Source of the DNA: a virus
Length of the DNA stretch: 37,676 bases
Direction: 5' to 3' (one strand)
Virus record (IMG/VR): IMGVR_UViG_3300033145_000693
Location: 1 to 37,676 of that record
The notes under the pieces: model-generated
Seen by the model: the letters and a program-made list of their open reading frames with translations, nothing else
Database searches by the model: none
Told to the model about the DNA's origin: nothing
Translations under genes and position numbers: made by a program
Part shown: piece by piece, positions 1 through 37,676 of the stretch
Layout of the letters: every line of letters starts with the position of its first letter
Numbering within the stretch: position 1 is the stretch's first letter

Positions 1-1
1 T

Positions 2-229
2 GATAAATACTACAGGGATGGCTCGGATGTACTCTTCAATCACTTGAATGGTGACCACTACTCGATGCTGCTGTATCTACTTTCTAGGACGATTTACGAG
101 GGCGGCGGCGATGAGCGGCTGTGTGAGAAGATTTTTTGCCTTAACAAGATGCTGAGCGGAATTGACGTTTTTTTTACCGTAGAGCTTCCTACTGTATTTA
201 TCTTCTGTGTATTTCGCCATCAGGTTTGA
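2..229 (+). pseudogene. host hexapeptide acyltransferase (serine acetyltransferase-like), cut by prophage insertion
   Basis: The open frame enters from the left edge and reads DKYYRDGSDVLF, then LNKMLSGIDVFF and VELPTVFIF. These match my memory of the region just before the left-handed beta-helix in a family of serine O-acetyltransferases, where a motif of the type LNK-L-x-D-FY-VELP-IF is followed by HP-GSVLGRA. Here that continuation is missing. After FIF the frame runs into CVFRHQV and a TGA at 227-229, which lies in phage-end sequence. The break falls at a TG dinucleotide (206-207), as expected for a Mu-type end. The upstream half of the gene is outside the window. What I see is the frame and its break; the family name is from memory and unverified. 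The gene is probably inactivated in this lysogen. Confidence 0.6.
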
Positions 230-252
230 CGTTGTTTGACAAAGGTTTGGTG
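206..252 (+). other. left phage end with transposase-binding-like sites L1 and L2
   Basis: Two similar sites lie just inside the break in the host gene: GCCATCAGGTTTGACG around 216-231 and CAAAGGTTTGGTG at 240-252. Their GGTTTG cores start 21 bp apart, two helical turns. A partial copy, GTTTGAC at 234-240, lies exactly 10 bp after GTTTGAC at 224-230. The first 13 bases of L1 recur in inverted orientation at the right edge (37653-37668), and L2 recurs inverted with one change at 37528-37540. Inverted multi-site ends are the hallmark of MuA-type transposition. The exact end is probably the TG at 206 or 208; I cannot decide between them because the other junction is not in view. Confidence 0.7.
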
Positions 253-272
253 TTTTCTGCTGTATCGCCGCG

Positions 273-809
273 TCATTTCTGAGAAAAGAACGCGTGATCG
301 TCGATATATCCTAGGTCTTTATTATACCCACGCACAGGCTTTGCAGCGGCCTGGCTCTGCTCTTGCACGGCCTCTGCAGAGAGCCTGCTAGCCACAACTC
401 CACCGCCTTGGCCTTTCTTCTGCAGCACTGTGTGATACTGCTGGATGATCCGCATGCGCTGCCTGGATTTCCATTCGCACTTGCGGTGGCGATGCAGTTC
501 AATGTGGTCAAGCGTTACCCTTAGTTGCTCCTGTAAATCAAACCACAGGCCATCCTCAGCATCCCTTTTCCTGATGTCTGCAGCAATATCATCAAATTTC
601 TGCTTTGGCTGTCTCAGCTCCTCCACATAAGGCTCCAGGACTCGCCTGCGCCAGGGCTTCCCCTGGGGGCACGCAAAGTCAGGAGCCTCACACTCTTCAG
701 GAAGGCCAAAGCGCTCAATGATCTGCCTCCTCCAGTCTGTGTCCCATGGCTGCCTACAGGTTTTGCAGTGCTTGCCATTCTTGCAGAAGCGTGTGTCAAA
801 AAAACTCAT
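273..809 (-). CDS. late-operon terminal protein with Cys/His cluster, unknown function
   Basis: A 178-residue protein of unrecognised family. Near its N-terminus it has CKNGKHCKTCRQPW followed by CEAPDFACPQGKPW, five to six Cys in about 45 residues, which could bind a metal. The middle is a charged helical stretch (DIAADIRKRDAEDGLW onward) and the C-terminal third is Gln/Ala rich. The start ATG overlaps the TGA of the preceding gene as ATGA, so translation is probably coupled. It is the last gene of the leftward late operon and ends about 20 bp from the left-end site L2. Late position suggests a tail-tip, chaperone or host-takeover role, but nothing in the sequence decides. It does not look like an endolysin. 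Confidence 0.7.
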   Translation of the reverse strand: MSFFDTRFCKNGKHCKTCRQPWDTDWRRQIIERFGLPEECEAPDFACPQGKPWRRRVLEPYVEELRQPKQKFDDIAADIRKRDAEDGLWFDLQEQLRVTLDHIELHRHRKCEWKSRQRMRIIQQYHTVLQKKGQGGGVVASRLSAEAVQEQSQAAAKPVRGYNKDLGYIDDHAFFSQK

Positions 810-1723
810 ATGTCACTTACCACCACTGTGCCCTCATCAGGCGGCTGGGCGTTATTCTCCACAGTGTAGACACCCTTGGGGCTGCACTCGTTTGCATTCC
901 TGCATTCGACATATACGAAACCACCGAGAACAGACAGACTGAGTCTCCAGTTGTTGCCGCTGCATCCCGAAACACCATTGCCAAGATGAGTCAATGTCAA
1001 GTTGTTGACGTCCAGGATCGGTGGCGTTGGCGGATTATAGCTATAAGTAAATTCGTTGAAAGTTGGGAAGCCTGAATCACATAAACCGAGCCGCCCATCA
1101 AAATCATCATCAGTGGGCTCGGACGGTATCACTACATCAAAATGGAGACCACAAGGCACATCCGACAGGTGGCAAATGTTGTCAAAGTAGCACTGATGGC
1201 AAGCGGAGCAATCATCCTCTGGCGTCCCTGAGACTGGGACATCCTCGACAACATCAGACTCCCCAGGACAATCACCTCCCCAGTGGATGGCTCCATAGCG
1301 TGTGGCGTTGCAGCCATCGATATGCAGGCCAGGTGTGGGTGGTGTCTCGCTGGCTGAAATATCTGTCTGCACTTCGTATGGCTGGGTGCCAGGCGCAACA
1401 ACCCAGGCGCTGGCATCTATCCAGTTGGTGTCAACAAAGGCTGCCCCGCTGGTATGGGCAATCTTGCAGGCGTATTTTGTCCCTGCCTCCATCACCAAAT
1501 CGCCAAAGGAATAGGAAGTGAATGCTGCCCAGGGATCAGCCTCATGGTCCCCTCCGTTGAAGGTGTCATTGTGGCCTTCTTCCCAGCTTGTCCCATTGCA
1601 GGCACCAACACATAGATAGCGGAAATCAATGGCCCACTGGCAGGCCTTGCAACAGCATTCAGTTGCTACCTCTCCAGCTGCATTGAATAGAACCGCCCCA
1701 CCAGGTGTGAAGAAGACAACCAC
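806..1723 (-). CDS. Cys-rich tail-tip-region protein, unknown family
   Basis: This protein of about 305 residues follows the hub-like protein. I chose the GTG whose first base overlaps the preceding stop (TAGTG). A TTG at 1771 would add 16 residues and overlap the upstream gene by 49 bp. The N-terminus has a hydrophobic VVVVFFTPGGAVLF stretch. The rest is unusually rich in Cys in pairs and clusters (ECCCKACQW, CSACHQCYFDNIC, CGLHFD, CRNANECS), with many Gly, Asn and aromatic residues. The composition suggests a disulfide- or metal-stabilised beta-rich protein. A segment around EAGTKYACKIAHTSGAAF resembles short carbohydrate-binding-like repeats of tail proteins, but this is weak. Position between hub and operon end fits a tail-tip or receptor-binding component. 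Confidence 0.6.
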   Translation of the reverse strand: MVVFFTPGGAVLFNAAGEVATECCCKACQWAIDFRYLCVGACNGTSWEEGHNDTFNGGDHEADPWAAFTSYSFGDLVMEAGTKYACKIAHTSGAAFVDTNWIDASAWVVAPGTQPYEVQTDISASETPPTPGLHIDGCNATRYGAIHWGGDCPGESDVVEDVPVSGTPEDDCSACHQCYFDNICHLSDVPCGLHFDVVIPSEPTDDDFDGRLGLCDSGFPTFNEFTYSYNPPTPPILDVNNLTLTHLGNGVSGCSGNNWRLSLSVLGGFVYVECRNANECSPKGVYTVENNAQPPDEGTVVVSDI

Positions 1724-3741
1724 TACACTGTCTCGCAATGACCAGGCGTCCAGCCTGCCACGTTTGCCCAAGCACCAAACGCACTGATTGTGATCCAGCC
1801 ATTGGCCACGGTCACTGTTCTCAGGCGGATCTGCAGGTAGTTGGTCCCTGTATTGATCTTGAGATCCACCATACTCACCGGACCAGCATTGAAAGAGCCA
1901 CCTATGTTGCCAAAGCCCCCCTCAGAGTCACCATAGCCATCAGAGCACATGACCTGTCGCAGCTTGCTTGTGGAGCCATCCAGGAGCCTGAGTTCTCTAG
2001 GCTGGATATTCACATCAGCATCTGTCTTGCTGATGAGCGTTGGATCATCTTTGATGGCTTGAGTATAGTCTCCAGTCTCTGTCCTGTAGTTTTGCTTGAT
2101 GGGCTCACCTGGCCCGTTGCTGATGTTAGACGCAGGGCTGTATCCGTCTGCCGCGACACTAGAGCCAGCATCAGCAGAGTTGCCTGTGGTCCGGGCTTTC
2201 CAAAGCGTGCTAGTGCGTCGTCCTCTATTGCCCCGCATCAGCTCGATAAGATCCACAGGCCCGAGATGCTCAGGCGGACCAAATCCAATTGTTGTGCGCC
2301 CGCTGTCCACTTCCTCGATGACTTCCTGGACAGGTGCGTTCATGGTCGCCCAGGCTTCCTGGTCTGAATCGGTGAGGTTTATGGTGCGGCCGGGGAATAC
2401 GTTGCCGGAGACTTCTTCTTCTTCAATGATGAATGAGCCGTCGTAGTGTAGAGCATTCGCCGCGTCATATATCTTCTGTGCCACGCCAGAGGGAACCGCC
2501 TCACCAGTCTCAACGCCTGCCGTCCTGGAGTATGTCCCGCTATCCAGATCCGTGGCGACGAAGTTGTAAGTCACGCGCTTGTTTTCGACCTTCTCTACGA
2601 TGTTGCCTGCCTCATCCTGCTCTGCGATCGTGTAGTCGATCATCACCTCAATGAGATCCTCTTCAACGTCCTCAGTCATCCAGTCGTGGATGGTGCCTTT
2701 AGTCAATTCGTTGGCGTAGTACTCATCCCCTGGCCCCGGATCTCCAGCGTGTCCGACTCGCTCTGCGTCGTGGATGGTGATGGCGGTGATCCGATCGTCG
2801 TTGAGCCACTCGACCTTGGTCTTCCACCAGTCCTCGTCGTTGAGATTCCCAGGCATGGCTACGACCTCAATATCTTGGCTTTGCCTGGTCACACGGATGC
2901 CAGCCAGCTGCACGGTCATGTTGAGAGCGCCAGGCTCGAGGCCCGTCGACTCTGCGGGCCAGGCGTCGGTCGAGACGCTCTCATATGCCATACCGTCAAC
3001 AGTGTGCGTTTGCTCGTACTTGATGACGACTGCAGGTACCTGCAGATCGTTCCGGGCGGTGATGCTCAACTCATGATTAGGCTCGCACTGGACGATATTG
3101 AAGTCGACGGCCGTCATCTCCGATCGACGCTTGCAGTGAAGTGTTGGCGGCGTGGTGGCATAGTCAAACCAGGTGACGCCATCCGGCACCCACTTAAGAA
3201 CCTTGCGCAGTGCCTCGCCACACATGATGTCGGTGGCCTCGTCCCAGGGGAACTCTATATCGGGAGTGATGGTCCCCGCTGCCAGGCTGATTCCGTTGGC
3301 GGCCGCGAAAGCGAGGATCTCAGTCACCACGGCTCCAGCGTGTATCCGATCACCGTCGCTGTTTTGACCCAGGATGACTCGAGTCTTGTACTGGTCGGTG
3401 AGTTCTTCCTCGATGGCATCCCACATCTTCCATGTCTGCTGGAAGGTCAAGCGGTCCAAGTCGTGCCAGGGGCCGCTGACCCGGTACGTTATGCTTTCCT
3501 CGCGTGGAGATCCGAAACGGGGAACCTGTGTAATCGTGCCAACGAACCATACGACGCCATCCTGCTTGATTGTTACGGTGTCGCCATAAGGGAAAAGGAC
3601 CGTACCGTCGAAAGCCTCGCCATCAGCAACGAACGACACAACGTCAGCGTCCTGGTTTACCCTGGTGCGGGTGAGGCTGGCGAGTCCGAGATCCGCGAAG
3701 GTCTCTTCGTCTTCGCCATGTAATATCGTCCATACGCTCAT
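1723..3741 (-). CDS. putative phage tail hub / baseplate protein
   Basis: A 672-residue protein directly following the tape measure gene; the ATG overlaps that gene's stop by 4 bases. The N-terminal region reads like a hub or distal-tail protein: a beta-rich module with GDTVTIKQDGVVWFVGTI and then YRVSGPWHDLDRLTFQQTW. This is typical of gp27-like or late-control-D-like proteins, where a short barrel domain is followed by a wrap-around domain. Residues of about 200-450 are mixed alpha/beta with no clear motif. The C-terminal third (after RRTSTLWKARTTGNSADAGSS) is low complexity and probably forms an extension. The position (tape measure, hub, tip proteins) is the standard siphovirus order. Function is inferred from context plus the N-terminal flavour; I see no catalytic motif. 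Confidence 0.65.
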   Translation of the reverse strand: MSVWTILHGEDEETFADLGLASLTRTRVNQDADVVSFVADGEAFDGTVLFPYGDTVTIKQDGVVWFVGTITQVPRFGSPREESITYRVSGPWHDLDRLTFQQTWKMWDAIEEELTDQYKTRVILGQNSDGDRIHAGAVVTEILAFAAANGISLAAGTITPDIEFPWDEATDIMCGEALRKVLKWVPDGVTWFDYATTPPTLHCKRRSEMTAVDFNIVQCEPNHELSITARNDLQVPAVVIKYEQTHTVDGMAYESVSTDAWPAESTGLEPGALNMTVQLAGIRVTRQSQDIEVVAMPGNLNDEDWWKTKVEWLNDDRITAITIHDAERVGHAGDPGPGDEYYANELTKGTIHDWMTEDVEEDLIEVMIDYTIAEQDEAGNIVEKVENKRVTYNFVATDLDSGTYSRTAGVETGEAVPSGVAQKIYDAANALHYDGSFIIEEEEVSGNVFPGRTINLTDSDQEAWATMNAPVQEVIEEVDSGRTTIGFGPPEHLGPVDLIELMRGNRGRRTSTLWKARTTGNSADAGSSVAADGYSPASNISNGPGEPIKQNYRTETGDYTQAIKDDPTLISKTDADVNIQPRELRLLDGSTSKLRQVMCSDGYGDSEGGFGNIGGSFNAGPVSMVDLKINTGTNYLQIRLRTVTVANGWITISAFGAWANVAGWTPGHCETV

Positions 3742-5918
3742 GAAGCCCTGTCGCTCTTCCGAAATTGTGACTTCACTATTTTAACCTCTTCTCTTGCTTC
3801 GTCGAGCATCGTGGCGAGCGACCGGATGACATCTACCATCTCTTCGAGTGCATCAGCAGAAAGTCCCAGCGCTTGGTGGATAGCCTGCGGATCGCCTGCC
3901 GCGATTTTGGACTGTGCCGACCTGGCGGACGCCGCCTCTCCTTCCTCGCGGCCCAAGCGCGACTGCAGGCCCGCACGGCCGAGCTGTCCCCGCTTGGCAC
4001 CGGACAGCCTGTCGAGCATCGCGGCGACGTCAGCTTCCTCTTTGCCCACGATGCTGCCCTGACGTTCAAAGGCTATGCGCTGCAGCTCCTCCATGAGCGC
4101 CTTCCTCTCTTCAACGACGATGCGGGTGCGATCGTCAGGCGCACCGCGCGACCTGGCCTGGGCACGCAGGCCAATGAGCCTCGAGGCGGCAACAGCCGAA
4201 TTGGTAGCATTGATTTGCTTTGTGAGGGCCAGGATCTCCACTTGTATCTTCTTCTGCCTCTCCAGCGCAACTGCCGCTTCCTTTTCGGCGTCGGCTTTTA
4301 TACGAGCGTCCAGATCGCCCTGGACGTCAGACGCAGCCCTGGAGGCAGCGCCGAATTGTCTCACGTTCTCCAGAGTGGCCAGCCCTTTATCTATTCTCCC
4401 TTGACCGCTGCCACCTAACGCCCGGTCAAATCGTGACTGTTTTTCCTTGCCTATCGCAGCGCGCGTGCGCCGTTCTTCTTCGTCCACTGACCGGCCGGTC
4501 TGTGCGGCCATATCTTTGGCGACAGACCTGATGGCTTTGTCCTCGATGAATCCCAAAAACTCAGTCTTGATTGCTGCGCCGATTGCCGTACCGATCTCTC
4601 CAGCAACAGCGAAGAGCGTGCGGGCTGCCGCCTGGGCCGCCAGGACAGCCATCCCGATTAGAATATCCTTTATCCCGTCGAAGATGTTTTCAACCTCTTC
4701 GCGCCCACCTCCGAGTATGGCCTCCCAGAAATCAGCAGCGTCCTCTCGAAACCCTTCGAGCTTGTCGCGCAGGCCATCGAATATCTTGTCGGTGTCCCTC
4801 CACTTCGCCAGCTCTTTGGTTATGGAATTGATTACGGGGGCGACAGTCTCGTCCAGGACGATGCCCAGGCGTGTGGCGATCCCGACAACGGTCTGCCAGA
4901 ACTTGGGCCAGTGCCTCACCCTGTCCATCTTATCGAAAGCGCCCTGCAGCGCACCGGCCGACCCGGCCATCTGCGCGAGGTCGTCGGCCGCTTGTCTCGC
5001 ATTCTTGCCAGTCAATCCGAGGACACCCATCAGGGCTTCGTCTGTCCCGAGCAGCTTCTTGAGTGCGGTCTGGCTGCCACCGGCCTGCTTGGCGACCTTG
5101 GCCATTGCGTCCTGGAACGACATTGTCTTGATCCAGCCATCCCCGAGAACCTTGTTGAGTCCGAAGATAGACGCCCGGATCTGCGTCATGGCCTGGGCTG
5201 TAGGCGTGCCGCCCTTCGTCATGGTAGCAATGGCTGCCAGGATCTGCTGGATCGGGATGTTGGCGGCCGCTGCGGCCGGTGCGACGGTAGCGATGTTGGC
5301 TGCCAGCGCGGCAAAGGTTGTGGCTCCGTTGGCTACAGTGGAGAACAACTGATCGGCGACCTCCATCGCCTGCGCGGACTCGAGATGGAAGGCGTTGAGT
5401 ATGTTTGTCATACCAGCGACAGCGCCGGATACAGTTGAGCTGTCCGCGACGGCCACCTTGGCGGCCAGCTTCAAGAAGTCCAGGGCGTTGTCCTGGGGAA
5501 TGCCGCGCGAGAGCGTCTCGTATAATCCGTCGGCAAGCTCTGACTTTAGGACGCCCAGGTCACCGGAGAGGGCATTGACTTCTTTACGGAACTTATTGAA
5601 CTCGCGAACACCACCATTCATCATGGTCGACGCGCGAGCCATCTGTATGGTGTACTTCGAGGCGTTGCGTATCAGCGCTCCGATGGCGATGGTCGTGGCG
5701 ATGGCGGCCGTGCGCAGCTTGTTGAGTAGCGGCGTCACCATCGATGTGCCGCGACGCAGCAATCCCAGCGCCTTAGATCCCAGGCGGCCCATGACTGCAA
5801 ACGCTTTGCCCACGCGGAAGACTATCTTGAGCAACTTCCCTGTGCCGCGCAGCACGATATTAAGACCCGTCTTGTCGCCGACGGTCTTGATCAATAGTTT
5901 GATATCAGGAAACGCCAT
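3738..5918 (-). CDS. tail tape measure protein (TP901-like core)
   Basis: A 726-residue protein that sets tail length and probably delivers DNA through the membrane. The N-terminal quarter has short hydrophobic helices (AAIATTIAIGALI). It is followed by the typical tape-measure core: MARASTMMNGGV, then a long helix-rich segment with AAKVAVADSSTVSGAVAGMTNILNAF, an Ala-rich MEVADQLFSTVANGATTFAALA stretch in which TIATV-APAAAA follows, and IQQILAAIATMTKGGTPTAQAMTQIRASI. These are features of the TP901 tape-measure family. The C-terminal half is coiled coil rich in Ala, Arg, Glu and Lys. An RBS-like AGAGG precedes the ATG. At 726 residues the tail would be about 110 nm by the usual 0.15 nm per residue rule, which is an estimate only. 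Confidence 0.85.
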   Translation of the reverse strand: MAFPDIKLLIKTVGDKTGLNIVLRGTGKLLKIVFRVGKAFAVMGRLGSKALGLLRRGTSMVTPLLNKLRTAAIATTIAIGALIRNASKYTIQMARASTMMNGGVREFNKFRKEVNALSGDLGVLKSELADGLYETLSRGIPQDNALDFLKLAAKVAVADSSTVSGAVAGMTNILNAFHLESAQAMEVADQLFSTVANGATTFAALAANIATVAPAAAAANIPIQQILAAIATMTKGGTPTAQAMTQIRASIFGLNKVLGDGWIKTMSFQDAMAKVAKQAGGSQTALKKLLGTDEALMGVLGLTGKNARQAADDLAQMAGSAGALQGAFDKMDRVRHWPKFWQTVVGIATRLGIVLDETVAPVINSITKELAKWRDTDKIFDGLRDKLEGFREDAADFWEAILGGGREEVENIFDGIKDILIGMAVLAAQAAARTLFAVAGEIGTAIGAAIKTEFLGFIEDKAIRSVAKDMAAQTGRSVDEEERRTRAAIGKEKQSRFDRALGGSGQGRIDKGLATLENVRQFGAASRAASDVQGDLDARIKADAEKEAAVALERQKKIQVEILALTKQINATNSAVAASRLIGLRAQARSRGAPDDRTRIVVEERKALMEELQRIAFERQGSIVGKEEADVAAMLDRLSGAKRGQLGRAGLQSRLGREEGEAASARSAQSKIAAGDPQAIHQALGLSADALEEMVDVIRSLATMLDEAREEVKIVKSQFRKSDRAS

Positions 5919-5919
5919 C

Positions 5920-6519
5920 TCAGATCCTCTTCAAATAACTCAGGACATCTTCTCGGACTTCTGTATGGATAGCTTCTTCGGTGGGGAGCACTGAGGGATC
6001 TGCCTTCTGTTCCGACGAGCGAACGAGCCTGTACATTATCTCGCCGCCGACTTCCTTGCCCTTTGCAAAGCCCTTCTTTGTCTTCTGCAACATCGTTGCA
6101 CGCCTGGTGCGCAGGCCAACGGGGCCACGACGGCCGAACACTACCTCGAGATTGTCGAACTCCCTGGCGCGGCGGCCGTGCGCCTCCGGGCTGGCTGGTA
6201 TTGTCAGATACTTCGAGTTCACTGGCAGGATGGTACCGCCGAAGAACCGCTGGGCGATGCCGACGTGATTGATGCTCACTTCCACGCCGTCGGACACTTC
6301 CCGGAAATTGGTGGACCGAGCAGCTGCTGCGTAGAAATGTGTACGGCGGCCGCCCTTATCATTGGCGCGCGAGCGATCTAATGCGAAGAGGTGATTGCGT
6401 ATCAGGTTTTGCCCGGAGCGGCCCGCCACAGGTTTGATCTTGTCGGGATCGAGACCGACCTGCAGGCGACGCAACCACGGCGTCACGTTATCGGTTACTC
6501 TGGCGGTCATTCCAAACAT
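5920..6519 (-). CDS. virion morphogenesis protein, Mu gpG-like / HK97 gp10-like
   Basis: A 199-residue protein. I placed the start at the ATG of MFGMTARVTDNV, one base after the upstream gene's TGA (TGATATG); the open frame extends further upstream but only as an out-of-frame shadow of the neighbour. MTARVTDNVTPWLRRL, then RSGQNLIRNHLFALDRSRAN, HFYAAAARSTNF and FFGGTILPVNSKYLTIPA are characteristic of the phage virion morphogenesis family (Mu gpG and tail-completion proteins), in which G-[GT]-I-P-K-YLxIP recurs. The C-terminus carries a Lys-rich MLQKTKKGFAKGKEVGG and a short helix. It sits just before the tape measure in transcription order, which suits tail completion or head-tail joining. 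Confidence 0.75.
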   Translation of the reverse strand: MFGMTARVTDNVTPWLRRLQVGLDPDKIKPVAGRSGQNLIRNHLFALDRSRANDKGGRRTHFYAAAARSTNFREVSDGVEVSINHVGIAQRFFGGTILPVNSKYLTIPASPEAHGRRAREFDNLEVVFGRRGPVGLRTRRATMLQKTKKGFAKGKEVGGEIMYRLVRSSEQKADPSVLPTEEAIHTEVREDVLSYLKRI

Positions 6520-6520
6520 A

Positions 6521-7366
6521 TCAAGTGAGGCGCAGCGCCCCCTCCACAAACCTAGCCGTAGGGCCGAGCGACTCAAGCAACGCCTCGAACAGCAAGCCAC
6601 TGCGCACCGGCGCACTGGCCTCCAGGTCGTCGTTGAAGTTGCGACTATGGGCCGGGATGATAGTGTTCTCTTTGATGACACCCAGCTTGACCGCTTCCTC
6701 TCGCTTGATCTCGCGGGTGTCCATGCCGGAGTTGAAGTCGAAGGGGGCATAGGGTAGACCAAAGGAGGATATCCCCGTCCAGATGGCATCGTTCTTTGGT
6801 GCGATCATTCTGTTGCCCTGGTATATCTTGCCGCCCGCCTCCATCCATCGAGCTTTCCAGTCGCGTTTCAGTTCGCGCTCCTCGCCTCGGAACAACTCCA
6901 GCGCAGGCCATTGTTCCAGGATGGCCGGGTCTTGTCCCTGGTCCCAATAGCCAAAGCCTTGGGCCATCTTCGTATTCATATCGATCACCAGGTTAAGCCT
7001 GGCGTCTGACGACAGATCCTTGATGCCGCCGCGATCCTCCGGGTCCGGCTGGTAGTCGATCGCTATCAACGCTTGCTTCAACGCCAGGCGTGCGGTGGCC
7101 GGGTCCATGCCTTCACCTGGTCGGGCGGGCCGCCGTTCCCCTGTCTCGCGATCTATCACTGTCTCGGGCGACACGATTTGAGTGATGACCTCATCGATCT
7201 TTCCCAGGTATCCTGCGTTGGTGGTACGCGCTGAGAAGATAGCGCGCTCGCGCAGCTCCGGGGCGATCGCCTGCAGCGCGGCCGACGACTCGGATGTAGG
7301 CAGGATTGACCTGACCTCGCGGCTCTGGAGTGCTTCCTCGAAGGGTTGGGGCTTGTTAAAGATCAT
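6521..7366 (-). CDS. putative minor head protein (MuF-type C-terminal region)
   Basis: A 281-residue protein. The C-terminal half contains a run of aromatic and basic residues (WKARWMEAGGKIY), then RMIAPKNDAIW, FGLPYAPFDFNSGMDTRE and REEAVKLGVI. I associate that arrangement with the minor head or head-morphogenesis proteins of Mu-like phages, but cannot confirm it. The N-terminal half is helical, with SRTTNAGYLGKID-like and RLALKQALIAIDYQPDPEDRG segments. In Mu the minor head gene follows the portal; here it is about 13 kb downstream, next to the gpG-like gene. The gpF-gpG adjacency is therefore kept while the pair has moved. An alternative is a tail assembly factor. Confidence 0.5.
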   Translation of the reverse strand: MIFNKPQPFEEALQSREVRSILPTSESSAALQAIAPELRERAIFSARTTNAGYLGKIDEVITQIVSPETVIDRETGERRPARPGEGMDPATARLALKQALIAIDYQPDPEDRGGIKDLSSDARLNLVIDMNTKMAQGFGYWDQGQDPAILEQWPALELFRGEERELKRDWKARWMEAGGKIYQGNRMIAPKNDAIWTGISSFGLPYAPFDFNSGMDTREIKREEAVKLGVIKENTIIPAHSRNFNDDLEASAPVRSGLLFEALLESLGPTARFVEGALRLT

Positions 7367-7387
7367 CCTGTTATCTCCTCTACTGTT

Positions 7388-7816
7388 TTATTCGGGTACC
7401 GCCGGGCTCGGTAAGAACTCAGCGCCCAGGTCGATCACCAGCTGCTCGACATCGTTCGTCTGAAAAAAACCTATGTTGGGATTATTTGCAAAGAGCTCTT
7501 TCCATGATGCCACTTTCGCCGGGGTGTCCCGGTAGCGGATTTGTTTACGTGTCGTCCAGACAAGATCAATAAGCGCGTTGGTATTGGCGACCAGTCTGGC
7601 CTCAGTCCACGACTGATCGACGGCTGCCCGATTTTCGGCTGTGTCGGGCCTACCCGAAATATAGAGCATAACCTTTTGAGCCTTGGCGTTGTGCTGCAGA
7701 CGAAACGCCCGACGAACTACGAGGACGAAAAGCTCATGCGGTCGAGGATAGGCCGCCGCACTTGTGACGGCCGCGACGAGCAAGACGCAGGCAAACTTAA
7801 TAATTTTATAGACCAT
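7388..7816 (-). CDS. small exported protein of unknown function
   Basis: About 142 residues. The start is the ATG of MVYKIIKFACVLL, because GAGG lies seven bases upstream; an ATG eight codons earlier has no such signal. It overlaps the end of the LamG gene by 11 bases. The N-terminus is a good Sec signal peptide: basic KIIK, hydrophobic FACVLLVAAVTSA, and a likely AAA-Y cleavage site. The mature part is alpha-rich with no motif I know (for example HNAKAQKVMLYISGRPDT and NPNIGFFQTNDVEQLV). It forms a trio with the two preceding genes, all with export signals, inside the tail operon. Role unknown. Confidence 0.65.
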   Translation of the reverse strand: MVYKIIKFACVLLVAAVTSAAAYPRPHELFVLVVRRAFRLQHNAKAQKVMLYISGRPDTAENRAAVDQSWTEARLVANTNALIDLVWTTRKQIRYRDTPAKVASWKELFANNPNIGFFQTNDVEQLVIDLGAEFLPSPAVPE

Positions 7817-9341
7817 AACCAAACCTCGCTTTTCCTGCATTCCATTTGTTCGTTACCCAGTCTCCATTAGTTGAGATGTTGAAATAGTCAATGTCTCCGA
7901 TATAGCCATTATAGTAATGGGTGCCCGAATTAAGGTAGCGACCAATTTGGATGTTACCGGCATTCCAAGTGATATTGGTACAGAGAATAGTATCGGTTTG
8001 CGGTATCGAATTTATCCACATCTTGAGCGTGTCGTCCACCGAATCCAAAATGACGACCGTATGATACCAGACGTTAGTCTGAACGACGACGTCACTGTCT
8101 ATAGACACATAGTCTTCACCATTACGATCGATCCACGCCCTCACTTTTCCATTGACCTCATAGTAGCCCACCATTAACCCGACCCAAGTGCTCGCTCCCC
8201 CGATCAATGCGTGAACGTCTTGACCTGCCGTCAAGCTCGTGGTATTCCACCAGATAGAAAAGGTGAAATAACGTGGGTTTATGTCAGACCTAGAAAACCC
8301 TGCCCCGAAGTCATCCCCGTCAGCAAAATAGACAGGAGTCCCAAAATCGTTCGTGACCCAAGTGAAAGACTGCCCCGGCCCCGCCCCAAAGCGATTGCTA
8401 TTGATTATTGACTTGTCACTGATGAAACCCTGATCGTCAAAACTATTCTCCGTGACGAGTATGGTATTTGACCACTCACTCTGATTAAAAAAGTAGTACT
8501 CAGGCCATCCGCGATTTGTAGCGCCCAGCCAGAATTCGTCATAGACCTCGGCATCAGTCAAAACCTTGTTTGTATAAATTCTGAGCCCCTGCGCGGCCGT
8601 CGTTCCTGCATATCCCCTCAATGTGAAATTAGTCGCCTTGGCTGTTGCCCCGCCCACAAGATCATCAAGCCAGACGGTCTGATCTGTAGTAGTAGAAAAA
8701 CGGGTGAAGTCAAAGTAGTTTATCCAAAAGGATGCCACGCCGCCGTCAAAGCGAAGCGTCCACATATACCAGCCCGAGGTGAATGGGTCGGCCGAGTTTG
8801 CTGAGGTCTGAATCTGCCACTGGAGGGTGTTATCCTCTCTGCAGAAAACATTCCAGCGATCATTGGCAGAAGTGAAGTCCACTTGTAATATCAGATAAGT
8901 GCTCGAGCCATCGTCGGAGATAAAGAGCATAAGATTCTTTTGCGCGGCGTCATCGCCCCCCGAGTGATTGAACCATCCCATGATCGTCGCTTGCGTGGCA
9001 GAGCTCACGTCGAGATGAATTGTGTCACAGGTCACCGTGCTGGAGGCGATCAGTTGATACGAGGGACCGATCGTGAAGGCTGGAGCATTCCAGACAGGCA
9101 GCGGTGCCCCCAGGTCGCCTGTGTTGTCCTGGCCTGCGGGCGAGGTGTCGATCACTGGGTTGTTTGTTTCGGCGAACTTCCACTCGAGCACAAGCGCGCC
9201 GAGGCTCTCGGCGGGGGCGAGGATCGCCGACGGCTGCCTATAGTATGAGGTGGGTTGCGCGACTGGCCCAAAAACACTTTGAGCGAGGCCCGCCCGGCCT
9301 ACGAGCAGAGAGGCAAAGATCAATATGTATCTGATTACCAT
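7806..9341 (-). CDS. exported LamG / concanavalin-A-like domain protein, possible receptor binding
   Basis: A 511-residue protein with a signal peptide (MVIRYILIFASLLVGRAGLAQS, probable cut after LAQ). It has two LamG-type jelly-roll modules: about 50-260 (LVLEWKFAETNNPVIDTSPAGQDNTG ... TIMGWFNHSGG ... WYMWTLRFDGG ... GLRIYTNKVLTDAEVYDEF) and about 300-500 (FTFSIWWNT ... GQDVHALIGG ... WYHTVVILDSVDDTLKMWIN ... IQIGRYLNSGTHYYNGYIGDIDYFN). These are the classic strands of LamG carbohydrate-binding domains. It begins 7 bases inside the fibre-like gene and so is co-translated with it. Such domains in a tail operon suggest receptor binding. The signal peptide is odd for a virion protein assembled in the cytoplasm, and a secreted or surface role in the lysogen is possible. 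Confidence 0.75.
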   Translation of the reverse strand: MVIRYILIFASLLVGRAGLAQSVFGPVAQPTSYYRQPSAILAPAESLGALVLEWKFAETNNPVIDTSPAGQDNTGDLGAPLPVWNAPAFTIGPSYQLIASSTVTCDTIHLDVSSATQATIMGWFNHSGGDDAAQKNLMLFISDDGSSTYLILQVDFTSANDRWNVFCREDNTLQWQIQTSANSADPFTSGWYMWTLRFDGGVASFWINYFDFTRFSTTTDQTVWLDDLVGGATAKATNFTLRGYAGTTAAQGLRIYTNKVLTDAEVYDEFWLGATNRGWPEYYFFNQSEWSNTILVTENSFDDQGFISDKSIINSNRFGAGPGQSFTWVTNDFGTPVYFADGDDFGAGFSRSDINPRYFTFSIWWNTTSLTAGQDVHALIGGASTWVGLMVGYYEVNGKVRAWIDRNGEDYVSIDSDVVVQTNVWYHTVVILDSVDDTLKMWINSIPQTDTILCTNITWNAGNIQIGRYLNSGTHYYNGYIGDIDYFNISTNGDWVTNKWNAGKARFGYGL

Positions 9342-11821
9342 GTATAATCAAACCCGCCCCAGCCGTTAGTGGTTGTCATGTTTGTGATCAGGGTGCCAAC
9401 TCGGTACCCAGGATCGACAGTCAAACTCAGCGCCGCGTCGTTGGTGTAGCCCACTGTCATCACCATGCCTGTGTAGATGATTTCGTAGTTCTCCAGGGCA
9501 TTGGTCCTATAGGCTTTGATGATGTGCCCAAACCCGCCCGCGTCGGCAATGAACTCAAGATTTGTGATGGTGATCGAGTACGGCAGGATCGGCGACCAGG
9601 GCGATCGGAATGTTATGTTTGTATTGTCGCGCCATTCACTAGCGAAGGCTCCGAAGCGATTCGTATGGTTTGCCGCGTTGCGATAGTAAGATCCCTCCTG
9701 TCCGTCAAAGGTGCCGATCCAGTCGCCGGTCCTGTCAAAATAGGGGCTGGCGATGACCTCGCCATTCCAGACAGAGCCATTCGTGAAAATTACATCGACG
9801 ACAAAGTTCGTATAGAATGTGGCCTGGCCTCCGGCGTTGATGGTGAAAGCATTGGATACGCCAGCGACGCCAGTGTTGATGGTGTAAGTCTCCGCCTGCA
9901 CGATGTAAGGCTGCCACTCATCATCAACTACGTCATAGCTGTTGATATAGACCACATCACCGACGGACTGCACCTGCCAGTATGTATTCGCGGAGCTATC
10001 CTCGACGCGGACAATCGGCGAAACATGGCGAATGTGCAGCGACCCCGCAGCCGTGATGCCCGACCCTATCAACCACCGGCCAGAGCCGTCCATCTGAATG
10101 ACGCCGCCTGGCGTAGTGAATAGGATCAAATCGTTGTCTGCGTCATAGGTTATATGGACGTCACCGGCAACGCCGACGATGCCGCCAGGATTGAGAAAGA
10201 CGTTGGCAATGTTTGAGGGTGAGTGGTTTCCTCCGTTTTCACCTGCGGCAAGCACGTCGCTGAGTGGGGGATCAGGCGCGACGATCGGAGATCCCGCTCC
10301 ACCGCCGGCGGCCTGGCTGCGGATGTCTTTGAAATAGCGCCCGTCTGAGAATTGACGGATGTCGAAGTTTGGCCCCGCACTCTTCCTCACGATCAACCGC
10401 ATGATCGGTAGCCAGGTGGCACGATGAAGCCCGAGTGCAGGAGCGAACACAGTCTGATTGAAAGAGTCTTGCTCTGCGTTGCCGTCAGACACATAGGTGC
10501 CCGCCGCACCTTTCTGGACAAGGGCCACGATTCTGACTCCCTCCGAGGCGGAGCATGGGACCAGGCCCAGGACTACGTTGAATCTGTTGCCGTTGCCGAT
10601 GGCGGTGCCGTCGGAGTATTCGTTGCCGAAGCTGAGATCCGAGAGCAGCTCATAGTCGCCGTTATTCTTGAGGACATAATATCCTTGATTCGTAACGCTG
10701 ACAGTCGTGCCCGAGAATGAAGAGTACACGACCTTGAATGTGCCGTTGCTGATGGTGGCGTTGTCAGCATCAGCGCCCATTTGAAAGCCGCTGGTGTAGC
10801 GTGGGCCTAGTTCATAGAAAGCGTCATAGGCTTTTCTCAGTGCTTCGTATAAGGAGACCGTCTCGTCCAGGTAGCCTACGCATCCGATCGTCGTGGCGTT
10901 CGTCCAGGTCAGCCCTTTCCATATTTTCACATACTCCAGATTCTCGACTGTACTCGGATCGGTGAGCGAAGAGAATATGTCAACGCCTGCAGGCAGGCCC
11001 GCGCCGTTGGTGGTGGCGTAGACGTGGATCAGGTTCGGACTGTTGGTGCTCCCAGCCAGAGATGTCACGTCCACGCTCAAGATGTTGGTCGCGAGATGAT
11101 AGTCCACAAGAGATATATTAAACTCCAGGTTCTCGGTCGCGTTGCTGGCATACACTGTGAGCGCTCCGCCATTGGTCGAAGTGTTGACCAGGTATCCGAC
11201 ACCCGCCACGTCGTCGCCGATGTTTAAGCCGTGTCGCCTGACGTCCTGGAGGTCATATCGATTGCCCAGGTGGTCGATCAAGTTCGTCAAGCTAAAGCCG
11301 TTGGCGTCGTAGTTAGACGTCCAGGGAGTCGAGCCGTCGACCAGCTGCACGTTGTTGGTGACGAAGAACTGCAGCGGTGCGATCAGGGTGCCATTCGTAT
11401 CCACCATCACAAAGATATACTGCACGGCCGGGATGCTGGTGGGAACGCCTGCCAGCGTGGTGAAATTAGAGGAGGCATTCGCCCAATCGTTACTGGCCCC
11501 GTCTGTCGCGTACCATCGATAGTAGTAGAGCTGCGCAGGTGTGAGGCTGGTTAGGTTGGTGAACACGTTGGTCGAGATCCCCGCCACGCCGAAGTTGTTA
11601 GAGAACCCCCAGCTGGCGATATTGGTAGTCGAGTCGGATGTACCATAGAACAAGATGGCCGTCGGATTGCTGGCGTTGGTGGCAGTCACAGATCCGTGGA
11701 CCTGGGCGGCGGTCCTGGTCACATTGGAAACAGGGCCGTTGACAACGGTCAGCACGGCCAATGCAGAGCAGTTGCAACCGAAGAGTATCAGGCAAAATAG
11801 GATAATGTGTTTGCGGGTCAT
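9335..11821 (-). CDS. exported fibronectin-type-III plus tail-fibre-like protein
   Basis: An 828-residue protein. The N-terminus is a signal peptide (MTRKHIILFCLILFGCNCSALA); LFGC could even be a poor lipobox. Residues of about 25-125 form an Fn3-like module: VTRTAAQVHGSVTATN, GTSDSTTNIASWGFSNNFG, TPAQLYYYRWYATDGASNDW and ANASSNFTTL. This style is common in secreted proteins of the PVC group. The middle and C-terminal parts are beta-rich with fibre features: repeated NTS/TNG turns, HRATWLPIMRLIVRKSAGPNF, DVHITYDADNDLILF, GDWIGTFDGQEGSYY. It overlaps the preceding baseplate-like gene by 4 bases and the LamG gene by 7. Most likely a tail fibre or host-recognition protein; the export signal is unexplained. 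Confidence 0.7.
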   Translation of the reverse strand: MTRKHIILFCLILFGCNCSALAVLTVVNGPVSNVTRTAAQVHGSVTATNASNPTAILFYGTSDSTTNIASWGFSNNFGVAGISTNVFTNLTSLTPAQLYYYRWYATDGASNDWANASSNFTTLAGVPTSIPAVQYIFVMVDTNGTLIAPLQFFVTNNVQLVDGSTPWTSNYDANGFSLTNLIDHLGNRYDLQDVRRHGLNIGDDVAGVGYLVNTSTNGGALTVYASNATENLEFNISLVDYHLATNILSVDVTSLAGSTNSPNLIHVYATTNGAGLPAGVDIFSSLTDPSTVENLEYVKIWKGLTWTNATTIGCVGYLDETVSLYEALRKAYDAFYELGPRYTSGFQMGADADNATISNGTFKVVYSSFSGTTVSVTNQGYYVLKNNGDYELLSDLSFGNEYSDGTAIGNGNRFNVVLGLVPCSASEGVRIVALVQKGAAGTYVSDGNAEQDSFNQTVFAPALGLHRATWLPIMRLIVRKSAGPNFDIRQFSDGRYFKDIRSQAAGGGAGSPIVAPDPPLSDVLAAGENGGNHSPSNIANVFLNPGGIVGVAGDVHITYDADNDLILFTTPGGVIQMDGSGRWLIGSGITAAGSLHIRHVSPIVRVEDSSANTYWQVQSVGDVVYINSYDVVDDEWQPYIVQAETYTINTGVAGVSNAFTINAGGQATFYTNFVVDVIFTNGSVWNGEVIASPYFDRTGDWIGTFDGQEGSYYRNAANHTNRFGAFASEWRDNTNITFRSPWSPILPYSITITNLEFIADAGGFGHIIKAYRTNALENYEIIYTGMVMTVGYTNDAALSLTVDPGYRVGTLITNMTTTNGWGGFDYTW

Positions 11822-12501
11822 GGGTTAGTTTCTCCTGCCCCTGGCCCGAAGACGACCTTGCCATCTATCACTGTGAGCACAAGGGGATACCATTTGTCAG
11901 TCGTTGCTTCGTAAAAGTAGGGGTGTTTGCCATCGACGAGTTGAAAGCTGGCACCGTCTGCATGCAGCTGCATGTACCTGGCGTCGGTTTCGTCTTTGTT
12001 GTAGTACAGCTGGGCGTTTTGCTGGGGTGCGCCGCCCTCTCCGGTACCGTCCTCGGAGAATTTCATCTGCGTGGCTTGCAGGGTTATGCTGCGGCCCGGC
12101 GCGTCGTTGGTGATTACGCTGATCACTAACCACAACTGATCGTCATTGCCTTCAACGGCGAAGTTGGTCTCGGCCGAACTAAAAACGACCAGGGCGTTTT
12201 GGTCTGTGCCATCATTCCAATTCGCCTGGCTAACTGTGTCGAGAGATCCGGCCGCCACCGTCTTAGTCATAAGTGGCGTACCAGCACGACTGGCGAGCGG
12301 TTTAACTTCCAGGGTCAGCGATGCAATGTTGCTGATGTCTGCCACAATCGAGCCTTGGTGGTAGATCGCGACCTCAAACTGGACGTCGTTGCCTCGCCAC
12401 AACTCCGGCGTGGCGTTGGTATAGACGTCCTTCATCTTGTCGACCGAGCGGGTCGCCTGGTCGGCCGCAAGCCTTATCCGTTTTCGTGCGAGTTTGGTCA
12501 T
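11818..12501 (-). CDS. BppU-like baseplate / fibre-base protein
   Basis: A 227-residue protein. After a basic N-terminus (MTKLARKRIRLAADQATRSVDKM) comes WRGNDVQFEVAIYHQGSIVADISNIASLTLEVKP, the style of the N-terminal immunoglobulin-like domain of phage baseplate upper proteins. A second beta module follows (NFAVEGNDDQLWLVISVI to LQATQMKF). The C-terminus has NAQLYYNKDETDARYMQLH, which resembles fibre-attachment segments where a short helix precedes the fibre, and ends in a beta-rich tail. It overlaps both neighbours by 4 bases (ATGA), and the next gene is the fibre-like protein. Role as the base on which the fibre is mounted is inferred from this position. Confidence 0.55.
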   Translation of the reverse strand: MTKLARKRIRLAADQATRSVDKMKDVYTNATPELWRGNDVQFEVAIYHQGSIVADISNIASLTLEVKPLASRAGTPLMTKTVAAGSLDTVSQANWNDGTDQNALVVFSSAETNFAVEGNDDQLWLVISVITNDAPGRSITLQATQMKFSEDGTGEGGAPQQNAQLYYNKDETDARYMQLHADGASFQLVDGKHPYFYEATTDKWYPLVLTVIDGKVVFGPGAGETNP

Positions 12502-12902
12502 GATGGCTTTGTCTCTGTGGGTTGTCCGCCGGTAATCTGATAGGTATAGAAGGAGGTCTGGCCTTTGTGAGAATAGTCGACGACCTCGGCGACGCCATTA
12601 GCCAGGTAGATGTCCTTCTCTCCGCCCCCGTCGGACACGCAGCTCAAGGTGATCAAGCCGCTGTTCGGAACGTCGACGAAGTGTAGCAGCATGAAGGTCT
12701 GCGCCTCCTGGATGCTCTCGTGCAGGCGCTTGATGTCGAAGGTGATGACGGTCTTGCGGTTTCCCCTGGCTCGCATGCGCACTTGGACTGCGCGCAGGAA
12801 CTGAGACTCCTGCGCCAGCAGCCTGCCATTGATCCGAAGATTGTCAGGCCACTCGCGCATGTCATCTCCAGTAAGAGAAAATGTGCCGATCTTGATTTTC
12901 AT
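12498..12902 (-). CDS. small tail protein, unknown family
   Basis: A 134-residue beta-rich protein beginning MKIKIGTFSLTGDDMREWPDNLRINGRLLAQES, with FDIKRLHESIQEAQTFMLLHF in the middle and GGGEKDIYLANGVAEVV near the C-terminus. It starts 4 bases inside the preceding tail-tube candidate and ends 4 bases inside the next gene. Position after the tube and before the baseplate proteins, and size, are compatible with a distal-tail or tube-initiator role. No motif I can name; a beta barrel is likely from the strand pattern. Confidence 0.6.
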   Translation of the reverse strand: MKIKIGTFSLTGDDMREWPDNLRINGRLLAQESQFLRAVQVRMRARGNRKTVITFDIKRLHESIQEAQTFMLLHFVDVPNSGLITLSCVSDGGGEKDIYLANGVAEVVDYSHKGQTSFYTYQITGGQPTETKPS

Positions 12903-13846
12903 GCAGTTATCGCGACAGTGAAGAGGTTGGTGAAGACTCCTTCTGCTTCCGCTCGGTGTCCAATAAAGCCGATCTCGCCAGTTCGGAGATCAGTGCTGCC
13001 CCAGCGCTGTGGTCCGACTACGAGCGCGGCGTCATGGATGGTCACAGTCAAAGCTCCGCTTGGGCCGGTGAGCACAAGGTCATTGGACTGCCGCAGAGAC
13101 ACCCCGCGATTAGCCAGGACCGAGCCTTGCACGTTTAGCGCATCCAGGATCTCCGACTCCGCCAGGTTGGCGGGGACGCACTTGGCCATAACGCCCACGC
13201 TCTCGAGGGTCAGGTCGACCGTGCCGATGTCGTCGATCGTGTGCGGTTGCACGCCGACCTCAAAGCTGATCGTCCAACCGGCCTCAGTGATAATCGATGC
13301 GAAGATGTCGCTGAAGACGCCAGCGTAAGGCGCTGTCTTCACGTTTGCGGTGGCGAAGCTAGCGTCGCTGAACGCTTCCGTCGCGATGGTATACATCGCG
13401 GCCGCTGCGCTTCGAGCCGTATTGTTGGCAAAGGCCGCCGTAAGCTCGGCTGCGGCGAAAAGGGTCTTGTTTGCAGAGAGGATCAGATCAGGCATGCCGG
13501 TGATGGCAGTGTTGTGAAACGTGACTATCTTGCCTGCCTTCGAGTGAATGATGGCTGGCGTGTCCGTCGCACCCAGGATCGACGATCCTATGTCCGGGCT
13601 TTGGTACGGATAGAGAGCGGCGAGATCAGCTACGGCAACTTCTCCGGCGGGCGTGAATGCAATCTTTCCCAGGACGTCGTCTGGTCGATTGTCAACGTTG
13701 CCGCGCATCGATGTTAGGATCTGGAACTGCGTGAGTTCCAGGTCAGCAGTGATGCCGTCCTTGTCATAGAATACTGGCCCGGCTGCGCCGAGTTGAATGG
13801 TTCCCGGCCCGCGTACCATCGCTGTCCTGTCTATAGTTGCTGTCAT
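12899..13846 (-). CDS. putative major tail tube protein
   Basis: A 315-residue protein with a strong RBS (AAGGAG, eight bases before the ATG). The N-terminal region, TIDRTAMVRGPGTIQLGAAGPVFYDKDGI, resembles tail-tube proteins, which open with a beta hairpin around G-G. The following region LTQFQILTSMRGNVDNRPDDVLGKIAFTPAGEV is typical of tube subunits describing difference measures of DNA-free tails. The body is mixed Ala-rich helix and beta, with VDLTLESVGVMAKCVPANLAESEILDALNVQ and a C-terminal beta module. Gene order (connectors, tube, tape measure later) and a separate RBS, expected for an abundant product, support the call. No sheath gene lies beside it. Confidence 0.6.
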   Translation of the reverse strand: MTATIDRTAMVRGPGTIQLGAAGPVFYDKDGITADLELTQFQILTSMRGNVDNRPDDVLGKIAFTPAGEVAVADLAALYPYQSPDIGSSILGATDTPAIIHSKAGKIVTFHNTAITGMPDLILSANKTLFAAAELTAAFANNTARSAAAAMYTIATEAFSDASFATANVKTAPYAGVFSDIFASIITEAGWTISFEVGVQPHTIDDIGTVDLTLESVGVMAKCVPANLAESEILDALNVQGSVLANRGVSLRQSNDLVLTGPSGALTVTIHDAALVVGPQRWGSTDLRTGEIGFIGHRAEAEGVFTNLFTVAITA

Positions 13847-13865
13847 GAGGTTTGCTCCTTTTGTG

Positions 13866-14567
13866 TTATGTGAAAATTGCGGCCACTGCGTCGCTGGCCA
13901 CCGAGTCTGTCTTGTGCGCTACGACTCGCAGAGTCGCGGCTACGCTTACTGTAAAGGGCGCGGAATAGAGAACACCGTTTGTGCTGTTTGGATAGGTGTC
14001 GTCCAGCGTGTAGTAGATCGATGCTCCGTCAGTAGGACAGGTCAGCGTGACATCCTGGGGAACGGCTCCACCTGCAGGAGCGATGGTACAGGCCACGACC
14101 TTGCTGAGAATTTGATTATCCAGGGGAGTCTCGACGCGTAGTCGATAGGCCGTGGCACCTTCGGGGGCTTCCTCGGGGTCGACCGTCCGGGCGATCAGCG
14201 TCTGCCCGATGCCTGCGGCGTAGTAATGATGAAGGATCTGCGACGCCGTCACACAGATATCGACGGCGGCCTTGCCTGTGCCGTTCGCACCACCATTGAA
14301 GAGGGGATTCTCAAAGGCGATGACATCGTTGGTCGCTTTGTCGAAGTGCGGACCCGGCACGTCAGCATTATTGCTCCTTGCCTCTAGCCTACCGACCACA
14401 ACAGCGACGCCGATCTTGCCGTCCTTCGCCGTGATGACCTTGAGCGCCCTGTTGATCTCGTTCTCGAGATCCGCAGTGCGCTCGGTCAGCACAGTGACGT
14501 CGCTGAAGTAGTCGTCGGAACTAAGCCGATCGGCTATTTCCTGCTGCATGTTAGCAACTGGATTCAT
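13866..14567 (-). CDS. gp37-like head-tail/terminator protein with C-terminal chitobiase-type domain
   Basis: A 233-residue protein. The N-terminal 160 residues (MQQEIADRLSSDDYFSDVTVLTERTADLENEINRAL, then GVAVVVGRLEARSNN and AAVDICVTASQILHHYYAAGIGQTLI) resemble Mu gp37/tail-terminator proteins in position and pattern. From about residue 170, VTLTCPTDGASIYYTLDDTYPN, then VLYSAPFTVSVAATLRVVAHK, is a clear chitobiase/beta-hexosaminidase C-terminal type domain (the CHB_HEX_C group), a small Ig-like fold common in secreted bacterial proteins. Such decoration on a connector would sit on the outside of the particle. The ATG follows the preceding stop without a gap. Confidence 0.65.
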   Translation of the reverse strand: MNPVANMQQEIADRLSSDDYFSDVTVLTERTADLENEINRALKVITAKDGKIGVAVVVGRLEARSNNADVPGPHFDKATNDVIAFENPLFNGGANGTGKAAVDICVTASQILHHYYAAGIGQTLIARTVDPEEAPEGATAYRLRVETPLDNQILSKVVACTIAPAGGAVPQDVTLTCPTDGASIYYTLDDTYPNSTNGVLYSAPFTVSVAATLRVVAHKTDSVASDAVAAIFT

Positions 14568-15119
14568 TTATTTTTTACCCTGGGCCTCTTGTGCCTTGTT
14601 CTCGGCATCGATGTCCGCTTTGGTCGCGGTGCCGTTGTTGATCCGCTCCTGGCGTTCGGCTGTCTCTTTGGCTGCAGCTTCTTCGTCGGCCTTGGCCTGA
14701 GCTGCGGCTGCCTCTTTCGCCTTCTCGGCGTCGCCCGCCTCACGGTCGGCTGTGGCTTCGTCGGCCTTGGCCTGGGCTTGGACCTTTGCCTTGGCGTATT
14801 CCTGAGCAGCTTCGGGAGTGACGTTGACCCGGCGCAGGAACAGTCGGCCGCAGGCATTCTGGATGTCTTCGTATGTGATGCCCATCTCTTCGGCAATGGC
14901 GATCACTGCGAAATTCTTTGTCTCTTTGTCCAGTACTTGGGCAGGGGTCAGCCATATATCGACGATGTCGACATCGGTGTAGCTGGCGTCGCCTGTCTTC
15001 TCATTGTACTTCGCTTTGATTTGGATGCCGCCTACTGTGCCGACGTCTTCGTATCCGGCTTTGCGCAGCTCGCCGTCGAACTTCATCAATAATTCTACCT
15101 TCGCATCGCTGATCTTCAT
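14568..15119 (-). CDS. head-tail region protein with Ala/Lys/Glu coiled coil
   Basis: About 183 residues. I chose the second of two ATGs because AAGGAG lies six bases before it but directly abuts the first. The N-terminal 90 residues (KISDAKVELLMKFDGELRKAGYEDVGTVGG to YEDIQNACGRLFLRRVNV) look globular, and from about residue 100 to the end the protein is an Ala/Lys/Glu/Gln-rich predicted coiled coil. No family recognised. It lies between the gp36-like and gp37-like connector genes, where Mu has small head-completion genes, so an assembly or adaptor role is likely. Low-complexity DNA in the coiled-coil part gives long spurious frames on the other strand. Confidence 0.65.
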   Translation of the reverse strand: MKISDAKVELLMKFDGELRKAGYEDVGTVGGIQIKAKYNEKTGDASYTDVDIVDIWLTPAQVLDKETKNFAVIAIAEEMGITYEDIQNACGRLFLRRVNVTPEAAQEYAKAKVQAQAKADEATADREAGDAEKAKEAAAAQAKADEEAAAKETAERQERINNGTATKADIDAENKAQEAQGKK

Positions 15120-15140
15120 GCTCATCTCCTTTGTTGTTGT

Positions 15141-15581
15141 TTACAGTCCGTCCATTGATTCCCTTGTTGCCACTCGTTCGGTATGTTGCTCCTCGATGTC
15201 AGGGCCGGTATCGAGGCCGGTGGTAGGATCTTCGATCGCAAACTTGCACAATGCGACGCTCTCTAAAAGTTTTGTTGATGCTTTGACTTTGTCCTGGCGG
15301 TTCTCGCTGAGATTGTATCCTTCGACGCGGTTGATGATCTCGGCAACTACCAAGTCGCAGGCTGCGGAAAGAAGGCGGGCGGGGATATTTGTAGTGGTGG
15401 TGTCCAGGACATTCTTTGCGCAGGCGGCGACGTAGCCACGCACCAGGTCGGTGACCTGGGAAATGGAAGGGGCGACGGGATCTACCTGGGTCGCGCCAAG
15501 AGCTGCAGCGCGTAGGGATTCAAGCTCTGCACCAGTGATGTGAGTCAGCAGAGCCGCTTCTGTTATGGCTACCCAGGACAT
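15141..15581 (-). CDS. DUF1320 / Mu gp36-like head-tail connector
   Basis: A 146-residue, mostly helical protein. MSWVAITEAALLTHITGAELESLRAAAL is the typical opening of Mu gp36-like proteins (short helix, DxxDL-type second helix). It continues with QVTDLVRGYVAACAKN, IPARLLSAACDLVVAEIINRVEGYNLSENRQD and KASTKLLESVALCKFAIEDP. The family forms part of the neck between portal and tail. Only a weak AAAGG precedes the ATG. A strong hairpin (15602-15631) lies immediately upstream in the direction of transcription, so expression may depend on read-through or a fresh promoter in that gap. Confidence 0.7.
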   Translation of the reverse strand: MSWVAITEAALLTHITGAELESLRAAALGATQVDPVAPSISQVTDLVRGYVAACAKNVLDTTTTNIPARLLSAACDLVVAEIINRVEGYNLSENRQDKVKASTKLLESVALCKFAIEDPTTGLDTGPDIEEQHTERVATRESMDGL

Positions 15582-15601
15582 TGTAAGCCTTTCGTTATTC
15601 A

Positions 15602-15656
15602 GCGGCCGGGACCGCGTGTGATCCCGGCCGCCAGGTCTTCATGTAGTGGCAACTAC
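15602..15656 (-). terminator. strong hairpins between the membrane-anchored gene and gp36-like gene
   Basis: A perfect 10-bp inverted repeat, GCGGCCGGGA (15602-15611) with TCCCGGCCGC (15622-15631), has a 10-nt loop. Beside it, GTAGT-GGCA-ACTAC (15643-15656) is a second perfect hairpin. Both lie in the 85-bp gap just after the stop of the membrane-anchored gene read leftward. There is no T-run, so it may be a terminator of the type common in GC-rich bacteria, an attenuator, or an mRNA 3'-end stabiliser. Strength of pairing makes chance unlikely. Confidence 0.65.
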
Positions 15657-15666
15657 GTATGGCAAA

Positions 15667-16320
15667 TCAATAATCGCCAGCGTGGGTCCAGGTGTATGTC
15701 ACGGTGCCGTTGATCGAGTTGGTTGCTATGGACGCGATATCGCCGTAGTCGATCAGCCCGTTACAATACATATCCTTGGCCGAGCTGGTGCCGTCGAACT
15801 GCGCCGATGCTGCGAGTGCGCTTTGAGCTGCATTGGTGATGGGATCAAGGCTGATGTTCGGACAAAGATCCGCGCGTACGCCTGTGTGCGCAACGCCTCC
15901 CGTCGTGACGATCGCTGGGGATGTGCCCAGGGCTAGGTCACCGCCATCGGCCACGTCCAGTGTGTTGCCGTCGACTGTGACAGAGAGATCGACTGTCACG
16001 CTATGTATCAGGATGCGCCCTTCCGGGAAGTCGACTAGCTTGACGCTACCGAACCCGTTCGTCTCGCCGCCGCTCGTTGCGGCCACTACCATCGGCACGT
16101 TGGCCAGGGTGAGCACTGTCTTCCTCATCGCGCCATCACCCACGGTTACCTCGGTCGCATTCGCATGCACCGACATACCGGGACTCGCCGGGCTGTGGAT
16201 CGAAACACCGTCGGCCAGGGACGGGTTGATGGCGACCAGCCCGAACATGAATATGATGGCGACCAGGAAGGACGCCAGGCCCATCGTCACATAGACAAAT
16301 ATGTTGCTCTGTTTTCTCAT
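15667..16320 (-). CDS. membrane-anchored surface protein of unknown function, moron-like
   Basis: A 217-residue protein. A single N-terminal hydrophobic segment (VYVTMGLASFLVAIIFMFGLVAI, residues about 9-31) after a basic MRKQSN can anchor it with the remainder outside. The mature part is beta-rich with low Lys and many Gly, Thr, Asn and Val (MSVHANATEVTVGDGAMRK, VTVDLSVTVDGNTLDVADGGD). It could be a pilin-like or decoration protein. It lies between major capsid and gp36 where Mu has no such gene, and has strong hairpins on both sides, so it looks like a self-contained inserted unit. Export would fit a lysogenic-conversion function; a head decoration protein would not normally carry a membrane segment. 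Function unknown. Confidence 0.65.
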   Translation of the reverse strand: MRKQSNIFVYVTMGLASFLVAIIFMFGLVAINPSLADGVSIHSPASPGMSVHANATEVTVGDGAMRKTVLTLANVPMVVAATSGGETNGFGSVKLVDFPEGRILIHSVTVDLSVTVDGNTLDVADGGDLALGTSPAIVTTGGVAHTGVRADLCPNISLDPITNAAQSALAASAQFDGTSSAKDMYCNGLIDYGDIASIATNSINGTVTYTWTHAGDY

Positions 16321-16403
16321 GATCTTACCTCTCTATTGTTGAGTTGCACTTCGCTTCTCACTTCAAATCCGACTGACTTCGTGATCCCTAAGAGAACCAT
16401 CCA

Positions 16404-16424
16404 GGGGGCGGGATCAGCGCCCCC
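16404..16424 (-). terminator. hairpin after the major capsid gene
   Basis: GGGGGCG (16404-16410) and CGCCCCC (16418-16424) form a perfect 7-bp stem with a 7-nt loop, in the 118-bp gap between the capsid stop and the next ATG. Outside the stem a further CC/GG pair can form across a bulge. No T-run follows. Its position just behind the capsid gene is typical of a partial terminator or mRNA stabiliser that raises capsid mRNA over downstream genes. Confidence 0.6.
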
Positions 16425-16438
16425 GGACGGATTTGCTT

Positions 16439-17416
16439 CTAGCTGATTGTGAACATGCGCATCCCGAGCGTGCTCGTGATGACGATGTTGCTGTAGTGCT
16501 CTACCGAGATATCGGTATACTTCGCGTGCTCTTCTCTGTAGACCCGGAACCTGCCAGAATCGGTAGGCGTCCAGAACAGCTTCACGTTGGAGGGATCGTC
16601 CTTTGTGGCGCTCTGATTGGCGTGATACATGAACACATAAGCACCAACGATCTTGCTCTTGGTGGACGTGCCCGACTGGTACCGCTCCCTTGATACCTGC
16701 ACGCCATCAACCATGAGCAGCCCTGCAACCTGTTCCGGGGTCTTCCCTGCCCTGGCGTATCCGCCCGCGTTGTTCTGAGCTTCGTAGCTCAAGTTACGCT
16801 TCTGCCAGGCGACCTCTCCGTACACAACATGGTTGCTTTGCAGACCACGCGAGTCGGCTCCGGTGATGAGGTCGGCTATGACATCCTGGTCAGGATTCTT
16901 GAGGGCCGTGGTGTCCCAGGTCTTGGCGTTGTTGGTCGACGCGGCAGCGATCAGGGTCACGGCACGGCGCAGATCGTTGCGCAGAAGACGTGAGATAATC
17001 AGGCCAACGGCCCTCTCGTGCGATCCAGCAATCCCTTGCTCGTCATGATCCAGACGGATGGTCAGACCCTTGTTGTGGGTCTTCTGCTGGATGCTGCTGC
17101 CGGTGAACTCGATCCTCTTGAACGGCGAACCGATCGCGCGAATGTCGTCCACTTCAGACAGAAAGGCTTCGGCGTCGGTCGCGCTCTTGAACTCAAAGCG
17201 CCGAGGCACCTGGATCGGAGGAGCCATCGCATCCAATGTAACCTGGATGTTTTCCGGGTCTTGCCAGCCGACGGCATAGGTGGTCAGCGGCTGCGAGAAG
17301 TACGCCGCATCGAAGCGAGCTTCGTTGGCTGCGCACATCACGCCTGCTTGATTCGATACTCCGAGGTCGCGCTGCAGAGGCGCTTCCTCCAATACAACTG
17401 ATATGTACTTTCTCAT
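16439..17416 (-). CDS. major capsid protein, Mu gpT-type / HK97 fold
   Basis: A 325-residue protein with an excellent RBS (AAAGGGAG before the ATG). MRKYISVVLEEAPLQRDLGVSN leads to a body containing DAAYFSQPLTTYAVGWQDPENI, IQQKTHNKGLTIRLDHDEQG, and RRAVTLIAAASTNNAKTWDT. The C-terminal part holds VVYGEVAWQKRNLSYEAQNNAGGYARA, VDGVQVSRERYQ, and a final beta-rich run (RVYREEHAKYTDISVEHYSNIVIT) typical of the axial domain of HK97-fold capsids. Size, high-level RBS, neighbours (decoration protein and gpI upstream) and hairpin after the gene all fit the major capsid. I do not see a gpT signature strong enough to be certain of subfamily. Confidence 0.8.
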   Translation of the reverse strand: MRKYISVVLEEAPLQRDLGVSNQAGVMCAANEARFDAAYFSQPLTTYAVGWQDPENIQVTLDAMAPPIQVPRRFEFKSATDAEAFLSEVDDIRAIGSPFKRIEFTGSSIQQKTHNKGLTIRLDHDEQGIAGSHERAVGLIISRLLRNDLRRAVTLIAAASTNNAKTWDTTALKNPDQDVIADLITGADSRGLQSNHVVYGEVAWQKRNLSYEAQNNAGGYARAGKTPEQVAGLLMVDGVQVSRERYQSGTSTKSKIVGAYVFMYHANQSATKDDPSNVKLFWTPTDSGRFRVYREEHAKYTDISVEHYSNIVITSTLGMRMFTIS

Positions 17417-17486
17417 TGTGTCTCCCTTTCTCTGGAGGTTCTGATTTCGCGGTTTACTTGACTACAGTGCTACGGGATCTCCTTGC

Positions 17487-17963
17487 CTATTCAGAGATGA
17501 CTAACTCGATCGCTACATGAGAGGCGACCTCTACTACGTCATTGTCGGCCGCTGCTGACTTCAGGAGCTTGCCCACTCGGTAGTACGTGCCCGCCACAAC
17601 AGGAAGCCCCTGGATCTTACCGCCTGCGGCAGTGAATACTTCGGCGTCGTAGGTCATCGGTTCGGATGCAACCATCTTCTTGGTTGACGCGCCCTGGCCT
17701 AGCATGTCGACGGCGACCGGGTCTTCTATGGCTGTAGCTTCGTCGGTGATGGTGCCCAGGGGGCTGTCCGATGCACCGCACAATGCTACGTGATCAACGT
17801 CCGACCCATGCTTGCCCAGGAGGTGACGCTGTGAGATAACGGCATCGGCCAGCTTCGTGATGCCGCCTTCGTGAGTCCCTTCACCGATGTTGGCTGCAGC
17901 AAAGGTGTTGCTGAAGCGGTAGCTGAAGATCGCCGACAATATGTGCAGAATGTGATGTTTCAC
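17487..17963 (-). CDS. DUF2190-like capsid decoration / stabilisation protein
   Basis: A 158-residue protein starting with GTG; AAGGAG lies six bases upstream. The C-terminal half is the recognisable part: TDEATAIEDPVAVDMLGQGASTKKMVAS, then GLPVVAGTYYRVGKLLKSAAADNDVVEVASHV, similar to DUF2190 decoration proteins where a G-(x)-VGR(A/L) motif is followed by charged turn. The first 25 residues are extra and might be a wrong start, but no better start with an RBS exists. It precedes the capsid in the operon, as in many Mu-like heads. It probably trims the capsid as trimers. Confidence 0.7.
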   Translation of the reverse strand: MKHHILHILSAIFSYRFSNTFAAANIGEGTHEGGITKLADAVISQRHLLGKHGSDVDHVALCGASDSPLGTITDEATAIEDPVAVDMLGQGASTKKMVASEPMTYDAEVFTAAGGKIQGLPVVAGTYYRVGKLLKSAAADNDVVEVASHVAIELVISE

Positions 17964-18035
17964 TATTCTCTCCTTGTTATGTTGTTTCTTATTCGCGGGT
18001 TAAATTCTCTCTCTTCCTTCGACTGTGTGGACTCC

Positions 18036-18617
18036 TTATTCGCCGTCTTTTACTGCCTCTTCTTTGAACAGCTCGGGCTGCTCAGTCTGCACGGCCATGT
18101 AGGCGTCGTGGTAAGAGAGCTTGCTTTTTTCCATCCGGGAATTAACCGCATCCAGTATCTTGCCCTGGGTGTTATGGGCCTGGCTTTTGCGGCTGGCATC
18201 GTTGACCGTGGTCTGCGTGGTCTTGATGGCATCCGTTGCCTTCTTCAACTCGATCGACTTGTTCGCAAAGTCGTCGGCCAGATCCTTGAGCCACTGATCC
18301 TTGTCGGCTTCAACGATCGCGCCCCTGGTGATCGCCGAGTTGACCATCGTCTCGATGTGCGCGGTCTTCTCCGCCTTGAGCGCTGTCTCGGCTTCCGTGC
18401 GAGCAGTGTTCGCGGCTAAGAGAGTTGCGTCGGCAGCTGTCTTGCCTGCGCTTGCCCCGGCCTCCGCTGCTTCGCGGGCGGTCTTCTCGTTGGCCATCGC
18501 TTGTTGTAGCGTGGGCACGGTGGCTGCAGTCGCCTGGATTCCGGCGATAGCAGTCTCGACTTCGGCCTCGGTAGCCGTATTGGCCATACCAAGTAATACT
18601 CTCAACTTCTCCAACAT
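18036..18617 (-). CDS. nested scaffold protein, Mu gpZ-like, internal start in gpI frame
   Basis: Inside the gpI frame an ATG at 18617 is preceded by AAGGAG six bases upstream, an ideal RBS found inside a coding region. The product (193 residues, MLEKLRVLLGMANTATEAEVE onward) would be the Ala/Glu/Lys-rich coiled-coil scaffold without the protease. In Mu, gpI and gpZ share a frame in this way, as do lambda C and Nu3, so the arrangement is known. The start is read directly from the sequence; independent translation has not been shown. Confidence 0.7.
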   Translation of the reverse strand: MLEKLRVLLGMANTATEAEVETAIAGIQATAATVPTLQQAMANEKTAREAAEAGASAGKTAADATLLAANTARTEAETALKAEKTAHIETMVNSAITRGAIVEADKDQWLKDLADDFANKSIELKKATDAIKTTQTTVNDASRKSQAHNTQGKILDAVNSRMEKSKLSYHDAYMAVQTEQPELFKEEAVKDGE

Positions 18618-19319
18618 GACATGCTCCTTCTGTTTGTGGTTTACCTTCGTTGCTTCGTTTGCGAGAGGGGTGACGTGCCAGTTCGGATTGTTGGTGAGTC
18701 CGGCCGAGATGAGCCAGATGGGCGTGCCGATGATGTTGCCGCTCGCGTCGGTGCTCTTCTCTACTCTCCAGTGCTGGCTGAAATACTTGTAGTGTGCCTG
18801 GGCGATCAGCTCCTTGCCCGCGTCCGACCACTTGACCTGCATGGCCAGGGCTTCCTGTCGGACCTGTAGGTTCATGATCCAACCGTAGGCTTTCTTGTCG
18901 CTGTCCTCGTCCGCGAAGAGCGGGTGATCGGGATGGCCGACATAGAAAGGCAGCCCGCCCCACGTCCTGGTAGCCTGGCCGCGAAAGGTGTAGAATTTGC
19001 GGACCATCTCTTCTGCTGCGGCACGGTCCAGGCGCTGGATGCACTGGTTGATGCCGTCGTCGTAGACCTGGTCGCCGAAGGGGATCTCCAGCCAGTCGTC
19101 CTGGAGGATGATAAAGGCGTTGGCTATGCCGATTTCCCCATCTTTCACGTCATCCGGCCCGGACTCGTTGGCGGCGTTAAAGAATGACCGTTGCAAAACG
19201 CCGAGACACCGTTGCAAAACGGCTGCAGCCCGTCCTAGCGGGCGTGGGGCCGTAGAATCAGCCAAGCTGTTTGTCGGGCATCCTGGGGCGTTTGGGGGCA
19301 GTGTGGTGGTAGGGGTCAT
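18036..19319 (-). CDS. Mu gpI-like prohead protease / scaffold precursor
   Basis: A 427-residue protein. Residues about 45-225 match the Mu I protein pattern: FNAANESGPDD, LDRAAAEEMVRKF, FYVGHPDHPLFAD, YGWIMNLQVRQEALAMQVKWSDAGKELI, YFSQHWR and ISAGLTNNPNW. The central His and Ser positions (GHPDH and ISAGLTNNP) are typical of the family and fit the herpes-type assemblin protease scheme. From about residue 235 the protein is coiled-coil scaffold. The first 40 residues are unusual: PRPLGRAAAVLQRCLGVLQ is encoded by a palindromic repeat (see repeat entry) and is absent from other members I know. The start overlaps the patatin gene as ATGA. Confidence 0.8.
   Translation of the reverse strand: MTPTTTLPPNAPGCPTNSLADSTAPRPLGRAAAVLQRCLGVLQRSFFNAANESGPDDVKDGEIGIANAFIILQDDWLEIPFGDQVYDDGINQCIQRLDRAAAEEMVRKFYTFRGQATRTWGGLPFYVGHPDHPLFADEDSDKKAYGWIMNLQVRQEALAMQVKWSDAGKELIAQAHYKYFSQHWRVEKSTDASGNIIGTPIWLISAGLTNNPNWHVTPLANEATKVNHKQKEHVMLEKLRVLLGMANTATEAEVETAIAGIQATAATVPTLQQAMANEKTAREAAEAGASAGKTAADATLLAANTARTEAETALKAEKTAHIETMVNSAITRGAIVEADKDQWLKDLADDFANKSIELKKATDAIKTTQTTVNDASRKSQAHNTQGKILDAVNSRMEKSKLSYHDAYMAVQTEQPELFKEEAVKDGE
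19187..19243. repeat. palindromic REP-like repeat inside the gpI gene
   Basis: The 14-mer ACCGTTGCAAAACG occurs at 19187-19200 and again at 19208-19221, a 21-bp direct repeat. Each copy is also self-complementary (CGTT, loop, AACG), and GCCCG-TCCTAG-CGGGC (19228-19243) forms a further perfect hairpin next to it. The cluster encodes a stretch of the odd N-terminal extension of gpI. This density of hairpins inside coding sequence is unusual and resembles a REP-type element. Confidence 0.6.
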
Positions 19320-20125
19320 TTGTTGCTCTCCCTTTGGAGCTGTTGCTGTGTTTGGATGTAGGCTTCGTTGATCAGGTCATGGTCGAAATGGAGCGATCCT
19401 CTGGTTGCTCGAACCTGCGGCCGCAGCACATGGACATACCGACCAGGCTTGTGCCGCCGGACCCTGGCAATGGTGTCCCGGATCTGGTCTTCCAGGAGCA
19501 GGTCGATGTTATACATGAGCCTGGTGATGATGCCTCGACTCTTGCGGTAGTACAGCGGCCGGGCCGCGACCAGGAGATATATCTCGTCATACGTCTTCCA
19601 GTCCTGTGGCAGTGGTAGGTTGGCGGAAGTGCCGCCGTCGACCAGGTGGATGCCGTTATCGATGACAACCGGGGGAAAGACTCCGGCGATCGACATCGAT
19701 GCCAGGATAGGTTCAATCAGATCGCCGCTTGAAGAGAAAGTCGATTGACCAGTCTGCTCGACGGTAAAGTACACCTCGAGCGGCTTCACTAGCCTGTTGA
19801 ATGTCGGCGGCAACAACTGGCGCAGCAGCTTCTCTATCTTGTCGTGCTTCAAGAATGAGTTGATGAAGGCAATCCGCGATCGCCACATGAATCGTTTGGA
19901 GCGGACATCCTTGTCTTTCAGATCCCTCATGATCTTTTCAATGATGACGATGCCCTGGCCTGACGAGTTGAGCGCGGCCATGATGGCTCCGGCCGAGGTG
20001 CCGACGTTGGTGGTGGGATAAATGTCGAAGCTCGAGAGCGCTTTCCATATCCCGGTATGAATGTCCAGACCAGGCAGGCCGCCGCCGCTCCAGGAAAACA
20101 AGATTCTCTTCTCTTTCTTACTCAT
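19316..20125 (-). CDS. patatin-like phospholipase
   Basis: A 269-residue serine lipid acyl hydrolase. It has the patatin oxyanion Gly-rich loop (SGGGLPG, residues 13-19), the nucleophile elbow GTSAG (Ser44) and the catalytic-dyad Asp in VDGGTSANLPL (Asp163), with FPPVVID before it. No signal peptide, so cytoplasmic or packaged. It starts with ATGA over the portal's stop and overlaps the gpI start likewise, so it is co-expressed with head proteins. In Mu no gene occupies this place. The family cleaves phospholipids; possible jobs are membrane attack during lysis or entry, head maturation, or defence or exclusion (CapV-type effectors share this fold). Activity is likely; biological role is unknown. 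Confidence 0.9.
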   Translation of the reverse strand: MSKKEKRILFSWSGGGLPGLDIHTGIWKALSSFDIYPTTNVGTSAGAIMAALNSSGQGIVIIEKIMRDLKDKDVRSKRFMWRSRIAFINSFLKHDKIEKLLRQLLPPTFNRLVKPLEVYFTVEQTGQSTFSSSGDLIEPILASMSIAGVFPPVVIDNGIHLVDGGTSANLPLPQDWKTYDEIYLLVAARPLYYRKSRGIITRLMYNIDLLLEDQIRDTIARVRRHKPGRYVHVLRPQVRATRGSLHFDHDLINEAYIQTQQQLQRESNK

Positions 20126-21708
20126 GCCGCCGCCTCCACTTCGTGCTCGACTGCGGCTTCGGTATAACCATTGATGAGGGCCGACGCCAAAGCCTCCTCG
20201 ATTTCTTTTGCCGCTCGAGGCTCTTTGTTCATCTGCTTGAGTAGTTTAGGGAGATCCCGCTGCAGGTTTCTCAAGGCGTTGCCGATGAAGTCCTGGTCGT
20301 CTATTGCCAGGATGCTTTCGATCCGGGTGCGCACTTCCTGCAGGTCTTTTGCAACGGCGATGCTGGTGGCTTTCCGCGAGGCTGCAGAAAGCTGGTCGGC
20401 CACTTCTCTTGCTTTGGCTTTGGGTATTTTCTGGTTCGCTAAAGTAGAGGGGGATGGCGACAAGGACGGGCCGCCAGTGCCCCCAGGTGCAGAAATTAAC
20501 TCTTCGTCATCGTCGGGCCTGGCTCGACCATATCGTTCGAGAACATCGTCCACGGCAACAGGCAGGCCGTTCTTGATCAGAAACTCATCGATCTTTATAT
20601 CGTGCTCTACGTTCTGCTTGGTGTGGGTATTGATCTTGATGTAGGCCAGAGGGAATGGGTCGCCTGTCGTGTGCAGGATAACAAAGCGGTCGAGCTGCAT
20701 ATTGAGGGTGTCGCTGACCAGGTCGGCGTCGTCTTCTTCCAGCAGATCCATCTCACCGCCCTGTAGACTAGCTCCGGTACCTTCGCCAGATCCCGAACTC
20801 ATAGTCGAGAGATCCGCGCCTCGCCACATGGATGCCATCGCTCTATCCATGCGCTCAACCAGTTTGGGGAAGGGAAGCTGCCCTTTGCTGCTCAAGTCGA
20901 TCGCCTCTATGCTCGCGCCCATACCTGTGATCATCGACATATCGATTCCAAAGTTCTGCACTGCATCGCGTAGCGTATTCCACTCTGGTGTGTTCTTTGC
21001 CGCCGTTGTCTTTCCGTGGATGCCAGGCATGCCGTGGCGTTCGGAGTAGATAACCCAATCCTTGAGAGGCATGTGCTTGAACATATAGGCGACGGAGCTG
21101 GCGATCATTAAGCCGTCGCCCATCGTCACCATCCATTCCCCCGGTTCCATTGGCTGCCCGGATGTCGCCCCTTCGTTGGGGAGATATCGAAGCCTGCCCG
21201 TCGTATTCTCGAAGAGCCACAGCGGCGCGAATATCAATTCCGCCGTGAGGCCAGCGGCAGCCGGTCGATATACTATTTCGTGGACGGCGTACTTCTTTCC
21301 GGTGGAGTCCATCATCTGGCGTACCAGGAGAGGAACTCCGCCCAGGGCGTTGCCGTCCTCCACGCTGCGCGCGATGAGATTGTGATAGAAGTACTCGAGC
21401 TTCTCTTTATGCAAAGCTGCCCTGGGAGAGTCGTCGATGGTTAGTATCTCATAGCCGTGGCGGCTCACTGCTTTTTGCCGTTTGGGAATAACCGACTTGA
21501 GTGTATCGTCCCGCGCTTCCATCTTCGCCCAGGTGATGGTGGCGTCGCGCAGATAGCCTGCATCAAAACTTTCGAGGTGCCCGGCCAGCACAGCAGGTGT
21601 GAGGTTGCGAATGGGATTGAACCTATTCTGAGTCATCTGTCTGATTCGATCGAAAGCTACTTCCGTCTTGGTCTTGGCCGGACGCTTTGTTTTCTTCCTG
21701 GAGGCCAT
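20122..21708 (-). CDS. portal protein, DUF935 / Mu gp29-like
   Basis: A 528-residue protein. The N-terminus FDRIRQMTQNRFNPIRNLTPAVLAGHLESFDAGYLRDATITWAKMEARDDTLKSVIPKRQKAVSR is the DUF935 portal opening, which is followed by the matching body (GVPLLVRQMMDSTGKKYAVHEIVYRPAAAG, LRYLPNEG, GEWMVTMGDGLMIASSVAYMFKHMPLKDWVIYSERHGMPGI). The C-terminal 130 residues are Ala/Lys/Arg rich and helical, forming the portal crown. It forms the head dodecamer through which DNA passes. The ATG's A is shared with the terminase stop (TAATG). Confidence 0.9.
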   Translation of the reverse strand: MASRKKTKRPAKTKTEVAFDRIRQMTQNRFNPIRNLTPAVLAGHLESFDAGYLRDATITWAKMEARDDTLKSVIPKRQKAVSRHGYEILTIDDSPRAALHKEKLEYFYHNLIARSVEDGNALGGVPLLVRQMMDSTGKKYAVHEIVYRPAAAGLTAELIFAPLWLFENTTGRLRYLPNEGATSGQPMEPGEWMVTMGDGLMIASSVAYMFKHMPLKDWVIYSERHGMPGIHGKTTAAKNTPEWNTLRDAVQNFGIDMSMITGMGASIEAIDLSSKGQLPFPKLVERMDRAMASMWRGADLSTMSSGSGEGTGASLQGGEMDLLEEDDADLVSDTLNMQLDRFVILHTTGDPFPLAYIKINTHTKQNVEHDIKIDEFLIKNGLPVAVDDVLERYGRARPDDDEELISAPGGTGGPSLSPSPSTLANQKIPKAKAREVADQLSAASRKATSIAVAKDLQEVRTRIESILAIDDQDFIGNALRNLQRDLPKLLKQMNKEPRAAKEIEEALASALINGYTEAAVEHEVEAAA

Positions 21709-23189
21709 TAGACTAGCAATCCTCTCTGGCGCGGCGTATGCACAACTCCCTGGCGCGGCTCAACTCGCTCGTACTCAAAAGGACCGGACGAAGACCGGGC
21801 CTTCTTGACCGCCATTGCAATCGCCCAGAACCGATCGGCGTGATCCTTGCTGTCCCTGGTCGCGGCGATTGATACGCGGCCGTTAGACGAGACAACCTTC
21901 TCGGGCTTGCGTAGATCATCATGCAGCTCGGGGGATGCGGGATGTTTGATGCAGCGGTCTTCATAGACCTGGAGCAGCTCCATAGCCATTGCTTCGGTTA
22001 CTCGAACAGTTTCGCCTTTGCGGCCCTCCGCTCTGATCGTCTCACTCATCGGTACGGTCGAACTGAAGTTGACTCCCTCGATCTTGTAAGTGCCGTAACG
22101 CTCTTGAGTGTATTCACAGAGACCGAGACCTATGCCTGTCATATCAATGCAACCGCCTCGGAACTTCGGCAGATTGCAGACTACCTCGAGCCGCTTCTGT
22201 TGCGCGGGCAAGCGCATGTTCTCGATCTCAAGAAGTCCGCGCACAAAGAGCATCGGTCCGAGTTCTTCCAGCGCGGCGACCACGGTGAGGTCGCGTGTCC
22301 GGCCGACGTCGACGCCCATGTATATGTTGCCTTCGCACAGCTTCAAGAATTCGATAGCTTTCTCCGACCAGTCTTGCTGGCAGATGATTCCAGCAGAGGA
22401 CAGCTCGGCTGCACCGATAAGCTCATGAGTCAAGAGCGTGGTGTTCTCGTCGGCCGCCTTGCATTCGTAGTTTTGATCGTAGGCGCGTTTATCCAGAGAC
22501 AGCTCCCGAGCTTCGGCGGGGGTGATCTCTGCGCGGGTAATGGGATGGTAAATCTTCATTCCCGTCTTGTAGGCGTCCGTCCGTGTGACGATGCTGACCT
22601 TGAAGCGGCCACAGGTGATCATCTGGTAGAACATATTGCGCGTGCCGTTCAAGGTGGATGCGAGGCGGCAAAGGAAGTCCGGGTTGCTCGAGAGGATAGG
22701 TTCGGCCGCTTCCCATATCGCGCGGCCGTCCTCATGGAAGGCGAACTCGTCCAGGACCAGGTCGCCGGAGAAGCCGCGCGCGGTCCTGGGGTTGGCTGCC
22801 AGAACTTTGATTCGGCTGACCTTGCCGTCGACCTTGATGCGCGTCTCCATGTTCATATTCTCATACGACAGGTCGACGCTGAAATCGTTCTGCTCGTGGA
22901 TGGTGTCCAGCATCCGGCAAATCTCGCCGATCTTCATGTTCAGCTCTTGCCCGTTGTCCCGCGAGTTGGAGAGGATGGTGATCAGTCGGCCTGGTCGACT
23001 GAGCGCACGGTCGACGCACCAGGAACCTAGTACGAACGACTTGCCAATCTGGCGAGACCAGAGAAGGATCAGGATGCCGGTCTCGTTATCAAAGAAGATC
23101 GGCTTTTGATACTCCCGGAAATCAATGAGGGGCGCGGGCGTGACCTGGGGACTCTTCGCTTTTTTCTGCATGGTGTCAGTTCCCGTCAT
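21708..23189 (-). CDS. terminase large subunit, Mu gp28-like
   Basis: A 493-residue protein, from the ATG at 23189, which overlaps the TGA of the small terminase gene. The longer open frame upstream is an out-of-frame shadow of that gene. It has the Walker A variant SRQIGKS (residues 45-51), Walker B LVLDE (D147, E148), then the C-terminal RNase-H-like nuclease with IYMGVDVGRTRDLTVV near residue 300 giving the first catalytic Asp, and later GGCIDMTGIGLGL. This ATPase-nuclease packages DNA; in Mu-type phages it cuts headful from an end-near pac site through host DNA. It sits just before the portal as in Mu. Confidence 0.9.
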   Translation of the reverse strand: MTGTDTMQKKAKSPQVTPAPLIDFREYQKPIFFDNETGILILLWSRQIGKSFVLGSWCVDRALSRPGRLITILSNSRDNGQELNMKIGEICRMLDTIHEQNDFSVDLSYENMNMETRIKVDGKVSRIKVLAANPRTARGFSGDLVLDEFAFHEDGRAIWEAAEPILSSNPDFLCRLASTLNGTRNMFYQMITCGRFKVSIVTRTDAYKTGMKIYHPITRAEITPAEARELSLDKRAYDQNYECKAADENTTLLTHELIGAAELSSAGIICQQDWSEKAIEFLKLCEGNIYMGVDVGRTRDLTVVAALEELGPMLFVRGLLEIENMRLPAQQKRLEVVCNLPKFRGGCIDMTGIGLGLCEYTQERYGTYKIEGVNFSSTVPMSETIRAEGRKGETVRVTEAMAMELLQVYEDRCIKHPASPELHDDLRKPEKVVSSNGRVSIAATRDSKDHADRFWAIAMAVKKARSSSGPFEYERVEPRQGVVHTPRQRGLLV

Positions 23190-23740
23190 TTCGTTGCCAC
23201 CCCAAATAGTTGTTTTCTCACCGCGTCGATCTTCTGCGACGCGCTGAGTTTGCTGTTCGTCGAGATCGCTTTCAGTTTCCCGACGGCTGCCAGCGCGGCC
23301 TTGGCCGCATCGAATTGAAACTTGTCTCGGGCCAGCTCCAGCTCTTTCTCGTCGAGATCCTGGCCGCGTGCTTGGAGGACGAGAGAGAAGAGTTGCTTCA
23401 CGGCTTTCGGGTCGGCTCCTGGACTGATGGACATCTCGAAAGCCTTTTGCTTGAGCGCGTCGATTGTAGCGACATCGAACTGGCCAGGGTTGGCCGCCGC
23501 TTCCTTTGCAATCTGCGCGGCGGTCTTCACTGCTCTGGCCCGCTGTCGGATTAGCTCCGGGCCGCAATAGGTTTCCCAAAAAGTACCGAGCGCACTGATG
23601 GACGTCTTGACGCCAAACTCTTTCTTGACCAGCGGCAAGGCACGGTGATACGGCATGCCAGAGAGTAGCCATTGCGCCAGCTGAGACTTGTGCTTTGCTG
23701 GCATGGTCAACAGCTTCGAGTCTGATCGTGGCTTCTTCAT
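23186..23740 (-). CDS. terminase small subunit, Mu gp27-like (DUF3486)
   Basis: A 184-residue helical protein: basic MKKPRSDSKLLTMPAKHKSQLAQWLLSGMPYHRALPLVKKEFGVKTSISALGTFWETYC is an HTH-like N-terminus typical of this group (short helix-turn with a conserved Gly and a Trp/Tyr pair). The C-terminus carries a long KQLFSLVLQARGQDLDEKELELARDKFQFDAAKAAL helix. It would bind the packaging site and regulate the large subunit. It overlaps both neighbours by 4 bases. Confidence 0.75.
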   Translation of the reverse strand: MKKPRSDSKLLTMPAKHKSQLAQWLLSGMPYHRALPLVKKEFGVKTSISALGTFWETYCGPELIRQRARAVKTAAQIAKEAAANPGQFDVATIDALKQKAFEMSISPGADPKAVKQLFSLVLQARGQDLDEKELELARDKFQFDAAKAALAAVGKLKAISTNSKLSASQKIDAVRKQLFGVATK

Positions 23741-23988
23741 CCGATCTCTTTCAGTTTGGCTTTGCCTTCGGGGGTGAGTGAGTACTGCATCTCCTTGAAC
23801 ACGTCGCGCTTGCCTTCGATCCAGCCTTCGTCTTCGGCGAAGCGCAGCTGCTCTTTAATCTCAGTCGGGCTGGCCGGTTCGGTGAGTTCAATGGCGAGGT
23901 GATTGAAAAGGACATTCTGCGAGAGGGTGAATGCGCTCATCTGGTGGAGGAGCTTGAGAATTGCGATAACGAGATGTTTGTCGATCAT
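23737..23988 (-). CDS. small winged-helix-like phage protein, between DUF2730 and small terminase
   Basis: An 83-residue protein, MIDKHLVIAILKLLHQMSAFTLSQNVLFNHLAIELTEPASPTEIKEQLRFAEDEGWIEG, ending YSLTPEGKAKLKEI. The pattern helix, helix, EQLRFAEDEGWIEG hairpin, LTPEGKAKL is a winged helix. A small protein of this kind between DUF2730 and DUF3486 genes is usual in Mu-like phages (a family I know as VpaChn25_0724). Its role is not established; DNA binding or head-assembly regulation is possible. Confidence 0.75.
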   Translation of the reverse strand: MIDKHLVIAILKLLHQMSAFTLSQNVLFNHLAIELTEPASPTEIKEQLRFAEDEGWIEGKRDVFKEMQYSLTPEGKAKLKEIG

Positions 23989-23990
23989 GG

Positions 23991-24329
23991 TTAATCCTTT
24001 GCGAGAGCCGTCTCGAGTTTCCCTTTTTGCTCGGCGACGTCGGTGGCGATAACGTCGAGGCGTTTATGAAGTCCACTGGTGCGGGCTTCGTCGCTGGCCT
24101 GGAGCTTGTCGTATGAATCGGTGACGTGCTTTGCAAGGGCGATGCGCCTCTCCTCGTCCTTATCGTGCATGGTAGTGTTGGTGTTCTCCAGGTAACGCAG
24201 TTCTGTCTTGGTGGCGAACTGTGCGTCGATGGGAGGTTGACGGCGAAACATGAGAATTGTTTTGGCGATCATGTAGATCACGCCGAGGACGCAGGAGCAA
24301 CACACAACCCATAACCCCAACGCTTCCAT
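23991..24329 (-). CDS. DUF2730-like membrane / coiled-coil protein (Mu gp25-like)
   Basis: About 112 residues from the ATG of MEALGLWVVCC. A transmembrane helix (LWVVCCSCVLGVIYMIAKTILMF) is followed by a charged coiled coil (KTELRYLENTNTTMHDKDEERRIALAKHV to ETALAK). This fits DUF2730, which has one helix then coil, and family members start M-x-W at that place. An in-frame ATG at 24437 would add 36 residues; neither start has a clear RBS, so the choice rests on family length. If the shorter start is right, the bases 24330-24529 are noncoding and carry the palindrome cluster. Confidence 0.65.
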   Translation of the reverse strand: MEALGLWVVCCSCVLGVIYMIAKTILMFRRQPPIDAQFATKTELRYLENTNTTMHDKDEERRIALAKHVTDSYDKLQASDEARTSGLHKRLDVIATDVAEQKGKLETALAKD

Positions 24330-24437
24330 AGGAGCGTCGGGGTTAGGTGATTGCGTTGCGATGGAGATTACATGGCTCGCCCCTTTGCGGAATACAAGAC
24401 TCGTTTCGTTGTTAATTACTGAACTAACGAATAGCAT

Positions 24438-24504
24438 GGGGCCAGTATGGCCCCAGCTCGCGCGAGGGGGTTAGGCTTGCAAGTGCTACATGCGCTGCAT
24501 GCAG
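24438..24504. promoter_or_regulatory. cluster of four perfect palindromes, candidate late control region
   Basis: In 67 bp lie GGGGCCA-GTA-TGGCCCC (24438-24454), CTCGCGCGAG (24457-24466), CTTGCAAG (24476-24483) and CTGCATGCAG (24495-24504). They lie between the zinc-ribbon gene and the head block of the late strand. Dyad elements here could be operator sites for a late activator or repressor, a terminator, or packaging recognition. I see no clean -10/-35 pair between them. A Mor/C-type late activator gene was not recognised elsewhere in the window. Confidence 0.55.
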
Positions 24505-24529
24505 ACAAAAGAAACGGCGGCGCAGAAGT

Positions 24530-24787
24530 CTAGTCGGAGTTCCAGAGCTGGGTGCCGCAATCGGGACAAGTCATCTCCTGGCCAGGCTTTGGACGGCCAA
24601 GGCTGCGGCCGCACTTCGGGCAAGAGGGCATGTCCAGGGTGAGCGCGGTGTGTATGCGGTTGAGGTGGTCGAGTGATGCCGCAGTGTTCTCCATGATGCA
24701 GCCGAGGCGACTGCTGATGACGATGAGCACGATGACGGCGAGCAGAAGTACCGGGCTGAGAATTATGAAGGCAATCAGGTCGAGCAT
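24530..24787 (-). CDS. small membrane protein with zinc ribbon
   Basis: An 85-residue protein. An N-terminal transmembrane helix (LIAFIILSPVLLLAVIVLIVI) precedes a short linker and a C-terminal zinc ribbon, CPKCGRSLGRPKPGQEMTCPDCGTQLW, with CPxCG and CPDCG knuckles. GAGGAG lies ahead of the ATG. It starts 4 bases after the neighbouring Cys protein gene. Membrane location with an inside or outside ribbon; function unknown. Confidence 0.65.
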   Translation of the reverse strand: MLDLIAFIILSPVLLLAVIVLIVISSRLGCIMENTAASLDHLNRIHTALTLDMPSCPKCGRSLGRPKPGQEMTCPDCGTQLWNSD

Positions 24788-24791
24788 GGTG

Positions 24792-25055
24792 CTACTCCTC
24801 TTTCTTGTAGTGGTTGATAATATCTCCGTTGATTGTCAAGCTGTCGATGGTGAGGCCGCCGGGGCCGAGGAGATCCTGTTTCACCAGCTCGGTCATGTAA
24901 TCCTTTGGTGCGATGCCGAGCAGCTGCGCGCGTTTCATTATCAGCTCTTGGAACTGATCATCGAATGGACAGACGCCCTGGGAGACAGAGCATCTATCCT
25001 CGATACCCAGCGGGCAAACTTTGCCCGAAACGGTACAGACAGCTTCGTCGTCCAT
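24792..25055 (-). CDS. small Cys-containing protein, unknown
   Basis: About 87 residues from MDDEAVCTVSG; GGAGG lies five bases ahead of that ATG, which decides against a start further upstream. The N-terminal 35 residues have four Cys in the order C-x(6)-C-x(7)-C-x(6)-C (AVCTVSGKVCPLGIEDRCSVSQGVCPF), which could bind a metal. The C-terminus (KDYMTELVKQDLLGPGGLTIDSL) is globular. It follows the leftward RHH regulator and precedes the membrane zinc-ribbon protein. No family recognised. Confidence 0.6.
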   Translation of the reverse strand: MDDEAVCTVSGKVCPLGIEDRCSVSQGVCPFDDQFQELIMKRAQLLGIAPKDYMTELVKQDLLGPGGLTIDSLTINGDIINHYKKEE

Positions 25056-25123
25056 TGACCTCCTCCGTCGCCAGTTGAGAAAAGAAGGAAAGAGGGGAAT
25101 ATGCAACAGTTGCATTTTTGTTT

Positions 25124-25375
25124 CTATCGGCGGCGTGGCTTCTTCTTTTTCTTTCCGCCTCGATCGACGTGGATGTCGCCGGTGACAGTCGACTGCTGGG
25201 CGCGGATATTGACGGGGATAGATATCGTTCCAGAGGACTCGACGTTGTCCAGGAACTCGGCCGTTGCCCGGCGCACAAGCTCGGCAGGCTTGAGGCCAGC
25301 CTGCTCGGCGATAGCCTTCAATCTCTTGCGGGTCTCTTCGTCGAATCGTACGGATACGCCCTCAGATAAGCTCAT
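25124..25375 (-). CDS. ribbon-helix-helix regulator (leftward)
   Basis: About 83 residues from MSLSEGVSVRFDEET. The order beta strand (VSVRFD), helix (EETRKRLKAIAEQAG), turn, helix (KPAELVRRATAEFLDNV) is the MetJ/Arc type. The tail is very basic (GGKKKKKPRRR). There is no RBS; the likely -10 lies only 7 bases before the ATG, so the mRNA is probably leaderless. It is the first gene of the leftward direction and faces another RHH gene across a shared operator, so it is probably a phage repressor or a Cro-like partner. Confidence 0.75.
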   Translation of the reverse strand: MSLSEGVSVRFDEETRKRLKAIAEQAGLKPAELVRRATAEFLDNVESSGTISIPVNIRAQQSTVTGDIHVDRGGKKKKKPRRR

Positions 25376-25471
25376 GTAACGCAATGTAGCGCAACGTCTT
25401 CCGTGCCGCAACAAAAAAGATGAAAATAATCGCTTGACCGCCTGTAGTCGCTTGCGCTACATTGAAACACA
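25376..25471. promoter_or_regulatory. divergent operator-promoter between two RHH genes
   Basis: TTGCGCTACATTG occurs as a perfect inverted pair at 25382-25394 (minus) and 25452-25464 (plus). On the minus strand TTGCGG (25406-25411), 17 bp, TACATT (25383-25388) precedes the leftward ATG by 7 nt. On the plus strand TTGACC (25434-25439), 18 bp, TACATT (25458-25463) precedes the rightward ATG by 8 nt. Tandem 10-bp repeats lie on both sides: GTAACGCAAT-GTAGCGCAAC (25376-25395) and GAAACACAAT-GAAACGCAAT (25464-25483), consensus G-AACGCAAT. RHH proteins bind such tandem sites. Both mRNAs would be leaderless. Confidence 0.7.
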
Positions 25472-25654
25472 ATGAAACGCAATACAGCATCGACCCCGGC
25501 CAGCATTCGCTTTGACCAAGCCACCGATACCCGTCTTTCTGACCTCGCCAACAGGTTCGGTTTGTCCCGCTCCGAGGTCGTGAGGTTTGCTGTTCTGCAG
25601 AAGCTGCCGGAGTGGGAAAAGAAGGGTGTCATCATCCTGGAGACCAAGGCATGA
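25472..25654 (+). CDS. ribbon-helix-helix regulator (rightward)
   Basis: A 60-residue protein, MKRNTASTPASIRFDQATDTRLSDLANRFGLSRSEVVRFAVLQKLPEWEKK: strand SIRFD, helix LSDLANRF, helix RSEVVRFAVLQKL, the CopG/Arc style. It begins the rightward early transcript with no RBS and a start only 8 bases after a -10. It faces a distinct RHH gene. The tandem operator repeats extend over its first codons, so the protein may regulate itself. Which of the two is the lysogeny keeper cannot be decided from sequence. Confidence 0.75.
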   Translation: MKRNTASTPASIRFDQATDTRLSDLANRFGLSRSEVVRFAVLQKLPEWEKKGVIILETKA

Positions 25655-25962
25655 GCAAACACCGTCCGCTAGATCCTCCGAACGAACAACTCGAGCTGGC
25701 GTACGTCCCTCCACAAACAAAGCTACTACGCGATGTCGCGCTGCCCGCCATGAAGCAATGGTTTCGGATCGGCGAGGCCGCAATCATCTTCGGGGTCAGC
25801 AAGACCCAGGTCAACAACTGGATAGACGACGGGTCGCTGCAGGTGCGTAGCCTCAAGCGCGTGCTGGATGGAGAGACGCCGCCGCCTCGCTTGCACAAGA
25901 GGGTGACTCGTGAATCGATCGTCTCTCTGTTGAATGACAGGAGTCGGCAGGTAACAACATAA
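25651..25962 (+). CDS. excisionase-like helix-turn-helix protein
   Basis: About 103 residues from MSKHRPLDPPN, ATGA over the previous stop. The core WFRIGEAAIIFGVSKTQVNNWIDDGSLQVRSL is a MerR/excisionase-type winged helix: helix (FRIGEAAIIFGV), turn, recognition helix (KTQVNNWIDDG), wing (LQVRSLKRV). The C-terminal RVTRESIVSLLND matches the usual closing helix. It likely controls early transcription or the transposition switch, as Ner does in Mu. No sign of truncation. Confidence 0.75.
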   Translation: MSKHRPLDPPNEQLELAYVPPQTKLLRDVALPAMKQWFRIGEAAIIFGVSKTQVNNWIDDGSLQVRSLKRVLDGETPPPRLHKRVTRESIVSLLNDRSRQVTT

Positions 25963-25975
25963 AGGGGGGGTGTTC

Positions 25976-26629
25976 ATGCGCAAATCGAAAGAGGTCGCGG
26001 TGCGCGAGATAGATTCTGAGGCGGCCCGGATGCGGGCGAGTTGGGCGTTGAGCTATCACCAGGGCACGAAGATCGGAGCGCAGATGACAGTGATGAACGC
26101 CATCGCTTGCGGTATCCAACTACAGAAGGCAAAGGAATCCTTGCCGCATGGTGACTTCAGGAAGTGGCAAACAAAATACCTGAAGACTATTAGCACCCGG
26201 ACGGCAACTCGGTATTTGTCTTTGGTCCAGAGGATGTCACATGAACTGGCAACCAAATGGGACACAGTGGCCCTTTTGCTGGATGTCTCACCCGAAAAAT
26301 TCACCCCTGAGTATGCATCGAAGATTGCGCCGAGGGTCAAGAAACTGGTGGAGGGTAAGTCGGTCCGCGAACTATACGAAGACTTCGGCATAATCAAGCC
26401 CCGACAGACAGCCACAGAGAAGGTGCTCAAGCGGATCGGGCCGCGTACCGGCGACAAGGAGGAAGATCGAAAGAACCTGACGGCGGCCTGGGTAGACAAG
26501 GTGGAAGAGACGCTGGCTGGCGCGAAGTATTCAAAAGACTTTGTTCGGGATAAGGATCTTAATCGGTTTATCGATAGCCTTATCTCGGCTGCTGCTGAAT
26601 GGGGCATTCCTCTGGTGGTGAAGTCTTGA
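25976..26629 (+). CDS. DUF3102-like protein
   Basis: A 217-residue protein. A run of G (25964-25970) precedes the ATG at 25976 by five bases; an in-frame GTG at 25970 is inside it. GIQLQKAKESLPHGDFRKWQTKYLKTISTRTATRYLSLV matches DUF3102, found in phages and plasmids: (A)-LxxAK..LPHG.F..W followed by an RTAxRYM helix. The rest is helical (RVKKLVEGKSVRELYEDFGII). The function of the family is unproven; an early DNA-associated regulator is plausible. It ends just inside the transposase gene. Confidence 0.75.
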   Translation: MRKSKEVAVREIDSEAARMRASWALSYHQGTKIGAQMTVMNAIACGIQLQKAKESLPHGDFRKWQTKYLKTISTRTATRYLSLVQRMSHELATKWDTVALLLDVSPEKFTPEYASKIAPRVKKLVEGKSVRELYEDFGIIKPRQTATEKVLKRIGPRTGDKEEDRKNLTAAWVDKVEETLAGAKYSKDFVRDKDLNRFIDSLISAAAEWGIPLVVKS

Positions 26630-27981
26630 ACGATGCAGAGCACATCGCCAGAGCGCCAGCATGGCAACGCGAGAAAGCCCTGGCCCTTCACGGAATCTGC
26701 GGAGCCATAAGCAACGCCATCGACTCTGGCATGGCGCAGAGGGCCGCAGTGCAAAACGCCTGCACCGACCATGCAGGGCAGCTGCTCAGTGACGGCAAAG
26801 GTGGACACAAGACGTTGAAGTTGTCGGCCTCCACCATGACTCGCCACTTTACCAACTGGAAGAAGGCGGGCGAGTCGATGTCTGTTTTCCTCCCGGACTA
26901 CAAGCCCGGCAAGGTCAAGGTTCCGCGTGAGTTGATCATGGAGTTTCAGCGGCTCTGCACGTTGCCTGGTGTTTCCAACATGAGCGTCGCGATCGATACG
27001 CTCAAGAAGCAATGGCAGAACGGTGAAGATGTCCCTGGGCTGGGCCGGTGGCCAGACTGGTGGCCTCTGAATCGTAAAGGGTTCGCTCTTCCCGCCGACG
27101 CTCCAGACTTCCCTGTTTCTTCCCGTGCGCTCTACAGGTACCGCCCGAGCAGGGCCGCCATCGTAACTGGCACCAAAGGAATCGCAGCTGCTCGGAAGGA
27201 GTTGCCCTGGCTAACCAGGGACACCAGCAAGCTGCGACCAGGCGAGTGTTATATGTTCGACGATGTACGACTGGACATCCTGGCCATTGATGACATCACG
27301 AAGAGGCCGACCGAGTTGAATGCGTACATCGCCTATGAGGTCGGCTGCCGGGTGATCCCTTCCTTTATCTTGCGGCCCGCCAACGCCATGCTCAAGCCGG
27401 ACGTCGACGGCCTGGTCGTGCGTACGCTCAAGGCTTTCGGGATCGGCAAGACCTACACGACGCATCTGGTGTTTGAGCGCGGCACCTTGACTATGAGTCC
27501 GGTCGGAAAAGAGTTTCTAGAGAAGGTGACCGAGGGCCGCATCCAGGTCCACTACTCATCCATGAACACTGGCAAGCGATATGTCGGCGCGCACCGTGAT
27601 GCCGGGGTTGGCCATTGGATGGGCAAGGCTGTGATCGAAAGCCTGATGCGCAAGATCCACCTGGAACTCATGTCGCTGCCAGGCCAGCGTGGAAACGATT
27701 ACACCAACCAACCGGCGAACCTCGGCTGGAACGGCCAAGGCAATAAGCCTACGCCGGGCACGCTGGCTCGAGAGGCCAGCGACTTGGCCGAGATAGTGAT
27801 GTGGTCGGACTCAAGGTTCCGGCTCGACCTCGGTCTGATGTGGGCCAGCCAGGTCAACGCCATGCTTCGTAAGGCAGTAGCTCGACATAACTCAAGCCGG
27901 GGCCACGACTATCAAGGTTTCGGAAAAGTCACAGAGAAAGAATCTGCGCCAGGTGTTTGGAGGGACGTTGTGTGCAACTAA
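26599..27981 (+). CDS. transposase catalytic subunit, MuA-like (DDE), C-terminal part separate
   Basis: About 460 residues. The start is uncertain: ATG 26599 overlaps the previous gene by 31 bases, or TTG 26626 overlaps its stop as TTGA. The N-terminal 190 residues bind DNA (HTH-rich; SASTMTRHFTNWKK). The RNase-H-like core has Asp221 (YMFDDVRLD), Glu293 (VFERGT) and Glu347 (KAVIES), counted from ATG. Spacing 72 and 54 fits MuA D269-D336-E392 (67, 56), so the second acidic residue is Glu here, not Asp. The frame ends soon after the core; the beta-barrel that follows in MuA is in the next gene. It cuts and joins phage ends. Confidence 0.85.
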   Translation: MGHSSGGEVLNDAEHIARAPAWQREKALALHGICGAISNAIDSGMAQRAAVQNACTDHAGQLLSDGKGGHKTLKLSASTMTRHFTNWKKAGESMSVFLPDYKPGKVKVPRELIMEFQRLCTLPGVSNMSVAIDTLKKQWQNGEDVPGLGRWPDWWPLNRKGFALPADAPDFPVSSRALYRYRPSRAAIVTGTKGIAAARKELPWLTRDTSKLRPGECYMFDDVRLDILAIDDITKRPTELNAYIAYEVGCRVIPSFILRPANAMLKPDVDGLVVRTLKAFGIGKTYTTHLVFERGTLTMSPVGKEFLEKVTEGRIQVHYSSMNTGKRYVGAHRDAGVGHWMGKAVIESLMRKIHLELMSLPGQRGNDYTNQPANLGWNGQGNKPTPGTLAREASDLAEIVMWSDSRFRLDLGLMWASQVNAMLRKAVARHNSSRGHDYQGFGKVTEKESAPGVWRDVVCN

Positions 27982-28835
27982 CCGATGCAAGACATATCAA
28001 CAGTGAACAAGTAGAGGAAGAGTCTGAGTTTTCCCCGACGTTTCGCAAGGTCACGAGATCCCCGTTTGAGGAGATGGCGGCGCGGCTGGCGGCTGGCAAT
28101 CACATGGAGGCGATCCCGGAAGCCCTGGCGGCGTTGATGCTACAGGCCCAGCGAAAGGAAACAGTCACGCCGAAGGGCATCACCTTCGACCTGCAGGGAG
28201 TCAGCCATAACTTCTTCCATCCCGAGTGCCATACTTGTCACCCGTCCAACATTGGCAAAGCGTTCTTGATCTCCTTCGACCCCGATGATCTCGACGTGAT
28301 CTATATTCTTTCTGATGACGGCCGCTTCCAGGAGGCCGTGCCCAGGGCCAACAAAGTCGCGTGGTTCGATCCTGAGATGGACAAGGAGATCCAGAAGTAT
28401 CGCAGCGTCACCAAGCACGTTCATGAAGGGCTTCGCAAAACCCACGCTCGCACAACCAAAATTGAGCGCAACAGAACCAAGGCAAACGCCGAGGCTCTGC
28501 AAATGAGCCACACAGTCACACCACCAGAGCCGCAGGCTGACCACCTAGCGGCACCTCCAAAACAAGACGCAGATCCAGCACACGACCAGGACCGCTCACA
28601 CCCGGTCCCTGGTCGTGCTGCGTCGAGGGGATTCAGTCGAGCGGAGGAAGTCAAGGAGGCACAGGAAGTCATACTAGGACAGCGAACACAGTTTCGGGAC
28701 CGCGAGAAGGCGTCGCGTGCTCGTATAGGTGCAGTGCGGGGGCAGGTTGACGAGCTGCTACCCGATAACAATAAGGACAACGTGGAGCAAGCCGAAGAGG
28801 ACGCGTCTCTGGATGACGTATCGGCCATGCTCTAA
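27972..28835 (+). CDS. transposase C-terminal subunit (MuA beta-barrel-like) as a separate gene
   Basis: About 287 residues. GGAGGG (27959-27964) lies seven bases before GTG 27972, so it has its own RBS inside the end of the catalytic gene (10 bp overlap). Residues about 20-145 correspond to the MuA barrel region: RSPFEEMAARLAAGN, then KGITFDLQGVSHNF and FDPDDLDVIYILSDDGRFQEAVP, the part that touches DNA in the transpososome. The C-terminal 140 residues (RAEEVKEAQEVILGQRTQFRDREKASRAR and an acidic end) are charged and helical, like the MuB- and ClpX-contacting end of MuA. It would act in trans with the catalytic subunit. Confidence 0.8.
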   Translation: MQLTDARHINSEQVEEESEFSPTFRKVTRSPFEEMAARLAAGNHMEAIPEALAALMLQAQRKETVTPKGITFDLQGVSHNFFHPECHTCHPSNIGKAFLISFDPDDLDVIYILSDDGRFQEAVPRANKVAWFDPEMDKEIQKYRSVTKHVHEGLRKTHARTTKIERNRTKANAEALQMSHTVTPPEPQADHLAAPPKQDADPAHDQDRSHPVPGRAASRGFSRAEEVKEAQEVILGQRTQFRDREKASRARIGAVRGQVDELLPDNNKDNVEQAEEDASLDDVSAML

Positions 28836-28853
28836 AACAAGGAGGGTGCAGTA

Positions 28854-29909
28854 ATGGCAAGTGAAGCAGCAGTCAATGGTGCGAAGGGCGGAGCTGATCC
28901 GCGTGCGACCTGGTCGTTTGGTGGCGACCATGTCATGAATGCAACAGGGAAGTATCCTGACCGTGCAAAGAACGCGGTCCGGTGGTTCTTCTTCTATTGT
29001 ATCGATGCTGGCCTATCAATGGACGAGTCGGCCAAAGCTATCCGCTACGACAAGACCACCGTCTATCGGATTTGTAAGGGCGAGTATAAAGCCAAGATGG
29101 ACAAAGTGGTGAAGGCGATCGAGAAGTATCGCAAGCTCTGCGAGTCTCGTGTCGACATTGTCAAGGTGCCTTTCGTCGAGACGGCCACGGCGAAGAAGAT
29201 ATGGAAGTACTGCGACCTGGCTATCACTTACAACGCCATTGCTGCCATCTACGGCGACTCTCATATTGGCAAAACGCTGGCCCTCCTGCAGTACGCCAAG
29301 GAACACAACCACGGCCAAACCCGTTACATGCGGCTGTCGGCATCCAGCGGGACGCAGCTGTTCATGAAGGATTGCGCGACAGCTTGTGCTCTCAGTCGAA
29401 ACAGTTGCTTCGAGAAGCTCCGTGATCGCGTCTTTAGCGCAACAGATGAGAATACGCTGTGGATCTTCGACGAGATCCACCAGACCTTCGTGAGCTATCA
29501 CAAGAAGGCTCGTATCTCTGTCCTGGAGTTGATCCGCGAACTCTATGACCGCACCGGCTGCGGCGTAGTGCTCTGCGGTACCAACACCGCCCGCGAAGAG
29601 ATCGAAGAAGGCGAGGACAAGAAGCTACTCGAGCAGCTCAACCGGCGCGGCATATTCAAGCTGCAGCTGCCGAAGTACGCGACCAGGCCGGACCTCAATG
29701 CAATCGCCAAGCACTTCAAGCTGCCACCGTCAGAAGGCGAGGCAGCGACACTGGTCAAGGAGATCATCCACAAGCACGGCCTCAAGGCATACACGACCTA
29801 CCTGCAGGCGGCTGTGAAGGTCGCGGCCAACGCAAAGCGGAAGGCCACCTGGTCGGACTTCATTCACGCCCACGACGTAATCGCAAAGTTGAGCCAGCAA
29901 GGGAGTTGA
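28854..29909 (+). CDS. transposition target-selection ATPase, MuB-like (AAA+)
   Basis: A 351-residue protein. GGAGGG lies ahead of its ATG. It has an N-terminal HTH (AIRYDKTTVYRICKGEYK), Walker A GDSHIGKT (134-141), and Walker B LWIFDE (Asp206, Glu207) followed by IHQ. After it VVLCGT (sensor-1-like) and the typical EEIEEGEDKKLLEQLNRRGI segment follow, and a helical C-terminus similar to the MuB end. The family forms ATP-dependent filaments on DNA, marks targets and gives target immunity. Together with the split transposase this makes the full transposition machinery. Confidence 0.9.
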   Translation: MASEAAVNGAKGGADPRATWSFGGDHVMNATGKYPDRAKNAVRWFFFYCIDAGLSMDESAKAIRYDKTTVYRICKGEYKAKMDKVVKAIEKYRKLCESRVDIVKVPFVETATAKKIWKYCDLAITYNAIAAIYGDSHIGKTLALLQYAKEHNHGQTRYMRLSASSGTQLFMKDCATACALSRNSCFEKLRDRVFSATDENTLWIFDEIHQTFVSYHKKARISVLELIRELYDRTGCGVVLCGTNTAREEIEEGEDKKLLEQLNRRGIFKLQLPKYATRPDLNAIAKHFKLPPSEGEAATLVKEIIHKHGLKAYTTYLQAAVKVAANAKRKATWSDFIHAHDVIAKLSQQGS

Positions 29910-29911
29910 CG

Positions 29912-30355
29912 ATGACGAGTAAGAAACTACAGAGGACAGTAACGGCGGCGATCGAACTCGACAGGGAGATCGCCGAGAAACAGGAACAGCTCAAGGTTCT
30001 CAAGTCTCAGCTGGTGGCGGCCGCGCGCGCACAGCCAGAGGCCGGGCACAAGACGGACAAGGGTGGCCGCAGCGTCGCATTCGAGGCTGACGATGGCTCT
30101 ATCGCTCGCGTGCACCTGCCTGTGTCTCAGCTCAAGGCTAAGATGAAGAGCGACAGCAAGGCAATGGTGAAGCTGCACGAGCTGCTCGGCGAGAACTTTG
30201 TCAGACTCTTTGCCCGCGTCACCAGCTACAGTCTGCGCCCGGAGTTCAAGACCAAGGCCAAGGCGTTGCTCGAGGCTGATGCGTCGAAGATCATCAAGCT
30301 ATGTTCCGATAAGGCGAGTCCATCAGTGTCGTTTGAAACTAAGGAGGTCGCATGA
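29912..30355 (+). CDS. early protein with N-terminal coiled coil, unknown
   Basis: About 147 residues; GGGAG is six bases before ATG 29912 (an in-frame TTG at 29906 overlaps the ATPase stop). The first 45 residues are a predicted coiled coil (ELDREIAEKQEQLKVLKSQLVAAA). The remainder is SVAFEADDGSIARVHLPVSQLKAKMKSDSKAMVKLHELLGENFVRLFARVTSYSL. It resembles neither Gam nor DUF3164 enough to be named. It is in the position of Mu kil/gam genes, so a DNA-end-binding or host-takeover role is possible. Confidence 0.6.
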   Translation: MTSKKLQRTVTAAIELDREIAEKQEQLKVLKSQLVAAARAQPEAGHKTDKGGRSVAFEADDGSIARVHLPVSQLKAKMKSDSKAMVKLHELLGENFVRLFARVTSYSLRPEFKTKAKALLEADASKIIKLCSDKASPSVSFETKEVA

Positions 30356-30537
30356 CGTTTACTGCCACAGCAGCAGAGACTCTGTTTATGTTCCTGGGCA
30401 TGTTTGTGAGTGGTGTAGTTTGCGGGATGCGGATCTCGCGGTTTGTCAACCGGAGGAATGATCGTGCTGGATCGAAGACAGCAGGGGGTCTATCGCCCTC
30501 TAGTCGCCCAAGCCTGGCAGGTGTTCTGCAGACGTAA
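30352..30537 (+). CDS. small single-span membrane protein
   Basis: 61 residues, ATGA over the previous stop with a strong RBS (AAGGAGG). Residues about 8-27 (AETLFMFLGMFVSGVVCGMRI) form a membrane helix, followed by a basic RFVNRRNDRAGSK tail. Its last 74 bases overlap the GemA-like gene in another frame, so the true C-terminus may be fortuitous. Function unknown; a kil-like or superinfection membrane peptide is possible. Confidence 0.55.
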   Translation: MTFTATAAETLFMFLGMFVSGVVCGMRISRFVNRRNDRAGSKTAGGLSPSSRPSLAGVLQT

Positions 30538-30976
30538 TGCAGGGACCGTGTCGGACAAGGTCGCGAAGGATGCCTGGTACCGGAAAGAGCTAGTCAACGA
30601 GCTCGGCGTCTACACCACAAAGCAGATCGGATCGCCCGAGGAGTTCGACTCGCTGATGCTCCACTTCGCCACGATCGCCGACAACGAGTACTGGATCGAT
30701 CGGGCGTCACGCGGCGCGGAAGGCCGGGCGCTGTGGTTGCTAAAGAAGACAATGGGGAATGCCGGTGTCGACTGGCCATACGTCTACGGCATCGCCCGCA
30801 ACATGGGCTACGACAAAGTCGTCGAGGAGTTACCGGCCGAGGCAGTACTCAAGATCAACACGGCGGTCTATATCTACATGAAGAGGCAGCAGAAAAAGGA
30901 GGCGCAATGCACGCGTTCGGATTCAGAGAAGACGAAGCAGTCGCAGTCGCAGATGGAACTAGGAACTTTGTTTTAG
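30464..30976 (+). CDS. GemA / Mu gp16-like protein (DUF1018)
   Basis: About 170 residues from GTG 30464, where GGAGGA lies six bases ahead; an ATG six bases earlier abuts that RBS. The start VLDRRQQGVYRPLVAQAWQVFCRR, followed by AWYRKELVNELGVYTTKQIGSPEEFDSLMLHFATIADNEYWID and AEGRALWLLKKTM, matches the DUF1018 pattern (AWYR..V..ELG..T.K.....F..LM..FA). GemA in Mu changes host gene expression and DNA supercoiling; direct function here is inferred. The C-terminal 30 residues are Lys, Ser and Gln rich. Confidence 0.75.
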   Translation: MLDRRQQGVYRPLVAQAWQVFCRRNAGTVSDKVAKDAWYRKELVNELGVYTTKQIGSPEEFDSLMLHFATIADNEYWIDRASRGAEGRALWLLKKTMGNAGVDWPYVYGIARNMGYDKVVEELPAEAVLKINTAVYIYMKRQQKKEAQCTRSDSEKTKQSQSQMELGTLF

Positions 30977-31272
30977 ACGAGATTCGCTGGCGTCCAGTGT
31001 TGCAGGGCGAAGAGCTGTATCTATTCCAAGTGCTGGACGATGGTTCCTATAAATTGCTGCGCATGGATTTCCCAAAATGCGTCTCGGTAGAAGCTCTAAG
31101 CCTTCGCACAGACGGCACCGTGTTCCTTACCGGCATAGAGTGTAGTGAAAGTGCGGCCGACCTCATAGCGCGCTCCGTAGGATTTGAAGACGCCAGAGGA
31201 ATGATGGTCGCCCTGATCAAGAAGTACGACACCTTGCCGATTGACCTCTTGAGGATAGGATGGAAGAGCTAG
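30907..31272 (+). CDS. early protein of unknown function
   Basis: About 121 residues from ATG 30907, with AAGGAGG five bases ahead, overlapping the GemA-like gene by 70 bases in another frame. A long frame further upstream has no such signal. MHAFGFREDEAVAVADGTRNFVLDEIRWRPVLQGEELYLFQVLDDGSYKLL is beta-rich; the C-terminal half has GIECSESAADLIARSVGFEDARGMMVAL. No family recognised. A 70-base overlap with both frames intact is unusual and suggests tight coupling. Confidence 0.6.
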   Translation: MHAFGFREDEAVAVADGTRNFVLDEIRWRPVLQGEELYLFQVLDDGSYKLLRMDFPKCVSVEALSLRTDGTVFLTGIECSESAADLIARSVGFEDARGMMVALIKKYDTLPIDLLRIGWKS

Positions 31273-31613
31273 AAACAAAGATCGAGAACTACCTGCTTGA
31301 GCGGCGCGAATGGGTGCCGGGTTTCGAGCTGTGCGCGCAGTTCAACGTCACTGAGCGACAGCTGCGCCAGGTCAAAGGTGTTCCTGGACTCTGCACTGTG
31401 ATCGCTGTCTCTGGCGATAAGGGATTCAAGCACGTTGCCCTGGCCAGCACGAAGGAGTGGTTGCGTCACAAGTCCAGAATTGTCAGCCATGCCGTCGGCG
31501 AGCTTCGCCGGATCGAACTGCAGGAGGACAAGCGCAGAGACACCACCGTCTTGTTCCGCGCGCATGCGTACGAGAAAGACACGAACCAGGCCGTCATGGC
31601 CCTGGAGGGATAA
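31260..31613 (+). CDS. winged-helix-like early protein
   Basis: 117 residues; starts 13 bases inside the previous gene. The N-terminal half (LETKIENYLLERREWVPGFELCAQFNVTERQLRQVKGVPGLCTVIAVSGDKGFKHVALAS) has the order helix, helix, recognition helix (TERQLRQV) and two-strand wing, as in small winged-helix regulators. The second half is charged helix with RRIELQEDKRRDTTVLFRAH. It may regulate the early-to-late switch, but no Mor/C signature is present. The gene overlaps the next start by one base. Confidence 0.65.
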   Translation: MEELETKIENYLLERREWVPGFELCAQFNVTERQLRQVKGVPGLCTVIAVSGDKGFKHVALASTKEWLRHKSRIVSHAVGELRRIELQEDKRRDTTVLFRAHAYEKDTNQAVMALEG

Positions 31614-31933
31614 TGGCCGACGTCAAACTGACATCACTGAAGAGCGCTCTCAATGAAAAGGATGCTGACCTGTTGATGCCTTTCCTCAAGGAGTACGCCT
31701 CTGCCGTCACGCGGCTCGTGCTCACTTGGCTGGCCGAGGGCAAGGCACTGGATGATCTCCTCTCAAATCCACCTGACCATTACACCGCCATTGAGCGTAT
31801 AGCGCACCTTGCCAACTTTAATCCTGGTCTCTCGAGAGATGAGATAATCGCGATGGGGGCGCATGCGGTGATGCTCTACATCCATGAAGGGGCGGTCAAC
31901 AACCCGGAGGAGGCTTTCAATGCTGGTGATTAG
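31613..31933 (+). CDS. small helical early protein, unknown
   Basis: 106 residues; its ATG lies over the previous TAA (TAATG), with GGAGGG ahead. It is all-helical and acidic (LKSALNEKDADLLMPFLKEYASAVTRLVLTWLAEGKALDDLLSNP, then DEIIAMGAHAVMLYIHEGAV). No motif recognised. It overlaps the next start by 14 bases. Confidence 0.6.
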   Translation: MADVKLTSLKSALNEKDADLLMPFLKEYASAVTRLVLTWLAEGKALDDLLSNPPDHYTAIERIAHLANFNPGLSRDEIIAMGAHAVMLYIHEGAVNNPEEAFNAGD

Positions 31934-32222
31934 ATTCTTCCTGAAGGATGGCGGGGAGCACAGCCTCGAGGACGTGACCGGCGTCATGGACCCGCAGGAT
32001 CTGACTGAGCCGGAGTTGAAGCAATACGCTAACAAGGCGGCGGCCAACGATGCGCGCATCACTGGATACAAGATAATCGACCGCTCAAAGGTGCAAGCCA
32101 AAGGTTTCTGCACAGACCGTAACCTGGAAGAGTCGACAGGTCACTGCCTCAACGCGGTCGGCTCCAAGTTTATGATGTGTCCGCGTGACCGGGCGCAGTG
32201 TGATTGCTGGATCAACACATAA
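31920..32222 (+). CDS. small protein with Cys-rich C-terminus
   Basis: 100 residues, ATG 31920 with GGAGGAGG ahead. MLVIRFFLKDGGEHSLEDVTGVMDPQDLTEPELKQY leads to ITGYKIIDRSK. The C-terminal 35 residues, CTDRNLEESTGHCLNAVGSKFMMCPRDRAQCDCW, carry five Cys in a pattern that could hold a zinc or disulfides. Function unknown. The gene closes the tightly overlapping part of the early block. Confidence 0.6.
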   Translation: MLVIRFFLKDGGEHSLEDVTGVMDPQDLTEPELKQYANKAAANDARITGYKIIDRSKVQAKGFCTDRNLEESTGHCLNAVGSKFMMCPRDRAQCDCWINT

Positions 32223-32232
32223 AGGAGGAGCG

Positions 32233-32601
32233 ATGCGGAGCAACAGGACAGGCAGGCAACGGCGACCAACGAAGAGACGGCAACAACATGCGCCCTGGCA
32301 GAGAAAGCCCAGGGTCCGCAGGAGAAACCGGCCACTCGGCGACAACCCAAAAGATAAGTGGATCGGCGGCTGCGTGTTGTTCTTCGCGTTCCAGGCGATC
32401 CTCTTCACTGTGCTCAAGTTGAGTGGCGCTATCTCCTGGCCCTGGAAGTGGACGCTCTGGTCTCTGTGGTGCCCGCTCGTGGCCTGGCTCGGGGTCATCG
32501 CGGCCATCTGGATAGGCGGCCTGCTGATCTGCATCGTGCGCGGCTGGCTCTACAAGTTGGCGAGAGACATCCTCACCAAACCGACAGAAGAGGGAATTTA
32601 G
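32233..32601 (+). CDS. membrane protein with basic N-terminus (holin-like candidate)
   Basis: 122 residues; AAAGGAGGAG lies ahead of the ATG. A strongly basic first 50 residues (RSNRTGRQRRPTKRRQQ, RKPRVRRRNRPLGDN) is followed by two membrane helices (GGCVLFFAFQAILFTVLKLSGAISWPW and WCPLVAWLGVIAAIWIGGLLICIV) and a short tail. Two-helix organisation resembles class II holins, and there is no other obvious holin in the late block. That is only a suggestion. The 3' end lies inside the first copy of the CGACAGAA element. Confidence 0.6.
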   Translation: MRSNRTGRQRRPTKRRQQHAPWQRKPRVRRRNRPLGDNPKDKWIGGCVLFFAFQAILFTVLKLSGAISWPWKWTLWSLWCPLVAWLGVIAAIWIGGLLICIVRGWLYKLARDILTKPTEEGI

Positions 32602-32602
32602 A

Positions 32603-32731
32603 ATGAAGATTGTGACGCGTAAAGATTCCCACTGGTGGGACTTGCTACGGCTGAATTGTCGGTATCGAAACGGCAACGGCCAATGTATCAACCGGCCACG
32701 CAAAATGGACAACTGGCTACATCAGGTGTGA
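32603..32731 (+). CDS. 42-residue basic peptide, unknown
   Basis: MKIVTRKDSHWWDLLRLNCRYRNGNGQCINRPRKMDN... is a short basic Trp-rich protein with two Cys, preceded by the element copy at 32582 and a GAGGG-like RBS. It is supported chiefly by its leader, which is 29-nt identical to that of the gene at 33294. No family recognised. It could also be non-coding drift, but the leader argues otherwise. Confidence 0.5.
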   Translation: MKIVTRKDSHWWDLLRLNCRYRNGNGQCINRPRKMDNWLHQV

Positions 32732-32790
32732 GTCGCGGGGATGCCACTTGCTCAAGCCGACCGAATAGTAATCAACAAGGAGAAATGACG

Positions 32791-33261
32791 ATGCAAAAGA
32801 ACACCAAAACAACATTCACGGCGGATGATGGCAAAAGGTTTGATAACGCGGAAGACGCAAAGCGGCACGAGGCGTTGGCCAGCGCAAAGGACGAATACGA
32901 AACCAGCAAGAAGGCATACGCCAAACTATTGTGGAATAGCCAGAAGACCGCAGACGGCATCCAGTTTAATTTGACTTGCTCTGGCGAGTACTTTTTTCTC
33001 CGCGAGGGTATATCTATACCCTCAATTCATCGTGTATCGTTTTTCGGCTGGAACTGTACTCTCAATGAAGATGATGAGACAGTTATTATTCAAGAGGAAA
33101 CCAGACACGCCGAGACTCGCCACCACACATACAAAATATCAGAATTATACAAGATGGAAAAAAGCGCACAGTTGGCAAAAGTCGAAGCGTTGAAGAGGTA
33201 TATCAGTTGGGCCGAGGATGATATTAAGGATACTAAAGCCAAGTTGGGCGCGGATAAATAG
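32791..33261 (+). CDS. mixed-charge protein, unknown
   Basis: About 156 residues. AAGGAG lies eight bases before ATG 32791 (an ATG six bases earlier has the RBS too close). It starts MQKNTKTTFTADDGKRFDNAEDAKRHEALA, with helix AKDEYETSKKAYAKLLWNSQKT. The second part is beta-rich (GEYFFLREGISIPSIHRVSFFGWN), followed by helix and a Lys-rich end. The sequence is much richer in A+T than the early block. A short domain of the kind F.(A/D)DG..F.....A..HE near the N-terminus is common in phage proteins that modify host function, without known role. It has no element copy in front. Confidence 0.65.
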   Translation: MQKNTKTTFTADDGKRFDNAEDAKRHEALASAKDEYETSKKAYAKLLWNSQKTADGIQFNLTCSGEYFFLREGISIPSIHRVSFFGWNCTLNEDDETVIIQEETRHAETRHHTYKISELYKMEKSAQLAKVEALKRYISWAEDDIKDTKAKLGADK

Positions 33262-33293
33262 TAAACCGTTTCCGACAGAAGAGGGAATTTAGA

Positions 33294-33473
33294 ATGAAGA
33301 AGAAAGTCATTGTGGGGTATGTAGGGCGTGGGGCTGATGCAATGCGGATATACGATGGCAAGGGTGGCGTTTCTCTTCATGGGTATCTGATTAATCGCAG
33401 AGGCAACAAGAAAAATTGGGCCACCTACGAATGGCCGCCCAAGAAAGTCAGAATAACAATCGAAGAGCTGTGA
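33294..33473 (+). CDS. 59-residue basic protein, unknown
   Basis: MKKKVIVGYVGRGADAMRIYDGKGGVSLHGYL, then NRRGNKKNWATYEWPPKKVRITIEEL. A small beta-rich basic protein. The start has GAGGG and the element 21 bases ahead; this leader is 29-nt identical to the one at 32581. Clean frame with well-formed start and stop. No family recognised. Confidence 0.65.
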   Translation: MKKKVIVGYVGRGADAMRIYDGKGGVSLHGYLINRRGNKKNWATYEWPPKKVRITIEEL

Positions 33474-33525
33474 TGGCTCTTAATCGTAGACGCAAAACGA
33501 CAGAACTTACACAAAAAGGAGAATG

Positions 33526-33909
33526 ATGAAGAAACTTATGATCGGAGCTAGAATTGGAATCATCGTGTGTGCGCTGGGAATGATCGCCAAAGCGTTGGGA
33601 TTACGCAAGGGAAGAATTGAGCCTTACATTGAGTTTGATTCTGTCACGCTGTTGGACAAGCGGACGCTTGAACTGAATCTGCGAAACCTACAAGACGGCT
33701 TTGTTTCGATTAGTCGCATGGCAAGTAGGTTGATGGATGCTCACGACAAGGAGAGGTATCTGAAAGCGAGGTGGCGGGAGTGTGACGGATGCGGCAAGAA
33801 GTATTTATATGAAACCCATATCAGCAAGCCACCAGACCGGCCACCTATTTGCTGTTCGATAAAATGCCACAGCGAGGCGGTGAATAAGCAGGGGAGACGG
33901 TGTGCTTAA
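33526..33909 (+). CDS. membrane-anchored protein with zinc knuckles
   Basis: About 127 residues; I use the second of two ATGs (33526), which has the RBS AAGGAG four bases ahead. N-terminal helix ARIGIIVCALGMIAKALGL can cross the membrane. The C-terminal third, CDGCGKKYLYETHISKPPDRPPICCSIKCHSEAVNKQGRRC, has CxxC, CC and CxxxC pairs typical of a zinc ribbon. Between them lies helix DKERYLKARW. Element copy at 33498. Function unknown. Confidence 0.65.
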   Translation: MKKLMIGARIGIIVCALGMIAKALGLRKGRIEPYIEFDSVTLLDKRTLELNLRNLQDGFVSISRMASRLMDAHDKERYLKARWRECDGCGKKYLYETHISKPPDRPPICCSIKCHSEAVNKQGRRCA

Positions 33910-33945
33910 AGGTAGACCGTTTCCGACAGAAAAGAGAGGATTAGA

Positions 33946-34131
33946 ATGACAATCCACAAGCTGAAAGGATATGGCGGCTTTATCATGGCCGTACCGATCT
34001 TGGGGTGTAGCGGTGGCAAGGCGTTGATGAATAAAATGGGCTGGCAAAGTTCATGGTTTTGGAAGGGCGTAACGTGTCTAAAGTGTCTCAAGGAGCGTAG
34101 ACGCAAAACGACAGGAGATCAACTATGTTAA
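33946..34131 (+). CDS. 61-residue small protein, unknown
   Basis: MTIHKLKGYGGFIMAVPILGCSGGKALMNKMGWQSSWFWKG, then TCLKCLKERRRKTTGDQLC. A Cys pair (CLKC) precedes a very basic end, encoded partly by the next element copy (34109). It has GAGG seven bases ahead and the element at 33924. The stop lies inside the next gene's start (ATGTTAATAG). Weak hydrophobic middle; no membrane call. Confidence 0.6.
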   Translation: MTIHKLKGYGGFIMAVPILGCSGGKALMNKMGWQSSWFWKGVTCLKCLKERRRKTTGDQLC

Positions 34132-34331
34132 TAGAAGCAGCATATCAGGACGGCAAATTCATAGGTCACAGATTGAGGGAGGGTCCAGACACTTTGCTTG
34201 TCTTTGCAAATCAGCCGATGATGCAGGGCTTTCGCCTTGCCGAGAAGTTTGTGCCTTCGATAGGCACAGAAATTGAATATCGCAAGTGTAAGGTTGTCGA
34301 GAATACTCCCCCTATTTCGACAGAACTTTGA
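34125..34331 (+). CDS. 68-residue protein, unknown
   Basis: MLIEAAYQDGKFIGHRLREGPDTLLVFANQPMMQGFRLAEKFVPSIGTEIEYRK... ends PPISTEL. Beta-alpha-rich and soluble. The element copy CGACAG at 34109 lies 16 bases ahead with GGAG directly attached. The final STEL is encoded by the next copy, as in the gene at 34695. Unknown family. Confidence 0.6.
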   Translation: MLIEAAYQDGKFIGHRLREGPDTLLVFANQPMMQGFRLAEKFVPSIGTEIEYRKCKVVENTPPISTEL

Positions 34332-34340
34332 GGAAGGGAT

Positions 34341-34440
34341 AATTTGACGGTTCCTGAACGGCAACTGTTTAGTAGGGACGTAAGCGAACAACGGAGCCTG
34401 GAGGCGATTGAGTTTCCATCCCGAAGTTAGTAGGCCGTCA
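34341..34440 (+). other. stretch with possible small ORF or structured RNA
   Basis: Behind the element copy at 34318 no ATG gene starts. A TTG at 34344 opens a 28-codon frame ending at 34430 (PERQLFSRDVSEQRSLEAIEF), with GAGGAAGGG ahead of it. The same stretch can pair GACGG (34346-34350) with CCGTC (34435-34439) and GGGA with TCCC inside, forming a closed structure. The two explanations compete; neither is strong. Confidence 0.35.
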
Positions 34441-34481
34441 TTCAATTGGGAACAAGATTCGACAAATAGCGGAGGATTAGA

Positions 34482-34664
34482 ATGAAGGTAACTATTGACA
34501 TTGAGTCAGATATGCCGCCAAGGGCAGCAACAAAAAGAGACATTCAGAAAAACATTGATGCGGTCCGCAGAGCCGTTGATGGAAAACCAACCTGCACCGA
34601 CTTTGTGCCACTCATAAGCGTTGAAGGGATGCTGGTCGCAATTCAAAAACAGCTAGTAGATTAG
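34482..34664 (+). CDS. 60-residue protein, unknown
   Basis: MKVTIDIESDMPPRAATKRDIQKNIDAVRRAVDGKPTCTDFVPLISVEGMLVAIQ... is an alpha-helical small protein with a short beta start. GGAGG is eight bases ahead and the element (CGACAAA, degenerate) at 34460. No family recognised. Confidence 0.6.
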   Translation: MKVTIDIESDMPPRAATKRDIQKNIDAVRRAVDGKPTCTDFVPLISVEGMLVAIQKQLVD

Positions 34665-34694
34665 TCTACCACTTTCGACAGATAATGGAGGATT

Positions 34695-34838
34695 ATGAAA
34701 ACGATCAAACGTGGCGATGTAGTAAGGCGAGTGACGGATGAGGAAGCGGCATTTCTGACCAAGAAAGAGTGGGACTATTGCCCAAAAGCAGAACACAAAA
34801 AGACGCATAATCCGCAACCCGTTTCGACAGAACTTTGA
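34695..34838 (+). CDS. 47-residue basic protein, unknown
   Basis: MKTIKRGDVVRRVTDEEAAFLTKKEWDYCPKAEHKK... ends in VSTEL, encoded by the next element copy (34825). GGAGG is six bases ahead and the element is at 34676. The opening GDVVRRVTDEEA resembles the starts of small phage adaptor proteins but is too short to name. Good start and stop signals. Confidence 0.6.
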   Translation: MKTIKRGDVVRRVTDEEAAFLTKKEWDYCPKAEHKKTHNPQPVSTEL

Positions 34839-34849
34839 GGATACCGAAA

Positions 34850-34963
34850 ATGCGAAAAAGCTTTTTTTTCAACTTTGTTTCGGCAAGCAGGGCAAGACGG
34901 AATTTTTCAGAAGGGTCCAGATTGGCCGTTATCGGCAAAATCGAAAAACCCGATATGGTATAA
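34850..34963 (+). CDS. possible 37-residue basic peptide
   Basis: MRKSFFFNFVSASRARRNF... has an element copy 25 bases ahead, with GAGG about 12 bases before the start. The composition is odd and the last codons overlap a promoter-like TATAAT. The 20-nt match of its leader to that at 34315 suggests either a real gene or a decayed one. Weak. Confidence 0.35.
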   Translation: MRKSFFFNFVSASRARRNFSEGSRLAVIGKIEKPDMV

Positions 34964-34964
34964 T
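34956..34964 (+). promoter_or_regulatory. extended -10 promoter candidate
   Basis: TGGTATAAT (TATAAT at 34959-34964) is a consensus extended -10, with TG one base upstream of the hexamer. I see no good -35 at 16-18 bp, which extended -10 promoters do not need. It would start transcription near 34971 and express the gene at 35011 and those behind it. That gene is the one in the row that lacks an element copy. Confidence 0.5.
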
Positions 34965-35010
34965 AGTGTTGTAGGTTGGAATTGGCCTGACCGCAACAAG
35001 GGAGGTTGAG

Positions 35011-35190
35011 ATGGCAGACGAAACATATTCTTTCAGAGAGACACGGGAAGAGATTGAGCGACGTATGGTTTGCCTAGCAAGCCAAGGGATAGAAGCTAAG
35101 TTTGATGGCAGAGTCTTGGAGTACACGGCAAGGGGAAGATTAACAAAGGTGTTGTTGGATCAAGAGGTAGAGTCCATACACGCTTTTTGA
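35011..35190 (+). CDS. 59-residue protein, unknown
   Basis: MADETYSFRETREEIERRMVCLASQGIEAKFDGRVLEYTARGRLTKVLLDQEVESIH. Helix then a beta-rich end. RBS AAGGGAGG six bases ahead. It has no CGACAGAA element but a promoter-like TATAAT about 50 bases before it. Soluble, unknown family. Confidence 0.65.
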   Translation: MADETYSFRETREEIERRMVCLASQGIEAKFDGRVLEYTARGRLTKVLLDQEVESIHAF

Positions 35191-35226
35191 ATCCTCTACC
35201 ACTTGCGACAGAAAAGGGAATGTGAT

Positions 35227-35385
35227 ATGGGAAAGGAAACACAGCCAAAGCGCAAACCTGCCAACTACATTGTTATTGGTGACTATACGATATACCAGCC
35301 AGAAAACAACAGAGTCAGGATCGAACATATTGAAGAATGTCTGTTTGCGGGACAACTTGGCGAGACGTTTCGGGAACACTTTTAG
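35227..35385 (+). CDS. 52-residue protein, unknown
   Basis: From MGKETQPKRKPANYIVIGDYTIYQPENNRVRIEHIEECLFAGQLGE. I use ATG 35227 because the AAGGG and the element (35206) are in the right place for it; an in-frame ATG at 35203 overlaps the element. Beta-rich N-terminal half, then a short helix. Unknown family. Confidence 0.6.
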   Translation: MGKETQPKRKPANYIVIGDYTIYQPENNRVRIEHIEECLFAGQLGETFREHF

Positions 35386-35416
35386 TCAACAGCCGACAGA
35401 ACAAGGAACTTAACAG

Positions 35417-35602
35417 ATGCTCACTGATAAGATTAGAAAATGGTGCCCTGGCCATCCGTGTTGTCAACGGCCCGAGGAGGACGCAGCATGGCGATGGTAC
35501 TGCTGCACAGATAGTGGATCACACCTTCGTAGATGCATAGACAGTAGCTGCCCTATTGTTCTACATAAGCACGAACTCGCGACAGAACGGAGCGCAAGAT
35601 GA
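35417..35602 (+). CDS. 61-residue Cys/His-rich protein
   Basis: MLTDKIRKWCPGHPCCQRPEEDAAWRWYCCTDSGSHLRRCIDSSCPIVLHKHEL. Seven Cys and several His suggest a metal-binding fold. The element copy lies at 35394 and AAGGAA before the ATG. The last ten codons lie in the next element copy (35580), and the stop overlaps the next start as ATGA. Unknown family. Confidence 0.6.
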   Translation: MLTDKIRKWCPGHPCCQRPEEDAAWRWYCCTDSGSHLRRCIDSSCPIVLHKHELATERSAR

Positions 35603-35859
35603 TACCGGATATTTACAAACCGCGATTCGATCTCGACGAGGCGCAAGCCGCCAGTGATGAATGGAACTTCAACTGCGGCCCATCCGCGCTTGCCGTTATG
35701 GCTGGCCTGGCCATCATTGGCTATGGCCTGGCGAGTTTCTTCAAGACGATCCAACAGGACTCCAGGGGCGGGTACACGCCGGTCGACCAGGGCCAGGGAG
35801 AGCTGCCGGATCCGCCGCCTGGCGGCACAGGGGAATCGGAGGGCGGCCGAGATGACTGA
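35599..35859 (+). CDS. NCGPSAL-motif membrane protein, possibly truncated
   Basis: 86 residues. After DEAQAASDEWNF comes NCGPSALAVMAGL, a motif seen in phage proteins resembling cysteine peptidases of the C39/papain group, in which the Cys is catalytic. Here the sequence then changes to AIIGYGLASFF, so the whole PSALAVMAGLAIIGYGLASFF becomes a membrane helix, followed by a Gly/Pro/Asp-rich end. No His partner remains, so it is likely a remnant or a new membrane protein built from one. The element copy is at 35580 and GGAG before the start. Confidence 0.5.
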   Translation: MIPDIYKPRFDLDEAQAASDEWNFNCGPSALAVMAGLAIIGYGLASFFKTIQQDSRGGYTPVDQGQGELPDPPPGGTGESEGGRDD

Positions 35860-36586
35860 CAAGGGAACAAACCTGCGCCTCGTGTTGAGTCATCACTACT
35901 TTGACCTCACGCTCAAAGGCAAGAAGGACGTCGAATACCGGGAAATGTGTCCGCATTGGCGGCGGCTGATTTGGGATCGTCGGCGCTCGATCAAGACGGT
36001 GACGTTCGCTCGCGGCTATTCAAAGACTACTCTCACTCGCACTGTCGTCAAGATAGACCAGGGGCCATGCCCTTTGCCTTTCTGGACCGACGACTACTAC
36101 CGGCTCCACCTGGGGCCACTCGTTAAGGTGGAGGTCACAGAGGACTGTTGCCTGCCATTACAGATAAAGGGGAAAAGAAAAATGAAAATAATCATCATGG
36201 CTGCATTCGTTCTGCTCGCTTCAATCGTCATCAGCCTGGCCGCCGACGCGCCAGCGGAAGAAGCTGCGCCACCCGCAGCCAAGATCATCCCCGACAAAGA
36301 CGGCAAGGGCGCTGTCGCTGCCGTTGATGTGTTGGCTGGGCCGAAGGGAATCTTCAACTACATTAAGGGGCACCCGAAGGAGTTGGCCGTCGGAGCCGGT
36401 TCTGCTGCTGCCATCTGGTACGGCCTCGAGGGATACGATCACTACCAGGACAAAAAGAAGGAGCGCAAGAGGGAGAAGCGCCTTCGTCGTCGTGCGGAGG
36501 CAATGGGTCTCGCCGGGGTGATCCAGCAAATCGACGGGCACGTATTCATCATCACTGGCGACGGAAACAAGATCATCATTTATTGA
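35852..36586 (+). CDS. ASCH/PUA-like protein joined in frame to an exported protein
   Basis: From ATG 35852 (GGAGGG eight bases ahead), 244 residues. The first 95 (LRLVLSHHYFDLTLKGKKDVEYREMCPHWRRLIW) have the ASCH pattern: H-x(2)-YF-x-L-x-GKK-x-EYR, a nucleotide- or RNA-binding fold. At 36182 the same frame holds MKIIIMAAFVLLASIVISLAADAPAEE, a signal peptide, with GGGG and a degenerate element copy before it, so a second 134-residue protein probably starts there. That part has a membrane stretch (AVGAGSAAAIWYGL), a Lys/Arg-rich coil and a beta end. Two proteins sharing a frame with a lost stop, or a fusion: I cannot tell. Confidence 0.6.
   Translation: MTDKGTNLRLVLSHHYFDLTLKGKKDVEYREMCPHWRRLIWDRRRSIKTVTFARGYSKTTLTRTVVKIDQGPCPLPFWTDDYYRLHLGPLVKVEVTEDCCLPLQIKGKRKMKIIIMAAFVLLASIVISLAADAPAEEAAPPAAKIIPDKDGKGAVAAVDVLAGPKGIFNYIKGHPKELAVGAGSAAAIWYGLEGYDHYQDKKKERKREKRLRRRAEAMGLAGVIQQIDGHVFIITGDGNKIIIY
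36182..36586 (+). CDS. exported protein, internal start in the ASCH gene frame
   Basis: 134 residues. The signal peptide IIIMAAFVLLASIVISLAADA has the likely cut after ADA. Next come an Ala/Pro-rich spacer, a helix FNYIKGHPKEL, a membrane-like AVGAGSAAAIWYGL, a basic coil KKKERKREKRLRRRAEAM and a beta end. It could be a spanin-like or membrane-anchor protein, but no family is recognised. Listed separately because its leader resembles those of the neighbouring small genes. Confidence 0.5.
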   Translation: MKIIIMAAFVLLASIVISLAADAPAEEAAPPAAKIIPDKDGKGAVAAVDVLAGPKGIFNYIKGHPKELAVGAGSAAAIWYGLEGYDHYQDKKKERKREKRLRRRAEAMGLAGVIQQIDGHVFIITGDGNKIIIY

Positions 36587-36630
36587 CCGGCTGAAGAGCC
36601 GGGGAGCAAGCAAGAGGGTCGCACCCCTCT
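36587..36630 (+). terminator. double hairpin ending the early transcript
   Basis: CCGGCT-GAAG-AGCCGG (36587-36602) forms a perfect 6-bp stem with a tetraloop right after the preceding TGA, and AGAGGG with CCCTCT (36613-36630) forms a second 6-bp stem. No T-run. Position after the last accessory gene fits a terminator, with the gap 36631-36714 giving room for a promoter of the methyltransferase, none of which I can identify. Confidence 0.5.
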
Positions 36631-36714
36631 CACCGACCGCACCAGGCGGCCATCCAGTTAAGAACTACTCCCCAGCATGCGAGTAGCCTTCTGTTGTATC
36701 ACGAGAGGGGTGCC

Positions 36715-37491
36715 ATGAAAAGCCCATTGAGTTACCTGGGCGGCAAGAGCCGCCTGGCCGAAAAGATAGTATCGATCATTCCCAAAGACCACACCTGCTA
36801 CTGCGAACCATTCTCCGGTGCCGCCTGGGTGTTCTTCCGCAAAGAACCATCCAAAGCCGAGATCCTCAATGATATGGATGGAGAGCTGGTGACGTTCTGG
36901 CGGGTTGTTCAGAATCACCTGGAGGAGTTCCTTCGATATTTCAAGTACGCCATTGTGTCTCGAGAGTTGTTTGAAATAGAGCAGCAGAAAGACCCTTCGA
37001 CCTTGACTGACATCCAGCGTGCGGTGAGATATTACTACCTCCAGAAGAACGGCTTTGGCGGCATGACTCACAACCGGACGTTCGGTACCAGTGCGACCTC
37101 TCCGGCCCGCCTGAATCTCACCAATATGGAGGAGGTTTTGCTCGAGGTCCACTGGCGGCTGGCCCGCGTAACTATAGAAAGCATGGATGCGGTCGACTGT
37201 GTAAAGAGGTATGACCGGCCGTCCTCCTTCTTCTATCTCGATCCTCCGTATTGGGCAACGCGTGGCTATCGTGTTCCCTTCGTCAAGGCCGACTATATCC
37301 GGCTGCGGCGTTGTCTTGATCAAGTCCAGGGGCGCTTCATTCTCTCTCTGAATGACACCCCGGAGGTCCGCAGGATCTATAAGGGCTTCAAGGTTAGAAA
37401 GGTATCTCTGATCTACAGCGTAGGGAACACGAGAACCAACAAAGAGAGCCGGTCAAAGCCTCGGGGCGAAGTCCTTTTCAGAAACTTCTGA
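36715..37491 (+). CDS. Dam-type DNA adenine-N6 methyltransferase
   Basis: 258 residues; AGAGGGG lies six bases ahead. The order is that of the alpha group (Dam): SPLSYLGGKSRLAEKI (4-18), the AdoMet-site CEPFSGAAWVF, NDMDGEL, KNGFGGM, and the catalytic YLDPPYW (DPPY at 176-179). A target-recognition region lies between. It would methylate adenine in a short site, probably to protect phage DNA from restriction or to time expression, as in phages with dam genes. The target cannot be read from sequence. A double hairpin and an 85-bp gap separate it from the upstream genes. Confidence 0.9.
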   Translation: MKSPLSYLGGKSRLAEKIVSIIPKDHTCYCEPFSGAAWVFFRKEPSKAEILNDMDGELVTFWRVVQNHLEEFLRYFKYAIVSRELFEIEQQKDPSTLTDIQRAVRYYYLQKNGFGGMTHNRTFGTSATSPARLNLTNMEEVLLEVHWRLARVTIESMDAVDCVKRYDRPSSFFYLDPPYWATRGYRVPFVKADYIRLRRCLDQVQGRFILSLNDTPEVRRIYKGFKVRKVSLIYSVGNTRTNKESRSKPRGEVLFRNF

Positions 37492-37527
37492 GATCCGGCC
37501 GCCGCCGCGTTATTGGTTGAAAGTTGT

Positions 37528-37668
37528 CATCAAACCTTTGGCAATCGGGCGCGATCCAGATAAAAGACATCAAACCTGCGCGCGCGCTGCAAGGGCAGTG
37601 CAAACCCCCGTATTCCAGGCTATTCCGAGGTATTCCAGCGTGTTCCAGTCTCCACCAAACCTGATGGC
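37528..37668 (-). other. right phage end with transposase-binding-like sites R1-R3
   Basis: Read on the minus strand: R1 GCCATCAGGTTTGGTG (37653-37668), R2 CAGGTTTGATG (37568-37578) and R3 CAAAGGTTTGATG (37528-37540). R1 shares 13 bases with L1 and R3 shares 12 of 13 with L2. Site cores are 85 and 40 bp apart. The left end has its first TG 12 bases outside the CATCAGG of L1; the same distance here would lie two bases beyond the window, so the right end is at or just past the edge. Confidence 0.7.
37611..37650 (+). repeat. four tandem 10-bp iterons near the right end
   Basis: TATTCCAGGC (37611), TATTCCGAGG (37621), TATTCCAGCG (37631) and TGTTCCAGTC (37641) follow without gaps. Every unit keeps T-TTCC and the period is exactly 10 bp, about one helical turn. 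They fill the 85-bp space between R1 and R2. Candidate binding array for the transposase, a host bending protein or the packaging start. Confidence 0.65.
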
Positions 37669-37676
37669 AAGGCTGA

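Follow-up and report, generated by a model that had tools for sequence, protein, structure and literature searches.

A short repeated sequence at the junctions of a row of tiny genes in a Mu-like phage, and its possible role as a frame-keeping joint for gene swapping

Phages of another type are known to carry rows of small early accessory genes in which the stop of one overlaps the start of the next. The cluster K mycobacteriophages carry a start-associated sequence (SAS), GGGATAGGAGCCC, which includes the Shine-Dalgarno, lies 3–7 bp from the start codon and prefers intergenic gaps of more than 50 bp (Pope et al., 2011, PMC3203893). Half of the SAS copies are accompanied by 17-bp inverted repeats (ESAS; PMC3203893). 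In lambdoid phages, short conserved boundary sequences have been proposed as homologous recombination sites that shuffle modules (Clark et al., 2001, for HK620; Susskind & Botstein, 1978; both as summarised in PMC3029335). Such boundary sequences have been proposed to account for phage mosaicism but are unidentifiable at most junctions (PMC3029335), and how mosaicism arises where one gene meets the next has long been a question.

The stretch of DNA analysed here (the window) is a viral sequence of 37.7 kb, positions 1–37,676 of IMGVR_UViG_3300033145_000693. The phage is Mu-like (transposable), with matches to the phrog_310 transposase (2e-16), the phrog_296 DNA transposition protein (2e-29) and Portal_Mu (6e-55), and its closest terminase relatives are in Verrucomicrobiota/Kiritimatiellota. 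A first-pass annotation had described a repeated element in front of a row of tiny genes, and this was confirmed. The core, CGACAGAA, occurs nine times exactly within 32582–35587, always on the plus strand, compared with a mean of 1.5 and a maximum of 5 in 100 dinucleotide shuffles of the window. Together with four plus-strand variants at starts there are 13 copies in about 3 kb, and 13 of the 14 consecutive tiny genes are preceded by one. The exact core is absent from the rest of the window, and the structural genes (0.3–23.7 kb) contain none; the element is of a single orientation, located at gene starts and restricted to non-structural genes (nine of nine exact copies, 32.6–35.6 kb). The proposed spacing of 16–26 nt from core to start holds, with the Shine-Dalgarno between the two, except that the second copy lies 33 nt away. 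Within 32500–35650, plus-strand CGACAG is start-associated in 11 of 11 cases, compared with 3 of 25 in the rest of the window. The long exact repeats noted earlier are also present, at 29 nt (32581–32609 and 33272–33300), 19 nt (33485–33503 and 34096–34114) and in the pair at 34318 and 34825. The extended form, CCGTTTCCGACAGAA, does exist, but as two copies only (33273 and 33924); used as a search key it gave 30 scattered single matches in viral contigs without any array, which were set aside as chance matches.

The row, all on the plus strand, can be followed junction by junction. Copy 1 (32582..32602) reads CGACAGAA GAGGGAATTTAGA before the ATG at 32603 and gives the tail KPTEEGI* to the gene at 32233; behind it lies a 42-aa gene (32603..32731). 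Copy 2 (32758..32790, variant CGACCGAA) precedes the ATG of a 156-aa gene (32791..33261) without a confident family and, in the register of a homologue in another phage (G061, see below), ends the preceding gene with ...KPTE*. Copy 3 (33273..33293) repeats the right side of copy 1 exactly, within the 29-nt repeat, whereas its left flank differs; its tail NSKPFPTEEGI* belongs to no long ORF, and the 59-aa gene behind it (33294..33473) had no family match. Copy 4 (33498..33522) has the left flank of copy 6, CGTAGACGCAAAA, and a different right flank, and is followed by a Cys-rich gene of 128 aa (33523..33909) for which neither family nor relative was found. Copy 5 (33924..33945) has its left flank, ACCGTTTC, in common with copy 3 and precedes a 61-aa gene (33946..34131) ending in ...RRRKTTGDQLC* within copy 6 (34109..34124, variant CGACAGGA, whose GGAG could act as Shine-Dalgarno). 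The next gene (34125..34331, 68 aa) ends in ...PPISTEL* within copy 7 (34318..34343), which has its right flank in common with copy 10 and precedes a possible tiny gene of 28 aa with a TTG start (34344..34430). Copy 8 (34460..34481, variant CGACAAAT) is followed by a 60-aa gene (34482..34664), and copy 9 (34676..34694, variant CGACAGAT, left flank CTACCACTT common to copy 11) by a 47-aa gene (34695..34838) that ends in ...QPVSTEL* within copy 10 (34825..34849). Behind copy 10 come a 37-aa gene (34850..34963) and the sole row gene that lacks the element (35011..35190, 59 aa), then copy 11 (35206..35226) with a 52-aa gene (35227..35385) and copy 12 (35394..35416) with a 61-aa gene (35417..35602). 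The latter ends in ...ELATERSAR* within copy 13 (35580..35598), the final copy, and overlaps the start of the last gene behind an element (35599..35859, 86 aa). The first suggestion that copies supply the last codons of upstream genes was borne out, with such tails as KPTEEGI*, PPISTEL* and QPVSTEL*. Searches of Pfam, PHROGs and PADLOC gave no confident family for the small proteins of the row, and a tRNA search found nothing.

Comparable rows were found in an SU10-like phage, G061 (seven copies, at 2933, 3881, 4078, 4540, 5156, 5323 and 5750), and in G350 (five copies, at 502, 699, 896, 1402 and 1554), in each of which one or two copies had been selected by the search and the others came unselected; G351 and G062 hold smaller and weaker sets. 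In the window, G061, G350 and G062 the small-gene rows have a G+C content below that of their own genome. The window and G061, two unrelated phages, have one detectable protein in common (ORFs of at least 35 aa, E 1e-4), and this is the single gene that the window row shares with any other row. It lies behind copy 1 in the window (32603..32731) and behind the copy at 3881 in G061 (3900–4106), with the element again at the gene end in both (blastp 59% over 34 aa, E 6e-11; tblastn 42% over 62 aa, E 2e-10), and the DNA alignment places a frameshift in the window gene near 32700–32716. Absence of the element from relatives of the same genes would have spoken against the association; in the one gene that could be compared, the element is present. 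Neither viral contigs nor named phages yielded a close relative of the row in the window, and named phages showed no DNA similarity to the rows of the window, G061 or G350. Five further candidates (L344, L275, L385, L075 and L001) were rejected as rows, their matches being scattered or duplicated.

The motif was not enriched in 47 contigs of terminase relatives, whose early regions contained no start-associated word, and genome-wide use by hosts was not found in 289 genomes of the phylum. One of these, G183, gave 52 matches to CGACAGAA-GGA-ATG against one for the control, almost all of them a single identical repeated element that resembles an insertion sequence. The G266 repeats are copies too, and the remaining 287 genomes had low counts.

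The position of the core relative to the reading frame is biased. Where an upstream ORF of 40 codons or more runs through it, the core is read as nCG-ACA-GAA in 18 cases, compared with 2 and 1 in the other frames. A stop follows within 35 nt in that frame in 28 of 30 copies (7/30 and 14/30 in the other frames; Fisher 3e-8 against the former), and in 13 of 13 window copies taken alone (3/13 in the control frame). The stop lies near the next start in non-coding copies as well, and upstream stop and downstream start are near each other or overlapping. A synonymous third position is among the bases that hardly vary in coding copies (ACA in 29 of 30). The conservation of CGACA in the rows outside the window is by construction, because those rows came from a motif search. 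The element is a gene-to-gene junction, more than a leader alone.

Sharing of the flanks is one-sided. At the thresholds used, six pairs of window copies agree in the left flank (shuffle mean 0.06), five in the right (shuffle mean 0.18) and none in both; in these 11 pairs the homology of the flanking modules breaks on one side, at the core or a few bases from it. Likewise, the G350 copies at 502 and 1554 have 13 nt in common on the left only, while those at 2933 and 5323 of G061 have, after a gap of 2 nt, TTACATAGCAAAGGAGGTGGGGAGTGA in common to the right and differ on the left. Because of this one-sided sharing, the fixed register and the common gene flanked by the element in an unrelated phage, a seam for gene swapping is the best supported of the roles first suggested. 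A site for RNA binding or for RNA cleavage is possible, whereas RNA structure was not supported, 12 copies folding no better than shuffles (z-scores about 0). We consider, with a probability of about one half, that the core is the heart of a modular junction, a frame-standardised boundary at which small-gene cassettes recombine. The motif would then apparently mark joints at which one small gene can replace another without loss of the reading frame or the ribosome-binding site.

Such a junction would consist of the upstream gene's final codons in fixed register (nCG ACA GAA, giving [P/S/T/A]TE tails) with the core CGACAGAA, followed by a stop in that register, then a Shine-Dalgarno and lastly the start codon of the next gene, which would often overlap the stop. 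A crossover at the core would link any upstream to any downstream gene, providing the former with a short tail and a stop and the latter with a ribosome-binding site, and rows of tiny accessory genes may turn over through recombination at the core or a few bases off. Copies beyond a stop codon may be leftover tails of replaced upstream genes. In this reading the pattern originated by recombination, in which the short homology may be used by the general recombination of phage or host, and translational coupling is presumably maintained by selection. Several points count against a recombination joint: so short a core would give general recombination very little to work with, some of the paired repeats (10–29 nt) stop a few bases inside a gene and not at the core, and the window row has just one gene in common with another row. 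Exchange was not seen directly, as no pair of close phage relatives differing by one cassette was found.

The fixed orientation upstream of Shine-Dalgarno and start, a core conserved though its surroundings are not, the nearly fixed synonymous position and the proximity of stop and start would also suit a signal acting in translation and setting the expression of the whole row: CGACAGAA in the mRNA would be bound by a factor of the phage or its host, or would help ribosomes to re-initiate beyond the upstream stop. This is possible but somewhat doubtful, as the distance from core to start (16–33 nt) varies, as does that from core to Shine-Dalgarno; the core is not used genome-wide in the 289 genomes; and neither RNA structure nor an Rfam match was found. 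Nor was there a 7–8-nt complementarity to the one full 16S rRNA, L164, from a genome with a related prophage; the result for L165 is weak evidence because its sequence has no recognisable 3' end. A translation signal alone would moreover leave the one-sided flanks and the fixed upstream frame unexplained.

Plain descent, in which rows grew by the copying of tail-plus-RBS patches with small genes whose bodies then diverged beyond recognition, leaving a functionless core at the junction, would fit the patches of 18–29 nt identical between copies and the low-G+C ORFans that make up the rows, and mycobacteriophage Island3 offers a precedent, the C-terminal 18 residues of gene 68 being common to gene 67 (PMC3029335). 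Plain descent appears unlikely, given that blastp at E 0.1 found no paralogues among the genes of the row in the window, whereas nine of the 13 copies have an exact core, and that the identical core occurs in unrelated phages with differing flanks. Fixed orientation and roughly one copy per gene in several phages might also point to a signal in the DNA itself that serves a dedicated enzyme, whether an integron-like recombinase, a nuclease target or a phage-specific promoter. This is very improbable: inverted repeat pairs are absent from 32500–35700, sigma-70 sites are not in excess (1 against 4.9 expected), and the small number of proteins from these phages that were examined included neither an integron integrase nor a single-subunit RNA polymerase.

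Returning to the recombination joint, a bolder form of it, which we regard as rather doubtful, is that the junction is a natural standard part common to unrelated phages (Mu-like, SU10-like and others). A specific function in recombination or annealing would recognise it, and tiny accessory genes would circulate among these phages as interchangeable cassettes. If so, cassettes would always come with a usable stop and ribosome-binding site. In these rows one short sequence marks nearly every boundary, in fixed register, although the phages have almost nothing else in common. Rows built on one sequence make the boundary-sequence idea testable through close relatives and a simple recombination or reporter assay, and the element offers a handle by which tiny accessory genes can be found and delimited in uncultured phages.

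The likeness to the cluster K SAS drawn in the first-pass annotation holds for position and distribution but not for sequence. Both systems have about a dozen oriented copies close upstream of non-structural starts, with the upstream stop sometimes within the element. No match to GGGATAGGAGCCC within two mismatches was found upstream of starts, and the five matches obtained all have three mismatches (10 expected by chance). Unlike the SAS, the core lies upstream of the Shine-Dalgarno, 16–33 nt from the start and often inside the preceding gene, and the element lacks both the 17-bp inverted repeats of the ESAS and the inverted repeats that mark attC in integron cassette arrays. The C-terminal tails shared at junctions resemble those of Island3 genes 67 and 68 (PMC3029335). 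As with the lambdoid boundary sequences, short conserved DNA stands at several gene boundaries (13 in the window, besides the rows in G061 and G350); unlike the lambdoid case, one 8-bp core is found at 13 junctions of a single row and again in unrelated phages, in fixed register, and both the sequence and the hosts differ.

The core motif CGACAGAA occurs nine times in the window, always on the plus strand and between 32582 and 35587, compared with a mean of 1.5 and a maximum of 5 in shuffles of the window. Including four variants in equivalent positions, 13 copies (numbered along the row of tiny genes) stand before 13 of the 14 successive starts between 32603 and 35599 inclusive, the gene at 35011 being the sole member of the row without the element. 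The core-to-start spacing is 16-26 nt (33 nt for the variant copy 2 at 32758) with a Shine-Dalgarno sequence in between, as the first-pass annotation had described. The confinement to the row also held, given that all nine exact copies lie there and CGACAG is start-associated in 11 of 11 cases inside it versus 3 of 25 elsewhere in the window. The row has a G+C content of 46.7% versus 56.4% for the remainder. Searches of its small proteins against Pfam, PHROGs and PADLOC gave no confident family, and the two longest matched nothing in the named phages. A TATAAT with an upstream TG (TGGTATAAT), read by eye at 34950-34966, lies directly ahead of the element-free gene; a promoter scan listed no site there.

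The element is a gene-to-gene junction. In a register analysis of 30 copies, where an upstream ORF was counted if it had at least 40 codons, the core lay inside such an ORF in the frame nCG ACA GAA 18 times versus 2 and 1 in the others. In that frame, 28 of the 30 copies have a stop no more than 35 nt further on, versus 7 and 14 for the other two (13 of 13 versus 3 and 7 for the window copies alone). This stop bias persists for copies located after an earlier stop, which may be read as leftover tails of upstream genes. Among the window tails, NSKPFPTEEGI-stop at 33273 resembles DILTKPTEEGI-stop at 32582; similarly, VMQSIPTEQSKGEQG-stop at 4540 of the viral contig G061 resembles MPQSVPTEQSTGGEG-stop in another contig, G351, where the tail is part of a longer ORF. 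The first codon varies in its initial base (Pro, Ser, Thr, Ala), while ACA is nearly fixed, which points to constraint or recent copying of the nucleotides rather than of the peptide.

When all pairs of copies were compared, the left flank was common to six pairs (shuffle mean 0.06) and the right flank to five (0.18), with no pair sharing both. For example, left flanks are shared by copies 4 and 6 (33498 and 34109) and by 502 and 1554 of the contig G350; right flanks are shared by copies 1 and 3 (32582 and 33273) and by copies 7 and 10 (34318 and 34825). In G061, 2933 and 5323 also match over 27 nt to the right, beyond a 2-nt gap. The long exact matches noticed earlier are real and one-sided, as predicted by exchange at the core, whereas whole-module copying predicts two-sided sharing. 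Some common patches extend a few bases into the next gene, and therefore the breaks fall near the core, not exactly at one base. The element is most simply read as a boundary sequence where recombination across short homology would join small genes to one another. Owing to the common register, any joint would give the upstream gene a short tail and a stop and place a ribosome-binding site before the downstream gene; we infer that recombination occurs, that an enzyme takes part in it and that the coupling is under selection. A translational signal is possible and would fit the position of the element. Against it stand the loose spacing to the start, the lack of RNA structure at the element (a check that the first-pass annotation had proposed) and, in the one full 16S rRNA compared, the lack of any long complementary stretch.

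Viral contigs were scanned for two core copies 183-213 nt apart and for the core with AGGAG and ATGA, each scan giving at least 120 stretches; fetched loci were filtered for start-associated copies, using a matrix built from the window copies. Among the matches listed, few candidate rows were left: strong ones in G061 (IMGVR_UViG_3300018080_000023, with an SU10-like portal; seven copies in 2.8 kb) and G350 (IMGVR_UViG_3300035698_013847; five copies in 1.1 kb), and weaker sets of two or three copies in G351 and of three in G062. Both strong rows were found through one or two copies, the remaining copies being unselected. The invariance of CGAC in these four contigs carries no weight because it was built into the search. 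In G061 and G062 the row immediately precedes the gene for the small terminase. In G061 this gene is followed by one for a large protein (L286:6491-9217) whose intein carries a LAGLIDADG endonuclease domain. The G062 row is flanked by two near-identical genes (L288:2882-3394 and 4531-5046), which suggests that a duplication has recently taken place across the row.

When all ORFs of at least 35 aa were compared with each other by blastp, a single protein proved to be shared between the window and any of these four contigs, the gene behind copy 1 resembling that behind 3881 of G061 (59% over 34 aa, E 6e-11). Their DNA is similar at CAAACCGACAGAA, dissimilar across the first codons and similar again from there to the next junction. 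Near 32700-32716 the window gene (start 32603) departs from its homologue by a frameshift, reflecting either genuine decay or a misassembly; read in the homologue's register, it would finish with KPTE-stop inside copy 2. Since the common gene bears the element in both, gene and element appear to have travelled together between unrelated phages.

Among the genes of the window record, 37,676 bases in IMG/VR and taken whole, are those for a terminase, a TniB-like ATPase, a tail tape-measure protein and a portal of the Mu type (PF06074, 6e-55); PHROGs matches identify a transposase (2e-16) and a DNA transposition protein (2e-29). This makes it a Mu-like phage, with no near relative in the named phage collection searched. 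Its host is likely to belong to the Verrucomicrobiota/Kiritimatiellota group, because its terminase relatives (50-62% identity) include sequences in those genomes besides IMG/VR contigs.

The element is a property neither of the window's relatives nor of a host genome. The scan of both proposed in the first-pass annotation found CGACAGAA at chance level in terminase-related contigs (sets of 8 and 39) and CGACAGAA-GGA-ATG rare over 289 genomes of the phylum; a de novo search of early regions of the relatives gave no start-associated words. Genome-wide host use in the one outlier genome, G183, was rejected, nearly all matches being one identical repeated sequence. In that genome a sequence with CGACAGAAGACAAAAAAAGGAGAAAGACATG, presumably an insertion sequence, recurs about 48 times in near-identical form over 3.1 Mb. 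In two related phages (L072 and L073; 34-35% terminase identity), ACCCTAAC occurs 9-11 times on one strand (about 0.2 expected), several copies lying directly ahead of starts without a Shine-Dalgarno sequence; it could be a further element of the start-associated kind or else a signal for initiation in the host. Tandem repeats of short units (6-9 nt, e.g. AACGTCC, AAAGCGG, AAACCC, CAACGGGAG) sit within or close to genes in related phages of the Verrucomicrobiota type (L031, L034, L036, L037, L039, L040, L041 and L042).

The likeness to the start-associated sequences (SAS) of cluster K mycobacteriophages drawn on first pass stands for distribution and orientation but not for sequence, spacing, the Shine-Dalgarno sequence within the SAS or their inverted repeats (PMC3203893); the function of the SAS is still unverified (PMC12699233). 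By descent the junction would be a member of neither the SAS nor the boundary sequences of lambdoid phages, and it would be grouped with the latter by behaviour. Nearest in kind are these conserved lambdoid boundary sequences, together with the case of the mycobacteriophage Island3, where an 18-residue C-terminus is held in common (PMC3029335).
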